Notes under the pieces: model-generated
The model's database searches: none
What the model was told of the DNA's origin: nothing
What the model saw: only the letters and a program-made list of their open reading frames with translations
From: Methylocystis rosea
GTDB lineage: Bacteria > Pseudomonadota > Alphaproteobacteria > Rhizobiales > Beijerinckiaceae
DNA: 64,000 bases
Assembly: GCF_003855495.1 (NCBI RefSeq)
Contig: NZ_CP034086.1
Span: forward strand, 868,001-932,000
Reading direction: 5' to 3'
Shown here: positions 1-64,000 of the stretch, one piece after another
Layout: every line of letters starts with the position of its first letter
Position numbering within the stretch: position 1 is the stretch's first letter
Program-made: the position numbers and the translations under genes

Positions 1-995
1 CCGGCCCTTCAGGTCCGTCCTCGGTCGGCGCGTCGCTGCTCAACGCCGCAAAGCTCGCCTACGCCGACAGCGGCGCCAATGACGTGACCATCCTCGTCAA
101 GGACGATCGCTCGACGCCGTCGGGCGCCGCCGCGGCGACTCAGGCCGCGATCAACGAGGGCGCCGAAGTCATTTTGGGGCCGGTGTTTGGCGCCGGCGTC
201 AAGGAGGCCAGCCGCGTTGCGCGTTCCGCCAACAAGCCGATGATCGCCTTCTCCACCGACTCTTCGGCCGCGGGCCGCGGCAGCTATCTGCTGTCCTTCC
301 CGGTCGAGGGTTATGTCGATCGCGGCGTCAGCTTCGCGTCGCAGCACGGCAAGAAGTCGATTGCGGCGCTCGTGCCCGAAAACGACTATGGCACGCTGGC
401 GATGGCGCAGTTCCAGCAAAGCGCCGCGACTTACGGCATCCGCGTGCCGGTCATCGAGCGCTACAAGCCCGGCGCGCCCGGCGAGTCAGTGAAGCGTTTG
501 GCCGCCGCGCGCGATCAGTTCGACGCGCTGTTCATTCCCGAGCAGGCCGAGCAGATGCAGGCGGTGTCGAAGGAGCTGGTGGCGAACGGCATCGATTCCA
601 AGAAGGTGCAGATTTTCGGCACCGGCCTGTGGAATGATGCGCGCACGCTGAGCCTGCCGGCGCTGCAGGGCGCCTGGTTCACGGCGCCGGAGAACGCCGG
701 CTTCAACGCTTTCGCGCAGCGCTACAAAGCGAAATACGGCTCCGACCCGGCGCGCGTCGCGACGCTCGCCTATGACGCGGTGTCGCTGGCCATCGCGCTG
801 TCGCGTTCGCAAGGGTCGCAGCGCTATTCGGAAAGCGTGCTCACCAACCCTTCCGGTTTCAACGGCGCCGACGGCGTCTTCCGCTTCAAGCCGGACGGCG
901 GCAATGAACGCGGATTGTCGGTGCTGGAGATCGGCGGCGGTTCGGCGAAGATCATCTCGCCCGCGCCGCGCAATTTCACCGGCAACGGCGCGTAG
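1..995 (+). CDS. Periplasmic binding-protein-like (penicillin-binding protein activator type), 5' truncated
   Basis: The reading frame is open from base 3 and the start lies outside the window; about 330 residues are visible. The fold is that of a type I periplasmic binding protein (Peripla_BP_6, Leu/Ile/Val-receptor family). Typical segments include an early 'GPVFGAG' turn, 'NKPMIAFSTDSS' and the later 'YDAVSLAIAL' helix. In alphaproteobacteria this subfamily is usually annotated as penicillin-binding protein activator (LpoA-like) rather than an amino-acid transporter receptor. No ABC permease or ATPase gene follows, which fits a stand-alone envelope protein. The signal peptide or lipobox would lie upstream and cannot be seen. 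The family is fairly sure; the cellular role is inference. Confidence 0.75.
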   Translation, partial: GPSGPSSVGASLLNAAKLAYADSGANDVTILVKDDRSTPSGAAAATQAAINEGAEVILGPVFGAGVKEASRVARSANKPMIAFSTDSSAAGRGSYLLSFPVEGYVDRGVSFASQHGKKSIAALVPENDYGTLAMAQFQQSAATYGIRVPVIERYKPGAPGESVKRLAAARDQFDALFIPEQAEQMQAVSKELVANGIDSKKVQIFGTGLWNDARTLSLPALQGAWFTAPENAGFNAFAQRYKAKYGSDPARVATLAYDAVSLAIALSRSQGSQRYSESVLTNPSGFNGADGVFRFKPDGGNERGLSVLEIGGGSAKIISPAPRNFTGNGA

Positions 996-1089
996 CGGTT
1001 CGTTTCGCTCATCCTTCGCGACGCGCCATTCCGGCGCTCTAAGTAGAGTGGGCTCAGTCGGCATTCATTGATTTCTAGTGGAGGATATC

Positions 1090-1572
1090 ATGGCGACCAA
1101 CCGCACGAACGTCTATTCGCCCTCCGAGTTCCTGGAACGCCAGAGCGGTGACGCCTGTCTGCTCCCGCTGACCGTCGTCGGCGTCTCAAAGCCGGGCGCA
1201 GACAAGAATTCCATTCTGTTCGCGCTGGATGTCGCGCGGGATGTCTGGATTAACGTGCCAATCGCGCTTGTCGAAAACGTCGAAGTTTTGGGAGACGCGA
1301 AGTGCGGCGCGGACAGCTATCCGCATGTCCGCCTGCGCATGAAGGATCCGAGTTCGCCCGAAGGTCAGGCCTTCGCCGCCTTCTTCAAGGGGATGGAGAC
1401 CGCGCTTTTCGCGGTGATGCGCAAGGTGACGCCCATCTTGCAAGCGGCGGGAGAGGCGGGCCTGCGCGACGCGTGCCACGACTGCATACATGCCTGCACG
1501 CTGATCGTTCTTCCGCCGGATGATCCGTTCGCGCAGATCACCTGCATGCTGAATTGCAGCGCCTGCCCCTGA
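1090..1572 (+). CDS. Hypothetical Cys-rich protein, 160 aa
   Basis: I chose the ATG at 1090 because a GGAG sits 6-9 bases before it; a GTG at 1078 is also in frame. No signal peptide or membrane segment is visible. The N-terminal half resembles a compact beta domain. The C-terminal third holds most of the cysteines (CHDCIHAC, then CMLNCSACP at the very end), a spacing that could bind a metal or a cluster. I do not recognise the family. It stands alone on the plus strand between the binding protein and a repeat element, so context gives no function. Confidence 0.6.
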   Translation: MATNRTNVYSPSEFLERQSGDACLLPLTVVGVSKPGADKNSILFALDVARDVWINVPIALVENVEVLGDAKCGADSYPHVRLRMKDPSSPEGQAFAAFFKGMETALFAVMRKVTPILQAAGEAGLRDACHDCIHACTLIVLPPDDPFAQITCMLNCSACP

Positions 1573-1579
1573 CAAACGC

Positions 1580-1695
1580 TTAGAGCAGGTTCCGAAAAAG
1601 TTGACAGACTTTTTCGATGAGAACCTGCTCCACCATTTTGATTTCGAGCGATTCCATATCGATCACATGATTCCATGTGATCGGGAAGCGCTCTA
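1580..1695. repeat. Palindromic intergenic repeat, 'TTAGAGC' family
   Basis: The element contains two hairpins. The first pairs AGAGCAGGTTC with GAACCTGCTC around a CGAAAAAGT/ACTTTTTCG inner stem. The second is built on GATCACATG/CATGTGATC. It starts with TTAGAGC and ends in GCTCTA. Its right end runs into glyS and supplies that gene's TAG stop (minus strand, 1693-1695). The first hairpin could also act as a bidirectional terminator between the convergent genes. A related copy lies at 54091-54204. Confidence 0.8.
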
Positions 1696-3948
1696 GGCGG
1701 TCGCGCTTTCGCCTGCGATCTTGCCGAAATCGGCGACGCCCATCATCACGCGGCGCAGTTCGGCCAGAAGCCGCAACCGGTTCAACCGCAGATCGGCGTT
1801 GTCGGCGTTGACTGTCACATCGTCGAAGAAGACGTCGACCGGCTCGCGAAGTTTCGACAGCGCGCGCATGGCGCCGGCGAAATCTTCCTTCGAAAGATGT
1901 TCGGCGGTCTCTTCTCGCGCGCGGGCGATCGCCGCGGCAAGCTTGTGCTCCTGCGGCTCGATGCGCAGGTTCGGCGCATGGCGATGCGTATAGGCGTCTG
2001 GCCCGTCCTTCTTCTCTTCGGCTTTCAGGATGTTGCTGGCGCGCTTATAGCCGGCGAGCAGGTTCCTGCCGTCGTCGGTTGAGAGGAATGTGTCGAGCGC
2101 CTCGACTTTACGCGTGATCATGAGCAGCTCGTCCTGTAGCGGCGGATTCCCTTCTCCCGCTGGCGGGAGAAGGTGGTCCGGCGAAGCCGGATCGGATGAG
2201 GGCGATAACCCCTCACCCGGCTCGCTCCGCGAGCCACCCTCTCCCGCAAGGGGAGAGGGTAAGGCCCCGAGCGCCGCATCTATCAGATCGTGTCTGGCCC
2301 CCTTGTCGCGCAAGTAGACCTTCAGACGATCGATGAAAAATTCGAGGAGGTCCGCCGCGACGTCATGCCCGGACTTGTTCCGGGCATCCACGCCTTCACG
2401 TCGCGCGTGGATGGCCGGGACAAGCCCGGCCATGACGCCGTGGAGCTGCAAGCGCAGCTCATTCTCCAGCACGATCCTGATCACGCCCAGCGCCGCCCTG
2501 CGCAGCGCGTAAGGGTCCTTGCTCCCGGTCGGCTTTTCGTCGATCGCCCAGAAGCCGACGAGCGTGTCGAGCTTGTCGGCAAGCGCGACGGCGATCGACA
2601 CGGGATCGGTCGGGATGTGGTCGTTCGGCCCCTGCGGCTTGTAATGTTCTTCGATCGCCGCGGCGACGCTGGCGTCTTCACCTTGCGCGCGCGCGTAATA
2701 GCGGCCCATCAGCCCCTGCAGTTCGGGGAATTCGCCGACCATCTCGGAAACGAGGTCGGCCTTGCACAACATCGCCGCGCGCTCGGCGAGAAAAGCGTCG
2801 GCGCCGATGATCGGCGCAAGTTCTCTCGCCAGCGCCGCGATGCGCTCCACGCGTTCGCCCTGCGTCCCGAGCTTTTCGTGAAAGACGATGGCGTCGAGCT
2901 TCGGCAGTCGATCTTCAAGCTTCGTTTTGAGATCGGTCTCGTAGAAGAATTTCGCGTCCGACAGCCGCGCGGCGATGACGCGCTCATTGCCGGCGACGAC
3001 CGTTGCGCCGCCGTCCGAGGCCTCGATATTGGAGACGAGGATGAAGCGATTGGTGAGCGCGTTGTCCTCGCGCAGCACGAAACATTTCTGGTTCACGCGG
3101 ATCGTCGCGCGAATGACTTCCGGCGGGATCGACAGAAAGCTCTCGTCGAACGCGCCCATGAGCGTCACTGGCCATTCGACGAGGCCAGCGACTTCTTCGA
3201 GCAGGCCTGCGTCCTCGACAAGCTCCAGCCCTTGCGCGAAGGCGAGATCTTTCGCGTCATGCAAAATGATGTCGCGCCGGCGCGCCGCATCGATGACGAC
3301 CTTGGCGCGCTCGAGCGAGAGCGCATAATCCTCGAAGCGCTTCACGCGAATGGGCTGCGGCGCCAGGAAGCGATGGCCGTGGGTCACATTGCTAGACGCG
3401 ATTCCGTCAACCTCGAAGCGGACGATTTCGGGAGATTCAGTCTCCGGTCCGAAGGTCGCGACAATGGAATGGAGCGGCCGCACCCAGCGCAGCGAATCCC
3501 CGCGCTCGGACGCCGCGCCCCAGCGCATCGACTTCGGCCAGGGAAAGCTCTTGATGATCGCCGGCAGAATTTCAGCCAGAACGTCGATCGTCTCGGCGCC
3601 GGCGCGCTCGATGACGGCGAGATAAAACTCTGCGCCCTTCTTGTCCTTCGCGATCTTCGCCTGATCGAGCGAGGCGAGGCCGGCGCTTTTCAGAAACCCG
3701 GCGACCGCCGCCTCCGGCGCCCCAACGCGGGGGCCTTTGCGCTCTTCGCGGATGTCGGGCTGGCGCGAAGGCAGGCCGACCACTTGCAGCGCGAGACGGC
3801 GCGGCGTCGCATAAGCGGCGGCGCCCTCATAGGTCAGGCCGCGATCGACGAGCGCATTGGTGACGAGCCGCTTCAGGTCGTCAGCCGCCTGCCGCTGCAT
3901 GCGCGCCGGAATTTCTTCGGAGAAGAGTTCGAAAAGGAGATCGGACAT
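1693..3948 (-). CDS. glyS: Glycine--tRNA ligase beta subunit with two in-frame repeat insertions
   Basis: This is the beta subunit of the alpha2beta2 bacterial glycyl-tRNA synthetase, which charges tRNA-Gly in the cytoplasm. The N-terminus ([18 protein letters not shown]) and the C-terminal anticodon-binding region ([12 protein letters not shown]) are typical. At 751 residues it is longer than the roughly 690 usual for the family. The excess is explained by two palindromic repeats read through in frame, at about residues 503-530 and 563-601, both before the C-terminal helical domain. The alpha subunit gene glyQ, often close to glyS, is not adjacent here; the neighbouring upstream gene is the DUF559 cassette. 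The frame is otherwise uninterrupted, so the protein is presumably functional. Confidence 0.95.
2147..2260. repeat. Repeat pair read in frame inside glyS ('PSPLAGEG' type)
   Basis: Two hairpins face each other. One is CTTCTCCCGC/GCGGGAGAAG followed by GATGAGGG; the other is CCCCTCACCC followed by CCCTCTCCC/GGGAGAGGG. This is the same inverted design as the repeats flanking the DUF559 gene and those at 37889-38026. In glyS it encodes a Pro/Gly/Ser-rich stretch that includes PSPLAGEG and LLPPAGEG. Confidence 0.85.
2361..2438. repeat. Palindromic repeat read in frame inside glyS ('MAGLVPAIH' type)
   Basis: The outer arms pair CGTCATGCCCGG with CCGGCCATGACG, with inner GCATCCACG/CGTGGATGG arms. 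On the glyS strand it encodes a segment beginning [10 protein letters not shown] and ending NKSGHD, a peptide often seen when this alphaproteobacterial repeat is translated. It inserts about 26 residues without breaking the frame. Confidence 0.85.
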
Positions 3949-3957
3949 GTGCGCAGT

Positions 3958-4374
3958 CTATTCCCCTCCCCCCGCTTGCGGCGGGGAGGGGTTAGGGGTG
4001 GGGGGCTCTAACGTTTGGTAGAGCGCGGCGCAGATCGTGTCCACAACGCTTTCAGGATTGCGCAAAATCTCGTGATTCCAAAATCGCAGCACGCGATAGC
4101 CGCTTGTCTCAAGAAATCGCGCGCGCTTTTCATCACGCAGCCGTTCAGCGTCGAAGCCATGCTGCTCGCCGTCGATCTCAACGACGATGCGCGTGCGATG
4201 ACAGGCGAAATCCGCGAAATAGGGGCCGATCGGCGCCTGTCGGCGGAAATGAACGTTGTTGATTTCGAGCTGTCGGAGCTGTGTCCAAAGCTTACGTTCT
4301 GCCGGCGTCGCTTCGCGTCGCAATTCTCGGGCGCGGGGCGTTCGAGGGTCTGAACGATCTGTCTTATCGTTCAT
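3958..4374 (-). CDS. DUF559 (VSR-like endonuclease fold) protein inside a repeat-bounded cassette
   Basis: The protein has 138 residues from the ATG at 4374; an in-frame ATG at 4389 is possible, but it lies within the repeat. It matches DUF559: ATPAERKLW, then FRRQAPIGPYFADFACH, then VEIDGEQH and a VLRFWNHEIL strand. The family has a PD-(D/E)XK/VSR-like nuclease fold, and D/E-containing motifs that could form the active site are present (FADFAC and VEIDGEQH). The last 14 or so residues (PTPNPSPPQAGGGE) come from the left terminal repeat. The gene sits almost exactly between two 45-bp inverted repeats, an IS-like layout. DNA cleavage is inferred from the fold; no substrate is known from the sequence. 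Confidence 0.85.
   Translation of the reverse strand: MNDKTDRSDPRTPRARELRREATPAERKLWTQLRQLEINNVHFRRQAPIGPYFADFACHRTRIVVEIDGEQHGFDAERLRDEKRARFLETSGYRVLRFWNHEILRNPESVVDTICAALYQTLEPPTPNPSPPQAGGGE
3961..4005 (+). repeat. Left 45-bp inverted repeat of the DUF559 cassette
   Basis: It consists of a hairpin (CCCCTCCCC...GGGGAGGGG with a TTGC-type loop) followed by TTAGGGGTGGGGGG. By hand alignment it matches the reverse complement of 4382-4426 at 44 of 45 positions. It lies inside the end of the DUF559 reading frame and codes for its tail. Confidence 0.9.
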
Positions 4375-4381
4375 TGCGCGA

Positions 4382-4426
4382 CCCCCCACCCCTAGCCCCT
4401 CCCCGCCGCAAGCGGGGGGAGGGGAA
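4382..4426 (-). repeat. Right 45-bp inverted repeat of the DUF559 cassette
   Basis: This is the inverted partner of 3961-4005, differing at one base (CTAGGGG against TTAGGGG). It ends 8 bases before the chosen DUF559 start, where its G-rich run may serve as ribosome binding site. No target-site duplication is obvious in the bases just outside the two repeats. Confidence 0.9.
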
Positions 4427-4431
4427 TTCTC

Positions 4432-5394
4432 TCAGGCGATTTCCTTGACCGCCGACGTCGGCGCATCGAGGAGAAATTTCTCGACTTCGAGCGCCGCCAT
4501 GCAGCCGAGGCCCGCCGCGGTGACCGCCTGGCGATAGACTTCGTCGGCGACATCGCCGGCGGCGTAGACGCCCGGCATGCTGGTGCGCGTCGTTCCTGGC
4601 TCGACGGCGATGTAGCCCGACGGTTTGATCGTCAATTGGCCGCGGAACAGTTCGGATGCGGGCGAATGGCCGATGGCGACGAAGACGCCGTCCGCGGCAA
4701 GCGTGTGAATCGCGCCGGTCGCGACGTTCTTGACGCGCGCGCCGGTGACGCTCAGCGGATTTTCGTCGCCGACGATCTCATCAATCACGTGATTGAAGAG
4801 AATTGAAACATTCTCCTGCGCCAGCAGACGCTTCACCAAGACGCGCTCGCTGCGGAATTCGTCGCGGCGGTGGATGATCGTCACATGCGACGCGAGATTT
4901 GAAAGATACAGCGCTTCCTCGACGGCGCTGTTGCCGCCGCCGACGACAAGCACTTTCTTGCCGCGAAAGAAAAATCCGTCGCAGGTCGCGCAGGCGGAGA
5001 CGCCGAAGCCCTTGAACTTTTCCTCGCTCGGCAGTCCCAGCCATTTCGCCTTGGCGCCGGTGGCGATAATGAGCGAGTCGCAGGTGTATGACTTGCCCGA
5101 ATCTCCAGTGAGCCTGAAAGGCCGCTCGTCGAGATGCGCTTCGACAATATGGTCGGAGATGAGCTTCGTGCCGACATGTTCGGCCTGCAGGCGCATCTGC
5201 TCCATGAGCCAGGGCCCCTGGATCGGCTCGGCGAAGCCGGGGTAGTTCTCCACCTCGGTCGTGATCATGAGCTGACCGCCCTGCTCGAAGCCGGCGATGA
5301 GCACCGGCTCGAGCAGGGCACGGGCGGCGTAGATCGCCGCCGTATAGCCGGCCGGGCCGGAGCCAATGATGATGACGCGCGCATGATGCGGCAT
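4432..5394 (-). CDS. trxB: Thioredoxin-disulfide reductase
   Basis: This is the cytoplasmic NADPH-dependent flavoprotein that reduces thioredoxin. The 320 residues match the family. Visible motifs are the FAD-binding GSGPAG near residues 11-16, the redox pair CATC at 135-138 within [10 protein letters not shown], the NADPH-binding [10 protein letters not shown], and the late [20 protein letters not shown] segment that closes the FAD site. Its stop lies just outside the right repeat of the DUF559 cassette, so the cassette probably landed directly downstream of trxB. Confidence 0.95.
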
Positions 5395-5510
5395 GAGGTG
5401 GCCTCGCGAGTGACGAAGCCCGCAATCTAGCCATTATCAGCGTCGCCGCAACCGCTCGGGCTGCCGGGCAGGCGGCCAATGCATAAGGCCTCCCGGAAAA
5501 TCGGAAGGGC

Positions 5511-5927
5511 TTACCAGCCCCAGCCGCCGTCGCCGCCCCAGCCCGGGCAGACGTTCATCCATTGGCGTCGCCAGCCCCAATGGGTCCACACCCTGCGGAT
5601 CTGATAGCAGTCGCCATAGCCGGCGTTGGCGTAGCTGGGCCAGCCCCCGTCGGCCGCGCCGTATCCCGGGGAATAGGCGGGTAGGTCTGTGCGGTAATAG
5701 CTCCAGCCCCAAGGCTGGCCCCAGCCCACGGGCCGGCCCCAGCCGCCCCGACCGCCCCAACGGCCGGCCCAGCCAACGCCGGGCAGAACCGCGCCGCGGA
5801 AGCCTCCGCCGCCCCATCCGAAGCCATGCCATCCGTCCCATCGCTGCGCCTGCGAGGCGCCGGAATGGGCGATTAAGCCAACAAGCAGAGCGCCGGTCGC
5901 GGCCGCCGCCTTGATTGCTTTAGACAT
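5511..5927 (-). CDS. Gly/Trp-rich secreted protein, 138 aa
   Basis: A clear signal peptide is present (MSKAIKAAAATGALLVGLIA, with cleavage likely after a following ASQA). The mature part is dominated by Gly, Trp and Arg and ends in a small conserved domain with two cysteines (GDCYQIRRVWT...WMNVCPGW). The next upstream gene encodes a longer paralogue with the same C-terminal domain. I do not recognise a characterised family. A structural or surface role is only suggested by composition. An AGGAGCTG-type ribosome binding site precedes the ATG. Confidence 0.75.
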   Translation of the reverse strand: MSKAIKAAAATGALLVGLIAHSGASQAQRWDGWHGFGWGGGGFRGAVLPGVGWAGRWGGRGGWGRPVGWGQPWGWSYYRTDLPAYSPGYGAADGGWPSYANAGYGDCYQIRRVWTHWGWRRQWMNVCPGWGGDGGWGW

Positions 5928-6010
5928 CTTCAGCTCCTCTCCCGATGCGAAAACGCCCTCCCGAACCGGGAGGGCGCGTGAGTCTCAAAATGTCGGCGGA
6001 AGCGATCGGC

Positions 6011-6661
6011 TTACCAGCCCCAGCCGGTGTTCCAGCCGCCCCAACCGCCGCCCCAGCCGCTGTAGCAGACGTTCACCCATTGGGGCCGCCAGCCCCAATT
6101 GGTCCACACGTTGCGAAGCTGATAGCAGCTGCCGTAGCCGATGTTGGAATAATAGGACGAACCCCAACCCAAGCCGTACCCCGCTCCGATCAGGCCTGCG
6201 CCATACCACGGCCAATAAGAACGCGCCCACGGGCGTCGCCAGCCCCAGCCGCCGCCCCAACCGCCGATCACAGGCCTGCCCCAGCCGCCGCGCCAGCCGC
6301 CGCCCCAGCCCGCGCCGCGCCAACCGCCGCCCCAGCCGGGCCCGCGCCAGCCGCCGCCGCCCCAGCCGCCTCTAAAGCCCCCGCCGGGCAGAACCGCGCC
6401 ACGGAAACCGCCGCCGAACCCGCCGCCCCTGAAGCCGCCAAGTCCGCCGCCAAAGCCGCCGCCCCTGAACCCGCCAAGTCCGCCGCCGAACCCGCCGCCC
6501 CTGAACCCGCCGCCGCCGAACCCGCCGCCGAATCCGCCGCCGCCGAATCCTCCGCCTCGGCCGCCAAAGCCGCCCCTTTGCGCCTCGGCGATGTCCGTAT
6601 GCGCCAGCAACCCGATAACCAACGCGGCCGTCGCGACCGCCGTCTTGACCGATTGAGACAT
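6011..6661 (-). CDS. Gly-rich secreted protein, paralogue of the downstream gene, 216 aa
   Basis: The layout is the same as the 138-residue neighbour: signal peptide (MSQSVKTAVATAALVIGLLA, then IAEAQ), a long low-complexity region, and a C-terminal domain with two cysteines (GSCYQLRNVWT...QWVNVCYSGW). Here the low-complexity part is expanded into GGF/GGG runs over about residues 30-110, followed by a Trp/Gly/Arg stretch. The DNA of that part is a tandem array of CCGCCGCC-type units, so its length may vary between strains. Both genes lie in the same direction about 80 bases apart and look like a tandem duplication. Confidence 0.75.
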   Translation of the reverse strand: MSQSVKTAVATAALVIGLLAHTDIAEAQRGGFGGRGGGFGGGGFGGGFGGGGFRGGGFGGGLGGFRGGGFGGGLGGFRGGGFGGGFRGAVLPGGGFRGGWGGGGWRGPGWGGGWRGAGWGGGWRGGWGRPVIGGWGGGWGWRRPWARSYWPWYGAGLIGAGYGLGWGSSYYSNIGYGSCYQLRNVWTNWGWRPQWVNVCYSGWGGGWGGWNTGWGW

Positions 6662-7090
6662 TTCCAGCTCCTGATCGTGGTCTCAACGCGTTTGCGCTGG
6701 CAGGCGAAAATCCATGCGCGGTCCTGGCGCGCTGAATATTCGCCGCCAACCCCGCCCAACGTCACTAAATCGCGCGCGGCGCACGCACTTCAAGAAGTGC
6801 TGCGCTCTACGCTCGAGTAGGGGAAGGAGCTTGCTGCTAAAAATAGTTCTGGAGTGTTGCGCTTATGTCGCAAACCTAAAACACGCGTTTATGCAAAGTT
6901 GTCATGTCGATCAAAGACAAGAATAAGCAGTAATGGAACAATGTAGGTTTAAGCGCGGTTTCATCATTATCCTAAGTGCTCAGCGGATGGCGGCGTGACG
7001 CTTCTGATCTCGCCATTGTTTGGTCACGAGCGATTTCTATTGGCCAGAGTTCCGCCAAGTCGCCCTGCGGCCTCTGCAAAGGAGAATGTT
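6662..7090. other. Intergenic region between the Gly-rich genes and the rlpA-like gene
   Basis: This stretch of about 430 bases sits between divergent genes. It becomes AT-richer from about 6835 on and should hold both promoters. I see no RNA gene and no convincing hairpin. No reading frame in it looks real. Confidence 0.5.
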
Positions 7091-7441
7091 GTGAAAAAAC
7101 ATATGTCGGGAGTTCTGGCGCTCGGGCTCGCGAGCCTCTTCGCGTCGACTGCGGCGCAAGCGGGCGAGTGGGTCGGCAAGGCGTCCTATTACGCGCTGAA
7201 GGGTCGGACCGCGAGCGGCGTGCACGTCGGCGCCCTTACGGCCGCCCATCGAACATTGCCCTTCGGATCGAAGGTGCGGGTGACCAATTTGCATAACAAT
7301 CGTTCGGTCGTCGTCACGGTGAACGATCGCGGACCTTTCACGCGCGGGCGGGTGATCGACGTTTCCGTCTCGGCCGCCGACAGCCTCGGCTTCAGATCGG
7401 CAGGCGTGGCGCATGTCAGGGTAGAGCAGGTCGCGAACTAA
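7091..7441 (+). CDS. RlpA-like double-psi beta-barrel septal/envelope protein
   Basis: I chose the GTG at 7091 because AAAGGAG lies 7-13 bases upstream; it gives 116 residues that start directly with a signal peptide ([16 protein letters not shown], cleavage near AQAGEW). The mature part is the RlpA domain: [15 protein letters not shown], then [25 protein letters not shown] and a GRVIDVS strand. RlpA proteins bind or cleave denuded peptidoglycan. The acidic residue in NDRGPF and the HRTLPFG motif are retained. It lacks a SPOR domain, so it is the short, soluble form. Lytic activity is inferred from the family. Confidence 0.9.
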
Positions 7442-7734
7442 TATCGCCACCAGAAGGCGGAGATGACTTGCCCGCCCAGCTTGTATTAAAAGTAAAAAAT
7501 CAATAGCTTACAAAATAAAAAGCAAAACCGTCGAATATACGTCAAATAAACGTCAGCGCACGTCTGCGCACAGGTATGCTTGAAAAGTGGACCCGGCAGC
7601 GACGAGCTGATCAGGGGACAAGGGGTCGTCGGTTCGAAATGAAGTCAGCAAATTACTGAAGCCACGAAACAGGGGGTCCTTTTGCGACTTGGGTCCACTG
7701 ATACCCGGCCGCTCATGTCGCTTGTATGAGACGC
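7442..7734. other. AT-rich intergenic region at the probable left edge of the island
   Basis: There is no gene here. The first 110 bases are much richer in A/T than their surroundings. The segment 7531-7551 matches 23700-23720 next to the integrase at 18 of 21 positions, and 7549-7573 weakly matches 23790-23814. A 9-base inverted pair (AGTGGACCC at 7586-7594, GGGTCCACT at 7691-7699) brackets the rest and may be the remnant of an insertion sequence. Confidence 0.45.
7531..7551 (+). repeat. Candidate left att or recombinase-binding site
   Basis: TCGAATATACGTCAAATAAA here and TCGAATATCCATCAAATAAA at 23700 differ at only two of these 20 bases, with one more mismatch just after. The second copy lies about 20 bases upstream of the integrase start. 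The pair could be degenerate attL/attR cores or integrase arm sites; a true attachment core is normally identical, so the boundary is provisional. Confidence 0.4.
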
Positions 7735-8208
7735 TCACAGGGCCCCCCTGATCCACCGCAACAATTCGCCCTTAGACGCGGCGCCAACCCTTTGCGTAGC
7801 GGCTTTGCCGTCCTTGAACAAAATGAGCGTCGGAATTGATACGAAGCCAAGCTTCTTCGGCATTATGGGGTTTTCGTCGATGTTGAGTTTGACGATCCTG
7901 ATTTTGCCCTTCATTTCAGCGGCAATCTCTTCGAGCGCCGGAGCAATCCTCCGGCAGGGCGCACACCACTCCGCCCAAAAACTGACCACGACAGGCTTGG
8001 CGGATTTGAGCACTTCCTGTTCGAAATTCCCGTCGGTGATATTTTGAGTGGACACGGTCGGCTTTTTCGTGGGCACATCGTCGAAACTGGCCCAATGGCC
8101 GACTTCCGAGGGCATCGCTGCAAAACCGCCGGCGGAGTCCTCCGCAAGGGCGGTTAACGCCGTGAGGCTGATAGCCGCGCCGGCAACTGTTGCAGCAAGA
8201 TTTCGCAT
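7735..8208 (-). CDS. Periplasmic thioredoxin-like protein
   Basis: The ATG at 8208 has GGAGG upstream and gives 157 residues with a signal peptide (MRNLAATVAGAAISLTALTA, cleavage near ALAED). A linker of about 30 residues precedes a thioredoxin domain with the active site WCAPC at residues 81-85 and the cis-proline region FVSIPTLILF. The domain is thioredoxin itself rather than DsbA or TlpA, yet it is exported, so a periplasmic reductant or disulfide-handling role is likely. It may be the last host gene before the island or part of the island cargo. Confidence 0.85.
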   Translation of the reverse strand: MRNLAATVAGAAISLTALTALAEDSAGGFAAMPSEVGHWASFDDVPTKKPTVSTQNITDGNFEQEVLKSAKPVVVSFWAEWCAPCRRIAPALEEIAAEMKGKIRIVKLNIDENPIMPKKLGFVSIPTLILFKDGKAATQRVGAASKGELLRWIRGAL

Positions 8209-8276
8209 AGCTTGCGCCTCCAAAGCGCGCCCCCTCGCTTGAGATAGGGCACCAGGCACGCCGACGGCGGGCGTGC

Positions 8277-8316
8277 GAAAAAAAACGCCCCGCCGTTACA
8301 TCCACGGTCGGGGCGT
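8277..8316 (-). terminator. Rho-independent terminator for the minus-strand genes upstream
   Basis: Read on the minus strand, an AACGCCCCGACCGT stem pairs with ACGGCGGGGCGTT around a short loop and is followed directly by a run of T. It ends the short operon at 8366-9117 before the thioredoxin gene. Confidence 0.75.
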
Positions 8317-8365
8317 TCTCGCTTGCCGGCATGAGAAACCGTCGGCTTGTAAACATCGTAGGTGA

Positions 8366-8512
8366 TCATGGCTTGCGCCGCAAATCTTCAGGCAATAGCC
8401 GTTCAGCGAGCGCGTCGAGAGCCTGCGCGACGCGCATAACCCACAGCGCCAAGCCAACGCGCACGATACGAACCAAAAGTCGGTGGGCGGCTGGGTTTGC
8501 GAGCGCACTCAT
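8366..8512 (-). CDS. Small hydrophobic protein, 48 aa, translationally coupled
   Basis: The start ATG overlaps the stop of the upstream 202-residue gene (ATGA). The peptide MSALANPAAHRLLVRIVRVG continues into LALWVMRVAQALDALAERLL, a possible membrane or amphipathic helix. It ends just before the terminator at 8277-8316. No family is recognised. Real coding is supported by the coupling and codon pattern only. Confidence 0.45.
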   Translation of the reverse strand: MSALANPAAHRLLVRIVRVGLALWVMRVAQALDALAERLLPEDLRRKP

Positions 8513-9117
8513 GCCCGCGCCTCCCATTGCTCCAACGCCGAAGCCAGATTCTTGAATATTCGCATGTGTGATCTTGTGGCTTCGTCACGAAGCTCGCGAT
8601 AGAGAAAGCGGATCAACGCCGCGGCGCCTTTAGCTGTGGTCGGTTTGGTCGACGCCAAACGCCTTTTCGAATCCATCAAGCGCTCGCGAAGATCGCTCAC
8701 CGACGAAACCAGGTCGGCCACTCCCGCTCTCTCGTCCCACTGCCGCCCCAGGTGGATGGCAGCACGCTCGCGTTTCTTAGCGTCGATGTATTCCTGTTCG
8801 ATCTTCGCTGGATCTAATCCTCGCGCTGCGAGGAGCGCTTGTCGCCTCAGCTCGATCTCATGTCCGCCTATAAAATAATCGCGCCAAACAATGAGTTCTG
8901 TTGGGCGAGAATGGCCAAGTCGATCTTCAGCGTCGGATTCCATCTGAGCAAGCTTCGAGCTGGCGCGGTTGAAAGCGCGCTCCAAGAACTCGACTTCCTT
9001 GAGAGCGGACAAGATCGGATCGGCGTCCGGAGCCGCGCCGGCAATAGCGGGAAGCGCGGCGGCGGGCCCAGCGGCAAGGCCGGCTATGATGGCCCGGCGA
9101 GTTGTGTCGCGTTTCAT
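8509..9117 (-). CDS. Hypothetical exported protein, 202 aa
   Basis: I preferred the ATG at 9117 over one 33 codons upstream, because it begins with an Arg-rich, twin-arginine-like signal (MKRDTTRRAIIAGLAAGPAA, cleavage near AIAGAAPD). The mature part is mainly charged helix (EVEFLERAFNRASSKLAQME, later LVSSVSDLRERLMDSKRRLA), suggesting a helical bundle or coiled coil. I do not recognise the family. It is divergent from the Xre gene and shares its regulatory region, which carries a palindrome. Confidence 0.6.
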   Translation of the reverse strand: MKRDTTRRAIIAGLAAGPAAALPAIAGAAPDADPILSALKEVEFLERAFNRASSKLAQMESDAEDRLGHSRPTELIVWRDYFIGGHEIELRRQALLAARGLDPAKIEQEYIDAKKRERAAIHLGRQWDERAGVADLVSSVSDLRERLMDSKRRLASTKPTTAKGAAALIRFLYRELRDEATRSHMRIFKNLASALEQWEARA

Positions 9118-9221
9118 TTTCTCATGCCCTTCCTTTGGATAAGCAGTCGACGTGCGCCGAAAAGGGGTTTCTCGGCGTTGCCACGGGGATCCAGTTATGA
9201 TACCTGTGGTATACATATGGT

Positions 9222-9245
9222 CCTGAGGAATGTAAATACCTCAGG
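9222..9245. promoter_or_regulatory. Operator-like palindrome in a divergent promoter region
   Basis: CCTGAGG and CCTCAGG are perfect 7-base arms separated by 10 bases. They lie 29 bases before the Xre regulator start and about 105 bases before the divergent gene. A second, shorter dyad (GATACC...GGTATAC) lies just to the left. Autoregulation by the adjacent Xre protein is the natural guess. Confidence 0.5.
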
Positions 9246-9273
9246 TCTAAAAATGTTCCATAGGAATTAGAGA

Positions 9274-9714
9274 ATGTCCGTGACGAGTGACCAGATACGA
9301 GCCGCCAGGGCACTCCTGCGTTGGGAACAAAAGGACCTAGCTGCCGCCTCCGGCATCTCTCTTCCAGCCATCAAAAGGCTTGAGACAATTCCGGGCCCGT
9401 TGGCAGCGCAAGGCAGAACGATTGATGCGTTGAAGGCCGCGCTACAGGCCGCTGGCGTAGAATTCACCAACGGAGGACATCCGGGAGTGAGGATGAAGGT
9501 TGTATTAGTTCACACCGAGCACGATTCTGATCGGCTCCTCTTTGCCATAAAAGGCTCCGAATTCCCTCCAGGCAAATGGGACGGGGGTCGTCCTATGGCA
9601 AAACTTCCCTTGTCTGTTAGGCTAAATGAGCGCGGATGGTTCGTGTATGAGGAACCCACGGAAGAGGATCGTCGCCGCGCGCGCAGGTGGTATCAAACCA
9701 GCGACAAGTCGTGA
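9274..9714 (+). CDS. Xre-family HTH transcriptional regulator
   Basis: The first 60 or so residues form the Cro/CI-type helix-turn-helix seen in many Rhizobiales: QIRAARALLRWEQKDLAAAS, then GISLPAIKRLE. The IDALKAALQAAGVEF segment that normally closes these short regulators follows at about residues 51-65. Here the protein continues for another 75 residues (MKVVLVHTEHDSDRLLFAIK and on) with an unknown domain that may sense a signal or bind a partner. It faces away from the 202-residue gene across the CCTGAGG palindrome and may set expression of the island's left end. Confidence 0.8.
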   Translation: MSVTSDQIRAARALLRWEQKDLAAASGISLPAIKRLETIPGPLAAQGRTIDALKAALQAAGVEFTNGGHPGVRMKVVLVHTEHDSDRLLFAIKGSEFPPGKWDGGRPMAKLPLSVRLNERGWFVYEEPTEEDRRRARRWYQTSDKS

Positions 9715-9744
9715 GACTTGCAGCGAATTGCTTCGTAAGGCGTC

Positions 9745-10030
9745 ACATCGTCCGCCTTCCGAGCTGAGACGTTGGCGCGCGCGATGAGAGACCTGCGCTC
9801 TTCCTCTGGCGCTGATATCTTCCCCGAGCGCGGCGCCGCGGGCGGCGGCGCGCTCGATCGAGCGCTTATCCTTGCCGGTGGCGGAAGCGGTCGCTGATGC
9901 AAACGACAATTTGTCGTTTGCATTCCATCTTGCATCCGCGCCAGCCGCGCCCGCCTTCGTCTCCGGGTAGAGCTCTTCGTAAATCGCTTTCCGTCTAGCG
10001 ATCGCCGCCGCCTCTTGAAACGCCGGTGCC
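9745..10030 (-). pseudogene. ParB-like gene remnant (left, inverted copy)
   Basis: The translated stretch AIARRKAIYEELYPETKAGA, then GKDKRSIERAAARGAALGED is the region that follows the ParB nuclease-like domain in short ParB-type proteins of Rhizobiales mobile elements. The N-terminal ParB domain is missing. After GED the frame shifts, and the continuation (APEEERRSLIARANVSAR) is in another frame. The fragment has a recognisable counterpart in opposite orientation at 10905-11273. Confidence 0.6.
9898..9922. promoter_or_regulatory. Perfect palindrome inside the left ParB-like remnant
   Basis: Arms TGCAAACGACAA and TTGTCGTTTGCA surround a single central base. The same core (AAACGACAA-N-TTGTCGTTT) recurs at 11040-11062 in the second remnant, at the equivalent codon position (NDKLSF). 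This could be a binding site retained inside the coding sequence. Confidence 0.5.
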
Positions 10031-10110
10031 ACAGGCTGCCATCCGTGCCGCGCTCGAATCGGCCGGCGTCGAATTCATCGACGAGAACGGCGGCGGGCCC
10101 GGGCGTTCGG
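10026..10110 (+). pseudogene. Fragment of an Xre-type regulator C-terminus
   Basis: AIRAALESAGVEFIDENGGG is the standard end of short Xre regulators and resembles ALKAALQAAGVEF in the intact gene at 9274. Only this tail remains, with no HTH before it. It abuts the left ParB-like remnant head to head, which marks a rearrangement joint. Confidence 0.55.
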
Positions 10111-10191
10111 CTGAGGAAGTCAGAGGCGAGGCGATGATTTGGTTCGGCGCGCCGTGGGCAACGTGTCGCGGCGCACGATTTCGAGGCTTGC

Positions 10192-10623
10192 ATGAGACCG
10201 ATGGTTCCCATCTATCCGCAATCGTCGTCGGGATCGACGGCGTTGGATTATTTAAGCCTCGCCCGTCGATATCAGGCCGCAGCTATCAAGCTTTCGGGAT
10301 GCACAAGCGGCGGCCAAATTAATTGGCCTGCCTATATGCTGGTGCTTCATGGCTGCGAGCTCGCTCTTAAGGCCTATAGCCTGCGGCACGCGCCGAGCGT
10401 GCGTTTGCCAAAACACTCGCTCAAAAATCTATATGCCATCGCTTCGGCGCATGGATTTTCGCTGTCATCAGACTCGATTGCAGCGCTTGATGTGTTGGAG
10501 GACATGCACGCGGATCACTGGCCACGCTATCCGGATAATCGGTCGGGGCGCGTTTTGGACATTGAAGCACTCGCGGGCGATCTTATCGAAACGCTTATAT
10601 GCGCGGTCTCAGCGAGCTTTTGA
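10192..10623 (+). CDS. HEPN-like domain protein, 143 aa
   Basis: The pattern LVLHGCELALKAYSL followed by KHSLKNLYAIASAHG is like HEPN-fold proteins, where a first helix with a ...ELALKAYL core is followed by a (G/K)HxLKxL helix. The canonical RNase motif RxxxxH is not obvious, so a non-catalytic or divergent HEPN is possible. It is flanked on both sides by inverted ParB-like remnants and converges on a 90-residue gene, with a tail overlap of 15 bases. HEPN proteins often act in toxin-antitoxin or defence systems; that role is inference. Confidence 0.5.
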   Translation: MRPMVPIYPQSSSGSTALDYLSLARRYQAAAIKLSGCTSGGQINWPAYMLVLHGCELALKAYSLRHAPSVRLPKHSLKNLYAIASAHGFSLSSDSIAALDVLEDMHADHWPRYPDNRSGRVLDIEALAGDLIETLICAVSASF

Positions 10624-10881
10624 TTTCCGGCACCCGTCGAAATCAGCCAAGAGAACGTCGGCGATCTCAGCGACGCGGTTGTCGTGAGAGATCGCGTCTT
10701 CGGGCTTTTTCGTCGTCTTTGAAGTGTCCGCCTTCGGTGACTTGGAGGCGCCTCCAACTTGCATGAACTCATGCCGATACATTTCGAGGATCGACCGGCG
10801 CTCCGTCGCCGCCAGCACTTCGCGCGCGCGGGCCATATCCTGCCCCATGGCGACAAGCGCAGCGCGCGTTTGATGATTCAT
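10609..10881 (-). CDS. Hypothetical protein, 90 aa
   Basis: Charged and mostly helical (MNHQTRAALVAMGQDMARAR, then VLAATERRSILEMYRHEF), with a Lys/Ser/Thr-rich linker around residues 46-60. It overlaps the end of the HEPN-like gene tail to tail. No family is recognised. Because it pairs with the HEPN-like gene between two inverted remnants, a partner role is conceivable but not shown. Confidence 0.45.
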   Translation of the reverse strand: MNHQTRAALVAMGQDMARAREVLAATERRSILEMYRHEFMQVGGASKSPKADTSKTTKKPEDAISHDNRVAEIADVLLADFDGCRKSKAR

Positions 10882-10904
10882 CTCGAACCCCTGCGCATCC
10901 CATC

Positions 10905-11273
10905 ATGCGCCAAAAGCTTTTGTGCTCGGATAACGAGCCTTGGCGGCGGCGATCGCCAGGCGCAAGGCTATATAACGAAGAGCTGCATCCGGAGACGACG
11001 CATGGTGGCGATCGCAGGTCACAAGCGGTGCATGAAAATCAAAACGACAAATTGTCGTTTTGTTCTGAAACATCGAAGGCCACAGGCAAAGATAAGCGTT
11101 CAATCGAGCGCGCCGCTGCACGTGGCGCTGCTCTTGGCGATGATCTCTCCGATATCGCCGGCACAAGCCTAGGCAAGGGCGTCGAACTCGATGCGCTTGC
11201 CAAGACGTCAGAGCAAGAGCGCAAATCCCTCATCGAACGCGCCAAGGCGGGAGAGAATGTATCAGCCCGCTAG
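10905..11273 (+). pseudogene. ParB-like gene remnant (right copy)
   Basis: It holds the same post-ParB region as the left remnant: YNEELHPETTHGGDRRSQAV, then GKDKRSIERAAARGAALGDD, and here also the downstream part DIAGTSLGKGVELDALAKTS up to a stop after GENVSAR. The catalytic or DNA-binding ParB domain is absent upstream, and the first residues have no family match. It is 5' truncated and probably not functional as a partition-type protein. The start codon is uncertain. Confidence 0.55.
11040..11062. promoter_or_regulatory. Perfect palindrome inside the right ParB-like remnant
   Basis: CAAAACGACAA and TTGTCGTTTTG flank a single A. It shares the AAACGACAA-N-TTGTCGTTT core with 9898-9922, although the surrounding coding sequence of the two remnants has diverged. 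Confidence 0.5.
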
Positions 11274-11310
11274 CCTCTGAGCGATGCCCGCGCTGTTAAG
11301 GCCGCGATCG

Positions 11311-11628
11311 TCAGCGTCTGGACATTAAAAGCTCGCGACGCAAGGGCCGCGCTTGGCCGCCTATCAGGCGTAGACGTTCAGCGCCGCCTCCCACGTCCTG
11401 CTTTAGGGGCGCACTGGAAGCGATCACGTCAGGTTGTTTGATCAGATGGGCTATTCCAACAGAGTCGCCATTGCGGTCACGCAAAGGCAGTTTGTCGCCA
11501 TGTGCCAAGCCTTGGTCCAACAAATCCGCGGCGGCGGCGATTAGAATATTGGCGAGTTCCTGGTTGCGCGAGATTGAATCCCCGCTAAGCGCTGCGGTGC
11601 TACAGTCGATCGTGACTTGAAATTGCAT
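11311..11628 (-). CDS. Hypothetical island protein, 105 aa
   Basis: Begins MQFQVTIDCSTAALSGDSIS and continues with a helix ELANILIAAAADLLDQGL, then RDRNGDSVGIAHL. This pattern (a short beta strand, then a helix, then 'D.NGN.VG') is common in small proteins of alphaproteobacterial prophages. No function is known to me. It stands downstream of the methyltransferase gene, in the same direction, after a gap of about 115 bases. Confidence 0.5.
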   Translation of the reverse strand: MQFQVTIDCSTAALSGDSISRNQELANILIAAAADLLDQGLAHGDKLPLRDRNGDSVGIAHLIKQPDVIASSAPLKQDVGGGAERLRLIGGQARPLRRELLMSRR

Positions 11629-11744
11629 AAGGCCAGCCTCCTAATACTTCAGATAACGCAATACGCTCAGCGACAAGGGCGAGCACCGTAAATTACCTTT
11701 CTTCGAAACGACTTACAATCGATTTGGCGGGAGGCGCGCCCCGA

Positions 11745-12590
11745 TCACGCAAGAGCCAGCGCCTCCTGACGCGGTGATTGTTTCCTCAGCACTGACGGCG
11801 GAACGAAACCCGGCACGCAGCGCAGCGCCAGCGCGCGGTCCTCGCGCTTGGTTAAGCGCGCGCGGCAGGGCGGAATATGCTGGAGTGGAAATGAGGGATC
11901 AGCTCTGACGAGAAGCTTGCAGCGCTTCGGCTCGCTCCAGATGAACCAGGCGTAATCTGTGGCCGTCGACCCGTCCGGATCGTAGCCTCCGAGACACATT
12001 GGCACGCGCTCGACGAAGGGCGCGACGACGCTCGGCGGCATTTTCGAGTAGATTTCGCCCCAGCGCTCTTCCGTTGTCAGCCATTGCAACCGCAAGAGCA
12101 GCGCGACGCCCTCAACGCCGTCGAGCGCAAGCGCCTTGGCGAGCATGCGCGCCGCCGGAACGAAGGGCGGATTGCCGATGATCCAGCCCCCGCCGCGGCA
12201 CGGCCAGACAGCTTCGTCGTCGAAGAAATCGACGCGATCGATTCCGAACGACGTCGTCGTCAGCGGCGCGCCGCGAAACTCCGGCTCGCGCGGATCATGC
12301 TCGGCCGGCAGCTGCGCGAGTTCGTAAATGTGAACGTCGCTCGCGTGGACGGTGGCATATTCCGACAGCGGCGACGCCATGTGGCCGAGGCCGGCGCATG
12401 GATCCCACGCGAAGGTGGGGAGCTCGGCGTCGGCGCGTGGCAGGGCGATATCGAACAGCGCCCGCGTCGCCCATGGTGGCGTCGGAAACAGCTCCAAGTT
12501 CTCCCATACTGTGCCTTGCGACAGCTTGATCGGCTTCTTCATCGCCCGAACGGCGCTATGGCCTTTCACAGCAGTCATAACGGTCACCAT
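11745..12590 (-). CDS. Phage-type DNA methyltransferase
   Basis: This is a class I SAM-dependent methyltransferase. FPTPPWATRAL at residues 35-45 is typical of phage enzymes of this type. DPCAGLGHMASPL at 63-75 is the SAM-binding loop. NPPF at 140-143 is the catalytic (D/N)PP(Y/F) motif of amino-methylating DNA enzymes (N6-adenine or N4-cytosine). No restriction endonuclease accompanies it, so it is an orphan methylase that may protect or mark the element's DNA. Its start overlaps the end of the lysin gene (ATGGTGA), so the two are probably translated together. Confidence 0.8.
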   Translation of the reverse strand: MVTVMTAVKGHSAVRAMKKPIKLSQGTVWENLELFPTPPWATRALFDIALPRADAELPTFAWDPCAGLGHMASPLSEYATVHASDVHIYELAQLPAEHDPREPEFRGAPLTTTSFGIDRVDFFDDEAVWPCRGGGWIIGNPPFVPAARMLAKALALDGVEGVALLLRLQWLTTEERWGEIYSKMPPSVVAPFVERVPMCLGGYDPDGSTATDYAWFIWSEPKRCKLLVRADPSFPLQHIPPCRARLTKREDRALALRCVPGFVPPSVLRKQSPRQEALALA

Positions 12591-13627
12591 TTTTCTGCCG
12601 TCGACGTGGGCGGAACCGGACCCTGGGGCGTCTCCCCGCCAGCGATTGCCCTTGGCGAAGCGCCGGTCGATCCAGAAGCGAGAAATCGCTTAACCTGCGG
12701 GCCCCATATGCTGCGCATGCGCTCGACATGCTGGGCCACGCTGCCGTTTTTGTCGCGCGCCCGATAGAGACCCGGGCGGCCGGCGAGCACGGTCGAATAA
12801 AGGTCGAGTTGCCCCATCCCCGGCTTGTAACCGCGGCCGAGGAGAAAACGCTCCATGGAGCCGAGCTGTTCTTTGAATGACTGCCGATCGTGCGCGCCAT
12901 ATTCGCGCCGCTCGCGCGGCCCGAACTGGATCAGCCCCATATAGCGGCCGCGCTTGCCGCCCCATTTGCGTGGGGAGAATGAGCCGATCGTTTCATGGGC
13001 GATGACTTCTGCCAGACGCTCCGGCGGAATTCTCAGCCGGGCGGCGCTCTCTTTCAGCGCCCGCGCGTTCTCGCCAGTGAAGAACTCGTTTGGACGGGCG
13101 CGGCGGGGCAGCAGCGCCCGTCCAGGCAACCGCGACCGCATCTGCTCAGCGAAGTCATGACGCCTTTGCGCCGCAGCGGCTTCCCATTGCGCAGGCGTTC
13201 CGCTGGGCGGCGCGAGAGCGGCGGCGCGCTGCATGATCGCGTTACGGCCGCGCCCCGCCGGGACGCGCTGCGCGTGCGGCGGGACAGAGAACGCGGAACC
13301 TCGCAGGGCGAGGCCGCGGGCGAAATCATGCGGCCCGACGCTTGGCGGCGATCGCCCTTGTGGCTGCGGCGCGACCGGCGCAGACGTCGCGGGCATATGT
13401 GGAACGGCGCGGCGCGTCGTCGGCGCGGATGGCGTCGCTTTCGGCGTCGTCGGCGACAAGCGATCGCCGCGCTCGACGGACGGCGCGCCTAAGTCGATTG
13501 GCCGCTCGTCGAGCAAGGGTGTCGCCGATGGCGGCGACAGGCTCGCGAAGGAATGAGCAGTCGACGACGCGGCGTGATCGTCGAACTGACCAAAGAGCAA
13601 GCGATTCTCTATGACGATTTTCGTCAC
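12584..13627 (-). CDS. Phage lysin / tail-associated murein hydrolase-like protein
   Basis: The first 165 residues are low-complexity and rich in Pro, Ala, Ser and Arg. The C-terminal half has a lysozyme-like (transglycosylase) look: LAEVIAHETIGSFSPRKWGG with a probable catalytic Glu at 212, then GRYMGLIQFGPRERREYG and a YSTVLAGRPGLY segment. The start is GTG, overlapping the stop of the 102-residue gene (GTGA). In phages such an enzyme near the tape measure gene usually helps penetrate peptidoglycan during DNA entry. Confidence 0.7.
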   Translation of the reverse strand: MTKIVIENRLLFGQFDDHAASSTAHSFASLSPPSATPLLDERPIDLGAPSVERGDRLSPTTPKATPSAPTTRRAVPHMPATSAPVAPQPQGRSPPSVGPHDFARGLALRGSAFSVPPHAQRVPAGRGRNAIMQRAAALAPPSGTPAQWEAAAAQRRHDFAEQMRSRLPGRALLPRRARPNEFFTGENARALKESAARLRIPPERLAEVIAHETIGSFSPRKWGGKRGRYMGLIQFGPRERREYGAHDRQSFKEQLGSMERFLLGRGYKPGMGQLDLYSTVLAGRPGLYRARDKNGSVAQHVERMRSIWGPQVKRFLASGSTGASPRAIAGGETPQGPVPPTSTAEKW

Positions 13628-13932
13628 GCGCGCGGCGTTCCGACATCTTCGGGCGCCGACGCTTGGCTCTTGCTTTCGGCCTCCAGTTTTTGGGCCGCCT
13701 CGCGAAGGCCGGCGGCGGTTTTTTCGAGGAATTCAATCGTCGGCTCGAGGTCGCCCAAGCGCGCGAGCGCGTCGATAAAGCCCTCGATTGCGCCAATATG
13801 TATCGCCGGCGCGAGTCCGGGGTTGTCGAGCGTTTTTTCCCACTCTACGGCGAGGTCTCCGGCGAGGTCGCGAGCTTTCTGGTAAAAGATCGCCGCCTGC
13901 TCGTCTTCGGTGAAAATTGTCTCAGTCGTCAT
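13624..13932 (-). CDS. Small phage protein, 102 aa
   Basis: Acidic and helical throughout (EDEQAAIFYQKARDLAGDLA, later LEPTIEFLEKTAAGLREAAQ). It lies between the tape measure and lysin genes in a tightly packed module. No family is recognised. Position and composition would suit a tail assembly chaperone or connector, but that is a guess. Confidence 0.55.
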   Translation of the reverse strand: MTTETIFTEDEQAAIFYQKARDLAGDLAVEWEKTLDNPGLAPAIHIGAIEGFIDALARLGDLEPTIEFLEKTAAGLREAAQKLEAESKSQASAPEDVGTPRA

Positions 13933-13956
13933 TTTTTCCTCGCTCGCTTTTGCGCA

Positions 13957-15810
13957 TCACTCATGAGGCATGGTCACGCCGACGTCGCCGCGCAAAGCGC
14001 CGTCTGCGCGAACGGTGGAGTCGGAGCGCACGAGCGCGAAACCCGGCGCGAGGCCTATTTCAAGCTTGTTCGAAATCTGCGCTGAGCCTTCCAATTTCGC
14101 TTTTGCTTCAATCTGCGCGTGTGGATTTAATCCCGCGGCGAGCGCGCCCCAGTTGGCGCCGAACCCGGCGGGGCCAAAGCCGAACTTCGCAGGCCCGGCT
14201 GGAATTGCGCGCATGCCGGATAGGTCGAGCGGCTTGCGTGGCAGGGCGGCGGATTCTGGAATGTCGGACCCGAGCGGCATGGAAAGCTGCGGCCGGCTGT
14301 TCGCCATGAACTGCGACCATAGCGGCCGGGGCGCACGAGCGACGGATTCGGGAACGTCGCCGCCCATCGAGAGGGAAAGCTGCGGCCGGCTGTTCGCGAG
14401 AAAATGCGACCAGGCAGACGATGCATTTTCGCCCAAGACAGGCAAAACCCCCTTCGTTTGCATCTTGTCGAAGGATTTGAGCGTGCGCTCGATGCCTTCG
14501 TTGATCGAGGGCAGCGCCCAACGAGACAGTCGGTCGCCGATTTCTGACGTGAGGATGCCGAAGCGCTTCAGATGGCTTTCGGTGGTTTCGAGCGTCGTCA
14601 CCATGTTGCGATCTAGGGATCCCTGCCAAGACCCGGAATTGATGAGCTTCAAATTCTTGACGATCTCGGGTAGCGCCTGACCGCTGCGCAGCCCTTCGTC
14701 ATACCATTCCTTTCCGAGCAGTGCCTGAGCGATCGCAACGCGGTTCTTGCTCTTTCCAAGTCGCTCAAGAAATTGGATGATCGTATGCGTCGCGTCGGTT
14801 TTCATGCCGCTTGCTACGGCGGACGCGTTAAGCCCGAGCGCTTTGTAGGGATCCAAGCCCTTCTTCGGCGCGGAGGCGGTCGCGAGCGTTCCCGTCAGCG
14901 AATTCAAGAATCGAGATGACACTTCCGGCTGCATGCCGACGCCCGAGAGAGACGTCAAAATCGCCTGCGTCGTCGCGAATGGCACACCCGCCGCTTTCGC
15001 CGCGGCGGCAGATCGCCCGAACATTTCGACAATATCCCGCTCCGCTGCCGCGGACTTGTCGCCAAGCTCGTTGACCTGATCGGCCCATTCCTTCAGCTGC
15101 GGAATTGTCCATTGCGTTTGAGCCTGAATCTTGGCCAATTTTTCGGACGCCTCTTGCGCGGGCATATCCCATGCGGCAGAGGCTTTCGCAGTCAATTCCA
15201 TAAATCCAGCGAGGTCCTTGAACGCTACGCCCGACTGGCCCGCCTGTGCTGTCAGCGCCGCCATTTCTTCGCGCGCGATGCCGAAGCGCCGCGCAACGCT
15301 GTTGATCATCCGCTCGACTGTGTCCCACGACTCGCCAGCCGGAAGCTCAACCTTCTTTTTGACGTCGGCGAACGCCTTATCGAAAGACACGGCCTGGCGC
15401 AGGCCATAAGCTGCAGCGCCGCCAACAGCAAGACCGCCGACCGCGGCGCCTCCCATGCCGAGCATCATTCCCGCCGTCCCCGGCGCGGCGGCAGCGGTGA
15501 AATCCGAAAGACCAGAGCGAATTCCCGCCATCTTCTGATTGATCGCCGCGACCTTGGAGCTGACGGCGGCGGCGGCGATGGGCGCGCCCCAGCCTGACGA
15601 CATGCGCTGTGCGATCGCGGCATGTGCTTCCAAGCGCTGGAGGTTCAGTCGGCCAACCGACGACATGCGCGACGACACGCCGTCCATTCGGCGCGAAACC
15701 TGGGCCGCTGTATCGCCAACGGACCGCATTTTCGCGGCGATCTGAGAAAACGTTGATCCGGTTTGATCCTTTGCCCCAAGGACGAGTTCAGATTTAAGCG
15801 TCTTCACCAT
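13957..15810 (-). CDS. Phage tail tape measure protein (TP901 type)
   Basis: 617 residues. The TP901 core domain spans roughly residues 130-350, with AVSFDKAFADVKKKVE, GIAREEMAALTAQAGQSGV and an AAAERDIVEMFGRSAAAAKA segment. A hydrophobic stretch rich in Gly/Ala/Met at about 85-135 precedes it. At 617 residues it is short for a tape measure, which would predict a short tail if it is used. Near residues 465-525 a unit of about 33 residues is duplicated (NSRPQLSLSMGGDVPES and NSRPQLSMPLGSDIPES). Confidence 0.9.
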   Translation of the reverse strand: MVKTLKSELVLGAKDQTGSTFSQIAAKMRSVGDTAAQVSRRMDGVSSRMSSVGRLNLQRLEAHAAIAQRMSSGWGAPIAAAAVSSKVAAINQKMAGIRSGLSDFTAAAAPGTAGMMLGMGGAAVGGLAVGGAAAYGLRQAVSFDKAFADVKKKVELPAGESWDTVERMINSVARRFGIAREEMAALTAQAGQSGVAFKDLAGFMELTAKASAAWDMPAQEASEKLAKIQAQTQWTIPQLKEWADQVNELGDKSAAAERDIVEMFGRSAAAAKAAGVPFATTQAILTSLSGVGMQPEVSSRFLNSLTGTLATASAPKKGLDPYKALGLNASAVASGMKTDATHTIIQFLERLGKSKNRVAIAQALLGKEWYDEGLRSGQALPEIVKNLKLINSGSWQGSLDRNMVTTLETTESHLKRFGILTSEIGDRLSRWALPSINEGIERTLKSFDKMQTKGVLPVLGENASSAWSHFLANSRPQLSLSMGGDVPESVARAPRPLWSQFMANSRPQLSMPLGSDIPESAALPRKPLDLSGMRAIPAGPAKFGFGPAGFGANWGALAAGLNPHAQIEAKAKLEGSAQISNKLEIGLAPGFALVRSDSTVRADGALRGDVGVTMPHE

Positions 15811-15813
15811 TTC

Positions 15814-16422
15814 TCATTTCTCCAAAACGCGCGTGAGCCACTTTTCGACCGCCTGATCGAAAAGCTTCGCAGAGACGCGATAGAATGTCGCTTCGGTTTC
15901 GCCTTTAACGAGTTCCTTGGGGATCGCCGGACCGAACAGCTTGGAAATTGGAAGCCTGCCGGCGCGCTGGTTTCCGACCATCTCGCGCGCAAAGACGTGC
16001 CCATTCGGCCCGATGAAGGTGTGAGGGAAGACGCTGCGCTTGCCCCAGGGCGCAGCCGAAACTCCCTTCGCCGTCTGCTTCGGCGAGAATTCCTTGAGGC
16101 TCAGCGTCACGTCGTGGGCGATGATTTTGTATTCGCCTTGCCCGCGCCCGAGCGCCTGGCGCGAGACGATCACGCCCCTCGCCGCGCCGTATTTCACGCC
16201 GGCCTGCTTGGCGACGGCGCGCGTCACCTGTGTCTTCGTCTTGCTTCCGACCTCGTCGATCGCCTTGCCGAGCGCATAAAGCGACTTCGCGCCCGCTTTC
16301 TCGAACAGCGGCGCGAGATTGTTTTCGAGCTTAATGCTGAACTCGATCGCACCGCCCGTGATCGTCTTACGGCCAGAAGCGAAGACGCCGCCTCCGAATG
16401 GTTCGAAATAGTTTTTGGTCAT
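15814..16422 (-). CDS. Prophage minor tail protein, GPZ-like
   Basis: 202 residues. The segment SKTKTQVTRAVAKQAGVKYG followed by SLKEFSPKQTAKGVSAAPWG and RSVFPHTFIGPNGHVFARE matches the lambda gpZ-like minor tail protein family, which acts in tail completion and head joining. It ends 4 bases before the tape measure start. In lambda-like phages Z lies near the head-tail joining genes; here those genes are absent. Confidence 0.75.
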   Translation of the reverse strand: MTKNYFEPFGGGVFASGRKTITGGAIEFSIKLENNLAPLFEKAGAKSLYALGKAIDEVGSKTKTQVTRAVAKQAGVKYGAARGVIVSRQALGRGQGEYKIIAHDVTLSLKEFSPKQTAKGVSAAPWGKRSVFPHTFIGPNGHVFAREMVGNQRAGRLPISKLFGPAIPKELVKGETEATFYRVSAKLFDQAVEKWLTRVLEK

Positions 16423-16475
16423 GCGGTGATGCTATCTCTCGTTTTGACCGGCGAATTCTGCCGCCTGTTCGGACA

Positions 16476-17141
16476 TCAGTTCGCGCCCTTGGCAGTTTCG
16501 CATGTCCATTCATCGTCACTGCTCTCCGACTCATCGGCGGCGGCCGCGGCCATCAGATCCGCGATATGAGCGCATTGCTCAACGGCCTTAGCGCGCAGCA
16601 AGGCGGTAAGCGCCGAGACGCCGCCTTGCTGCGCGACGGAAAACAATTCCTCCGCCCATGTCGGGAGCGCTTGCCATGACCGAGCCACGGCAGAGCCTGC
16701 GGCTTCAAAAGCGGCGAGCTGAGCCCCACGCGAGATCAGTTCTCCACGCTCGCGCGCCAAGCGCATGCGCAAGAGTTCGGACACAAGCTCTTCTTTTTCG
16801 GTTTTAGCGGAAGCCAGCGAAGACGAAGCGCTGGAGGGATTTGATCCGAGCGCAATGGTCTTCGGCGGTGACGCCTCCTGCTCCAAGGCGGCGAGAGTGG
16901 CATCGGCCTCAGCGACGACATCGTCATCAATGCGGGCGCGCGACAAGCGGAAGGCGATGAGCGCCTCATCGCGGCGGACAAACTTTCGGCCGGTGTAATC
17001 AGCGGGCACGCTGGCGCCGGAAATGTCATAGACGGGGACGCGCCCAACCTTGATCGCCTTGCTAATTGCCGGGCGCGAAACGCCAATGGACCGCGCGAAC
17101 GTGGCAGGAGAGACAAGCTGATTAGGACGGTTAACGGCCAT
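16476..17141 (-). CDS. Nu1-like DNA-packaging / small terminase-type protein
   Basis: The N-terminus is a winged HTH of the Nu1 kind (LVSPATFARSIGVSRPAISK, then AIKVGRVPVYD). The middle has LVSELLRMRLARERGELISR, a helix conserved in terminase small subunits and related phage proteins, and the C-terminus is acidic. In phages such proteins recognise the packaging site. No large terminase gene accompanies it, so by itself it could only package with help from another phage, or be a relic. Confidence 0.6.
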   Translation of the reverse strand: MAVNRPNQLVSPATFARSIGVSRPAISKAIKVGRVPVYDISGASVPADYTGRKFVRRDEALIAFRLSRARIDDDVVAEADATLAALEQEASPPKTIALGSNPSSASSSLASAKTEKEELVSELLRMRLARERGELISRGAQLAAFEAAGSAVARSWQALPTWAEELFSVAQQGGVSALTALLRAKAVEQCAHIADLMAAAAADESESSDDEWTCETAKGAN

Positions 17142-17204
17142 CTGTTAACTGTGAACCTTTGTGAACCCTAATTTTCGGCAGGTTCTCTAGGGATTTATCG
17201 GGAG

Positions 17205-17528
17205 CTACGCGCCCGCAGGCGGAGCGAGGCTAGGAAGGACCCGCGAGGCTTTTTTCATATCGCTTGATGCTGCTCTCGCCTTCGCGCCAACGATCGCGTT
17301 CAACGCAAGCTGTGGAAACTCCTCTCGCTCCGCGGTGGCAGCGATAACCCGAAGCCGAGTGACCACTGCGCCGAGCTGAGAGTCATCCCCAGCACGATAA
17401 CGACGCATCAGCACGCCTAGCAGAATGCGTGCATCTTTTGTGGCTTGGTGGTCTGGTAGCGCTCGACAGGCATCGCCCAAATCGATCAGGCGTTGCTTAT
17501 CGAGAGCATGCAGGTCATTGAAGTCCAT
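17205..17528 (-). CDS. Hypothetical phage protein, 107 aa
   Basis: Starts MDFNDLHALDKQRLIDLGDA and is helical over its length. It lies 12 bases after the prohead protease gene in the same direction, so it belongs to the structural module. No recognisable family; the position normally held by a capsid or scaffold gene is taken by this much smaller protein. Confidence 0.55.
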   Translation of the reverse strand: MDFNDLHALDKQRLIDLGDACRALPDHQATKDARILLGVLMRRYRAGDDSQLGAVVTRLRVIAATAEREEFPQLALNAIVGAKARAASSDMKKASRVLPSLAPPAGA

Positions 17529-17540
17529 CGACCGCCTCCT

Positions 17541-18185
17541 CTATTTCAACGGAGCCACCCAGCCAGGCGCGTCTTGCGTCGCCAATGAACGGCTCCGCAC
17601 GACGGACGGCCGAGGCTCGACTAGAACGGCGCGATAGAGCCGTTCGGTGTCTTCCTTGCGGGCGGCGCTGCGGATCGTCGCGCCGGGATCGGCGGGAACA
17701 GGAACGGCGGACACCTCCATCGGCTCCCAATCGGTCACGCGCCAAACCGGAACCATCCCATCATCGGCTTCCATCTTTTCGACGCGATGAATGATGTAGC
17801 CAACCGAGACGTTGCGGATGATGCCGTCCTTGATCTTGGCGACATTATCGGCGTCGCCTGGGGCTCCGGAGAGTTTGATTGTCGCATAGCCATTGCCCTT
17901 CTCGACGCGGGCGGAGCCTGGCACGACGGAACCGATCACATCCTCGAGCGACCAGTCGCTATGCGTATTGAGGAAGGGCGCGCCAGCGTTAAGACGGTCG
18001 AGACGCACGGTGCCGGGCTCGACAACAAGTTCCTCGTCATAATAGGTCGAGTCACGCCACGAATAGCGCCTTACCTTCGCGCCGGTCGTCCAAATGACGA
18101 CAACCGTGTTCGCCGCCCCATCGAAGGATTCGGCGCGCAGCTGCGCCCCGCGCAACTGGCGGGGCAGCTCTAGGAAGCGTTGCAT
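17541..18185 (-). CDS. HK97-family prohead protease
   Basis: I used the ATG at 18185, which has AAGGA upstream and overlaps the preceding gene; this gives 214 residues. The family core is clear: RLNAGAPFLNTHSDW with the catalytic His, EDVIGSVVPGSARVE, and NVSVGYIIH with the catalytic Ser, then EVSAVPVPADPGA. These serine proteases mature the capsid by cleaving scaffold and capsid protein. In many alphaproteobacterial phages the major capsid domain is fused or directly downstream; neither is present here. Confidence 0.9.
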   Translation of the reverse strand: MQRFLELPRQLRGAQLRAESFDGAANTVVVIWTTGAKVRRYSWRDSTYYDEELVVEPGTVRLDRLNAGAPFLNTHSDWSLEDVIGSVVPGSARVEKGNGYATIKLSGAPGDADNVAKIKDGIIRNVSVGYIIHRVEKMEADDGMVPVWRVTDWEPMEVSAVPVPADPGATIRSAARKEDTERLYRAVLVEPRPSVVRSRSLATQDAPGWVAPLK

Positions 18186-18814
18186 GGTATGATTTCCTTG
18201 AAGGTTGGAAGCGAATAGCGATCGCAAATTTGTGCTATTTCGTCCTGATGTAGGATCGTCTTGTCGATCAGCGCGCTGGCGACGCTGAGCAGCGCGCCAC
18301 GCACATCGTCGTCGTAGAAGACGTCGAAGGCCAAGCGAAACATTTCGCGCCAGTTCTCGACCAGCGCTTGGTCATCCATATGCTGGAAGGATTCGACCAG
18401 TAGGCGGGCGTCCTGACAACAATCGCAGTGGCCTACACCCTCGCCCGCACGAGCGCGTTCGATATAGCTTGCAAGCAGCGGCCACGAAGGGAACCAGCCC
18501 GAGCTTGTTGCGACGGCATCGCCGACTTTGCCCGCAACGGTGCAAAAGATAGACGCGAGAACGCGCGTGTCGCCCGGAACGTCGGAATACATCGTGTGGG
18601 GGCCGGACAACGAGATAGTTACGTATTTCGCCGGCCGGCCGATGATGGCGGCCGCAACAGCGTGGCCGGCCTCATGCGCCGCCAGTGGAAAAAAATCGAA
18701 GGTCTTGGCGAGCTCGGCGATCTCTTCGCACAACATGTCGTGCGCGGCGGCAGGAGCGTCGTGTGGCGCGTGATCGAATTTGACGGACAGGCAGGCGCAC
18801 GGCGCGGTCGTCAT
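18170..18814 (-). CDS. Phage-encoded zinc metalloprotease-like protein (HExxH)
   Basis: AAHEAGHAVAAAIIGRP at residues 45-61 contains the HEAGH zinc-binding and catalytic motif in the context seen in FtsH-type (M41) proteases. No AAA+ domain is present; the 214 residues are a stand-alone protease-like domain. Several cysteines (CACLS near the start; HCDCCQD) may also bind metal. It overlaps the prohead protease gene by 16 bases and the upstream coiled-coil gene by ATGA, so all three are likely made together. Confidence 0.7.
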   Translation of the reverse strand: MTTAPCACLSVKFDHAPHDAPAAAHDMLCEEIAELAKTFDFFPLAAHEAGHAVAAAIIGRPAKYVTISLSGPHTMYSDVPGDTRVLASIFCTVAGKVGDAVATSSGWFPSWPLLASYIERARAGEGVGHCDCCQDARLLVESFQHMDDQALVENWREMFRLAFDVFYDDDVRGALLSVASALIDKTILHQDEIAQICDRYSLPTFKEIIPCNAS

Positions 18815-19551
18815 TCGGCGGCCTCGCGCATTTCCTCGCTGGCGCGAAGCGAGAGCGCCTTGTCCCTCATAGGCGCGATCAAGGTTTCATCGGCCGCACC
18901 CGAAAAGGGCAAGAACCGAATTTCTACATTGCCTTTCGGAAGTTCAGCGCTGACCCCGCTTCCTTTCTTTCGGTAGCGAAGCGGAAGTTTGCAGGACCAG
19001 AAATTTCCGACAATGTCGCGACCTTCCTGTTCGAATAAATCTGGCATTCGCTGATACAATGCTTCGGTCAAAAGCGCTGATGCGACCTGTGTCGGCGTGA
19101 GCGCGCTGCCAATGCCGTAAAACTCGCGATAGCCTTTGATGTCGATGCAATCAGGCGGCGTCGCGGCGATGAATTCTTCGAGCTGCGCGCACAGCGTCCC
19201 AAACGTCCGATCGATCACGACGGCGCGCTGGGTCAGATCTTCCGCCGACTTTTCACGGCGTAGCGCTTCGGCCGCGCGGAACGTGGCATCTTTGGCAACG
19301 GCAATACGCTCGAGGAGCGCGATCTCGCCGACCTCCAAGCGTTCCAAGCGCACGCAGGCTTTAGCGTGCTCAGTATCAAATCTGACGATCGCGTCGTCAT
19401 CCGAGTCGGATAGCAACAGATCGGCGCGCCTCGAGCCGTAAGCTTCGACTTCCGCCGTTACCTGTGCCTTCTCGGCGAGCAGCCGCTGTAGCTGTGTTTC
19501 GAGACTGGCGACGTCGCCGGTTTTGGGTTTTAGAAAGTCAAAAATCGCCAT
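18811..19551 (-). CDS. Coiled-coil phage protein, 246 aa
   Basis: The ATG at 19551 follows an AGGAG and gives MAIFDFLKPKTGDVASLETQ, then a long heptad-rich region (about residues 15-115). The C-terminal part (GIGSALTPTQVASALLTEAL) is globular. I do not know the family. Its place ahead of the two protease genes and its coiled coil would fit a scaffold-like or regulatory role, but this is only inferred. Confidence 0.55.
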   Translation of the reverse strand: MAIFDFLKPKTGDVASLETQLQRLLAEKAQVTAEVEAYGSRRADLLLSDSDDDAIVRFDTEHAKACVRLERLEVGEIALLERIAVAKDATFRAAEALRREKSAEDLTQRAVVIDRTFGTLCAQLEEFIAATPPDCIDIKGYREFYGIGSALTPTQVASALLTEALYQRMPDLFEQEGRDIVGNFWSCKLPLRYRKKGSGVSAELPKGNVEIRFLPFSGAADETLIAPMRDKALSLRASEEMREAAE

Positions 19552-19951
19552 GCATCTCGCTCCTATCGTGCTCAGAGTCACACAGCGCGTTTTGCAGTTT
19601 CAACGGCTGGCCATTGCAAAAATCGGCGATGTTGAGGATTTGGCGCCAGCCAATCGGCTCGCCGCTGCGGCTGCGCAAGATTCGAAACCAGGCCCGATGC
19701 TTGTCTGAGGCTAAAGCCGGCAGCGACTCATGACGACGGTCACGCAGCCATTGATTGCCGGCGTACGACTTCAAGTCGCTCGCGAGAGCCTTCGCACAAC
19801 GAGAGGGCTTTCCCGGATAAAGGCACAACGCCGAGACGATGGCCGCGTTGCGTTCAAAGACGTGAAACTGGCGCGCCAGCTCTTCGACGGCATCCGCGCG
19901 CTGGCGCAGACCGGCGGCGAGTTCGAAAAGGCCCGACGAAGTCGCGATCAT
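19538..19951 (-). CDS. Hypothetical phage protein, 137 aa
   Basis: The start at 19951 (MIATSSGLFELAAGLRQRAD) overlaps the stop of the replication-type gene (ATGA). Contains LYPGKPSRCAKALASDLKSY and a C-terminal GWRQILNIADFCNGQPLKLQ. No family known. It overlaps the next gene by 14 bases, continuing the chain of coupled genes. Confidence 0.5.
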   Translation of the reverse strand: MIATSSGLFELAAGLRQRADAVEELARQFHVFERNAAIVSALCLYPGKPSRCAKALASDLKSYAGNQWLRDRRHESLPALASDKHRAWFRILRSRSGEPIGWRQILNIADFCNGQPLKLQNALCDSEHDRSEMHGDF

Positions 19952-20721
19952 TCCGCCGCCTCCGCAGTGACGAGCGGGCCTGCCGGAGCGCATCCGGGTG
20001 GCCATTCGGCCGATCGATATGTCCCGAAGCCGAGCCGTGTTTGGATCGCGGTTAGTGGCCTGCCGCCACGGTCTGCTAAATATTCAGCCCACGCAGTCCA
20101 CTGCGAAGATCCTTTCTCGACAAAAACTGTGGGGCCAGGTTGATGATCGTATTGGCGCGATCTTTCGATCGTCGACTTCTCGATTGGCCTTGCTAGGACA
20201 GCGCGATCTCGCGCGCGCACGCGCGTATTAGGATTAATACTTATAGGATAGGGGGCCAGCTGGCTGACCCCTTTTTGAGGGGAAAATTGACCCCTTTCGT
20301 CAGAAAAAGGGGTCAATGAGCTGGCCCCTTTCGTTGGAAAAGGGGTCAATGAGCTGGCCCCTTTCGTTGGAAAAGGGGTCAATGAGCTGGCCCCTTTCGT
20401 TGGAAAAGGGGTCAATGAGCTGGCCCCCTTTTTTTGCGGATCAATAGGGCTGTATTCGTTGGCCGCGCCCCTACCCACGCCCCCTGATTTTTTGCTGAGA
20501 TGGCCGTGGGTGACCAGCGCCGCCAGCAGTCCCTTGACGCTGCTCGGCGAAAGGCCGGTGTCCTTCGCGAGTGTGTCGATGCCGACGAACGTCGTGCGAG
20601 TTTCCGAGTTGAAGCGACGACTCAAGTCAATCGCGAGCCGGCATGCGCTCGCTGACAATTGGTGATTTGCGGCGATGCTTTCGAGCCACCTAAATTTCAG
20701 CGCGGCGAACTCTCGGTTCAT
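19948..20721 (-). CDS. Replication-initiator-like winged-helix protein with internal iterons
   Basis: 257 residues. The N-terminal 90 residues are a winged HTH of the kind found in phage replication proteins (SRRFNSETRTTFVGIDTLAK, then DTGLSPSSVKGLLAALVTHG). Residues of about 97-148 are a linker made of an 11-residue repeat (KGASSLTPFPT) encoded by a 33-bp tandem repeat. The C-terminal part is short and basic. This matches lambda gene O in design: the DNA-binding domain first, then a linker whose DNA carries the iterons it binds. No helicase loader or helicase gene is adjacent. Confidence 0.6.
   Translation of the reverse strand: MNREFAALKFRWLESIAANHQLSASACRLAIDLSRRFNSETRTTFVGIDTLAKDTGLSPSSVKGLLAALVTHGHLSKKSGGVGRGAANEYSPIDPQKKGASSLTPFPTKGASSLTPFPTKGASSLTPFPTKGASSLTPFSDERGQFSPQKGVSQLAPYPISINPNTRVRARDRAVLARPIEKSTIERSRQYDHQPGPTVFVEKGSSQWTAWAEYLADRGGRPLTAIQTRLGFGTYRSAEWPPGCAPAGPLVTAEAAE
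20289..20428. repeat. 33-bp tandem repeats (iteron-like), candidate element origin
   Basis: Three full units lie at 20305-20337, 20338-20370 and 20371-20403, with partial units on both sides. Each unit has an AAAGGGG/CCCCTTT dyad around GTCAATGAGCTGG. The units are nearly identical, stay in frame, and lie within the replication-type gene. Confidence 0.8.
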
Positions 20722-20722
20722 C

Positions 20723-20977
20723 TCACGCCTTCTCTGATATTTCAGCGCAGGTTAGATGAGCACGTCGCAAGGGCTGAAGCAGCTCATCAAGAAATCGCTC
20801 GCGGGCTTCAGGACTGGCGCCCCGCCAGGCGCTTCGCAAAGCGATGAGTTCCGGAGCCCATTCAGCGCGCGCCGCTATTCCGCGCTTTGTCGCTTCGGAA
20901 ATCCTCCGCCGCACCTCGAGCGGCGCCATCGCTTCGCGCGTGCGGGTCGAGATTATGGCGCGCTGCTCGGGTGTCAT
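20723..20977 (-). CDS. Small phage protein, 84 aa
   Basis: MTPEQRAIISTRTREAMAPL followed by a basic helix and PELIALRSAWRGASPEARER. The 'ISTRTREAM' type N-terminus occurs in small regulatory proteins of alphaproteobacterial prophages; no function is known to me. It ends one base before the replication-type gene. Confidence 0.5.
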   Translation of the reverse strand: MTPEQRAIISTRTREAMAPLEVRRRISEATKRGIAARAEWAPELIALRSAWRGASPEARERFLDELLQPLRRAHLTCAEISEKA

Positions 20978-20980
20978 CGT

Positions 20981-21205
20981 TCACGCAGCGCCTGACACAA
21001 GCGGGAGTGACGCGAGCCAACCGCGCAAGTCTTCATCGAGGATGATCGTCCGGCGGCCGAGCTTATGGGCTTTCAGTTCGCCTGCGCGAATAGCTTCAAA
21101 AATTGATGTCCGGCCTACTTCCGCTGCTTCGCATGCGCCATCGATGCTGTGGGCGACCTTGCCCAGGGGGGCCGCGATCTTTTTGCCTGTGTCTTGCTGC
21201 TGCAT
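20981..21205 (-). CDS. Excisionase / AlpA-type HTH protein, 74 aa
   Basis: SIDGACEAAEVGRTSIFEAI then RAGELKAHKLGRRTIILDED is a MerR-like HTH of the excisionase family (HTH_17). The size and the place between the integrase and the replication-type gene suit a recombination directionality factor, or an activator of the element's genes. Confidence 0.75.
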   Translation of the reverse strand: MQQQDTGKKIAAPLGKVAHSIDGACEAAEVGRTSIFEAIRAGELKAHKLGRRTIILDEDLRGWLASLPLVSGAA

Positions 21206-21285
21206 TTTGCACCTCCAATCGTCGCGTCCGTGCGATGACGTGAAGATGCATGAGGCTAGTGACTGTCCCTAATTGTCCTTGGTCT

Positions 21286-22218
21286 CTAATTGTCTCTACT
21301 GTTTTCAGACAGAATTTTTTTCCTCGCGGCGACGACTGGATTGCGCGATTTGGTCCCATATTTTTTTTGGAGCTCGAACTGCGTGGCGCCTGCTAAATCG
21401 TAGCCTGCCGCGGCGTCAATTCTCATCTTTGCTTCGACTCTGTCCGCTATCCCACCTGGCCTGCCTGGGGTGCGGCTGGGTCTAGAAACGTGGACATTCG
21501 GACGCCAAAGTTTCAGGACCTCATCGCGCGGAATCCGCACACCCGTGTAAACGAGCCCTGCGTCGCTCCGCACACGATCGGGCCCGTCGCTATATCGGTC
21601 ATCGGCGCGGATGCACGCTAGGGCGACCGCCTCGTCGGCGCTACCGCGCCACTGCGAAGGATCGGAATTTTCGCCAGGGAATTTCAAATCAGCCCAGGCA
21701 TAAGGCGGGATCGGCGCACGCTCACGCGCCGGCGTGATGGCGGTGAGATTGGCTCCCTGCAGCGTCAGGCCGTCTGGCACAATGCCCTTGAAGCCTGAGG
21801 CTGGAATATTACCTTTTTCCAGTTCGAGCCATAACTCGTGTCGCGCTTTGTGGGCCTCCCGGCAATTAGCCGCCGTTTCAGCGAAAGTCGCGGGGCCGAT
21901 CGTCTCTCGAATCCACACGCAGCGCGGCCCATCGGCTACGTCGACAGCATCAGCGTCGCGCTCGCGCAGTTCAGTCCACCATCGACGAAATCCTTCCGAG
22001 ACGTCGCGGACCCGCTCCACGTCGCGCGTCGCAATCCATGCGATGCCCTGTAGTGGCGACCAGTATCTTTCGCCCATTGGGTCATAAAAGACCGGCGCCG
22101 GCCTGCCGTAGGGAAGCGGCTCGCCGGTTTCGCTGGACCATTTATCGGCGTCGACTGGTGTCATTTTGCCAACGGCCAGCAAGGCTAGCATACGCAGGAC
22201 GTTGAGTGGTTCATTCAT
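21286..22218 (-). CDS. Hypothetical island protein, 310 aa
   Basis: No family recognised. Three parts can be told apart: an N-terminal segment with PLPYGRPAPVFYDPMGERYW, a central region rich in Trp and Arg (FRRWWTELRERDADAVDV), and a C-terminal basic part (AGATQFELQKKYGTKSRNPV) that looks like a DNA-binding HTH. Its place next to the integrase suggests control of excision or replication. That is inference. Confidence 0.55.
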   Translation of the reverse strand: MNEPLNVLRMLALLAVGKMTPVDADKWSSETGEPLPYGRPAPVFYDPMGERYWSPLQGIAWIATRDVERVRDVSEGFRRWWTELRERDADAVDVADGPRCVWIRETIGPATFAETAANCREAHKARHELWLELEKGNIPASGFKGIVPDGLTLQGANLTAITPARERAPIPPYAWADLKFPGENSDPSQWRGSADEAVALACIRADDRYSDGPDRVRSDAGLVYTGVRIPRDEVLKLWRPNVHVSRPSRTPGRPGGIADRVEAKMRIDAAAGYDLAGATQFELQKKYGTKSRNPVVAARKKILSENSRDN

Positions 22219-22312
22219 CGCGCACCTCGCGAGTGTTGCACCTTGCAGTGCGCAGGGAAATCAGGAGGTGCACCCCGACTTGTCGGCCCGTCGGCCTATC
22301 CCTGCGCGTTCG

Positions 22313-23680
22313 TTATCTCTTGGCGCGCTCGTGCAGGCTCACAACATTGTCAGCGTCAGACGGAACGAGCGGGACGATCGCGGCGCGGACCATTTCCTCG
22401 AGTCCGTGCGTGATCCACTTGGCATAATGCCGCTCGATCATTTCGCTACTCGTGTCATGGAGCGCGGCGACGAGCCTCAATGGAAGGTTTGCGCGAAGGC
22501 CCTTCACAATGCTGCTGTGTCTCAGACAATAGGCGACGACTAGAGGCAGGCCGGCGCGCTGCCGGATTGCACGCCACGCAGGCGCTATCTCGCTGGCATC
22601 GCTCCACGCCACTCGGCGATCCTTGCGCCATTCCAAGATTCCGGGCTCGTGCACGTGTCGCCAGCGCTCGAGTAGCGGGGCATCCTTCGGCCGGCGTTCG
22701 GTGATAGGCGCGAGCGCCTCGACGATATCTGCCCCTACCGGAACTACTATCGCCGGCGCTTTGCGGACGCCCCGGCCCTTATAGCTTGGTGGAATAAGCA
22801 GGCGGCGTTCGCTGATCTGTAAGTCGCCGACCTTCAGCCGCGCGACCTGCGAGAATCGTGCCCCCGTAGCTGCAAGCACGAGAATGAAGCGAAACAGATC
22901 GCCGTCCCAACCTTCTTCCGAGTCGATTTCACGCGCCGCCATCAAGATCCGCGCAACTTCGGAATCGGAAAGGATCTGATTGTCTCTCGCGATCGGCTCG
23001 GCGTCGTCGTCGCGCGCAGAAGGGCGCAAGCCGTGCTTGATGATGCCGGGCAGTGCGGCAGGCAGGCGGTCTCGATCGTGCGCGTAAGCGGCATTGAGCG
23101 CAGCGCGAACGTCGCCCATTAGCCGCTTCTTGGTCGCCGCCTTGAGGATTTCGGGCAGCGTCTCGCTCCAGCGACGCAGCTCCTTCTCGTCAAGTGCATT
23201 CAGCGGCACATCGGCAAGCGGCGTAGCGGAGATCGCCACCCGCTTGCCGTATGCGCGGAATCCGATGACGTAGCGGGAGAGCCTTGAGGCCGCATCGCTG
23301 CGTTTCGCTCGCCCTGCCCGGCGACTGTCGCGAGCGTCGCGCATCACAACATAAGCCTCTACTGCCAAGCGAACAGTGAGAACGGGCCCCGCGGCTTCTG
23401 CGGCGGCGGCCGCGCGCTCCTTTTCGAGAAGCTCGCGTGCCGCCTTCATGGCGGCCTCAAAGGAGAGCGTGCCGGCGTTGATGGCGTCGTCAGCCGGGCC
23501 AAGCGGCGCTTGCCGATACCCCTTCCCGTGGCGCCAGCGCGCGAACCAAGTGCCTGAGCGTTTCCCCTTTCGATACCCGAGATGCCCCTCGGCGTCGATA
23601 CGACGCCAATGGAGTCCGATCGGCAGGGCAGCACGTGAGTTGCGGGTTGTTAGTGGGCTTTCTTTGAGCGTTTTCGACAT
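22313..23680 (-). CDS. Tyrosine recombinase (integrase)
   Basis: 455 residues. The catalytic domain starts at about residue 235. Visible active-site residues are Arg275 in ATGARFSQVARL, the YCLRHSS box with Arg387 (the usual first His is Tyr384), His408 in LHDTSSE, and the nucleophile Tyr419 in ERHYAKW. The N-terminal part holds an arm-binding AP2-like region (GTWFARWRHGKGYRQAPLG) and a core-binding domain. It lies at the right end of the island, reading inward, so it should catalyse integration and excision of the whole element. Confidence 0.92.
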   Translation of the reverse strand: MSKTLKESPLTTRNSRAALPIGLHWRRIDAEGHLGYRKGKRSGTWFARWRHGKGYRQAPLGPADDAINAGTLSFEAAMKAARELLEKERAAAAAEAAGPVLTVRLAVEAYVVMRDARDSRRAGRAKRSDAASRLSRYVIGFRAYGKRVAISATPLADVPLNALDEKELRRWSETLPEILKAATKKRLMGDVRAALNAAYAHDRDRLPAALPGIIKHGLRPSARDDDAEPIARDNQILSDSEVARILMAAREIDSEEGWDGDLFRFILVLAATGARFSQVARLKVGDLQISERRLLIPPSYKGRGVRKAPAIVVPVGADIVEALAPITERRPKDAPLLERWRHVHEPGILEWRKDRRVAWSDASEIAPAWRAIRQRAGLPLVVAYCLRHSSIVKGLRANLPLRLVAALHDTSSEMIERHYAKWITHGLEEMVRAAIVPLVPSDADNVVSLHERAKR

Positions 23681-23699
23681 GACCGCCAGACAGAAATCA

Positions 23700-23720
23700 T
23701 CGAATATCCATCAAATAAAT
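23700..23720 (+). repeat. Candidate right att or recombinase-binding site
   Basis: This is the partner of 7531-7551, 20 bases upstream of the integrase start. Further right, CGAACGCAAGCGGAC (about 23737) and CGAACGTTAGCGGAC (about 23788) form a second direct repeat with three mismatches, likely recombinase-binding sites. The exact crossover point cannot be fixed. Confidence 0.4.
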
Positions 23721-23823
23721 ACCCAGACACGCCCACGAACGCAAGCGGACATAAAATCGCTATCTATGTGTTCTAACTGGCTTTCAGCGAACGTTAGCGG
23801 ACGCTTATTCACAGAAATTTTCG

Positions 23824-24675
23824 CTACCAGAATGCGCTGATCAGACCGCGCTCGGCGGGAGAGTTGACGCCGCCAAGCGCGGCGATCGCGCCGATCTGCA
23901 ACGAAAGCGACGCCGTCATGTCGTAAACAGCGCTCAACTGAAATTTCTGCGCGGCGACGACGCCCGCCGGGCCGCCTCTCGGCGCAAAGCCGGAGAAGCT
24001 TTGAGCGAGAAACAGGATGGGGGGCAGGGGTCGCAGCCCAGCGGTGAGGTCGGCGCGGATCTCGTCGCCATTCTGTCCGCGCGACCGATAACCCAGTTGC
24101 GCGTCGACAAAGGCGGGAAAGCCGAAAAGCTCGAAGGGTCGGCCGACGAGCAGCCGCAGGTCGGCCTGCACGGGATCGCGCATATCGAGGAACCGCCGCG
24201 CCGCGGGCGAGGCCGCCCGCACGCCCGCCTGCAGCGAGACGATGTAATCGCCCCAGGTGAAGAGCAGCGACCGCGCGCCGAGCGCCCCCAATCCGAGACC
24301 GTCATAGCGCGCGCCCGCCGGTCCCTGGAGTGATAGCGGCAGGCCCGCTTTGGCTTCCTCGACGAGCAGGTTGAGGTGATCGTAAGGCCCGGCGGCGCCG
24401 GAGAAATTCATATAGCCGCCTTCAGCGACGATCGTCAGCCAGTCAAGAAGGCCATGCTCGACGTATAGGCGCGTCTCGAACTTGCGATAGGAGGGCGTTT
24501 GGATCAGTCGGCCGCTGGCGTCATAGGCTTTGCGCGCGTCGGCGAAAGTCGTGGTGACGATCGCCTGTCCTTCGCCCGGCGGCATGAGCCACGCGCCAGC
24601 GAAGGCCGACTGCGCCGCAACGACCCAAAAGCAAAAAACAATAAGAACCGCCAAAACACGCACGGCGATACGCAT
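23824..24675 (-). CDS. Outer-membrane beta-barrel-like protein
   Basis: The ATG at 24675 (an in-frame GTG lies four codons earlier) gives 283 residues with a signal peptide (VLAVLIVFCFWVVAAQ, cleavage near AFAGAW). The rest alternates short amphipathic strands (FETRLYVEHGLLDWLTIVAE, later YDMTASLSLQIGAIAALGG). The chain ends in ISAFW, with the aromatic C-terminal residue used for barrel insertion. I cannot name the family. It is the first host gene right of the island; its stop lies within the AT-rich edge. Confidence 0.65.
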   Translation of the reverse strand: MRIAVRVLAVLIVFCFWVVAAQSAFAGAWLMPPGEGQAIVTTTFADARKAYDASGRLIQTPSYRKFETRLYVEHGLLDWLTIVAEGGYMNFSGAAGPYDHLNLLVEEAKAGLPLSLQGPAGARYDGLGLGALGARSLLFTWGDYIVSLQAGVRAASPAARRFLDMRDPVQADLRLLVGRPFELFGFPAFVDAQLGYRSRGQNGDEIRADLTAGLRPLPPILFLAQSFSGFAPRGGPAGVVAAQKFQLSAVYDMTASLSLQIGAIAALGGVNSPAERGLISAFW

Positions 24676-24772
24676 GGCGTCACGCACAAGAACCGGCCCG
24701 CCGCCGATCCGCCGCGGGCCTTACAAGGCGATGCTAGAAGCGATCCGAGCTGTTGACAACCGACGGTTGCGC

Positions 24773-25345
24773 TTATGCCCCCACATGCGCATGCACGTCG
24801 CGGCCGCCGTGGCGCTGCATGATTTCCATCGCCGCGCGTTCGCGCTCGTCGTTCCAGACGCGAGCCCAAAGCAGCAGTCCGCCATGCTTCAATTGCGACT
24901 GCGCCCATTTGGTCTGACGGTCGCCGACGAGCTTGGAAACCAGCAGGCCCAAAACCCCGGCTGCGCCGCCGGTCAACAGTCCAACCGCGATGGCGCTGGT
25001 CAGCGACAGGCCCCAGGCAAGGGCGACTCCGGCGCCAATGAAGACGCCGACGTAGAACAGCACGCCGACGATCGAGGCCTTGCCGATATTGAGCGACTCC
25101 CGATCGATGTATGGCGTGCGCGGCGCTCTGGGACTGTCTTCAAGCGCGTCGGCGCTCACGTCGGTATCGCCGAGCTTTTGGCGCACGGTGTCCTCTTCGG
25201 CGAGTAGGCTGATCTCCGAGCGGTCGAAACCGCCAGTGAGAAGATCGTCGATCGCCGACTGCAGCGTGTCGACGGTGTCGAACAGGCCGACGACCTCGCG
25301 CAGCTCATGGCGTTCTTCAGGTGTGGTGGCTCTCTTCGCGTCCAT
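24773..25345 (-). CDS. Stress-type membrane protein with YflT-like N-terminus
   Basis: The ATG at 25345 has AGGAG upstream and gives 190 residues. The first 60 (LFDTVDTLQSAIDDLLTGGF, then DRSEISLLAEE) match the YflT/general stress protein 17M type domain. Two membrane segments follow (VGVLFYVGVFIGAGVALAWG and AIAVGLLTGGAAGVLGLLVS), then a cytoplasmic tail with WAQSQLKHGGLLLWARV. Proteins of this layout are common in Rhizobiales and of unknown role. A run of 11 G lies about 120 bases upstream. Confidence 0.65.
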   Translation of the reverse strand: MDAKRATTPEERHELREVVGLFDTVDTLQSAIDDLLTGGFDRSEISLLAEEDTVRQKLGDTDVSADALEDSPRAPRTPYIDRESLNIGKASIVGVLFYVGVFIGAGVALAWGLSLTSAIAVGLLTGGAAGVLGLLVSKLVGDRQTKWAQSQLKHGGLLLWARVWNDERERAAMEIMQRHGGRDVHAHVGA

Positions 25346-25464
25346 GTTTTTGCTCCTGCGCGGCGATTTTCGCGCGCGGCCGCGCTCTTGATTAAACAGA
25401 GCGGCGCGCCCGGTCTTCAAGAGGCGGCGGGCAGGGAAAAATCTTTAGGGAGACTCCGGACAGC

Positions 25465-25475
25465 GGGGGGGGGGG
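25465..25475. repeat. Homopolymeric G11 tract
   Basis: Eleven consecutive G in the intergenic region between the OlsB-like gene end and the YflT-like gene start. Such tracts slip during replication and can alter promoter spacing; sequencing error is also possible. Confidence 0.7.
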
Positions 25476-25572
25476 CCAGAGCGGGGCGGCGCTGCCGGCG
25501 CCCAGCCGGTTCAGGGCCTTGGACTGCGCAGCGCGCCGAGTGGCGGCGCGCGCGTCGGGAATGATGGAAACG

Positions 25573-26478
25573 CTACGCCGCGCGGCGGTGCGGCGCGCCG
25601 CCGAAAAATTCCAGATAGCGCGCGTCGATCTCGGCGACCGGCATCACCACGAAAACATCCGTCGTGTTGAATTTGCGGTCGACGACGGCGCCGTCGCCAA
25701 AACGGGCGCCGAGCCGCAGATAGCCTTTGATCAGCGGCGAGAGCGCGTCGCGCGCCTTGCGCGGATCGAACGCGTCGCGCGCCAGCATCCGCATCGGCGT
25801 GTGCAGCTCGTCTCGCGCGCTGACGCGCCACGCCTCTTCCGCCGGCGCGTAATGCGCCAGATAGCTCAACGCCTGCGCATGGGCGAGCGGATTGGCGCCG
25901 TGCAGACTTGCGCAGCCGAACATCACGTCGATGTCGTGCGCGCGCACATAGGCGAGAAGCCCGCGCCACAGGAGTTCGATCGTCCGCTTGCTGCGATAGG
26001 GCGCGAGCACGCAGGAGCGCCCGAGCTCCAGCGCACGCTTGCCGGCGTGACGGGCGAGCAGCGGCCCGACGTCATATTCGCTTTCGGAATAGAAGCCGCC
26101 GGCCTTCTTCGCCATGTCGTCGCGCATCAGCCGATAGGCGCCGACGATCTTCGGCCTGATCTTGCCGCGCCGTGTCTGCGCCGCGTGATCGATGACGATG
26201 AGATGATCGCAATATTTGTCGAAACGGTCGGCGTCGCGCCGGGTGAAGGCCGTGCGCGCATCGGGAATGGCGCCGCCTTCCTTGTAGAAGACGTCGTAAC
26301 GCAGGCGCTGCGCCTTGCGCACTTCCCTCTTGCCGCGCGCGAGCCGCACTTCCAGCGCGCCGAGACGGCCGAGCGTTTCACCGAGCGTTTTCTTGGCCGC
26401 TTTCGGCTTTTTTGCATCCGCTTGCGGAAAATTGACGAGGGCGAAGATCGTCTGACCGAAATCCGCGTTGACCGTCCA
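25573..26478 (-). CDS. olsB: OlsB-like N-acyltransferase (GNAT, ornithine-lipid synthesis)
   Basis: I chose the ATG at 26478, giving 301 residues, the normal size for OlsB; a longer frame upstream would cross the divergent promoter. The family motifs are present: RYDVFYKEGGAI, FDKYCDHLIVID, IVGAYRLMRDDMA, FYSESEYDVGPL and ELGRSCVLAPYRSKRTIELL. OlsB transfers a 3-hydroxyacyl chain from ACP to ornithine, the first step of ornithine-lipid synthesis. The second enzyme, OlsA, appears to be encoded about 6 kb away at 32938. The substrate is inferred from the family. Confidence 0.8.
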   Translation of the reverse strand, partial: WTVNADFGQTIFALVNFPQADAKKPKAAKKTLGETLGRLGALEVRLARGKREVRKAQRLRYDVFYKEGGAIPDARTAFTRRDADRFDKYCDHLIVIDHAAQTRRGKIRPKIVGAYRLMRDDMAKKAGGFYSESEYDVGPLLARHAGKRALELGRSCVLAPYRSKRTIELLWRGLLAYVRAHDIDVMFGCASLHGANPLAHAQALSYLAHYAPAEEAWRVSARDELHTPMRMLARDAFDPRKARDALSPLIKGYLRLGARFGDGAVVDRKFNTTDVFVVMPVAEIDARYLEFFGGAPHRRAA

Positions 26479-26610
26479 CATGTGCGACTCGCTCCGCTGC
26501 GATCTCCCCGCTTGAAGATCACGGGGAGGCGAAGCTTTTGTGACGCGAGAATTGCTGCTGTGACGCACCAGTTGCGGTTTACACTTGAACTTCTCGCTCC
26601 AGGAGTCCGA

Positions 26611-27168
26611 ATGTTCAAATCTCATCTCATCGTCAGCGCGGCGATCTGCGCTTTTGTTTTCGCAACGGTCACGGCGCAGGCGGAGCCGCTCCCTTCGCTC
26701 GGCTGTTACGCGCGCGCCTATGACAAGGCGCATCTTTCCGCTCACAAGAATCAGATCGTCGACAAAGCGTGGCTGTCGATCGAAACGCGGAAGGACACGC
26801 CGCCCTATCCCTTTTCGGCGACGCTGCAATTTTCGACGAAGGGGCGCGCCAAGAGAACCTTTTCCACCTTCGGCGCCTGCAAGGAGGACCGCGGCGGTCT
26901 TCTATGCAACGCTTCGGTCTCCGCCGAGGAAACCGACCTCTGCAAGGCCAAGAACGACGGCGTGCATCATTGCCGGATCGGCTACAGTGAGTCCGGCTCC
27001 TTCCGGATCGCAGCGCTGGCCGAGCGTGTGCTCGTGACGGTCGTCGAGCGGTTGGAAATGCCGGGGCCCGATGCGGGCGGGCGCTCCAGCTATCTCTATC
27101 TGAGCCCGGACAATGCGGAGAACCACGCCTTTCTGCTCCAGCCGGCGGACGCGAAAGCCTGCAAGTAG
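26611..27168 (+). CDS. Secreted hypothetical protein, 185 aa
   Basis: AGGAG precedes the ATG at 26611. A signal peptide (MFKSHLIVSAAICAFVFATV, cleavage after TAQA) leads to a mature part with six cysteines, including LGCYARAYDKAH, GACKEDRGGLLC, DLCKAKNDGVHHC and a final CK. The pattern suggests disulfide bonds and periplasmic location. Family unknown to me. It is divergent from the OlsB-like gene, 130 bases away. Confidence 0.65.
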   Translation: MFKSHLIVSAAICAFVFATVTAQAEPLPSLGCYARAYDKAHLSAHKNQIVDKAWLSIETRKDTPPYPFSATLQFSTKGRAKRTFSTFGACKEDRGGLLCNASVSAEETDLCKAKNDGVHHCRIGYSESGSFRIAALAERVLVTVVERLEMPGPDAGGRSSYLYLSPDNAENHAFLLQPADAKACK

Positions 27169-27237
27169 TGAGGATAGTCAAACTCGAACGATGAGAAGCC
27201 ATCTTCCGTAAGAGCCGAGCCAGTTCTGGAGGCGGGC

Positions 27238-27398
27238 AGTCCTCGTCCTTCGAGACGCCGTCTTCGGCGGCTCCTCAGGATGAGGACTGCTGGCGCACCG
27301 TGAGCTCAAGCGCAATGCGCAGTTAACCAAACGCAACGTCCACCCCCATGCCCTCACCCTGAGGAGCCTGCGATAGCAGGCGTCTCGAAGGGCGAGGG
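27238..27398. repeat. Inverted pair of 'TCCTCAGGATGAGG' palindromic repeats
   Basis: Copy one runs CCTCGTCCTTCGAGACG...CTCCTCAGGATGAGG. Copy two is reversed: CCCTGAGGAG...CGTCTCGAAGGGCGAGGG. The same family is found at 32923-32950 and as another inverted pair at 55991-56110. Confidence 0.85.
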
Positions 27399-27489
27399 CT
27401 GATGCGCGCTGATGCAGCTCAAAAAGTCCCGCTTGCCGAATCTGCGCAGATGCCGGACGTTCAATCCTGCCCGACTGGAATTTTCCCCC

Positions 27490-27510
27490 TTATCCACTAA
27501 CTTATCCACA
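27490..27510 (+). promoter_or_regulatory. Two DnaA-box-like sites upstream of nrdJ
   Basis: TTATCCACT at 27490-27498 and a perfect TTATCCACA at 27502-27510, spaced 12 bases apart on the same strand. DnaA is known to regulate ribonucleotide reductase genes in other bacteria, which makes their place upstream of nrdJ meaningful. Confidence 0.6.
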
Positions 27511-27533
27511 TGTTGTCGCTTTTTTAATTTTCA

Positions 27534-27549
27534 TCACTATATCTTGACG
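27534..27549 (+). promoter_or_regulatory. NrdR-box-like site overlapping a -10 region
   Basis: TCACTATATCTTGACG matches the NrdR consensus ACACWATATATWGTGT at 11 of 16 positions by hand. The left half is near perfect and the right half is weak. It overlaps TATATC, which may be the -10 element with TTGTCG at 27513 as -35. NrdR represses nrd genes. Confidence 0.4.
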
Positions 27550-27586
27550 TCGTCGCAGGACTCACGCAGTCTGGAGGCAACACGCA

Positions 27587-27823
27587 ATGGCGACGCGGCG
27601 AACGATCTTTAAGACGTTCGGCGGCTCTCGGCGACAGCCGGACGTGAGCGTTGCTTTGCGTGGGCGTGATCCTCGTTTTCGGCGTGCTTTCAATCGCGGC
27701 GTATCCATCCGCGAGCGCGGGGCGCGCGTCTTTCGAGTTCAGAATTGGCAAGAAATTGCGTCGCGGGCCGGCGAACGGCTGCGTGCGGGCGGACGCCTGC
27801 GCTTTGAGGGGATGAGACGATGA
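27587..27823 (+). CDS. Possible small upstream ORF coupled to nrdJ, 78 aa
   Basis: GGAGG stands 9 bases before the ATG, and the stop overlaps the nrdJ start (ATGA). The product is very Arg-rich ([20 protein letters not shown] and on), which looks unlike a normal protein. In another frame of the same DNA (27651-27815) a signal-peptide-like stretch occurs ([20 protein letters not shown]). A frameshift relic of a small membrane protein is therefore possible; translation of the frame would still couple to nrdJ. Confidence 0.35.
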
Positions 27824-30800
27824 AAATTGAGCGGCGCTACACCAAGGCGGGCGAATCTCCTTATGCGAACATTCCGTTCCGCACGACGAAGAGCGAGATC
27901 CGCAACCCCGACGGCTCGATTGTCTTTTCCCTCGACAATATCGACGTCCCCAACCAGTGGAGCCAGGTCGCGGCCGACGTTCTGGCGCAGAAATATTTCC
28001 GCAAGGCCGGCGTGCCGGCGCGCTTGAAGCGCGTCGAGGAGAATTCCGTCCCGTCCTTCCTGTGGCGCTCCGTCGCCGATACGGAAGCGCTCAGCGAACT
28101 CCCCAAGGACCAGCGCAACGGCTCCGAAATCTCGGCCAAGCAGGTCTTCGACCGTCTCGCCGGGGCCTGGACCTATTGGGGCTGGAAGGGCGGCTATTTC
28201 GACGCCGAGGAAGACGCCCAGGCCTTCAGCGACGAGCTTCGCTACATGCTCGCCATGCAGATGGCGGCGCCCAATTCCCCGCAATGGTTCAACACTGGCC
28301 TGCACTGGGCCTACGGCGTCGACGGGCCGAGCCAGGGGCATTTCTATGTCGACTACGCCAACGGCAAGATGGTGAAGTCGAAATCGGCCTATGAGCATCC
28401 GCAGCCGCACGCCTGCTTCATCCAGTCGATCGCCGACGATCTCGTCAATGACGGCGGCATCATGGATCTCTGGGTGCGCGAGGCGCGGCTGTTCAAATAT
28501 GGCTCCGGCACCGGCACCAATTTCTCCAAGCTGCGCGGCGAGAAGGAGAAGCTTTCCGGCGGCGGCTCGTCCTCGGGCCTGATGTCTTTCCTCAAGATCG
28601 GCGATCGCGCGGCGGGCGCGATCAAATCCGGCGGCACGACGCGGCGCGCGGCGAAAATGGTCGTCGTCGACATCGATCATCCCGACGTCGAAGCCTTCAT
28701 CGACTGGAAGGTGAAGGAGGAAGAGAAGGTCGCCTCACTCGTCACGGGATCCAAGATCGTCAAGAAGCATCTGAAGGCGATCATGCGCGCCTGCATGAAC
28801 TGCGAAGGGCCCGGCGACGACTGCTTCAACCCCGAGATCAATCCGGCGCTGAAGCGCGAGATCAAGCTCGCGCGCAAAAACGACGTGCCGGACAATTACA
28901 TCAAGCGCGTCATTCAGTTCGCCAAGCAGGGCTACAAGGACATTCACTTCGACACCTATGACACGGACTGGGACAGCGAAGCCTATCTCACCGTCTCGGG
29001 TCAGAACTCCAACAACTCCGTGCGCGTCACGGACGAGTTCCTGCAGGCGGTCGAGAAGGACGGCGACTGGAGCCTCATCAAGCGCCTCGACGGCAAGACG
29101 GCGAAGACGCTGAAAGCCCGCGATCTGTGGGAGAAGATCGGCTACGCCGCCTGGGCGTCCGCCGATCCCGGCATTCAGTTCCACACGACGATCAACGACT
29201 GGCACACCTGCCCGGCGGGCGGCGCCATTCGCGCGTCCAATCCGTGTTCGGAATATATGTTCCTCGACGACACGGCCTGTAATCTCGCCTCGCTCAATCT
29301 GCTTCAGTTCCGCGATCTCGAGACCAAGCGCATCGACGTCGATTCCTATGAGCACGCGGTGCGGCTGTGGACCGTCGTGCTCGAAATCTCGGTGCTGATG
29401 GCGCAGTTTCCCTCAAAGGAAATCGCGCAGCTGTCCTATGACTACCGCACGCTGGGCCTCGGCTTCGCCAATGTCGGCGGCCTCTTGATGTCGTCTGGCG
29501 TCGCCTATGACAGCGACGCCGGCCGCGCCATCGCCGGCGCGCTTTCGGCGATCATGACGGGCGTGTGCTACGCGACCTCCGCCGAAATGGCCAAGGAGCG
29601 CGGCCCCTTCGCGCGCTTCATGGAGAATCGCGAAGCGATGCTGCGGGTCATCCGCAATCATCGCCGCGCCGCGCATGGCGAACGCGTCGGCTATGAGCAG
29701 CTGGCGATCGCGCCCGTGCCGCTCGACGTCGCGTCCTGCCCCGATCAGCTCTTGGTCGAACGCGCCGGCGCCGCCTGGGACAGAGCGCTCGCGCAAGGCG
29801 AACTCTACGGCTATCGCAATGCGCAAGTCACCGTCGTCGCGCCGACCGGCACCATCGGCCTGGTGATGGATTGCGACACGACCGGCATCGAGCCCGATTT
29901 CGCGCTCGTCAAATTCAAGAAGCTCGCTGGCGGCGGCTATCTCAAGATCGTCAACCGCGCCGTGCCGGAAGGGCTGCGCTCGCTCGGCTATCGCGAGAGC
30001 GACATCGCCGAGATCGAGGCCTATGCCGTCGGCCACGCCTCGCTCTCCAACGCGCCCGCAATCAACACCACGAGCCTGCGGGCGAAGGGTTTCACGGACG
30101 AGAAGATCGCGGCGGTGGAAGGAGCGCTGCGCAGCGCCTTCGACATCAAATTCGTCTTCAACAAATGGACGCTCGGGCAGGACTTTCTCACCGGCGTGTT
30201 GAAAGTTCCAGCGGCCGCGCTCGACGACAAGAACTTCGATCTGCTGACGCATCTGGGGTTCTCGCGCGCCGACATCGACGCCGCGAATGTGCATATCTGC
30301 GGCGCGATGACTCTGGAAGGCGCGCCGCATTTGAAGCGCGAGCATTATCCGGTGTTCGACTGCGCCAATCCCTGCGGGCGCACCGGCAAGCGCTATCTCA
30401 TGGTCGACTCGCATATCCGCATGATGGCGGCGGCGCAGCCTTTCATCTCGGGCGCGATCAGCAAGACCATCAACATGCCCAATGACGCCTCGATCGAGGA
30501 TTGCGAACAGGCCTATCTGCTGTCGTGGCGCCTCGGGCTCAAGGCCAACGCGCTCTATCGCGACGGCTCCAAGCTCTCGCAGCCGCTCTCGGCGCAGCTC
30601 ATCGCCGGCGATGACGACATCGACGCGATGGACGTCGTCGAGGAACTCGTGACCGCCAACATGCCGGCGCGCGCCGCGGCCATCGCCGAACGCATCGTCG
30701 AGCGCGTCGTGCATCAGGTGATCCGCGAGCGCGAGAAGCTGCCGAACCGGCGCAAGAGCTACATTCAGAAGGCGACGGTCGGCGGCCACAAGGTCTATCT

Positions 30801-31458
30801 GCACACGGGCGAATATGAAGACGGGCGGCTCGGCGAAATCTTCATCGACATGCATAAGGAAGGCGCGGCCTTCCGAAGCCTGATGAATAATTTCGCCATC
30901 GCGATTTCGCTCGGCCTGCAATATGGCGTGCCGCTCGAGGAATATGTCGACGCCTTCACCTTCACCCGCTTCGAGCCCGCGGGTCCGGTGCAGGGCAATG
31001 ACGCGATCAAATATGCGACCTCGATCCTCGACTATGTGTTCCGCGAGCTCGCCGTCTCCTATCTCGGCCGCAACGATCTCGCGCATGTGTCGCCCGAAGA
31101 CGTCGGCCATGACGTGCTCGGCAAGGGCCAGCATGAGGGCAAGGCGCCCGAGACGAACTCCGTCGTCTCGCGCGGTCTGCTGCGCTCCAAGACCGACAGG
31201 CTGATGGTGGTGCAGGGCGGCGGGGCGGTCGCTTTACGCGAGACGCCGGACGCGGCGCATGAGGCGGACGATCCGACCTCGACGCTCGGCTGGACCGAGC
31301 CGACGAAGACCGTCACCGGCGTCGCCGAGAAACGCGCCGAAGCGCGCATGAAGGGCTATGTCGGCGAAGCCTGTCCCGAATGCGCGAATTTTACGCTGGT
31401 GAGGAACGGCACGTGTCTGAAGTGCGAGACGTGTGGGGCGACCACGGGGTGTTCGTGA
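27820..31458 (+). CDS. nrdJ: Adenosylcobalamin-dependent ribonucleoside-diphosphate reductase (class II)
   Basis: 1212 residues, the usual length of the large class II enzyme. It reduces ribonucleotides to deoxyribonucleotides using B12 and needs no separate radical-generating subunit. Typical segments are [14 protein letters not shown], the active-site neighbourhood [38 protein letters not shown] and [20 protein letters not shown]. The C-terminus has the Zn-finger-like [18 protein letters not shown]...CGATTGCS that also relays electrons. DnaA-box and NrdR-like sites lie upstream, and a strong terminator follows 43 bases after the stop. Confidence 0.95.
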
Positions 31459-31501
31459 GATCAGCGATTGGCAGCTTTCGGTTCGACCTCCCGTGTTATT
31501 C

Positions 31502-31532
31502 AACCACGACGAGTCCTCGCTCGTCGTGGTTT
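31502..31532 (+). terminator. Rho-independent terminator after nrdJ
   Basis: AACCACGACGAG pairs perfectly with CTCGTCGTGGTT around a six-base loop, followed by TT. It separates nrdJ from the SIR2-domain gene, whose start is only about 20 bases further on. That gene's promoter must therefore lie within or before this hairpin. Confidence 0.7.
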
Positions 31533-31550
31533 CTGGCTTGAGCACAATCG

Positions 31551-32888
31551 ATGGAAGCAGACGAGCAGTGCCGCTGCGCCTTTTGCAAAAATGACCTACC
31601 ATTTTCGATTCCCAACCATTTGGTTGATGAACTTCTGAACGGTAACGTCGTCGTGTTCGCGGGTGGCGGAATAAGCACCGAGAACCCTGATCACGCGCGC
31701 GACACTTTCTACAGACGAATTGCTGCGGAATTGAAAGAAGACCACAACAGCTCATTTCCAGAGTTGATGAGCAAATACTGCAGTCAACCGGACGGACGCA
31801 TAAAGCTAATCCAATCTATAAAGGCCAGATTTGACTACTTCGTTTCATTTGGAGAGTTTTACAACCGGATGACGCGGTTTCACAGAGCAATTTCCCCAAT
31901 GTTTATGATAAAGGACGTGATCACAACGAATTGGGACGATTTTTTTGAACGGGAGTGTGTATTAGACGCGTTTGTCAACGACAGCGACATGCCGCTCTGG
32001 AACGCCTCAAAACGCAGACTCATGAAGATCCACGGATCAATTCGAAATCTTGGGTCGATTGTCGCAACAGAAGAAGATTATAAAGCCTCGGAGCGAAGGC
32101 TTAATAACGGCGTTATGGGAGCCCAACTCAAAGCGCTACTAGCTCAGAAAACGTTCATTTATACTGGATATTCTTTGTCAGACTCCACTTTTTTGAAACT
32201 GGTTCACCGTCTTGCAAAAATTACCTATCCTAACTTGCGCCATTCATATTTTGTTTCACCACATATTGACGTTGATAGGTTGAGTAAATTTCCAATTCCG
32301 ATGACGCCAATTGAAACAGACGGTGCATATTTTTTTGAACAGCTACGCGTGCACGTAGAGAGCAGGGCTGGCATACTTCCTGATCACGCATTTGAGTCCT
32401 GCGAGGAACTGCTGGATCGAGTTGTCGATGAACATAGCAGCGCTGCCAACGCGTTATCTTCTTGTCGACATCCCCTTCTTGTGTTCGCGCTGAGTTACCA
32501 GGACGGGCTCATTCACGGACTAGGACGAATATCTAGGCGAAAAAGCACGGGCGAATATCATTGTTGTTGCCACGTCTCGCAGTTAGCACAAGCATATGAA
32601 ATGCGTGCGAAGGAGTTCAGACGAAAGAGAGATTACTGGAACGCTTCCTATGCAGAGGGCTACCGAGATGCGTTAGCCTATCTTTTATTTACCCGTGACA
32701 TGCACATCTCTATACAGCCGCCGCTATATGGAACGCATTGCGGCGTGGATTTTCGAACCCTGTCATCGATCACGAGATTTCCCAAAAAGAAAGTAGGCGC
32801 TCACCGCATGGTGCAAGCAAAGCGAATTCTCGCGGAATTAACATCGTCTCCAGAAGTATTGATACCAAATCACACGCCCTATCTTTGA
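31551..32888 (+). CDS. SIR2-domain protein, candidate anti-phage NADase
   Basis: 445 residues with visibly lower GC than the flanking genes. The SIR2-like (SIR2_2) core has VVVFAGGGIS at 33-42 (NAD-binding GAG-type loop), TTNWDD at 125-130, KIHGS at 159-163 and YTGYSLSD at 204-211. An N-terminal CxCxxC (residues 7-12) could bind zinc. The C-terminal 165 residues (including HPLLVFALSYQDGLIHGLGR and a CCCHVSQ cluster) match nothing I know and may sense the trigger. Proteins with this core deplete NAD+ on phage infection in several defence systems (ThsA, DSR, SIR2-HerA). No partner gene adjoins. Function is inferred. Confidence 0.8.
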   Translation: MEADEQCRCAFCKNDLPFSIPNHLVDELLNGNVVVFAGGGISTENPDHARDTFYRRIAAELKEDHNSSFPELMSKYCSQPDGRIKLIQSIKARFDYFVSFGEFYNRMTRFHRAISPMFMIKDVITTNWDDFFERECVLDAFVNDSDMPLWNASKRRLMKIHGSIRNLGSIVATEEDYKASERRLNNGVMGAQLKALLAQKTFIYTGYSLSDSTFLKLVHRLAKITYPNLRHSYFVSPHIDVDRLSKFPIPMTPIETDGAYFFEQLRVHVESRAGILPDHAFESCEELLDRVVDEHSSAANALSSCRHPLLVFALSYQDGLIHGLGRISRRKSTGEYHCCCHVSQLAQAYEMRAKEFRRKRDYWNASYAEGYRDALAYLLFTRDMHISIQPPLYGTHCGVDFRTLSSITRFPKKKVGAHRMVQAKRILAELTSSPEVLIPNHTPYL

Positions 32889-32922
32889 TGGCGGCTTTGA
32901 AAGCATAGTTCTTCGCCAATGA

Positions 32923-32950
32923 TCCTTCGGCGGCTCCTCAGGATGAGGAC
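32923..32950. repeat. Half copy of the 'TCCTCAGGATGAGG' repeat
   Basis: TCCTTCGGCGGCTCCTCAGG and the following ATGAGGAC match the right half of the copy at 27238-27288. It lies at the joint between the SIR2-domain gene and the OlsA-like gene and provides the last few codons of the latter (NDNKQSSS). Confidence 0.7.
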
Positions 32951-33738
32951 TGCTTATTGTCGTTGCAAGTGGCGCGTCCTACTCGCTCAGCCCCACCAAC
33001 CGACGCGCGCAGCTTCTGCACGCTCGCGCGCGTCTCCGCCGCGAGCGTCTTGCGATCCTTGCCGGTCGTCTGGATCGCGTCGCAGAAAACGATGTGACAC
33101 TGCGTGCGGCCGCGCTTCATCAGGCTCCACAGATGCGGCAGGAAGGTCATGTCGCCATACCAGCCGACGTCTATCCTCTCCACCCCGTCGGAATAAGAGA
33201 TCGCCACGGGCGCGAGCGTCGGCGCTTCGCCGCGCGCCGCCATCGCCTCCAGCGGCGCGAAATGCGCCGAGCGAAAGGGCAGGACCGCCGCGCCGTCGCT
33301 GGACGTCCCTTCGGGAAAGATGACGAGATCGCCGCCGGCGCGCAGCACGTCAGCGAGCGCGCCATTGACGCGCGAGACATCCTGCCTCGCGCCGCGCTCG
33401 ACGAAGACCGTGCCTTGCAGCCGCGCGAGCAGTCCGAGCACAGGCCAGCGTGCGACTTCGCTCTTCGCCAGAAAGATGAATGGATAAAGGCTGGCGAGCG
33501 CGATGATGTCGGTCCATGACACATGGTTGGCGACGACAAGGCGCGGCGCCGTCGAGGGCAGGGCGCCGCGCGCCGCGACCTTTATGCCGATGACGGCGCA
33601 GACCACGCGGCAGAAGCGCGTCTGGATCGTATGCTGAATTTGCCAGCCGCGCCGGCGCGCCAGCGCCTGTAGCGGGACGAGCAAGACAAAAGCCGCCGTC
33701 ATCGTGAGGACGAAGGCGAGCGCGCGGACGTAAGGCAT
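32938..33738 (-). CDS. olsA: OlsA-like 1-acyl-sn-glycerol-3-phosphate / lyso-ornithine-lipid acyltransferase
   Basis: 266 residues of the PlsC family. NHVSWTD at 71-77 is the NHx4D catalytic motif, FPEGT at 141-145 the phosphate-binding motif, and an N-terminal hydrophobic segment (LTMTAAFVLLVPLQALA) anchors it to the inner membrane. In Rhizobiales this type acylates lyso-ornithine lipid made by OlsB. The two genes lie on the same strand but are separated by nrdJ, the SIR2-domain gene and a secreted protein gene. A plain PlsC role in phosphatidic-acid synthesis is the alternative. Confidence 0.75.
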   Translation of the reverse strand: MPYVRALAFVLTMTAAFVLLVPLQALARRRGWQIQHTIQTRFCRVVCAVIGIKVAARGALPSTAPRLVVANHVSWTDIIALASLYPFIFLAKSEVARWPVLGLLARLQGTVFVERGARQDVSRVNGALADVLRAGGDLVIFPEGTSSDGAAVLPFRSAHFAPLEAMAARGEAPTLAPVAISYSDGVERIDVGWYGDMTFLPHLWSLMKRGRTQCHIVFCDAIQTTGKDRKTLAAETRASVQKLRASVGGAERVGRATCNDNKQSSS

Positions 33739-34033
33739 GGCGCGCAGATGGAGACCTTATGAGACGGACGTGTGACAGTTTGCGTCGTTCAGTTCGACAC
33801 GCGCGGCTGGGCTCAGCTAAGGGCCAGGTTGAAGTCTCCCGAAACCCGATCATCGATCCACAAATCTTGAACGTCCCACTCCCTGTCAGGGGGAAAGACA
33901 GTTCGCTTTGCGATGAATAGTCGCATGGGGGTTGTTTCACTGGCGTGGGAGAGTTGCGACAATTGGACATTGTAGAGCGTTGTGGCGCCAACGCAATTTG
34001 AGCCTCAACCCCAAAGTTTAGGAGTTCGTCAAG

Positions 34034-34933
34034 ATGCGCCTATCCGAAACCTGCCACTGTGAATCTGCCTCATTTGAGCGCGATCGGAAGGGGAGGCGCG
34101 CGCTGTTGGCAACCATCGTCGCTGGTTCGCTGGTTGCGTTTGTATCGCCAGCGGCCGCGGACTGTTTAATCGATTGGCCAACGCATTTTCTTTGTTCTCT
34201 CGACACAAAGGGAGAGGCGTCGGTCAGTTGCGCGACGCCGACGCTGAGGTCTCACAAATTCAGTCCAGGAGCGCACATCTATTTTTTCCAGGGCCAATGC
34301 GCGTTGAGCAATGGCGCAGCCTCCAACATACCCTACACGGTGGACGGCATGTGGAGTGGCCAAGATGTCCAGGAGATCGCGAAATTCGGAAAATACGGGA
34401 CAGTGAAGACGCACGCTCATTGTGGGGGAGTGGACCCCTGGCTTAACAGCGTCACATGCAGCGCGGACGTGATAAAAAGCGGCGAGGATTTCTCCTACAA
34501 TTTGGAAGATACAATCCAGGACAGTTGGGGCGTTCCGCCCTATCCGCGTACCGCGAACGCCTTGTCTGTCCAGCAGAAACAGCAGCTTCTTGCCGAAGCA
34601 AAAGCGCAACCGCTTATCGTTCAGGCTTATGCGCCCATAATCGTCAGCCCAGATGATGGCGCCGGCATCATCGTTAATCAGCCATTCGACATCAAAGTCC
34701 AATCAGACCCGAACTATGGTCTCGGATGGCAATTCATCTACTATCAGGATCCAAACAACCCAAAATTGGAACTCGTTAAACCGCTGTGGACCAAGCCGGT
34801 CGGAGGCGCACATCAAGTAGCGGCCTTCAAGCTTTCGAAAAAGGGCCTCTGGCTTTATAGGACACAAAGTCTCTCCCTACCGCCTTCTGATTGGAGCAGT
34901 AACGGCAATTTTCGTAAAATCAGTGTGCAATAG
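34034..34933 (+). CDS. Secreted hypothetical protein, 299 aa
   Basis: AGGAG lies 10-14 bases before the ATG. The N-terminus has about 22 charged residues, then a signal sequence (RALLATIVAGSLVAFVSPAA, cleavage after AAAD). The mature protein has paired cysteines in its first half (DCLIDWPTHFLC, SCATPTLRS) and, after residue 200, a beta-rich segment (VSPDDGAGIIVNQPFDIKVQ) resembling an Ig-like or fibronectin-like domain of extracellular proteins. No family recognised. GC content is lower than in the neighbours. Confidence 0.6.
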   Translation: MRLSETCHCESASFERDRKGRRALLATIVAGSLVAFVSPAAADCLIDWPTHFLCSLDTKGEASVSCATPTLRSHKFSPGAHIYFFQGQCALSNGAASNIPYTVDGMWSGQDVQEIAKFGKYGTVKTHAHCGGVDPWLNSVTCSADVIKSGEDFSYNLEDTIQDSWGVPPYPRTANALSVQQKQQLLAEAKAQPLIVQAYAPIIVSPDDGAGIIVNQPFDIKVQSDPNYGLGWQFIYYQDPNNPKLELVKPLWTKPVGGAHQVAAFKLSKKGLWLYRTQSLSLPPSDWSSNGNFRKISVQ

Positions 34934-34950
34934 ATTCCACAGCGCCTGCG

Positions 34951-36096
34951 CTACGGCGTCGCGTCCGCGAGGAAAAACCGCACCATTTCACGCGAGGCCT
35001 CAGGACCATGGCGATCGGCGAAGGAGCCGTCGGGATTGCCGCCCGACCAGGCGTGGCCGAGCCCCTCGACAGCCCAATGCTCCAGCTGCGGCACGCCGCG
35101 CGCGTCAGCGATGACGGTTCGGCTGTAATTTCGCCCGCCCGCCGATCCAGTCTCGCGCGTTTCGCGCGCGAGCGCATCGGCAAGATCGAGCCGAGCCCCT
35201 GCAATGATCGTTTCCCCGTTGGTCGGATGCACCTTCTGGTCGGCTTCGCCGTGGAAGACGATCGTCCGCACGTAGTCGTCAGACAGCGACCTGCGCGCCG
35301 CGCCGAGCTCGAATTTACCGCCCATCGCCGCGAAGGCGGAGGCGACGTCGCTGGCCGAGCCATGCGCGAGACCGGAATGTATGCCCACCGCGGCGTAGAG
35401 CTCCGGATAGGTCGCGGCCATTGTCGCCGCCATGGCGCCGCCGGCCGACAAACCCGCCACATAGACGCGCGACTCATCGACGCGCCATTCCGCCATGATG
35501 GCGCGGGTCATGCCGGCGATGAGGCTGGGCTCGCCCTTTTCGCGGGTCTGATCCGCCGGGTTGAACCAGTTCCAGCAGCCCATCTGATTGGCCGTGGTCG
35601 ACTGCGCGGGATAGGCGACGATGAAACCATGTTCTTCAGCCAGCTCATTCATGCGCGAGCCGACGGCGAAGTCGTCGGGGTTCTGCGAGCAGCCGTGAAG
35701 CATCACGATCAAAGGCCGTTCGCCGTCTCCAACGCCGTTGGGCGCATAGACCTTATAGTCGCGGGCGCCGGCCGGGCCGACATAGCTGCGCGAGAGATAG
35801 GCGGCGCCCGGCGGAACGTCGATTTTGGGGGCTTGTCGCAGGCCGACGAGCGGCGCGCCGCTTTGATTGAGGCCTGGAAGACCGGCGTGACGCAGCAACT
35901 CCACCGTCTCGCCGAGCGGACGGCGCAGGCGAAACGTCGGGGGATGCGGCTCGGCATGCGCCGCGGGCTGCGGCGTTGGCGTCGCAGCGCCGTCAGCCGT
36001 CAGCGCGCCCATCAGCACGCGCGTCGCTTCCGCGAGATTTCGCTCGCGCGTCAATTGCGTCGCCCGGTTGAAGGCGCTCGTCAGGAGGTTTTTCAT
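34951..36096 (-). CDS. PHB depolymerase-family esterase
   Basis: The ATG at 36096 gives 381 residues. The alpha/beta-hydrolase core has HGCSQN at 134-139 (oxyanion hole), the nucleophile Ser217 in GLSAGG, and GEADQKVHP and EGLGHAWSGG for the acid and His. The WNWFNPADQTREKGE segment is typical of the esterase_PHB (LpqC-like) family. I see no clear signal peptide: the first 60 residues are polar and Ala/Pro-rich, so it may be an intracellular enzyme acting on poly-3-hydroxybutyrate or other esters. It is preceded by an RHH regulator gene and the two likely form an operon. Confidence 0.85.
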   Translation of the reverse strand: MKNLLTSAFNRATQLTRERNLAEATRVLMGALTADGAATPTPQPAAHAEPHPPTFRLRRPLGETVELLRHAGLPGLNQSGAPLVGLRQAPKIDVPPGAAYLSRSYVGPAGARDYKVYAPNGVGDGERPLIVMLHGCSQNPDDFAVGSRMNELAEEHGFIVAYPAQSTTANQMGCWNWFNPADQTREKGEPSLIAGMTRAIMAEWRVDESRVYVAGLSAGGAMAATMAATYPELYAAVGIHSGLAHGSASDVASAFAAMGGKFELGAARRSLSDDYVRTIVFHGEADQKVHPTNGETIIAGARLDLADALARETRETGSAGGRNYSRTVIADARGVPQLEHWAVEGLGHAWSGGNPDGSFADRHGPEASREMVRFFLADATP

Positions 36097-36128
36097 TTTG
36101 TCTACGCCTCGCGGGAGAATGGGGAAGG

Positions 36129-36545
36129 TCAACTGATGCGGTCCTGGAGCGCCGCCTTGACGGATTTGCTCGCTTGCAGCGCGCCGAGCACGGTGATGGA
36201 TTCGATGGTTTCGCGCGCGAGTTCCGGCGTGACGTCTTCGGCGATGGACGCCAGTCCCAGGACATGGATGCGCAGTCTGCGGCCGGCCGCCTTCACGGTC
36301 TCGAGATCTTCGCGGCTGTAGTGGCGCAGGCCGAGATCAAGCGTGTTGCGCACGATGGACTGTTTGACCGCGTCCGCATGCGCGCCGAGCTGATTGCGAA
36401 TCGCCGTGCGGATGAAGTCGGTGCGGTTGGAGTAGAAGCCTTCGCGCACCAAGAGATCGATATGGCCGAGATCGACATATCCGACATTGATCGTGATTTT
36501 CTCGGCCTCCGGCGGCCTTTCGCGTAATTTGTGTAGGTCCGCCAT
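36129..36545 (-). CDS. CopG/RHH-type transcriptional regulator
   Basis: 138 residues from the second of two close ATGs, chosen because AAGAGG is 6 bases before it. The ribbon-helix-helix is visible: EKITINVGYVDLGHIDLLVR, then EGFYSNRTDFIRTAIRNQL. A C-terminal domain of 75 residues may bind an effector. The gene lies 32 bases upstream of the PHB-depolymerase-type gene, and an inverted repeat just before its start is a likely operator. Confidence 0.75.
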   Translation of the reverse strand: MADLHKLRERPPEAEKITINVGYVDLGHIDLLVREGFYSNRTDFIRTAIRNQLGAHADAVKQSIVRNTLDLGLRHYSREDLETVKAAGRRLRIHVLGLASIAEDVTPELARETIESITVLGALQASKSVKAALQDRIS

Positions 36546-36557
36546 GGCCATCCTCTT

Positions 36558-36575
36558 ACCATCTGTCTGGATGGT
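36558..36575. promoter_or_regulatory. Inverted repeat upstream of the RHH regulator
   Basis: ACCATC and GATGGT separated by six bases, with another GATGGT a few bases further upstream (36581-36586). Tandem GATGGT half-sites fit binding by a dimeric RHH protein and suggest autoregulation. Confidence 0.5.
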
Positions 36576-36756
36576 ATATGGATGGTCGCAGGTTGGGGCG
36601 CAAGTGGCGCACACGACGTTTACGCCATCGTCGACCTGACGACTGCGACCGCCCGGTCGAGTTCTTCGCTACTCTTGACGCCGCCGCTTCAGGCGCCCTT
36701 ATGTGCGCCTGCCCGCTCACACTGGCGGCCAAGATCAGGCTTTCTGGGAGATCCTA

Positions 36757-37308
36757 ATGACGTTTGTGCTTGCGCGCCGCGCATGTGTCGTTGCGGCCCT
36801 GTCGCTGTTTTCCGCCGGGCTGCTCGCCGGTCCCGCCTTCGCGCACGGCCCGTCGCGCCAGAAGGTCGTCGAAAAGATCGAAATCGACGCCCCGGCCGCG
36901 AAGGTCTGGGAGATCGTCGGCAATTTCCAGGATTGGAACTGGCATCCCGCCATTGCGAAGACGGAAGGGACCGGCGGCAACGCCGTCGACGCCAAGCGCA
37001 AGCTGACCCTTAAGAACGGCGGCACAATCGACGAGACGCTGACCAAATATGACGCCGACGGCAAGTCGTTGAGCTACAAGATCGACGCCGTCGACGTGAA
37101 AGTCCTGCCGGTCAATAACTACGCTGCGACGATCAGCGTGAAGGAAGACGGCGGCAAGAGCGTCGTCGAATGGAAGGGCGCGTTCTATCGCGGCTTCATG
37201 AACAATGATCCGCCGCCGGAACTTTCCGACGAGGCGGGGCTGAAGGCGGTGAGCGACATATACAAATCCGGCCTCGCCGCATTGAAGGCCAAGGCGGAGA
37301 GCAAGTAA
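36757..37308 (+). CDS. Exported SRPBCC-fold protein, MxaD-like (first copy)
   Basis: GGGAG precedes the ATG at 36757; the 183 residues start with a signal peptide (VVAALSLFSAGLLAGPAFAH). The polyketide-cyclase/START-like domain follows: VVEKIEIDAPAAKVWEIVGN, NFQDWNWHPAIAKTEG, and FYRGFMNNDPPPEL. In methylotrophs the periplasmic SRPBCC protein MxaD helps electron flow from methanol dehydrogenase to cytochrome cL. Similarity to MxaD is my recollection of the family. The paralogue that follows and a YVTN protein form a likely operon with it. Confidence 0.7.
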   Translation: MTFVLARRACVVAALSLFSAGLLAGPAFAHGPSRQKVVEKIEIDAPAAKVWEIVGNFQDWNWHPAIAKTEGTGGNAVDAKRKLTLKNGGTIDETLTKYDADGKSLSYKIDAVDVKVLPVNNYAATISVKEDGGKSVVEWKGAFYRGFMNNDPPPELSDEAGLKAVSDIYKSGLAALKAKAESK

Positions 37309-37318
37309 GCGCCGCGCC

Positions 37319-37906
37319 ATGCGCCAAGCGTTGGTCACGATCGCCGTCACGCGCCGCCAACTGCTCGGCGCGGTGGCGGCGCTTTCCGTCTTTTCCCCGG
37401 TCATCGCATTCGCGGCGCATGGCGCATCGCCGCTGAAAGTCGTCGAGACGACGATCGTGGATGCGCCGCCGGACAAAGTCTGGGCGGTCGTGAGCGATTT
37501 TGCTCACGCCGACTGGCTGCCGGGCGTCGTCCGCGTCGAAGCGTCGGGCGACGATGTTCCTGATCAGGCGCGGCGCAGGCTGATCATGGCCGACGGCGGC
37601 GTCATCGAGGAATTGCTGACGAAGCGCGACGCCGAACGGATGCTGCTTGGCGTGCATCGCGAAGGCGATGATGTGAAGCGCTTGCCGGCGACGAATTACA
37701 CCGCGCTGATTACGCTGCGGCCGGCCGAAGACGGCAAGACGCAACTCGAATGGAAGGCGCGCTTCTACCGCGGCTATCCCAACAACGACCCGCCGCCGGA
37801 ATTGAACGACGACGTCGCCATCGCCGCGGTGAGGACGATGCAGCGCGCCTATCTTGCGGCGTTGAAGGCGAAGGTGGAAGCGAGCGTTCCCTCTCCCCGC
37901 CAATAG
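37319..37906 (+). CDS. Exported SRPBCC-fold protein, MxaD-like (second copy)
   Basis: 195 residues, a tandem duplicate of the preceding gene, starting 10 bases after its stop. The signal region (TRRQLLGAVAALSVFSPVIA) has a TAT-like RRQ start. Matching domain pieces are VVETTIVDAPPDKVWAVVSD, FAHADWLPGVVRVE and FYRGYPNNDPPPEL. The last residues (SVPSPRQ) are encoded by the left arm of an intergenic repeat pair, so the original C-terminus has been replaced or extended. Confidence 0.7.
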   Translation: MRQALVTIAVTRRQLLGAVAALSVFSPVIAFAAHGASPLKVVETTIVDAPPDKVWAVVSDFAHADWLPGVVRVEASGDDVPDQARRRLIMADGGVIEELLTKRDAERMLLGVHREGDDVKRLPATNYTALITLRPAEDGKTQLEWKARFYRGYPNNDPPPELNDDVAIAAVRTMQRAYLAALKAKVEASVPSPRQ

Positions 37907-37930
37907 CGGGGAGAGGGCTAGGGTGAGGGG
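37889..37930 (+). repeat. Left arm of a repeat pair between the SRPBCC and YVTN genes
   Basis: A CCCTCTCCCCGC/GCGGGGAGAGGG hairpin followed by CTAGGGTGAGGGG. It has the same layout as the terminal repeats of the DUF559 cassette (hairpin, then T/CTAGGGGTGGGGG). Only 56 bases separate it from its inverted partner, with no gene between. Confidence 0.85.
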
Positions 37931-37964
37931 CTTGGTGATTTTCCGAACCTATGGCGCATGACGG

Positions 37965-38966
37965 ATGTATAGGACAAATGCCCCGGCCCCTCACCCTAAC
38001 CCTCTCCCCGTAAACGGGGAGAGGGGATGGGCGCGCGCCTTACTCGCCGGTCTCTTTGCTCTCCTGTCTTCACCCGCTATGGCCGACGAGGCCTTCGTCA
38101 CCGCGCAAGGCGCCGACGCCCTCTCGATCGTCGATCTCGTCAAAATGCAGACCGTCGCGACTCTGCCCATCGGCGGCAAGCCGGCGGGAGTCGCGGTGTC
38201 GCGCGACGGCGCGCGCGCCTTCATCACCAGCCCCGAAGGCAAGTTTCTCACCGTCATCGACGCGGCGACCCGCACCATCGAAAAGCGCATTCCGGTCGAA
38301 GGCGGGCCGCTCGGCGTCGCCGCCGGTCCGGACGGCAAACGCGTCTATGTCGCCGATCTCTATGGCCGGCGCCTCGTCGAGATTGATCTGGCGAATGGCG
38401 CGCAGCGCAGCGTCGGCGTCGGCGCAATGGCGTCGGGAGTCGCCATCACGCCGGACGGCAAGACGATCATCGTCGCCGACCGCGACGACAATGCGCTTTC
38501 CATGATCGACGCGGCGACGTTTTCACGCGTCGCGATTATATCTGTCGGCAAGCATCCCTTTGGCGTGACGATCGACGCCGCGGGCGCGCGCGCCTATTCG
38601 GCGAACGTGGAGTCGGATGACCTCAGCGTCGTCGACCTCGCTTCTCGCAAAGTCGTCGCGACGCTCAAATGCGGCAGTCGGCCTTACACGGTGGCGCTCG
38701 CCAAGGGCCGAATCTTCGTCGCCAATCAGCATGCCGACAGCGTCAGCGTCTTCGACGCCGAGACCCTGGCGCCGCTTCAAACTCTGAAGGTCGGCGAATA
38801 TCCGGAAGGGCTTGCGGTCAGCGGCGACGGCGCGCGCGTCTATGTCGCCAATTGGTTCTCGAACGAACTCTGGGCGCTCGACGCGCAGACGCTGAAAGTT
38901 CTCGGGAAAGCCGAGACCGGCGACGGCCCGCGCGCTTTCGGCGCCTTTATTCGCGACGCCGAGTGA
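37965..38966 (+). CDS. Periplasmic YVTN-family beta-propeller protein
   Basis: 333 residues. Seven or so repeats of the YVTN type are visible (PAGVAVSRDGARAFITSPEG, PLGVAAGPDGKRVYVADLYG, PFGVTIDAAGARAYSANVES, PEGLAVSGDGARVYVANWFS). The signal peptide (ARALLAGLFALLSSPAMADE) is normal from its hydrophobic core on. Its first 20 residues come from the repeat at 37987-38026, and the ATG at 37965 is the only good start in frame. Such proteins are found beside quinoprotein dehydrogenase systems; together with the SRPBCC pair this suggests a periplasmic PQQ-enzyme accessory role. Confidence 0.8.
   Translation: MYRTNAPAPHPNPLPVNGERGWARALLAGLFALLSSPAMADEAFVTAQGADALSIVDLVKMQTVATLPIGGKPAGVAVSRDGARAFITSPEGKFLTVIDAATRTIEKRIPVEGGPLGVAAGPDGKRVYVADLYGRRLVEIDLANGAQRSVGVGAMASGVAITPDGKTIIVADRDDNALSMIDAATFSRVAIISVGKHPFGVTIDAAGARAYSANVESDDLSVVDLASRKVVATLKCGSRPYTVALAKGRIFVANQHADSVSVFDAETLAPLQTLKVGEYPEGLAVSGDGARVYVANWFSNELWALDAQTLKVLGKAETGDGPRAFGAFIRDAE
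37987..38026 (-). repeat. Right arm of the repeat pair
   Basis: CCCCTCACCCTAACCCTCTC then CCCGTAAACGGGGAGAGGGG, the inverted partner of 37889-37930. It is translated as the first part of the downstream gene (HPNPLPVNGERG). Confidence 0.85.
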
Positions 38967-39002
38967 TCGCAGCCATACAGCATTCGTTTGAACGGTTAGG
39001 AT

Positions 39003-39106
39003 GTCATTCCCGACGCGCGAAGCGTGATCGGGAATCCAGAGTAAAGCCAGCGTTCTTGGATCGGCACTGGATTCCCGGTCAGGCCTTCGGCCTGCCGGGA
39101 ATGACA
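39003..39106. repeat. Inverted pair of 'GTCATTCCCG' palindromic repeats
   Basis: The left unit runs GTCATTCCCGACGCGCGAAG to ATCGGGAATCCAG. The right unit runs CTGGATTCCCGGTCAGGCC to GCCGGGAATGAC. They are head to head with about 30 bases between. The right unit overlaps the 3' end of the FAD monooxygenase gene and encodes its last residues (VIPGRPKA). Confidence 0.85.
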
Positions 39107-40329
39107 AGAGGGAATTCATCACGGCGTTCGATATGCTCGGGCCGCACGCCAAGTCCGATGAGACGCGCCGGCAGCCGGCGCAGCAAAGGTATGGCGTTAA
39201 GGAGTCGCAGCGCCAGCGGCGCGTCCAAGGGTTTTTGCGCAGAGAGCACGCTGCGCACCACGCGATTTTGGATGGCGAGCTGAAGGGCTTGCGTCACGCG
39301 GGTTGGAAACTCCCGCCGGCGCTGCACGGCGCGCACGTCCTCATCGCTCAGCGCGTTGTCGCGCAGCTTTGCGCCAAGGAGATTGGCGGTCGCGACGGCG
39401 TCCTGGATCGCGAGATTCACGCCGACGCCGCCAACCGGAGACATGGCGTGCGCGGCGTCGCCGATGCACAGCAATCCGGAGCGGCTCCACATCTTGAGGC
39501 GGTTGACCTGAACGGTCAGCAGGCTCACGTCGGTCCAATCCTTGAGCGTATCGACGCGATTGGCAAGGAACGGCGTTAAGCCGGCGATTGAGTCGCGAAA
39601 CCCCTCGATGCCTTTCTCGCGCAAATTTTCGGCGTCGCCCTTGGGGATGACGCAGCCGCACTGCCAGTAGGAGCCGCGATCGATCATCGCCAGCATGCGC
39701 CCCGGTGCGACGCGGCCGAAGCTTTCGTCGGGATCGCTCTCCTTGCGCGGCAGCTTGAACCAGAGCACGTCCATCGGCGCGCCAAAGTCTTCGACGGGGA
39801 GCTTCGCGTCCGCTCGCATCCGCGAGCTGCGCCCATCGGCGGCGATGACGAGCTTGGCCTCGATCTTCAATTCTCCTTCTGGCCCATTCGCGCAAACGCC
39901 GCAGACGCGATCGCCGTCGAACAGGAGGTCGTCGCCAGCGGTCTGCATGAGAAGGCGGAAATTCGGCAGCGCGCGCGCATGCTCAGCAATGAAATCGAGA
40001 AAATCCCATTGCGGCATGAAGGCGATGAAATTGCACGCGCCGGGGAGGCTCGAAAAGTCGGCGACCTTGTATTGACGCTCGCCGATCCAGGCCGAAAGCT
40101 CATAGGTCTTGTGGTGCGGAAGCCGCAGGAATTCATCGAGCAGGCCGAGTTCGTCCATGATGCGCAGCGTCGATGGGTGAATCGTGTCGCCGCGAAAATC
40201 GCGCAGAAAATCGGCATGTTTTTCGAGGACGATGACGTCGACGCCGGCGCGCGCGAGCAGAAATCCGGCCATGAGCCCGGCAGGGCCGCCGCCGACGACG
40301 CAGCATTGGGTCGAAAGGGTCGCGGACAT
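39079..40329 (-). CDS. FAD-dependent monooxygenase (PHBH/UbiH superfamily)
   Basis: The ATG at 40329 gives 416 residues. The three FAD motifs are present: VVGGGPAGLMAGFLLARAG near the N-terminus, the DG motif VIAADGRSSRMRAD, and the GD motif LLCIGDAAHAMSPVGGVGVN. The enzyme should use NAD(P)H and O2 to hydroxylate an aromatic or quinone-like substrate; the substrate cannot be read from the sequence. The C-terminal residues VIPGRPKA are contributed by an intergenic repeat. It faces away from the NDUFA12 gene. Confidence 0.85.
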   Translation of the reverse strand: MSATLSTQCCVVGGGPAGLMAGFLLARAGVDVIVLEKHADFLRDFRGDTIHPSTLRIMDELGLLDEFLRLPHHKTYELSAWIGERQYKVADFSSLPGACNFIAFMPQWDFLDFIAEHARALPNFRLLMQTAGDDLLFDGDRVCGVCANGPEGELKIEAKLVIAADGRSSRMRADAKLPVEDFGAPMDVLWFKLPRKESDPDESFGRVAPGRMLAMIDRGSYWQCGCVIPKGDAENLREKGIEGFRDSIAGLTPFLANRVDTLKDWTDVSLLTVQVNRLKMWSRSGLLCIGDAAHAMSPVGGVGVNLAIQDAVATANLLGAKLRDNALSDEDVRAVQRRREFPTRVTQALQLAIQNRVVRSVLSAQKPLDAPLALRLLNAIPLLRRLPARLIGLGVRPEHIERRDEFPLVIPGRPKA

Positions 40330-40455
40330 GCAGTCCTCCGGCTGGGGGCGTCGCAAGCGGAAGCGCGAGCGGCTTCGATTGCGGGGTTGCGGCAAGGCTG
40401 GACATTGGCGCCATCAGACGCAATAAGGGGCCACAAAATCGAGGACGCCAAATAC

Positions 40456-40863
40456 ATGTCCTATATCGTTCGCTTCTTCACCTGGTGGAACCGCGCCACG
40501 CTCAGCACCGGCCTGTGGACGCTGCTGTACGGCGAGCGCGTCGGCGAAGATGAATTCGGTAATGTTTATTACCGTCGGCGCGGCGGCAAGATCGATCCGG
40601 CGCTGGGGTTTGAACGGCGCTGGGTGATCTATAACGGCTATTGCGAGGGTTCGGCCACGCCGCCCGGATGGTATGGCTGGCTGCACCACACGGTGGATAC
40701 GCCGCCGACCGACGAGACCTATCGGCCGCGCGGCTGGGAGCTTCCGCATCAGGCCAATTTGACCGGTACGCCGCAGGCCTATCGGCCGCCGGGCTCTCAG
40801 CTTGCGCTGGGCGAGCGGCCACCCGCCGGCGGCGACTACGCCCCCTGGCGGCCCGAAGGCTGA
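40456..40863 (+). CDS. NADH:ubiquinone oxidoreductase NDUFA12-family subunit
   Basis: 135 residues from the ATG at 40456. The family features are WTLLYGERVGEDEFGNVYYR, ERRWVIYNG, then PPGWYGWLHHTVDTPP and the C-terminal PYRP-like PPGSQLALGERPP. This is the alphaproteobacterial homologue of the mitochondrial 17.2-kDa accessory subunit of complex I. As in other Rhizobiales it is followed by a DUF2155 gene and aat. Confidence 0.9.
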   Translation: MSYIVRFFTWWNRATLSTGLWTLLYGERVGEDEFGNVYYRRRGGKIDPALGFERRWVIYNGYCEGSATPPGWYGWLHHTVDTPPTDETYRPRGWELPHQANLTGTPQAYRPPGSQLALGERPPAGGDYAPWRPEG

Positions 40864-40949
40864 GCGGCGCTCTCCTTGGAAAGGCCTTTCTTGCCTGCTT
40901 TCGTCCCCGGCTTGTTTTTGAGGCGGGCGGAGAATCACGCGGTGATCGG

Positions 40950-41705
40950 ATGAAGTTGCCCTTATCCCTGACGCCAGCGGCTGTCGGCGCGTGGGCTTTG
41001 TTTGCGGTCGCCGCGTCAGCCGAGCCGATCCGGCATCCGACCGCGATCTTCGCCGGCCTCGACAAAACCACTGGCCGCATCATCAATTTTGACGTCGCGA
41101 TCGACGAAACCGTGCAGTTCGGCGCCCTTCAGGTGACGCCGCGCGTGTGCAACACGCGACCGCAGACCGAAACGCCGCAGACGACGAGCTTCGTCGAGGT
41201 GGACGAACTCATCCTCAAGCCGGAACGCCGGGGCGACCCCAAGCCCGAATCGGTCAAGACCGACGCTAAACAAGAAGCGAAGCGCGTCTTCTCGGGATGG
41301 ATGTTCGCCGCAAGTCCCGGTCTCCACGGGGTCGAACATCCGGTTTATGACGTCTGGCTGGTCGACTGCAAAGGCGGCAAGGAGACGGTCGCGCCGCCCG
41401 CTGAGGCGGCCGCGCCGGCGGCGCCGCCTGCCGAGGCCGAGGCGACCGCGGCTCCCGAAGGCGCCAGCGGCAAGAAGCGCCGCTCGCGCAGAGTCGAGCC
41501 GACGGCGCCGCCGCCAATGGAAAATCAGCCGATCGGGCCCGTAGATCAAGCCGCTCCGGCGCCCGTCGAGCCTGAGGCGGCTCCTGCGCCAGCGGAAGAT
41601 CCAGCCGCCTCGCCGGGCGGACGCAAGAAGAAGAAGCGGCGCGCCGAACAGCCCAGCCCCGCAGCGGCGCCGCCTCCAGCCAGCAGCCCGCTGTTTCCCT
41701 TCTAA
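40950..41705 (+). CDS. DUF2155 periplasmic protein with Pro/Ala-rich tail
   Basis: 251 residues from the ATG at 40950 (a GTG eight bases earlier is out of frame). A short signal peptide ends near ASAEPI. The DUF2155 core follows: [40 protein letters not shown] and [20 protein letters not shown], with Cys in VCNTRP and VDCKGG likely paired. The last 115 residues are Ala/Pro/Glu-rich with two Lys/Arg clusters ([15 protein letters not shown]). Function unknown; the order NDUFA12-DUF2155-aat is conserved in the group. Confidence 0.85.
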
Positions 41706-42370
41706 TCCGCGAGCGCGGCCAGCGCCTGAGCGCCGCTCACGGGCGCGTTCTTCGGCCAGACATTGAAGTTGGCCTTCTCTGGGAGCGCCTGTTCAAGCGC
41801 GCGATGATATTCCTCGCGCGAAACCTCGATCGCGCCGAGCGAGGCGAGATGCGGCGTAATGAATTGCGTGTCGAGCAGCTGGAAGCCGCCCGCCCGTAAT
41901 CGCCCCATCAGGTGGACAAGCGCGACCTTTGAGGCGTCGCGCGCCAGATGGAACATGCTCTCCCCGAAAAACGCGCTCCCGAGAGCGACGCCGTAGAGCC
42001 CTCCGACGAGACGCCCATCGAGGCGGCATTCGACCGTATGTGCGAAGCCGATATCGAACAGCTCGCGATAAAGCCTGTGAATTTCGGCGTTGATCCAGGT
42101 CCGCTCACGTCGAAACGCCGGAGCGGCGCAAGCTTCGATCACCGCGTCGAAATCGCGATCGACGACGACCTCGAAGCGATCGGACCTTACGGTCTTGGCC
42201 AGGGAGCGCGACACGATGAAGTCATCGAGCGGAAAGATCGCGCGCCGCTCCGGATCGACCCAGTAAAGCTGATCGTCGTCAGCGCTCTCAGCCATCGGGA
42301 AAAGCCCGATGGAATAGGCGCGGAGCAGAAGATGCGGGGTGATCGCATAGGGGGCGTTGAGGCGGGACAT
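41702..42370 (-). CDS. aat: Leucyl/phenylalanyl-tRNA--protein transferase
   Basis: 222 residues from the ATG at 42370 (an in-frame start 12 codons earlier is possible). Adds Leu or Phe from tRNA to N-terminal Arg or Lys of proteins, marking them for ClpAP degradation (N-end rule). Family motifs: [61 protein letters not shown] and [18 protein letters not shown]. Its stop overlaps the convergent DUF2155 gene by four bases. Confidence 0.95.
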
Positions 42371-42438
42371 ATACTCAAGGATAGCGGCGCGAGGACGCCG
42401 CGCCACCCTCGGCGGCGAGTTTCTTTAAAGAAATCGAA

Positions 42439-42759
42439 TTAATTATGCGTCGTGCAGTTGAGCTTCTCGCCCCGCCACTCGACCATCGCGTCGTCGCCCT
42501 TGTTCCAGAACTCGATATTCTTTGCGACGTAGCGCGCGCCGCTCGCGGCCATGGCCTGTTTGGCCATCACAGTCTCGCCTTTAAAGACAAGTTTGGCCCG
42601 ATTGGCGTTCGCGCCAAGGAAAGTGACGCTCAGAGCGGCGTTGGGATCGCCCGAACAAGTGAAGACGAAGGGACCGCGCATGGTGGTTTTCGCGTGGGCG
42701 GATGAGAGCGGCGCAGCTGCCGCCAGAACCGCTGCGACGATGACCAAGGATCGGTTCAT
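42439..42759 (-). CDS. MliC-like periplasmic protein (lysozyme-inhibitor family)
   Basis: 106 residues with a signal peptide (MNRSLVIVAAVLAAAAPLSS, cleavage after AHA). The C-type lysozyme inhibitor fold is suggested by FVFTCSGDPNAALSVTFLG, the AASGARYVAKNIEFWNKGDD region and the closing KLNCTTHN, with two cysteines that would form the family's disulfide. It lies 18 bases downstream of accC in the same direction. Confidence 0.7.
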   Translation of the reverse strand: MNRSLVIVAAVLAAAAPLSSAHAKTTMRGPFVFTCSGDPNAALSVTFLGANANRAKLVFKGETVMAKQAMAASGARYVAKNIEFWNKGDDAMVEWRGEKLNCTTHN

Positions 42760-42777
42760 CTTCTTCCACCCTTCGCT

Positions 42778-44136
42778 CTAAAAACCGGGCTCGATGCCGC
42801 CCGTCGCCAGAAAATGCTCCAACCAATGAATGTCGTAAATGCCGTTTTGAACGTCGGCGTTGCGCACGAGCGTGCGGAACAGCGGGAGCGTCGTATCGAT
42901 GCCGTCGACGATAAATTCGTCGAGCGCGCGACGCAGTCGCATCAGCGCTTCCGTTCGGTTGCGCCCGTGAACGATCAGTTTTCCGATGAGCGAGTCGTAG
43001 TTGGAGGGGATCGTATAGCCCTGATAGACCGCTGAATCGACGCGCACGCCGACGCCGCCGGGCGGATGGTAATAAGCGATGCGCCCCGGCGAGGGCCTGA
43101 AGCTCGCGGGGTGCTCGGCGTTTACGCGGCATTCGATGGCGTGGCCGTAGAACCACATGTCTTGCTGTCGCAGGGAGAGCGGGGAGCCTGCCGCGACCCG
43201 GATCTGTTCGCAGACGAGATCCACGCCGGTGATCGCCTCCGTCACCGGATGCTCGACCTGAATGCGCGTATTCATCTCGATAAAATAGAATTCGCCGTTT
43301 TCGTAGAGAAACTCGATTGTGCCGGCGCCGGCGTATTGCATGTCTCGCATGGCGCGCGAGCAGATCTCGCCGATCTCCGAACGCTGGGCGTCGTTGAGCG
43401 CGGGCGAGGGGCTCTCTTCCCAGATCTTCTGGTGTCGGCGCTGGAGCGAACAATCGCGCTCGCCGAGGTGAACCGCCTGGCCCTTGCCGTCGCCGAAAAT
43501 CTGAAACTCGATATGACGCGGCTTTTCGAGAAATTTCTCGATGTAGACCGTATCGTCGCCGAACGCGGCCTTTGCTTCGGTGCGCGCGGTGGCGATCGCG
43601 ATGGGAAGGTCATGTGCGTCGCGCGCGACCTTCATGCCGCGGCCGCCGCCGCCGGACGCCGCCTTCACCAGAACGGGAAAGCCGATCCTTTCCGCGATCT
43701 TCAGCCCTTCTTTTTCGCTCAGGATCGGCCCGTCGGACCCTGGCACGCAAGGAATGCCAAGCTTCCTTGCGGTCGCCTTGGCTTCGATCTTGTCGCCCAT
43801 CAGGCGGATGTGCTCGGATTTCGGGCCGATGAAGGTGATGTTGTGCTCTTCGAGGATCTCGGCGAAGCGCGCGTTCTCCGAAAGGAAGCCGTATCCCGGA
43901 TGCACGGCGTCCGCGCCGGTGATTTCGCAGGCGGAGAGCAGGGCGGGAATATTGAGATAGGAGTCGCGGGCGGGGGCAGGCCCTATGCAGACGGACTCGT
44001 CGGCGAGCTTGACATGCATGGCGTCGGCGTCGGCGGTCGAATGCACAGCGACCGTTGCGACGCCTAATTCCTTGGCTGCGCGCAGGATGCGCAGCGCGAT
44101 TTCGCCGCGGTTGGCGATAAGGATCTTGTCGAACAT
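42778..44136 (-). CDS. accC: Acetyl-CoA carboxylase, biotin carboxylase subunit
   Basis: 452 residues. ATP-grasp enzyme that carboxylates the biotin on AccB in the first step of fatty-acid synthesis. Motifs: [37 protein letters not shown] (ATP-binding glycine loop), [20 protein letters not shown] and the late [15 protein letters not shown]. It lies 13 bases after accB and forms the aroQ-accB-accC operon. Confidence 0.97.
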
Positions 44137-44149
44137 CTCTTACCGCCGC

Positions 44150-44671
44150 CTACTCGATCACGAGGAGAGGTTCGCCGTATTCCACTGGCTGGCCGTCCTC
44201 GACCAGAATGGCCGTCACAATGCCGGATTTGGTGGCGACGATGTCGTTGAAGGTCTTCATCGCTTCGATCAGCAAGAGCTTGTCGCCGAGCGAAACGCGC
44301 GCGCCGATCTCGACGAAGGGCTTTGCGTCGGGGTTCGGCCGAAGATAGGCGGTGCCGACCATGGGCGACTTCACCGCATCCAGGTATTCGGGGGGCTCCG
44401 CGACGGGAGCCGGGGATGTGACCGGCTTTGCCGTTGGCGGCGGCAGGGGCTGGACCGACGGCGCGACGACGCTCGCGATCGCTGCGGCAGGCGTGCGCGC
44501 CGCGCGGATACGCAAATCGCCCTTCTCAACCTCAAATTCGGTCAAATTGCAGTTTGCGACGAGCTCCGCAATCGTGCGCAGCAGATCCGCGTCGATGACG
44601 GGCGCTGGCGCGGAGGCCGACGCCGGTTTGCGGGAGGAAGCGGTGTGAGGCGGTTGAGCTTTGCGCGCCAT
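44150..44671 (-). CDS. accB: Acetyl-CoA carboxylase, biotin carboxyl carrier protein
   Basis: 173 residues. The C-terminal biotinyl domain contains EAMKTFN with the biotin acceptor Lys139; the usual EAMKM is EAMKT here, as in other alphaproteobacteria. A Pro/Ala-rich linker (about residues 58-95) joins it to the N-terminal dimerisation region ([20 protein letters not shown]). It lies 7 bases after aroQ. Confidence 0.96.
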
Positions 44672-44678
44672 TAGTGTC

Positions 44679-45122
44679 TCAGCTCTTTCTCAGTTCGTTT
44701 TCAAACACAGCGTCGAGGGCAAGAATATATGAGAGCGGGCCGAAGCCCGAGATCACGCCGCGCGCCGCGGGCGATATGTAGGAATGGCTCCGAAAGCTTT
44801 CGCGCGCGTGCACATTGGATAGATGCACTTCGATGACCACGGCTTCCGCGCCCTTGATCGCATCATAGAGCGCGATCGATGTGTGCGTCAGCGCGCCAGC
44901 GTTCAAAATGACAGGCGCCCCCGCGCTGCCGGCTTCATGGATCCAGTCGACGAGATCGCCTTCGTGGTTGGATTGCCGGAAAACCAGCGACACGCCGCGC
45001 TCGGCGCAACGCTTCTCCAGCGTCGCGCGGATATCGTCGAGCGACGCCGTGCCGTAGATCGCGGGCTCACGCCTGCCGAGAAGATTGAGATTGGGACCGT
45101 TAAGCACATGGACGGCTGACAT
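44679..45122 (-). CDS. aroQ: 3-dehydroquinate dehydratase, type II
   Basis: 147 residues. Third step of the shikimate pathway. Motifs: [19 protein letters not shown] with the active-site Tyr, [35 protein letters not shown], and [20 protein letters not shown] with the catalytic His. First gene of the aroQ-accB-accC run. Confidence 0.97.
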
Positions 45123-45214
45123 AGCGCTTCCGAAAACGTTCCCCGAAAAACCTCAAAGGCGGCAGGCCGCCTGTCTTAGCCTCGTTGTCGCCGCAAAGAA
45201 AGCCCGTCGCCGCG

Positions 45215-45976
45215 CTAGCAGACGGACTTGCCGCATTTGCGCATGTTTTCGATCTTGGCTTTCAGTTGCGCGTAGGGCACGCCGCCGACGATCGCCTCTT
45301 TGCCGATCACCCAGGCGGGCGTTCCATCGAACCGCAGCTCATCGGCCAGCGTCGCGACTTCCTTCAGTGCGGCCTTTGTCTCCGCGCTCGACATGTCCTT
45401 CTCGAGACGGGGCATGTCGGCGCCGACGTCCTTCGCCGCCGTCAGCGCCTGCTGCTTGCCGATGTGGCCGCGAGTCGAGAGCAGCTTGCGATGGAACTCC
45501 CAGAACTTCTGGCTGTCGAGCTGCATGCGCGCAGCGGTCGCGACCTGCGCCGCCTCGACGGAATCGGGGCCGAGAATCGGGAAGTCTTTGAGCACCACCC
45601 GCAACTTGGGGTCCGCCTCGATCAACTTGGCGACCGAAGCCATCGACTGCTTGCAGTAGCCGCAGTTGTAGTCGAAGAACTCGACGAGCGTGACGTCGCC
45701 GCTCGGATTGCCCACGACGGCCTGGTTGGGCGAGTTGACGATTTTATCACCGTGCTGGCCGACGGCCTTTTCGCGCGTGGCGGCCTCGGCGACTTTCTCG
45801 CGCTTTCCAAGTTCGTCAATTGCTTCCCGGACCACTTCCGGGTTCGCAATGAGATAGTCGTGCACGACCTTCTCGATCTCAACCTTCTGCTTGCCTGAAA
45901 GCTCCTCGGCGAAGAGCGGCGTCGCCGCACCTAGAGCGAGACATGCGCCGGCGGCGAGCGAGATAAAAAAGCTCAT
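45215..45976 (-). CDS. DsbA/Com1-family thiol:disulfide oxidoreductase
   Basis: AAAGGAG precedes the ATG at 45976; 253 residues. Signal peptide MSFFISLAAGACLALGAATP with cleavage near LFAEE. An N-terminal helical region (about 30-75) is followed by a thioredoxin fold with CGYC at 105-108 and the cis-Pro loop DGTPAWVIG. This Com1/ScsC-like branch is common in Rhizobiales and oxidises or isomerises disulfides in the periplasm. A possible partner is LptD, encoded just upstream, which needs disulfide formation in other bacteria; that link is inference. Confidence 0.88.
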   Translation of the reverse strand: MSFFISLAAGACLALGAATPLFAEELSGKQKVEIEKVVHDYLIANPEVVREAIDELGKREKVAEAATREKAVGQHGDKIVNSPNQAVVGNPSGDVTLVEFFDYNCGYCKQSMASVAKLIEADPKLRVVLKDFPILGPDSVEAAQVATAARMQLDSQKFWEFHRKLLSTRGHIGKQQALTAAKDVGADMPRLEKDMSSAETKAALKEVATLADELRFDGTPAWVIGKEAIVGGVPYAQLKAKIENMRKCGKSVC

Positions 45977-46092
45977 TGCATTCTCCTTTGCGCGACAGCG
46001 CATTCGTGTCGGGTCCCTTCGTCGCCGCGCTTTTAGCACAGGGGGCGGCGGGCGTCCTCCCGACCGAGGATAGAACAATTATCTAGAACAGC

Positions 46093-48675
46093 TCAGCGGG
46101 GCAGGGCGGCGGCGGTCCCCACGCCATCGTTCACCAGCATCGAACCGACGCCATAGTTGAACTTCGCTTCGCCCAGGGTGCGTAGCTGGAGCGTGACCAT
46201 CACGGTCTGGTTGCGCGCCGGCAGGCCCGTGTAGGACTGCGGCTGATAGATCTGCGAATAATTGATCGACAGCGTCGTGCATTCGTCTTGATAACCGATG
46301 CCGCCGCCGAGCGTTGCGACCGAGAATAGGGGCGCCGTGCCGGTGAGATTTGAGCCCGTAAGCGTCGTTCCGTAGTAGGTGGTCGTTGGATTGGTGAGCG
46401 AGTTATAGAGGTAGCGGCTCATATCGAAGGTGACGGTGCCCATCAGGAAATAGTTTTTGGTGATGTCGTATTTTCCGGTCGCGGAAAGTCCCTGACGACG
46501 CACGTCAAAGCCAATCGCCGGCTGTGACGCGTAATTCGCGTATTGGAGCTGGAGCGAGATCGGATCCAGATTCATTGTCGCGAACACGTCGAGCCGGCGC
46601 GCGCGCAAGCTGCCCTTATCGAAGCGGCCCTTGGCGACGAGGCTGATAACGGATGAAGGCGCAAAGGCGAACCGCCCGACGATGTCCGACGCGCGCGAGT
46701 CGAGGCCGGAATCGAGGCCGACATTCGCCGCGTCAGCCTGCGCATAGGAGTTGGCGCCAGCGATCTGCCGCGACTGGCCGATCATCGCGTTGATGAAGCC
46801 GCCATTGGACAACGACAGGGTGGCCTGGCCGCCATAGTTGAGGCGCGTGCCTGTCTCGAACCGGTCGTAGCCAGAGAACTTGCTCCACTCGAACAGCGTT
46901 GAATCGTCGAAAACGAGGCTTTGCGCGTCGATGTTCACCAGCGATGGAATTGAAGTCTCGTTGGGACGGGCGATAACCTGCGCGATCGGTTCGAAGACGA
47001 TGTCGCCGATAAAGCTTCTGGCGAGGATCGGGTAGCGCCATTCGGCGCCGAAGCCCGGGAGCGCCTGGCCGCGGAAGCGGTTGTCGGCGCCGTTGAAGAA
47101 CTGGCCCTGCGCGGCATTGGGGATCGCCGACAGACTTTGGTTATAGATCGGGAACAAGCCTTGCCGGTCGTAATCGAGATAACTTCCGACGAAACGCGCG
47201 AACGCGAACGGGGTCCACACGCCGCCGACCGGATCGATGATTTTACGCTTCCAGGCGCCGCTGATCGTCGCGTGCTGGTAATCGCCGCCGACGCCGCGCA
47301 ACAGACAGCCGCTCTGCGCCGGGTCGGGCGCCCGCCCGTAAATCTGGCAAACATTGTACAGGCTATAGATGCGGTCGAGCGTTCGCGGCTGAATGGACTC
47401 GAAGTTCGCGACGTTGGCGGAAGTGCTCGTCACATTGGCGTCGAGTTCAACCTGTCCGCCGACCCCTACCGTCGCCGCAGGATCGATGTCGAAGACGCGG
47501 TTATAGTCGATCACCGGATGGACGACGGGCTGCTGCGCCTGCACGTCATTGGGCGACAGCAGCTGGAAATAATAGCCGCGCATGTCGAAATAGCTGCGCG
47601 GTCCTTGGCCGGTCAGATAGATCGTCGATGACGCTTCGCGGAAGAAATAGTTCTGCAGGAGATAGTTGTACTGCTGATAGTCCTGCAGGAAGTAGCGATC
47701 GGACAGCGCCGTGATGTCCCAGCCAGCGCGCCAACGGTCGTTGAGCCAGAATTCGCCGAAAGACTGGAGGGCGCCGCGCCACTGCTTGTTGCCAGCGCCG
47801 AGCGGGGCTTGCGCGAAGGCGCCTGTGTCTCCCACATGCGTGCCCTGACCGCGGATCGTGTAGCCGCCATTATCAAAGCGCTGACGGAATTCGGCCGTGA
47901 CGAACGGGCCCTGCCGGGAAAAATAAATCGGCGTTACGGTGAGGTCGTAATCCGGCGCAATCGCCCAGAAGTAAGGCACGCCGACGCCGGCGCCGAGCTG
48001 CTGGCGATAGATGAAAACCGGCGACAGAAAACCGGACTTGCGCTTCACCGACGGGTCCGGCGACGACCAGAACGGCACATAGGCGACGGGCACGCCAAGA
48101 AGTTCGAAAGACGCATCCTCGTAATAGACCATCTTCTCGACGTTGTCGTGAATGATCCGTTTGGCGCGAACCGACCACGTGCGCGGCTTTGCGGGATCGT
48201 TTCGACAGGCCTCGCAGGCGGTGTAGGTGCCCATTTCGAAGGTCGTCGTCTCGCCGGTCCGCTCGGCGCGCGGCGAGGTGAAATGCGTGTTGTTGACGGT
48301 GTCGACCTGCAGGCTCTCGATGAACCCGTTCTTGAAATCGTCCGTGAAGTCGAAACGCTCGGCCCTGGCGATGGAGCCGTCGGTCTCGGTCAGCGTGGCG
48401 TGGCCCTCGGCGAAGACGCGCGACGTGTTGCGGTCATAGGTGACGCGGTCGGCTTCGAGCAGCCGGCCCTTGTAATAGATCTGAACGGCCCCGCGCGCCG
48501 TGACGGTGTTCTTTTTCTCGTCATAGACGAGCTCCTTGGCCTCGACGACCATGCGCGCCTCGGCGCCCGCGGCCGGCGGCGCGGCAGCGGCGGAGTGCGT
48601 GGCGAAGGCCGCCTCGACGAGAGCGAGCGCGCCCGCAAGAATGGATAGGCGCCGGGAGGAGCTGGTGAGCGCCAT
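46093..48675 (-). CDS. lptD: LPS-assembly outer-membrane protein LptD
   Basis: 860 residues from the ATG at 48675, which overlaps the lptG stop by one base (TGATG). Signal region SRRLSILAGALALVEAAFAT. The N-terminal OstA/LptA-like jellyroll is visible (AKELVYDEKKNTVTARGAVQ, LLEADRVTYDRNTSRVFAEG), followed by the long barrel domain with FPVAYVPFWSSPDP-type plug motifs and many strands. It inserts LPS into the outer leaflet together with LptE. Two cysteines near residues 170-180 (ACEACRND) could form its disulfide. Confidence 0.95.
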   Translation of the reverse strand: MALTSSSRRLSILAGALALVEAAFATHSAAAAPPAAGAEARMVVEAKELVYDEKKNTVTARGAVQIYYKGRLLEADRVTYDRNTSRVFAEGHATLTETDGSIARAERFDFTDDFKNGFIESLQVDTVNNTHFTSPRAERTGETTTFEMGTYTACEACRNDPAKPRTWSVRAKRIIHDNVEKMVYYEDASFELLGVPVAYVPFWSSPDPSVKRKSGFLSPVFIYRQQLGAGVGVPYFWAIAPDYDLTVTPIYFSRQGPFVTAEFRQRFDNGGYTIRGQGTHVGDTGAFAQAPLGAGNKQWRGALQSFGEFWLNDRWRAGWDITALSDRYFLQDYQQYNYLLQNYFFREASSTIYLTGQGPRSYFDMRGYYFQLLSPNDVQAQQPVVHPVIDYNRVFDIDPAATVGVGGQVELDANVTSTSANVANFESIQPRTLDRIYSLYNVCQIYGRAPDPAQSGCLLRGVGGDYQHATISGAWKRKIIDPVGGVWTPFAFARFVGSYLDYDRQGLFPIYNQSLSAIPNAAQGQFFNGADNRFRGQALPGFGAEWRYPILARSFIGDIVFEPIAQVIARPNETSIPSLVNIDAQSLVFDDSTLFEWSKFSGYDRFETGTRLNYGGQATLSLSNGGFINAMIGQSRQIAGANSYAQADAANVGLDSGLDSRASDIVGRFAFAPSSVISLVAKGRFDKGSLRARRLDVFATMNLDPISLQLQYANYASQPAIGFDVRRQGLSATGKYDITKNYFLMGTVTFDMSRYLYNSLTNPTTTYYGTTLTGSNLTGTAPLFSVATLGGGIGYQDECTTLSINYSQIYQPQSYTGLPARNQTVMVTLQLRTLGEAKFNYGVGSMLVNDGVGTAAALPR

Positions 48676-49760
48676 CAGCCGTCCTCCGAATAGAGCAAAA
48701 TGACCGTGCCCAACATGCTCCCGACAAGCGCAGGCGACCATGCGGCCACTACAGGGCTGACCATGCCTGCGCCGCCGAGATCCGAGAGGACTTTAGTAAC
48801 GATGTAAAGCACGAAGCCCGCGGCCACGCCACCCGAAAGGGTTTTTGCGACCCCGCCAAATCGAAAGAATCTTAATGAAAAGGAAGCGGCGACGAGAACC
48901 ATGGCGACGAGCAGCAGCGGTCGCGCAAGAAGCGTCTGAAACTGCAGCCGATAGCCGGTCGCGTCGAGACCCGCTTCGGCGGTGCGCGCCGTCATTTCCG
49001 GCAGCGACCAGAACGGCGTGCCTTGCGGCGGCGTCGTCGCCGCCGCAACCTGCTCGGGCGTCAGGTCGGTGGCGAGCATGTAAGAACCGACGCTGCGCGC
49101 CGGCTCTCCGGGCAGGCTGACCTGCGCGTTTTCGAGCACCCAGACCCCGGGCTCGAGTCGCGCGTGACGCGCTTCGACCCGCTCGAGGAAGCCGCCGCGC
49201 GCCGCATAAATGTTGACGCTGACCTCCGCGAGCTCCGAGCCGCCATTCGAGGAGTTCATGGCGTGCATGATCGCGAGGCCGTCGACGCCGTGCTGGCGCA
49301 GCCAGACGCCGTGGTCGATGCGCAAACTGCCGGGCACGCCGAAAAGATCCCACTCCATTTGCTCGGAGCGCTGTTTCATCGACGCCGAGAGCGGGTTGTA
49401 AATCGCCACAGACACAACCCCGATGAGCAGGGCGGTGAGCGCCGGCGGCGCAATGAACTGCCAAACCGACATGCCGGCGGCGCGAGCGACGATCAATTCA
49501 AGCTTCCTGGTGAGGTCGACGAAGGTCGCCATCGATCCGAAGAGAACGGCGAAAGGCAGGATCATCTCGGCGGCCGCCGGCACCCGCATCGCCGTCATCA
49601 GCGCGACGGTCGCCGCGCCGGCCTGCGGATTGTCGCTGGCGCGCCGCAGCATCTCGACGAACACCACGACGAACATCAGGCAGAAAATCGTAAAAAAGAT
49701 CGCCAGAATCGTACGCATAAACCGCAGCGCAAAATAGCGCGTGATCGTCGCCCCGATCAT
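48675..49760 (-). CDS. lptG: LPS export ABC transporter permease LptG
   Basis: 361 residues with the YjgP/YjgQ family layout: two membrane helices at the N-terminus (ILAIFFTIFCLMFVVVFVEM), a third and fourth before residue 125, a periplasmic jellyroll (about 130-260), and more helices at the C-terminus. The LRRASDN, FAVLFGSMATFVDLTRKLEL and VSPVVAAWSPALVGSMLG segments indicate LptG rather than LptF. In most relatives lptF lies between pepA and lptG; here it is missing and only a 390-base gap separates lptG from the divergent pepA. Confidence 0.9.
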   Translation of the reverse strand: MIGATITRYFALRFMRTILAIFFTIFCLMFVVVFVEMLRRASDNPQAGAATVALMTAMRVPAAAEMILPFAVLFGSMATFVDLTRKLELIVARAAGMSVWQFIAPPALTALLIGVVSVAIYNPLSASMKQRSEQMEWDLFGVPGSLRIDHGVWLRQHGVDGLAIMHAMNSSNGGSELAEVSVNIYAARGGFLERVEARHARLEPGVWVLENAQVSLPGEPARSVGSYMLATDLTPEQVAAATTPPQGTPFWSLPEMTARTAEAGLDATGYRLQFQTLLARPLLLVAMVLVAASFSLRFFRFGGVAKTLSGGVAAGFVLYIVTKVLSDLGGAGMVSPVVAAWSPALVGSMLGTVILLYSEDG

Positions 49761-50150
49761 GGCTGCGGCTGTCCTCCTTAGTGTTCTGGCGCGCCGCCCC
49801 AGGCGGGAGCAGTTAAAGCCCTGTTAACGATCGCTAGACGCTCGCATCTTTGCGCGCAAGCGTTGCGCGGCTCCTGTGAGCCGCCCCGACATATTCAATT
49901 CGCGAGCGTTGCTTTTGCGCCACGCCGGATTTCTGCGTAAAGATCGCGGCGATTCCGCGGCGGGATGCGAATCTGGAATAGTTCAAAAAATGACCAGAGC
50001 CGCGATTGACCGCGGTCGCCCGCGGGAAGATATTGCGGGCCGCTCCCGTTAAATTGCGCGCCTGGCGCGCCGCCGGCGCTAACTTTCTCAAAAACCGACG
50101 CTTTCGCGCCGGAACGACTTCCGCTTCGGCGGAGGAGGCAAGAGGCCCTG
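49761..50150. other. Intergenic region between lptG and pepA
   Basis: It lies between divergent genes and should hold both promoters. No reading frame resembling LptF or a fragment of it can be seen. A weak Shine-Dalgarno (GGAGGAGGCAAGAGG type) lies just before pepA. No RNA gene found. Confidence 0.5.
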
Positions 50151-51701
50151 ATGCTCGTCAACGCCAAATATGAACTCCAGCCCTTCGACGCCGCTGAAGC
50201 GCTGCTGCGCCAGCCCGAGGACGCCGCGCATCCGCGCACCCTCGTCGTATTCGTGGGCCGTGATCTCGCCATGGGCGAGCGCGCCGCCAGCGTGCTCAAG
50301 GATGCGGCCGCACATCTTTCGCGCGCCGCCGCGGCGGCGAAATTCAAGGGCAAATCGGGAACGTCGCTTGAGGTTCTGGCGGCGCCCGGCGCGCCGGCGA
50401 GCCGAGTGATTCTGATCGGCCTCGGCGCCGCGGAGGAGACCGAGGGCGGCGAAGCCGCCAAGCCCTTCGAGGACTTCGTGGCGCTTGGCGGACAAGCCGC
50501 GGCGAAAATGGGCGCCGGGGCGCGGGCGGTCGTGCTGTTCGACCTGCCGGAAGGGATTTCCGCCGCTCACGACTCGGTCGGCCAATTCGCGCTCGGCGGC
50601 TGGCTGCGCGCCTATAAGTTCGACCATTACAAGACAAAGAAGAAGGACGAGGCGGATCGCGACGGGCCGATGGAGGTCGTCGTCGCCCTGGCCGATCCGG
50701 ACGGCCATAGCGCCGCGATGTCGGATGGCGGCCATTTGGCGGAAGCCGTCATGCTCGCAAGGACGCTCGTCAATGAGCCGGCGAACGTCCTGACTCCGCC
50801 GGAATTCGCCCGCCGCGCGTCGGAGCTGATGAAGCTTGGCGTCGAGGTCGAAGTCCTCGACGAGAAGGCGATGTCCGAACTCGGGATGCGGGCGCTGCTC
50901 GGCGTCGGGCAGGGGTCGGAGGCGGGCAGCCGTCTTGTCGTGCTGCGCTGGAGCGGCGGGGCCGAGGGCGCGGCGCCTATCGCCTTCGTCGGGAAGGGCG
51001 TTGTTTTCGACTCTGGCGGCATTTCGATCAAGCCCGCCGCCTCGATGGAGGACATGAAGGGCGACATGGCCGGCGCCGCCGCCGTGACCGGGGCCATGTA
51101 CGCGATCGCCGCCCGCAAGGCGAAGGCCAATGTCGTCGGCGTGCTCGGCCTCGTCGAGAACATGCCGGACGGCAAGGCGCAGCGGCCGGGCGACATCGTC
51201 AAATCCATGTCGGGGCAGACGATCGAGATCGTGAACACCGACGCCGAAGGTCGGCTCGTCCTCGCCGATGCGCTGACATACGTTATAGAGAAGCATCAGC
51301 CCGCCGCCGTCATCGATCTGGCGACGCTCACCGGCGCCATTCTCGTCGCCCTGGGCCAGGAATATTGCGGACTTTTCACCAATAGCGACGAACTCGCCGA
51401 ACGCCTGACCAAGTCAGGGAACCATATCGGCGAGAAGCTGTGGCGCATGCCGATGGGGCCCGCCTACGACAAGCTGATCGACTCGAAGTTCGCCGATATG
51501 AAGAACACCGGCGGGCGGCATGCCGGCTCGATCACCGCCGCGCATTTCATACAGCGTTTCGTCGGCAAGACGCCCTGGGCGCATCTCGACATCGCGGGGA
51601 CCGGCATGGGCTCGCCGATGAGCGACACCAACCAGAGCTGGGGCGCCGGCTGGGGCGTGCGGCTGCTCGACCGGCTGGTGCGGGATTATTATGAGGGGTA
51701 G
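50151..51701 (+). CDS. pepA: Leucyl aminopeptidase (cytosol aminopeptidase)
   Basis: 516 residues, family M17. It removes N-terminal residues from peptides using two metal ions. Motifs: [20 protein letters not shown], the signature [29 protein letters not shown] and the late [20 protein letters not shown]. The N-terminal regulatory domain ends near residue 170. Some PepA proteins also bind DNA in XerCD recombination; nothing here decides that. Confidence 0.97.
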
Positions 51702-51747
51702 CGGCTCGGGGCCTGCGAACGCGTCTAGAGACGGCGATGTCGCCGCC

Positions 51748-52569
51748 TCAGGCGCCCCGCTCCAAATTATTATTTATAGCGCTGTTCCGGCCTTTTTGCA
51801 GTTCAACGAATCGGTCGGAACTCAAAATGCTTCCAGCGATCATCTCCGCATGTTCTTTGTCACAAAAAATCGTGTCGAGCATAAATAGTATAGGCACATT
51901 GGGTGCGCTCTTCACTTTCATCGAAATAAAACTGCTAACAATGTTCTTGTCGATGCTTATGTCTTGAATCGCCGAACGGGCCTTATTTATCCATACACCC
52001 GTTTTATCGAGCTCAAAGACAAAACTGTAATATGGATTCTTGTCGATTGCGAGAGGACCGGCCGGAACAGGCTTAAAAAAACTCGCCCCACCTCCGGAAG
52101 ATGATGCAGCGAAAGACCGCCCAAGCGATATCGCGAAACCACTATTGAATTCAAATAGTTTAACAGACGTAGCAATGTCATAGTCATAGCTCTCCAAAGA
52201 ATATTTAACAAAAAAAACATTAGCATTTTCCTGAACGCAATAACACGATGATATGCCACGACGACTTCCAACGTAGATGAGGCGTTTGCCCACCATATAG
52301 TAGTGTAGCAGCAACAAGATAGGGTACGACACGGCTACAATCGCTGCTGTAACTGCTAGATCTGTCACGGCTCCCCCAGAAGCCGCCAGAAATAACCACG
52401 GTACAATCATTGTGAGCAGCACGATATTAGGCCATCGAAAGGCATAGAGCCTTGCGTTCGCGCGAACCGCCCAAAGCGGTTCGATGTCGGCGATGTCGTC
52501 GTCCCGCTCGCTCGGTCGCATCTGGTCCGCCAACACGACGTCCGGTCTCTCCGCATCCCACAATAGCAA
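51748..52569 (-). CDS. Hypothetical AT-rich membrane-anchored protein, 273 aa
   Basis: Two predicted membrane segments (WPNIVLLTMIVPWLFLAASG and LAVTAAIVAVSYPILLLLHY) follow a short cytoplasmic N-terminus. After them comes a soluble region of about 165 residues with mixed strands (FFVKYSLESYDYDIATSVKL, YSFVFELDKTGVWINKARSA). The GC content and codon use differ clearly from pepA and the next genes, a sign of transfer. No family recognised. It stands alone between pepA and the DUF4383 gene. Confidence 0.6.
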   Translation of the reverse strand: MLLWDAERPDVVLADQMRPSERDDDIADIEPLWAVRANARLYAFRWPNIVLLTMIVPWLFLAASGGAVTDLAVTAAIVAVSYPILLLLHYYMVGKRLIYVGSRRGISSCYCVQENANVFFVKYSLESYDYDIATSVKLFEFNSGFAISLGRSFAASSSGGGASFFKPVPAGPLAIDKNPYYSFVFELDKTGVWINKARSAIQDISIDKNIVSSFISMKVKSAPNVPILFMLDTIFCDKEHAEMIAGSILSSDRFVELQKGRNSAINNNLERGA

Positions 52570-52769
52570 TCAAACTCGATGCTTAACCGCTTCGCTTGCG
52601 TCGTCAAGCCGAAGTGCAAGAAACGAGGGGATTATTTCCAGATCGCTATAGCTTTGCGCTCTCACTATAGCTTTGCAGCTTAGTATATTGCGCAAATTTA
52701 ATGGAAATGATTTTGCGGCGCCCAATCTGATGGTCAGTTCAGTTTGTCCTGGACTGAAAGGAACGCATC

Positions 52770-53165
52770 ATGATCGAATCTCGATGGAACGCGGACTTCA
52801 TCGCGACCATTCTCGGCGTCGTATTTGTCGCGGTCGGCCTGCTGGGGTTCGTCCCCAATCCGATCGTCTCGGACGGCGGCTACTTCCACGTGAATACAGC
52901 CCACAACTTCGTGCACCTCATCACCGGAGCGCTCTTGCTGCTCAGCCCCTATTTCGGCGTCCCGGTCCTCATGATTCGCACAGTGGCCATCGTCTATACG
53001 GCGATCGCCATCCTGGGCTTCATTGCGCCGAACGTCGCTGAACTCGGCGGATTGATCGCAATGAACCACGCCGATCACTGGCTGCATGCGGTTCTCGCTG
53101 TCGTCCTGCTCGCCATCGGCTTTACGAAGCCCATGGAACATTCGGTCACCACGGCCCATATGTAG
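52770..53165 (+). CDS. DUF4383-type membrane protein
   Basis: 131 residues with four membrane helices (FIATILGVVFVAVGLLGFVP, LITGALLLLSPYFGV, VAIVYTAIAILGFIAP, LHAVLAVVLLAIGFTKP). The GYFHVNTAHNFVHLITGALL segment with paired His is typical of DUF4383. AAGGA precedes the ATG. Function unknown; often next to stress-response genes, as here (BON-type protein next). Confidence 0.75.
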   Translation: MIESRWNADFIATILGVVFVAVGLLGFVPNPIVSDGGYFHVNTAHNFVHLITGALLLLSPYFGVPVLMIRTVAIVYTAIAILGFIAPNVAELGGLIAMNHADHWLHAVLAVVLLAIGFTKPMEHSVTTAHM

Positions 53166-53167
53166 GC

Positions 53168-53208
53168 TGCAAAGCGCCGCGCCGCAGCCTTCGGGCTGCG
53201 GCGCTTTA
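53168..53208 (+). terminator. Strong hairpin after the DUF4383 gene
   Basis: CGCCGCAGCC and GGCTGCGGCG pair around TTCG, extended by AAAGCG-type outer bases; only a short TTTA follows. It probably ends the DUF4383 transcript or acts as a processing site before the BON-type gene. Confidence 0.6.
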
Positions 53209-53221
53209 CGCCGAGGCTGCG

Positions 53222-53527
53222 ATGACCGGTATGGACACAATGGAGCTTCGCGACGCCATCCGCGAAGCCCTCGATAAAAGCCCGCTGGCGGACGCCAAGT
53301 CGATCTCGGTCGAGATCGTCGACGAAGAAATCGTGTTGAAGGGGTCCGTCGCCTCATCGGCTGAATGGATGGAGGCGGAATACGCCGCTTCAACGGCCGC
53401 TTCCCCCCTCAAAGTCAAAAACGCCCTGACCATCAGCGGGGTTTGGGAGGCGCCGAAAGACGACGTCTACCAGGCCGGGGTGGAATCCTTCCCCGCAAGC
53501 GATCCGCCCTCCTGGACGCCGGGCTGA
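53222..53527 (+). CDS. BON-domain-like small protein, 101 aa
   Basis: LRDAIREALDKSPLADAKSI, then SVEIVDEEIVLKGSVASSAE is a BON-type alpha-beta repeat (one copy). The C-terminal tail ESFPASDPPSW is a short motif that recurs at the ends of small stress proteins in many proteobacteria. No signal peptide is present, so this copy should be cytoplasmic. Role unknown. Confidence 0.7.
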   Translation: MTGMDTMELRDAIREALDKSPLADAKSISVEIVDEEIVLKGSVASSAEWMEAEYAASTAASPLKVKNALTISGVWEAPKDDVYQAGVESFPASDPPSWTPG

Positions 53528-53610
53528 GGGCGCCTGTAGGAAGGGCGGCCGCCTTAAAACTTGCGTGAGGCGGAGAGTTCCGACATAGCGGGGTCGAAAG
53601 GCGCCCCGCC

Positions 53611-54090
53611 ATGCCCGAGATCGCCTTCTATCATCTCACCCGCGCCACGGTGGAGCAAACGCTGCCGACGCTCCTAGAGCGTTCACGGGCGCGCGGCTGG
53701 CGCGCCATCGTGCAGGCGATGAGCGAAACGCGCCTCCAGCGGCTCGATGCCGATCTCTGGTCGTACCGTCCGGAAAGCTTTCTCCCGCATGGGACGAAAG
53801 CGGATGGCGCGCCGGAGGCGCAGCCGATCTATCTCACCTGCGAGAACGATAATCCCAACGACGCCGATGTGCGATTCTTCGTGGAGGGCGCGCGCATCGT
53901 TCCAGCGCTCGCCGGCTCTGGCGCGCCGCGCGAACGCGCCGCGCTGGTCTTTGACGGACGCGACGACGCCGAACTTGCCGACGCGCGCGCGCAATGGAAA
54001 GAACTGCGCGATCTGGGCTATAGCCTCGTCTATCACCAGCAGAGCGAGAGCGGCGGATGGGAAGAGAAGGCGCGCGAACCGAAAGCATAG
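53611..54090 (+). CDS. holC: DNA polymerase III subunit chi
   Basis: 159 residues. Links SSB to the clamp loader through HolD. Family features: IAFYHLTRATVEQTLPTLLE, SRARGWRAIVQAMSETRLQR, LWSYRPESFLPHGTK and PIYLTCENDNPNDADVRFFV. The gene is followed directly by a repeat element and then a methyltransferase gene; holC next to pepA is the common alphaproteobacterial context, here interrupted by four other genes. Confidence 0.93.
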   Translation: MPEIAFYHLTRATVEQTLPTLLERSRARGWRAIVQAMSETRLQRLDADLWSYRPESFLPHGTKADGAPEAQPIYLTCENDNPNDADVRFFVEGARIVPALAGSGAPRERAALVFDGRDDAELADARAQWKELRDLGYSLVYHQQSESGGWEEKAREPKA

Positions 54091-54204
54091 ATCACGCCGC
54101 ATCTGGGCGAGATCGCCAAGATGCGGATGACGTGATCGATTCCAGAGGCTTAGAGCGCGCTCCTGGCGAAAAACCGGATTCCACTTTTTCGCAGCGCGCT
54201 CTTA
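54091..54204. repeat. Palindromic repeat of the 'TTAGAGC' family after holC
   Basis: An outer pair ATCACGCCGCATCT/AGATGCGG...CGTGAT is followed by GATTCCAGAGGC, then TTAGAGCGCG...CGCGCTCTTA around an AAAAAC/TTTTTCG core. Compare 1580-1695. The right half lies in the N-terminus of the methyltransferase reading frame. Confidence 0.75.
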
Positions 54205-54905
54205 GCGAAGATTTCGCCGAGCGCCGCGCTCGGGCGCGCGAAAAGCTCGACGCCGTTGATCCGCATAAGCGTCCCGGCGGGATCGAGGCCGATCCCAAGC
54301 GCCGGGAATGGTTCGAGGCGGTCTACGCTCTCGCCGAGGACGATCCAGCGGGCGTGCCTTGGGCGCATCTTGAGCCGCGCCCGCTGTTAGAAGACTGGCT
54401 GGCCGCGGGCTCGATCGTCGGCCTTCGCGCGCTCGACGTCGGCTGCGGATTGGGCGACAACGCCGAAGCGCTGGCGCGCGCCGGCGCGCATGTCGTCGCC
54501 TTCGATCTCGTGGAGCGCGCCGTGCAATGGGCGCAAGAGCGGTTTCCTCAGAGCAGCGTCGACTATCACGTCGCCGATCTCTTCGATGCGCCATCGGAAT
54601 GGCGCGGCGCCTTCGATCTCGTGCACGAACTCTATACGTTGCAGGCGCTTCCCGAGACGCTTCTGCCTGACGCCGCGCGGGCGCTCGCCGCCTTTGTCGC
54701 GCCGGGCGGAACGCTGCTCGTCATCTCGCGGGCGCGCGATGACAATGAGGAGATTGGCGGGCCGCCCTGGCCGCTCGCGAGGCAGGACATCGAGGCGTTC
54801 GCTGTCGACGGCCTGCGGCTTGTTTCGCTGGAAGATATTCCACCGAGCGGTCATCTCGCTCGCCATTGGCGCGCGGAGTTTCGTCGCGACGAGGCTGGCG
54901 GGTGA
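54132..54905 (+). CDS. SAM-dependent methyltransferase with a repeat-derived N-terminus
   Basis: I propose the GTG at 54132 (257 residues); the true start is uncertain. LRALDVGCGLGDNAEALARA is the SAM-binding motif I and VVAFDLVERAVQWAQERFPQ the acidic loop that follows. FDLVHELYTLQALP and FVAPGGTLLVISRARDDNEE complete the class I fold. The first 25 codons from that GTG come from the repeat at 54091-54204; conserved sequence begins near RREWFEAVYALAEDDPAGVP. Its stop overlaps the ABC ATPase start (GTGA). Substrate unknown. Confidence 0.75.
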   Translation: MIDSRGLERAPGEKPDSTFSQRALSEDFAERRARAREKLDAVDPHKRPGGIEADPKRREWFEAVYALAEDDPAGVPWAHLEPRPLLEDWLAAGSIVGLRALDVGCGLGDNAEALARAGAHVVAFDLVERAVQWAQERFPQSSVDYHVADLFDAPSEWRGAFDLVHELYTLQALPETLLPDAARALAAFVAPGGTLLVISRARDDNEEIGGPPWPLARQDIEAFAVDGLRLVSLEDIPPSGHLARHWRAEFRRDEAGG

Positions 54906-55954
54906 GCGTGCCGCTGCTGTCGATTAAAAGCGTCAGCAAAAAATTCGGCGCGGTCGTTGCGCTCGAGGACGTGTCGCTCGACGTGGGGGCCGGCGAATTC
55001 TTCGCGCTGCTCGGCCCGTCGGGCTGCGGCAAAACCACGCTGATGCGTTGCATTGCGGGTTTCGAGTCGCCGGACGCCGGAACGATCGCGCTGAGCGGCG
55101 TCGATCTTTCTGGCGTGCCGCCCTATCGGCGACCCGTGAATATGATGTTTCAATCCTATGCGCTGTTTCCGCATCTCAATGTCTTTGAGAACATCGCCTT
55201 CGGACTGCGCCGGCAGGGCGAGACCAGAGACGCCATCGACGCGCGCGTCAACGAATTGCTCGCGATGACGCAGCTTTCGGCTTTTGGCCATCGGAGAATC
55301 GCCGAGCTGTCAGGCGGACAGAAACAGCGCGTCGCGCTGGCGCGGGCGCTGGCGCCGCGTCCGAAAATGCTGCTGCTCGACGAGCCGCTCGGCGCGCTCG
55401 ATCGCAAGCTGCGTGAAGAGACGCAGTTTCAGCTCAAGGAAATCCAACGGCGGACGCAGACGAGCTTTCTGATCGTCACGCATGATCAGGACGAAGCGCT
55501 GGCGCTCGCCGATCGCATCGCAGTGATGCGGGCGGGCAGGGTGGAGCAAATCGCCGGACCGATGGAAATTTACGACCGGCCCGCGACGCGTTTCGTCGCC
55601 GGCTTCGTCGGCGAAACGAATTTCATCGAGGGACGCCTGGATCGCAATGGCGCTGCGGCGCTGATCACCGAGTATGGACGAATCCCCTGCGAGCCCGGAA
55701 ATCTTCCGGACGGCGCGCAGGCGACGCTCAGCGTGCGCCCCGAGCGGATCGGCGTTGCGCGCGACGGCGAGGGGATCGCAGGCGTGGTCGAAGATTTCGT
55801 GTTTCGCGGCGAAACGACGCTGCTACGGGTGCGCGTCGCCAGCAACATCGTTCTGCGGGCGACGGCAAGCCATGGCGAGCGCCACGCGATCGGCGACTCG
55901 GTGAGGCTCAGCTTCCCGCCTGGCGCGGGCGCGCTTCTCGCGGAGGGGAAATAG
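54902..55954 (+). CDS. potA: Spermidine/putrescine-type ABC transporter, ATP-binding protein
   Basis: Start GTG at 54902 overlapping the methyltransferase stop; 350 residues. Walker A GPSGCGKTT at 38-46, Q-loop FQSYALFPHL, signature LSGGQKQ from 136, Walker B MLLLDEP near 157-162, then the His switch IVTHDQDEA. A TOBE domain follows from about residue 280 (VRPERIGVARDGEGIAGVVE). Together with two permease genes it forms a PotABC-type importer; polyamine is the likely substrate by family. Confidence 0.88.
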   Translation: MSVPLLSIKSVSKKFGAVVALEDVSLDVGAGEFFALLGPSGCGKTTLMRCIAGFESPDAGTIALSGVDLSGVPPYRRPVNMMFQSYALFPHLNVFENIAFGLRRQGETRDAIDARVNELLAMTQLSAFGHRRIAELSGGQKQRVALARALAPRPKMLLLDEPLGALDRKLREETQFQLKEIQRRTQTSFLIVTHDQDEALALADRIAVMRAGRVEQIAGPMEIYDRPATRFVAGFVGETNFIEGRLDRNGAAALITEYGRIPCEPGNLPDGAQATLSVRPERIGVARDGEGIAGVVEDFVFRGETTLLRVRVASNIVLRATASHGERHAIGDSVRLSFPPGAGALLAEGK

Positions 55955-55990
55955 GGTGAGGTTAACAATGAATGCGCGGCGCAACGCGGA

Positions 55991-56110
55991 TTTCCTCATC
56001 CTGAGGAGGCCTCGGAGAGGCCGTCTCGAAGGACGAGGAAATCCAGTTGCGCGAGAAGCCGCGCCCTCGTCCTTCGAGACGCGCCTTTCAGGCGCTCCTC
56101 AGGATGAGGG
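55991..56110. repeat. Inverted pair of 'TCCTCAGGATGAGG' repeats inside the pot operon
   Basis: Copy one (55991-56041) runs TTTCCTCATCCTGAGGAGG to CGTCTCGAAGGACGAGGAAA. Copy two (56064-56110) runs CCCTCGTCCTTCGAGACGCG to CTCCTCAGGATGAGGG. They stand head to head between the ATPase and the first permease gene and could form strong hairpins in the mRNA. Confidence 0.88.
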
Positions 56111-56131
56111 CGCTTTCACCGGGCCTGTGGG

Positions 56132-57046
56132 ATGAGCGCGCGCCGCAGACTCTCGCTGGGCGAGCGGCTCGTGATCGCGGCGCCCTATCTGTGGATCGGC
56201 GCCTTTTTTCTTGCGCCGATGTTGCTCATCGCCAAGATTTCCGTTTCACAGTCGGTGCTGGCGCGTCCGCCCTATCGGCCGATTTTCGAATTTTCCGACA
56301 GTCTCGCCGACATCTGGGCCAAGGCGCAGAGCTTTACGTTTGACGCCTATCGCGCCCTCGTCAGCGACACGCTTTATCTCGAATCCTATCTGTCCTCGCT
56401 CACCATCGCCGCGGTCTCGACGCTGATCACGCTGATCATCGCCTATCCTTTCGCGCTCGCCATGGCGCGCGCGCCCGAGCGGCTGCGTCCACTCCTCATC
56501 GGCCTTGCCGCCGCCCCATTTTGGACGAGCTTTCTCATCCGCGTCTATGCCTGGATCGCGCTGTTGAAGGATGAGGGGCTGATCAACAATGCGTTGATGG
56601 CGCTGGGGCTCATTACCGCGCCGCTGCAGATGTTCGCGACGCCCGGCGCTGTCGTCGTCGGCATCGTCTACTCCTATCTGCCCTTCATGTTGCTGCCGCT
56701 TTATGCGGCGCTGGAGCGCCAGGATCCCAGCCTTCGCGAAGCGGCGGCGGATCTCGGGGCGTCCCCGGCGCAAGTGTTCTTGCGCGTGACGCTGCCGCTT
56801 TCGCGTGAAGGCGTCGTTGCCGGCGCGCTTCTCGTCTTCATTCCCGCGGTCGGCGAATTCGTCATTCCGGATCTCCTCGGCGGCTCCGAGACGCTGATGA
56901 TCGGGCGAACCTTGTGGAACGACTTCTTCTCCAATCACGACTGGCCGGCGGCTTCGGCCGCGGCGATCGTGCTCGTCGCTGTGTTGATGATTCCGCTGCT
57001 GCTGTGGGAGCGGGCGCGGCTTGCCGATGAGGACGACGCCCGATGA
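56132..57046 (+). CDS. potB: Spermidine/putrescine-type ABC transporter, permease (PotB/PotH-like)
   Basis: 304 residues with six membrane helices. The EAA loop is LREAAADLGASPAQVFLRVT, where the ATPase docks. Typical are AAPFWTSFLIRVYAWIALLK and GEFVIPDLLGGSETLMIGRT. Starts 178 bases after the ATPase gene, the gap being filled with repeats, and overlaps the second permease by four bases. Confidence 0.88.
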   Translation: MSARRRLSLGERLVIAAPYLWIGAFFLAPMLLIAKISVSQSVLARPPYRPIFEFSDSLADIWAKAQSFTFDAYRALVSDTLYLESYLSSLTIAAVSTLITLIIAYPFALAMARAPERLRPLLIGLAAAPFWTSFLIRVYAWIALLKDEGLINNALMALGLITAPLQMFATPGAVVVGIVYSYLPFMLLPLYAALERQDPSLREAAADLGASPAQVFLRVTLPLSREGVVAGALLVFIPAVGEFVIPDLLGGSETLMIGRTLWNDFFSNHDWPAASAAAIVLVAVLMIPLLLWERARLADEDDAR

Positions 57047-57876
57047 GCGCGGTCGTTTCCTGGGCGCAGCGCGCGACTCTCTTTGTCGGCTTCGTCTTCC
57101 TTTACGCGCCGATCGTCATTCTCGCGGTCATGAGCTTCAACGCGTCGCGTCTCGTTTCGGTGTGGGGCGGATTTTCAACGAAATGGTATGCGGCGCTCTT
57201 GGAGAATGAGCAGCTTCTACATTCGGCGAAGATCAGCTTCGCCGCCGCGCTGACCTCGGCCACGCTCTCGACTCTGCTGGGCCTTCTGGCGGCCATATCG
57301 CTCACGCGTTTCGGGCGCTTTCGCACGCGTTTCCTGTTTTTTGGCGCCGTGCACGCGCCGCTCGTTCTGCCGGAGGTCGTGCTCGGCCTCGCGCTGCTCA
57401 CGTGTTTCGTCGCGTTCGGGGTCGGACGAGGCTTCATCACGCTGGTCATCGGTCATGTGACGCTGACAATGTGTTTCACGACGGTCGCGATTCTCGCGGC
57501 GTTGCGCGATGGCGATCCGGCGCTCGAAGAAGCGGCGATGGATCTGGGAGCGACGCCTTTCGGGGCCTTCGTCCGCGTGGCGTTGCCGCAGATCGCGCCG
57601 GCGATCGTCACGGCTTATCTCCTGGCGTTCACGCTTTCTCTCGACGATCTTGTCATCGCCAGTTTTGCGACGGGCCCTGGCGCGACGACGCTGCCGATGC
57701 GCATCTACTCACAGGTGCGTCTCGGCGTTTCGCCGCAGATCAACGCCATTTCGACGCTGCTGCTGGCGATCGTCGCCGTAGCGCTCGGACTCGCGGCGCT
57801 TGTTTCTTCCAGGCGCGCGCGGCGCGATGGCCAAGTGATGACAAGCTTGGCGCGCGCGCCAGATAATGCATCATGA
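57043..57876 (+). CDS. potC: Spermidine/putrescine-type ABC transporter, permease (PotC/PotI-like)
   Basis: 277 residues with six membrane helices. EAA loop LEEAAMDLGATPFGAFVRVA; also YAPIVILAVMSFNASRLVSV and LDDLVIASFATGPGATTLPM, as in PotC/PotI. The stop overlaps the start of the CDP-alcohol phosphatidyltransferase gene by four bases. No substrate-binding protein gene is near on either side. Confidence 0.88.
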   Translation: MSAVVSWAQRATLFVGFVFLYAPIVILAVMSFNASRLVSVWGGFSTKWYAALLENEQLLHSAKISFAAALTSATLSTLLGLLAAISLTRFGRFRTRFLFFGAVHAPLVLPEVVLGLALLTCFVAFGVGRGFITLVIGHVTLTMCFTTVAILAALRDGDPALEEAAMDLGATPFGAFVRVALPQIAPAIVTAYLLAFTLSLDDLVIASFATGPGATTLPMRIYSQVRLGVSPQINAISTLLLAIVAVALGLAALVSSRRARRDGQVMTSLARAPDNAS

Positions 57877-58421
57877 CAAAAAATTGGTTCGCTTCTCTTC
57901 CGAATTTCATCACCATCGGCCGTCTCGTGCTGACGCCGGCGGCGATCATCTTGATCGTCGAGCGGCAATGGACCGCCGCCTTCCTGCTCTTCGCCGTCGC
58001 CGGCCTGTCCGACGCCCTCGACGGTTGGCTGGCCCGGACGTACCACCTCCAATCTGAACTCGGCGCGATTCTCGATCCCATCGCAGACAAGGCGCTGATC
58101 GTTTCAATGTACGTCACGCTCGCCATTGTCGACGCGCTGCCGGCGTGGCTCACGATCATGGTGGTCTTTCGCGATGTCATGATCACTGGCGCGGTGTCGC
58201 TGTCCTGGCTCATGGGCCGGCCGATGAAGGTGCATCCCCACTTTTCTTCCAAGGCGACCACCGCCGCGCAACTGCTTTTCGCCGGCGTCGTTTTGGCCGT
58301 TCAGGCATACGGACTTCATATTCCGCTGTTAAACGTAACGCTCATCGCCCTCGTCGCCGGATTGACCGTTGCTTCCGCCTGCGTCTATCTGTGGCTTTGG
58401 GTCCAGCATATGAGGCTGTGA
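57873..58421 (+). CDS. CDP-alcohol phosphatidyltransferase (PgsA-like)
   Basis: 182 residues with five or six membrane helices. The family signature DGxxARx8GxxxDxxxD is complete: Asp50-Gly51, Ala54-Arg55, Gly64, Asp68, Asp72. N-terminal SLPNFITIGRLVLTPAAIIL is typical of phosphatidylglycerophosphate or related synthases. The exact head group is not given by sequence. Start overlaps the upstream permease stop (ATGA). Confidence 0.85.
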   Translation: MTKNWFASLPNFITIGRLVLTPAAIILIVERQWTAAFLLFAVAGLSDALDGWLARTYHLQSELGAILDPIADKALIVSMYVTLAIVDALPAWLTIMVVFRDVMITGAVSLSWLMGRPMKVHPHFSSKATTAAQLLFAGVVLAVQAYGLHIPLLNVTLIALVAGLTVASACVYLWLWVQHMRL

Positions 58422-58422
58422 C

Positions 58423-59640
58423 ATGTCACAGAGAAAACCGTCGCTCAGCTCGGATACTGCGCAGCCGGCGGTCATTCCGCCGCCGCTCGACGCGGACGAC
58501 GGCGCCGAGATGCGGCAGCTGCAATGGGCGGGGCTGAGCCTCGAAAGGCAGCTTGCGCTCTGGGGCTTGACGCTTCTGGCGCTAGGACTCTCGCTCTATT
58601 TCCTGAGCCCGGTGCTTGCGCCCTTTGTCGCCGGAACCGCGCTCGGCTATCTGCTCGATCCCGTGGCTGACCGGCTGCAGCGGCTGGGCCTGTCGCGATT
58701 GGGCGCTGCCGGTCTCCTGCTCGTCGTCTTTCTTCTGGTCGTCGGGACCGCGGCCGTTATTCTGGTGCCGATTCTTTCGCATCAGCTTGCGGGCTTCATC
58801 ACCTCGCTGCCGGGCTATTTGCAGACGCTGCATGGGCTCCTGACGCAATGGAGCGAGCGCTTCACCAGCGATTCCATCAATGGCTGGTTGCAGGAATTCG
58901 GGCTGGGCGGCGCCGCCGCCTCCTTCGATGCGCAAAAATACATAAACGATCTCACCAGCCAGGGAGCGACGTTGCTCGGCGATTTCGTGAAATCGCTGTT
59001 GTGGCGGGGCTATGCCCTCATCAATGTGATCTCGCTCATTGTGATCACGCCGGTCGTCGCCTTCTACATGCTGGTCGATTGGGATCACATGGTCGCCATC
59101 ATCGACGATCTGATCCCGCCGCGCCATCGCGAGGACGTGCGCTCGCTCGCCCGCGACATCGATCGCGCGCTTGCCGGCTTCGTGCGCGGGCAGTCGCTTG
59201 TCTGCCTGTTTCTTGGCGTCTGGTATGCGGGAGGGCTTTCGGCTATTGGGCTGAATTTCGGCTTCCTTATCGGGGTTCTCGCGGGTTTTCTGAGCTTCAT
59301 CCCCTACGTCGGCTCCGTCACCGCCTTCGTTTTATCGATCATCGTCGCGATCGTTCAGGGCTGGCCGCATATCAATCTGCCGATCGAGGCGGTGGCGATC
59401 GTGACGACCGGCCTGATCATGGACGGCTATGTGCTGTCGCCGCGGCTCGTCGGCGCTTCCGTCGGGCTGCATCCGGTCTGGCTCATGTTCGCCTTGCTGG
59501 CCTTCGGCGCGCTGTTCGGCTTTACAGGCCTCATCGTCGCTGTGCCTGTCGCGGCGGCGCTCGGCGCCTTCATGCGCTTCCTTGCTAAACGCTACCGCGG
59601 GAGCGCGCTCTATCAGCACCCGATCCCCGACCGCGCATGA
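58423..59640 (+). CDS. AI-2E-family (PerM-like) membrane transporter
   Basis: 405 residues, about eight membrane helices. After a charged N-terminus come LLALGLSLYFLSPVLAPFVA and GTALGYLLDPVADRLQRLGL, later LSFIPYVGSVTAFVLSIIVA and DGYVLSPRLVGASVGLHPVW. These are hallmarks of the family once linked to AI-2 export and now known also for Na+/H+ antiport; the substrate here is open. It is coupled to hdaA (ATGA), a pairing seen in other Rhizobiales. Confidence 0.9.
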   Translation: MSQRKPSLSSDTAQPAVIPPPLDADDGAEMRQLQWAGLSLERQLALWGLTLLALGLSLYFLSPVLAPFVAGTALGYLLDPVADRLQRLGLSRLGAAGLLLVVFLLVVGTAAVILVPILSHQLAGFITSLPGYLQTLHGLLTQWSERFTSDSINGWLQEFGLGGAAASFDAQKYINDLTSQGATLLGDFVKSLLWRGYALINVISLIVITPVVAFYMLVDWDHMVAIIDDLIPPRHREDVRSLARDIDRALAGFVRGQSLVCLFLGVWYAGGLSAIGLNFGFLIGVLAGFLSFIPYVGSVTAFVLSIIVAIVQGWPHINLPIEAVAIVTTGLIMDGYVLSPRLVGASVGLHPVWLMFALLAFGALFGFTGLIVAVPVAAALGAFMRFLAKRYRGSALYQHPIPDRA

Positions 59641-60332
59641 GCAAGGCCGGCGCGCCGGAGACATGCGAGCCGGGACGTCAGTTGCCGCTCGACCTGCCGA
59701 CGACGCCGCGCTTCGGACGCGAAGAATTTCTGCCCGCCGAGTCGAACCTCGCGGCGCTCGAAATGATCGAACGCTGGCCGGATTGGCCGGATCGCATTCT
59801 CGCGCTGATCGGGCCCGCCGGCGCGGGCAAATCCCACCTCTGCGCCATTTGGGCGGCGCGCGCGGGCGCGCTTGTCGTTGCGCCCGACGCCCTGCCGACC
59901 CTGGAAGTTCTGGTTGCGCAGGCGCCGCGCGCCATCGTCATCGACGATGTCGACCGGGCGGCTGACGAAACCACGCTGTTCCACCTCCTGAATTTCGTGA
60001 ACGAAAGCGGCGCCTTCCTGCTGATGAGCGCGGCCCGCTCGCCGCGGGCGGAAGACACGCGGCTTCCCGACCTGCTGTCGCGGCTCCGCCGCGCCCCGAT
60101 CGTCGAAATCGGCGCGCCGGACGAGGCGTTGATGCGCGCGGTTCTGGTGAAGCTCTTCGCGGATCGACAGCTCCTCGTGGAACCGCCGGCGCTGGCTTTC
60201 GCCGCGCTGAGGCTGGAGCGCTCTCTTGCCGCCGCACGCGCCTTTGTCGCCGCTCTCGACCGCGAGGCGTTGGCGCAGGGGCGGCCTGTCACACGGGCGC
60301 TCGCGGCCAAGGTTATTGAGAAGTTTACTTGA
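59637..60332 (+). CDS. hdaA: DnaA regulatory inactivator HdaA
   Basis: 231 residues. A clamp-binding motif QLPLDLP lies at residues 15-21, then a DnaA-like AAA+ domain with GPAGAGKSH (59-67, Walker A) and AIVIDDVDR (Walker B). With the beta clamp it promotes hydrolysis of DnaA-ATP after initiation. The DnaA domain IV is absent, as expected. Located just before ppk in this group's conserved order. Confidence 0.9.
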   Translation: MSKAGAPETCEPGRQLPLDLPTTPRFGREEFLPAESNLAALEMIERWPDWPDRILALIGPAGAGKSHLCAIWAARAGALVVAPDALPTLEVLVAQAPRAIVIDDVDRAADETTLFHLLNFVNESGAFLLMSAARSPRAEDTRLPDLLSRLRRAPIVEIGAPDEALMRAVLVKLFADRQLLVEPPALAFAALRLERSLAAARAFVAALDREALAQGRPVTRALAAKVIEKFT

Positions 60333-60398
60333 TGGTTGGCCAAACGGTTTCGCCGCCGCACAGGCCTGTGGCATGATGGATGGGACCGGGAAGTGGAA

Positions 60399-62633
60399 AT
60401 GAAGCCGCATATTCAGGATAAACTCGCAGCCCAGCGCACGGGCGCCGATATTGCCGTCATGGATTGCGCCGACGGGATTCTCGTGGAGGATCCCGCCAAG
60501 CTTGCGGTCTCTCCACAGCGTTTCATCAACCGGGAGCTGTCCTGGCTGGAATTCAATCGGCGGGTGCTGGAGGAGGCCTCCAACCGCAGTCACCCGTTGC
60601 TTGAGCAACTGCGTTTCCTGTCGATCTCGGCCAATAATCTCGACGAATTCTTCATGGTGCGCGTCGCCGGCCTTCGCGGGCAGGTGCGCTCCGGCGTGAC
60701 GGCGCGCTCCGAGGACGGCCTGACGCCCGCCGAGCAGCTGACGAAGATCACCGAACGCGTCACGCTCTTGACCAGTGAGCAATTGCGGCGCTGGCGCGAG
60801 CTTCGCGCCGAGATTGAAGACGTCGGCATTATTATCGTCGAACCCGCGGACGTGTCCAAGGCCGACCGCGAGTGGCTTGAGGAATATTTCCTCAGCCGCG
60901 TGTTTCCGGTGCTGACGCCGCTCGCGGTCGATCCGGCGCATCCGTTTCCTTTCATCCCCAATCTCGGCTTCACATTGGCGCTCGAACTCGTGCGCCCCGG
61001 CGATCGCAAGACGCTGCAGGCGCTGGTCCGCCTGCCGCCGAAGATCGATCGCTTCGTGCGTTTGCCGGCAACGGCGGGAGTCGCCGGCCGCGAGCGCTTC
61101 ATGCTGCTCGAAACGCTGATCGCGATGAACGCGCAGCGGCTGTTTCCTGGCTATTTGCTGCGGGCGCAGGGGCTGTTCCGGGTCATCCGCGACAGCGATC
61201 TCGAAGTTGAGGAAGAAGCCGAAGATCTCGTGCTGCTTTTTGAGACTGCGTTGAAGCGGCGCCGGCGCGGTTCGGTGATCCGGCTCGAAGTGGCGGCGGA
61301 TATGCCCGCGACCTTGCGCGCGCTCGTCGCCGAGGAGCTCGACGTCAACGAGCCGGAGACCTTCGAGATCGACGGCATGTTGGCGCTCAACGATCTTTCC
61401 GAACTCGTCGCGCTCGACCGGCCGGAACTGAAATTCAAGCCCTATAACCCGCGCTTTCCGGAACGGGTGCGCGACAATGGCGGCGACTGTTTCCTCGCGA
61501 TCAAGCAGAAGGATCTCGCGGTCCATCACCCTTACGAATCTTTCGACGTCGTCGTGCAGTTCCTGCAACAGGCGGCGCGCGATCCCAATGTCATCGCCAT
61601 CAAGCAGACGCTTTATCGCACCTCCAACAATAGCCCAATCGTGCGCGCGCTTGTAGAGGCGGCCGAGGCTGGCAAATCCGTCACCGCGCTCGTCGAATTG
61701 AAGGCGCGCTTTGACGAGGAAGCGAATATTCGCTGGGCGCGCGATCTCGAACGCGCCGGCGCGCAAGTCGTCTTCGGCTTCATCGAGCTCAAGACGCACG
61801 CCAAATTGTCGCTCGTCGTGCGCCGGGAAGGCAGCGGCCTCGTCACCTACTGCCATGTAGGCACGGGCAATTATCATCCGGTGACGGCGCGCATCTACAC
61901 GGACATTTCGGTTTTCACCGCCGATCCGGTGATCGGACGGGACATCTCGCGTATCTTCAATTACATCACCGGCTATGCGGAGCCCGCCGGGCTCGAGCGC
62001 ATGTCGGTGTCGCCGATTTCGCTCAAGAAGAAGCTTCTCGAACATATCGAACAGGAAATCGCCTTTGTGAAAGCCGGCAAGCCCGGCGTCATCTGGGCCA
62101 AATGCAACGCGCTTGTCGATCCCGAAATCATCGACGCCCTTTATGCGGCGTCGCAGGCGGGGGTCTCGGTCGAACTCATCGTGCGCGGCATCTGCTGTCT
62201 GCGCCCCGGCGTCCCCGGACTTTCCGACAACATACGCGTGAAGTCGATCGTCGGCCGCTTTCTGGAACACGCGCGTGTCTACGCCTTCGGCGGCGGCCAT
62301 GTGCTGCCGCATCCACGTGCGCACGTCTACATCTCTTCCGCCGACCTGATGCAGCGCAATCTCGATCGCCGGGTTGAGGTGATGATGCCGATCGTCAATC
62401 CGACGGTGCATCAGCAGGTGCTCGATCAGATCATGCTCGCCAATCTGATCGACAATGAGCAGAGCTATCGCGTCCTGCCGGACGGCTCGTCGCTGCGCAT
62501 CGTTCCGCCCGAGGGCGAGGAGCGATTCAACGCGCACAAATATTTCATGACCAATCCCTCGCTTTCGGGACGCGGCAAGTCGCTCAAGGATTGGCGGCCG
62601 CGCTCGCTCTTAAAGCGCGGCCAAAATGCTTGA
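60399..62633 (+). CDS. ppk1: Polyphosphate kinase 1
   Basis: 744 residues from the ATG at 60399 (GGGAAGTGG upstream); starts further upstream are in frame. Makes polyphosphate from ATP. Motifs: [19 protein letters not shown] at the N-terminus, [40 protein letters not shown], and the phosphorylated His in [20 protein letters not shown] with the following [17 protein letters not shown]. Its end overlaps the ppx start. Confidence 0.96.
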
Positions 62634-64000
62634 GGCTGCGGCGCGTGGCGCGACGCAGCGCTCCGACTCCGCGCCAAAACCCGTCGCGATCGTTGACATC
62701 GGCTCGAATTCGGTGCGTCTCGTCGCCTATCAGGCGCTCGCGCGCGCGCTGACCCCGATCTTCAACGAAAAAGCGATGTGCGGTCTCGGCAAGGGCGTCG
62801 TCACGACAGGTCGACTGCCCGACGAGGGCGTCGACAAGGCGATGAAGGCGCTGCGCCGCTATCGGACGCTTTGCGAGACGATGGGCGTCGACGACATCGA
62901 GGTGATCGCCACCGCGGCGGTGCGCGGCGCCAAGAACGGCGACGTTTTTCTGGACGCGGCGCGCGACGCCATTCAGCGCGACATTTCGCTGCTTTCCGGC
63001 CGTCGCGAAGCGGAGCTTTCCGCGCTAGGCGTCATTTCGGCGATCCATGAGCCGGACGGCGTCGTGGGCGATCTCGGCGGCGGGTCGCTCGAACTGATCG
63101 ACGTCCACAAGGAAGCGCTCGGCAAGGGGATCACCCTGCCGCTCGGCGGACTCGCGCTGATGGACGCCTCGCGGCGCTCCATGCGCGAGGCGACGCGCAT
63201 CGCCCGCAAGGCGATCGCCGACGCGAAGCCGCTCGATCATCTCAAGGGCCGCACCTTTTACGCGGTCGGCGGCACCTGGCGATCGCTCGCCAAACTCCAC
63301 ATGCGTCAGCGCAACTATGCGCTCGGCGTCATGCATCATTACCGCATCCAGACGAGCGAAGCCGCCGACTTCGCTGAACTTGTCGAACATATCGACAGTG
63401 AGGCGCTTGAGGACATCGACTTCGTTTCGGCGGCGCGCCGGCCTCTGCTTGCCTATGGCGCAATCGTGCTTGACGAGATCATCCGCCGCGCCAAGCCTCG
63501 CGAAATCGTCATTTCAGCCGCAGGCGTGCGTGAAGGCTTGTTGTATGAGCGCCTGTCGCCGGCCGAGCGGCGCGTCGACCCCTTGCTCGCCGCGACGCGC
63601 GAATTGGAAGCGACATTCGCCCGCGCGCCGGGCTATGGCGACGATCTCATCGATTGGACGGACGCCTATATGGAAAAGAGCGGCATAGACGAAACCGACG
63701 AGGAGCGCCGGCTGCGCCACGCCGCCTGCCTGCTCTCCGACATCGCGTGGCGCGCTCATCCCGAATATCGCGCGCAGCGCGCCATGAACATCGTGACGCA
63801 GGGGCCCTTCGTCGCCATTGATCATCCGGGCCGCGCCTTCCTGTCGCTTGCTATCGTCTTCCGTCACGAAGGACTCGACGGGGCGGAAGGCCTTGCGGAT
63901 CTGCGCACCCTGTTGACGACCCGTCTTTTCGCGCGCGCGCGCATTCTGGGAGCGCTCATGCGGGTCGCCTATTTATTGTCAGCGTCGATGCCCGGCGTGT
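62626..64000 (+). CDS. ppx: Exopolyphosphatase / guanosine pentaphosphate phosphohydrolase, 3' truncated
   Basis: The ATG at 62626 overlaps the ppk stop by eight bases; the frame stays open to the window end, giving about 458 residues. The actin-like ASKHA fold is evident: [17 protein letters not shown], the catalytic-Glu region around [13 protein letters not shown], and [12 protein letters not shown] and [16 protein letters not shown]. Degrades polyphosphate or pppGpp. Coupling of opposite activities in one operon allows tight control of polyphosphate level. Confidence 0.93.

What the first reader, a model, noticed from the sequence alone, without database searches (positions are those of the whole stretch)
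3958..4426. DUF559 gene bounded by near-perfect 45-bp inverted repeats: a possible nuclease-driven mobile cassette
The single gene lies between repeats 3961-4005 and 4382-4426 that match at 44 of 45 bases when inverted. The gene starts 8 bases inside the right repeat and its last 14 or so codons are the left repeat. A pair with the same design but no gene between its arms lies at 37889-38026, and a third pair lies inside glyS. This resembles autonomous versus non-autonomous (MITE-like) elements, as with RAYT transposases and REP/BIMEs in gammaproteobacteria. DUF559 has a VSR-like nuclease fold, so the protein could recognise or nick the hairpins and help them spread. I know of no description of DUF559 in this role.
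Basis: partly seen in the sequence, partly recalled or inferred. Interest (0 to 1): 0.7.

Follow-up and report, generated by a model that had tools for sequence, protein, structure and literature searches.

The report
DUF559 nuclease genes partnered with REPs
A small bacterial DNA-cutting enzyme gene is nearly always found next to one kind of short palindromic repeat, which suggests that the enzyme spreads or maintains those repeats; an unrelated small nuclease shows the same bond with a second kind of repeat.

Summary
In detail: arms 3961-4005 and 4382-4426 match at 44 of 45 bases when inverted, around one DUF559 gene between trxB and glyS in a Methylocystis-like genome. The pattern is general. 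All 6 DUF559 genes of this genome lie between inverted hairpin-plus-tail repeats, each with its own version. Of 157 DUF559 loci, mostly alphaproteobacterial, 93 are bracketed. A repeat core lies within 300 bases of 146 of 156 DUF559 genes and of 0 of 27 acetyltransferase genes. Over 60 family genomes, repeat number follows DUF559 number (rho 0.76); no RAYT transposase was found in this genome. A 'mobile cassette' is not supported here: the DUF559-glyS adjacency is old. The RAYT-like idea is supported: a resident nuclease partnered with dispersed REPs. An intended control gave a second finding: small GIY-YIG genes lie beside CGTC REPs (27 of 50) and never beside the DUF559-type core (0 of 50); CGTC REPs were reported to lack a dedicated transposase (PMC3733652). 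That either enzyme acts on its repeats is inferred, not shown.

The parts
3958..4389 (-). DUF559 gene (GTG start at 4389; alternative ATG at 4374)
   Evidence: ORF; PF04480 E 4.6e-38; catalytic-type residues D60, E71, D73, H77, D86 conserved at 98-99% of 165 loci
3961..4005 (+). Left arm: hairpin 3963-3991 plus G-rich tail 3992-4005 pointing to the gene; also codes the last 14-15 residues
4382..4426 (-). Right arm: inverted copy, 44 of 45 bases, tail pointing to the gene; holds the GTG start
1693..3948 (-). glyS (glycyl-tRNA synthetase beta chain; name recalled from the finding), 10 b downstream of the DUF559 stop; adjacency conserved in 36 loci
4432..5394 (-). trxB-like gene (thioredoxin reductase; name recalled, not searched), upstream neighbour, also beside the unit in the close relatives L037-L040 and L020
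37889..38026 (.). Gene-less dimer of hairpin-plus-tail units, tails inward
2149..2259 (.). Dimer of two unlike hairpin-plus-tail units inside the glyS reading frame; other repeats or none at this place in relatives
3049..3069 (.). Site in glyS that is empty here and in L038, L037, L020, and holds a 138-b repeat dimer in place of these 21 bases in L040 (and an N-interrupted one in L039)

Best explanation
The DUF559 gene encodes the resident nuclease partner of a REP-type repeat family. Each repeat unit is a hairpin (roughly CCYTCYCC..GGRGARGG) followed, sometimes after a second hairpin, by a G-rich tail (GGGTGGGG or GGATGAGGGG). Two units in inverted order form a dimer; the gene sits inside one dimer, and gene-less dimers are scattered through the genome. 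Shown here: the tight, kind-specific association; the shared tails-inward geometry; repeat number following DUF559 number; co-divergence of arms and proteins; one site in glyS with and without a dimer. Inferred: the enzyme, a small nuclease related to EDxHD/Vsr-type homing endonucleases, recognises the hairpin-tail unit or its target and makes a nick or break whose repair copies a dimer into the site, with replacement of target bases and no target duplication. At this locus the gene itself is an old, vertically inherited resident, as is described for RAYTs.
For: 6 of 6 DUF559 genes of this genome bracketed, each by its own repeat version. 41 of 71 named loci against 0 of 1993 spans and 3 of 497 ORFs; 17 of 26 family loci; 14 of 25 class loci against 0 of 27 GNAT loci from the same 96 genomes; 12 of 21 phylum loci; 93 of 157 pooled. 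A core within 300 b of 146 of 156 DUF559, 0 of 50 GIY-YIG and 0 of 27 GNAT genes. Repeat number against DUF559 number over 60 genomes: rho 0.76, partial 0.54 given GIY-YIG and genome size. 42 of 42 neighbouring units within 600 b in G037 and G052 are tails-inward, including the two pairs that hold DUF559 genes. Mantel protein against arm distance 0.33, 0 of 999 permutations as high. Profile match to a mobile-intron nuclease, 3r3p, E 2.3e-4. No Y1 transposase found in this genome. Filled and empty glyS site.
Against: No direct evidence of binding, cutting or movement. Genomes with repeats but no DUF559 found: G051 (102 repeats), G007 (15), G039 (7), G033 (6); genomes with DUF559 but almost no repeats: G016, G017, G040. 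Counts are not corrected for phylogeny or, alone, for genome size (repeats against Mb rho 0.66). 64 of 157 loci are not bracketed. Tails point away from the gene in 8 loci and both ways in 9. The window's own repeat has hardly any dispersed copies. Bracketing changes at least 16 times on the tree, so it is not needed for the gene to persist. The catalytic residues are equally conserved in unbracketed genes. No bracket in Neisseria, Synechocystis, Picosynechococcus, A. brasilense and an E. coli-labelled record.
Confidence: 0.62

Rival explanations
1. The whole unit is an insertion-sequence-like mobile cassette: the arms are terminal inverted repeats and DUF559 is its transposase.
For: Near-identical arms; six DUF559 paralogues at different places in one genome; in Sphingomonas parapaucimobilis a bracketed DUF559 lies inside a transhydrogenase operon whose counterparts in other records list no DUF559 between the subunits (listing only, sites not aligned).
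Against: At the window's locus the gene is beside glyS in 36 loci and those genes cluster in the tree. No empty site of the gene-bearing unit was seen there. The only filled/empty site found concerns a gene-less dimer and shows no target duplication.
Confidence: 0.1
2. The repeats are spread by some other agent and settle, or are kept, around DUF559 because they control its expression (terminator, mRNA hairpin, promoter) or because the gene is dispensable.
For: The start codon lies in one arm and the 3' end in the other. Repeats also enter other places, even the glyS reading frame. Some genomes have repeats without DUF559.
Against: It does not explain why DUF559 takes one repeat kind and GIY-YIG the other, why repeat number follows DUF559 number, or why arms co-diverge with the proteins. 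Acetyltransferase genes show no bracket (0 of 27). The one other agent tested, Y1 transposase, was not found in this genome and is found in 10 of 60 family genomes; of the ten with most repeats 8 have none, while G027 (6 matches) and G038 (1) have weak ones.
Confidence: 0.15
3. DUF559 is a Vsr-type mismatch-repair nuclease, as proposed for Caulobacter VsrA, and the repeats are incidental or merely its frequent substrates.
For: VsrA is a DUF559 protein needed for the SOS response of cells that lack the methylase ScmA (PMC12907096, passages). TIGR00632 vsr matches weakly (E 6.4e-5, below its cut-off). Unbracketed genes keep the catalytic residues.
Against: Repair gives no reason for a gene-by-gene match with one repeat kind or for several diverse copies per genome. 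In that paper mismatch cutting by VsrA is a proposal, not an assay (passages seen).
Confidence: 0.08

Closest known systems
RAYT (TnpA-REP) with GTAG REPs / REPINs
   Same: Short palindromic units in inverted dimers; the enzyme gene flanked by its own units; enzyme presence tracks repeat number; enzyme mostly resident and vertically inherited (PMC8266576 and PMC8049555, passages).
   Different: Enzyme is DUF559, not an HUH/Y1 transposase; no Y1 match in this genome. Tails are G-rich, not GTAG. Several diverse enzyme copies per genome are common.
CGTC REPs (Di Nocera et al. 2013, PMC3733652; abstract, passages and section 6 read)
   Same: Short palindromes in head-to-head dimers, chiefly in alphaproteobacteria; reported there as lacking a dedicated transposase.
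   Different: A different repeat kind from the DUF559 one; here tied to small GIY-YIG genes. The DUF559-type repeats carry no CGTC tag.
EDxHD homing endonucleases (I-Bth0305I; that 3r3p is this enzyme is recalled, the call names it 'Mobile intron protein')
   Same: Profile match E 2.3e-4. PMC9403480 (passage) places a DUF559 gene in the EDxHD family.
   Different: Homing endonucleases have extra DNA-binding regions and target long sites (PMC3943268, passages); this protein is a single domain. No intron or intein here.
Vsr / Caulobacter VsrA
   Same: Vsr-like nuclease by weak sequence match; VsrA is itself DUF559.
   Different: Vsr is tied to a cytosine methylase and T:G mismatches; such a link was not tested here.

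Membership tests
RAYT/REP (REPtron) | Enzyme is a Y1/HUH tyrosine transposase | tested here: not met
   The protein is PF04480; no PF01797 match in this genome
RAYT/REP (REPtron) | GTAG-tagged palindromic units | tested here: not met
   Arms end in G-rich tails with no GTAG tag
RAYT/REP (REPtron) | Enzyme gene flanked by the units that are dispersed as inverted dimers | tested here: met
   93 of 157 bracketed; dimers in G037, G052 and in this genome. For the window's own subfamily dispersed copies are few
RAYT/REP (REPtron) | Enzyme processes its REP in vitro and spreads it in vivo | not testable with these tools
   needs bench work
Insertion sequence with terminal inverted repeats | Target duplication and empty sites for the gene-bearing unit | tested here: inconclusive
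   None seen at the conserved glyS locus; queries at other loci gave listings without a clean aligned site
CGTC REP | CGTC-type tag and CCA-type tail on the units around DUF559 | tested here: not met
   CGTC core near 14 of 156 DUF559 genes, DUF559-type core near 146
EDxHD homing endonuclease | Conserved E, D, H, D catalytic residues and nuclease homology | tested here: met
   E71, D73, H77, D86 conserved at 98-99%; 3r3p E 2.3e-4. Assigning these columns to the motif is my inference
EDxHD homing endonuclease | Gene resides in an intron, intein or phage and homes into an intronless allele | tested here: not met
   Free-standing chromosomal gene between trxB and glyS
Vsr repair endonuclease | Match over the family's cut-off | tested here: not met
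   23.2 bits against 97.85

The most novel reading that the evidence does not exclude
Alphaproteobacteria carry two further REP systems beside RAYT/GTAG, each run by a small single-domain nuclease from a homing-endonuclease class: DUF559 (EDxHD) with hairpin-plus-G-tail REPs and GIY-YIG with CGTC REPs. REPs would then be a convergent solution, spread by break-and-repair homing and not by HUH transposition, and the reported orphan status of CGTC REPs would be resolved.
Probability: 0.5. Interest if true: 0.9.

Novelty: new variant of a known kind. Interest (0 to 1): 0.82.

Why it matters
REP repeats are abundant in bacteria, and the paper that classed them into two super-families found a dedicated enzyme only for the GTAG one (PMC3733652). 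The associations here name a specific, testable enzyme for each of two repeat kinds, offer a role for a widespread domain of unknown function, explain the proline- and glycine-rich tail of this protein as translated repeat, and bear on how the Caulobacter DUF559 protein VsrA is read.

Tried and rejected
Rejected: mobile cassette at this locus. Rejected for this genome: RAYT as mobiliser. No Rfam family at gathering threshold in the window. A defence role has no support beyond weak matches to the nuclease stretch of large proteins (PADLOC, NCBIfam).

Controls. GIY-YIG was meant as a null control and failed as one (9 of 23); GNAT replaced it (0 of 27). Of 3 bracketed 'other ORFs' one is a second DUF559 and one a CdiI-like neighbour of a DUF559; the third, in L056, lies next to the DUF559 unit of that locus and was not searched. 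One of 147 phylum control spans passed.

Limits. The bracket threshold of 16 was set after the first loci were seen (counts at 14-25 are), and the repeat patterns were written from DUF559 flanks. DUF559 counts were merged by me: frameshift pairs joined, weak matches in long frames dropped, so 37 positive genomes against the tool's 40. Small GIY-YIG counts are matches minus one and picked from the listing. Dropped before counting: 9 of 80 loci (short flank), 3 of 29, 4 weak class loci (L156-L159), 2 phylum loci (L181, L182), 3 of 30 GNAT, 7 of 30 and 4 of 30 GIY-YIG (one of the 7, L210, is back). The bracketed class locus L155 has arms that do not look like this repeat kind. Of 23 bracketed GIY-YIG arms, 17 match my CGTC pattern, 2 only the other pattern and 4 neither. 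This genome's own GIY-YIG gene lies between two CGTC dimers but does not pass the bracket score (9). Raw correlations cross over (CGTC against DUF559 0.47; DUF559-type repeats against GIY-YIG 0.49); only the partial ones separate. Empty-site queries on plasmid records gave listings, not clean sites; the S. meliloti one was dominated by ISRm16. The structure job had not finished at the last poll, so no fold search was made.

Full report
What is there. On the minus strand the order is a trxB-like gene (5394-4432), DUF559 (4389-3958), glyS (3948-1693). The arms, 3961-4005 and 4382-4426, match at 44 of 45 bases when inverted. Each is a hairpin followed by a G-rich tail that points to the gene. The GTG start lies 8 bases inside the right arm; an ATG at 4374 is another possible start; the last 14-15 codons are the left arm. 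The protein is DUF559 (E 4.6e-38).

Not an isolated case. This genome (4.21 Mb) has 6 DUF559 genes (7 rows, two being halves of one frameshifted gene). All 6 lie between inverted repeats of one design, each with its own version. Bracketing was scored as the best ungapped inverted match across the gene (+1 match, -3 mismatch), 16 or more counting. Family genomes: 17 of 26 further loci (3 dropped). Eighty named loci: 41 of the 71 with enough flank, against 0 of 1993 matched spans and 3 of 497 other ORFs, one of the three being another DUF559. Class draw of 96 genomes from 95 families: 14 of 25 DUF559 loci against 0 of 27 acetyltransferase (GNAT) loci (Fisher p 2.5e-6). Phylum draw: 12 of 21, with 1 of 147 control spans. 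Ten loci from plasmid records: 5, among them Deinococcus proteolyticus and Azospirillum lipoferum. Pooled, 93 of 157; the pool is mostly alphaproteobacterial, and its 157 proteins all differ.

Unbracketed genes are mostly one-sided. In the 71 loci a repeat core lies within 300 b on both sides of 34 DUF559 genes, on one side of 31 and on neither of 6, against 41 of 476 other ORFs at least 700 b away with a core on any side. Six glyS-adjacent or other rhizobial genes looked at closely carry a whole dimer just upstream (L049, L078, L094, L101, L105, L112). Over the pool, 146 of 156 DUF559 genes have a core nearby, against 0 of 27 GNAT genes.

Dispersed partners. In 60 family genomes two hairpin-plus-tail patterns occur 0 to 183 times per genome in sum; reversed-pattern controls give 0 to 2 per strand. 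Repeat number follows DUF559 number: rho 0.76; median 41 with and 1 without; at least 5 in 34 of 37 genomes with and in 4 of 23 without. Given GIY-YIG number and genome size the partial rho is 0.54 (p 2e-4); for GIY-YIG given DUF559 and size it is 0.17 (p 0.20). Exceptions: G051 (0 DUF559, 102 repeats), G007 (0, 15), G039 (0, 7), G033 (0, 6); and G016, G017 and G040 have DUF559 with 1-2 repeats. In G037 and G052, 23 of 23 and 19 of 19 neighbouring units within 600 b stand tails-inward, 55-116 b apart except for the pairs 489 and 408 b apart, which hold DUF559 genes. In 800 kb sampled evenly from this genome there are 35 cores (1 after mononucleotide shuffling); of close pairs with both tails called, 6 are tails-inward, one of them a DUF559 unit, and 1 is reversed. 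Their best matches are spread over the arms of the resident DUF559 genes: F4 12, F3 7, F2 6, F6 5, F5 3, F1 2, F1 being the window's; some matches are weak.

Gene history. DUF559 lies beside glyS in 36 loci; of the 33 with enough flank 15 are bracketed. glyS-linked genes cluster in the tree: 6 changes against 31 shuffled. The window's gene is thus an old resident. Bracketing needs 34 changes on the tree against 50 shuffled, at least 16 forced. Protein and arm distances correlate (Mantel 0.33; 0.23 for 77 loci without glyS link; 0 of 999 permutations each). Tails point to the gene in 65 bracketed loci, away in 8, both ways in 9, unclear in 11.

Movement of repeats. In glyS, L040 has a 138-b dimer where this genome has 21 bases; L039 has one at the same place interrupted by N; this genome, L038, L037 and L020 are empty; no target duplication is seen. 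The window's glyS has its own dimer at 2149-2259 and a CGTC dimer at 2362-2436.

The enzyme. D60, E71, D73, H77 and D86 are conserved at 98-99% in 165 loci, equally in bracketed and unbracketed ones. A profile of 23 relatives finds 3hrl (E 1.4e-35), then 3r3p, a mobile-intron protein (E 2.3e-4; I recall it as I-Bth0305I), then PvuRts1I (E 0.006).

A second partnership. Small GIY-YIG genes, chosen as a control, are bracketed in 9 of 23 class loci and 14 of 26 family loci, mostly by CGTC-type repeats (17 of 23 by pattern). This genome's own GIY-YIG gene lies between two CGTC dimers, although it does not pass the bracket score. Of 50 GIY-YIG loci, 27 have a CGTC core within 300 b and none has a DUF559-type core; of 156 DUF559 loci, 14 and 146; of 27 GNAT loci, 3 and 0. 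Over 96 genomes CGTC number follows small GIY-YIG number (rho 0.51; partial 0.365, p 4e-4), DUF559 number less so (rho 0.47; partial 0.218, p 0.035). Di Nocera et al. (PMC3733652; [quoted passage not shown]

Literature. Searches for DUF559 (14 papers listed, passages read in two), DUF559 with palindromic (2 listed), Vsr with palindromic repeats (13 listed, one opened), GIY-YIG with 'REP elements' and with 'repetitive extragenic palindromic' (none) and REPIN with RAYT since 2019 (10 listed, two opened) showed me no report of either partnership. The library holds open-licence papers only and most listed papers were not opened, so this is weak evidence of absence. RAYTs are described as mostly single-copy, with no evidence of mobility, vertically inherited, with presence often tracking REP abundance (PMC8266576 and PMC8049555, passages); DUF559 at glyS behaves alike except for copy number.

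Judgement. The association is strong and specific and is the part that is shown. That DUF559 acts on its repeats is the best explanation; the homing-like route is inferred from the enzyme's relatives and a single filled/empty site.

Noticed in passing
L213 1404-1979 (G000:C1:2749904-2750479): Small GIY-YIG gene of this genome lies between two CGTC REP dimers; in other genomes such genes are bracketed by CGTC-type repeats. Possible enzyme partner of CGTC REPs.
   Followed up: partly
window 2362-2436, 39003-39105, 55994-56109: CGTC-type repeat dimers in the window, the first inside the glyS reading frame.
   Followed up: partly
L056 3382-3787: A second DUF559 gene, bracketed by the same repeat kind, about 1.2 kb from the first.
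   Followed up: partly
L121 about 2300-2440 and 2910-3060: Neisseria gonorrhoeae DUF559 gene stands between direct, not inverted, copies of a hairpin-bearing unit (sequence printed there).
   Followed up: no
L155 1409-1934: DUF559 gene with 56-b inverted arms that do not look like this repeat kind.
   Followed up: no
window 9814-9924 / 11037-11147: A 111-b inverted pair, 76% complementary, 1112 b apart, the longest inverted pair listed in the window.
   Followed up: no
L130 2435-2883: Bracketed DUF559 gene inside the NAD(P) transhydrogenase operon of a Sphingomonas parapaucimobilis plasmid record.
   Followed up: partly
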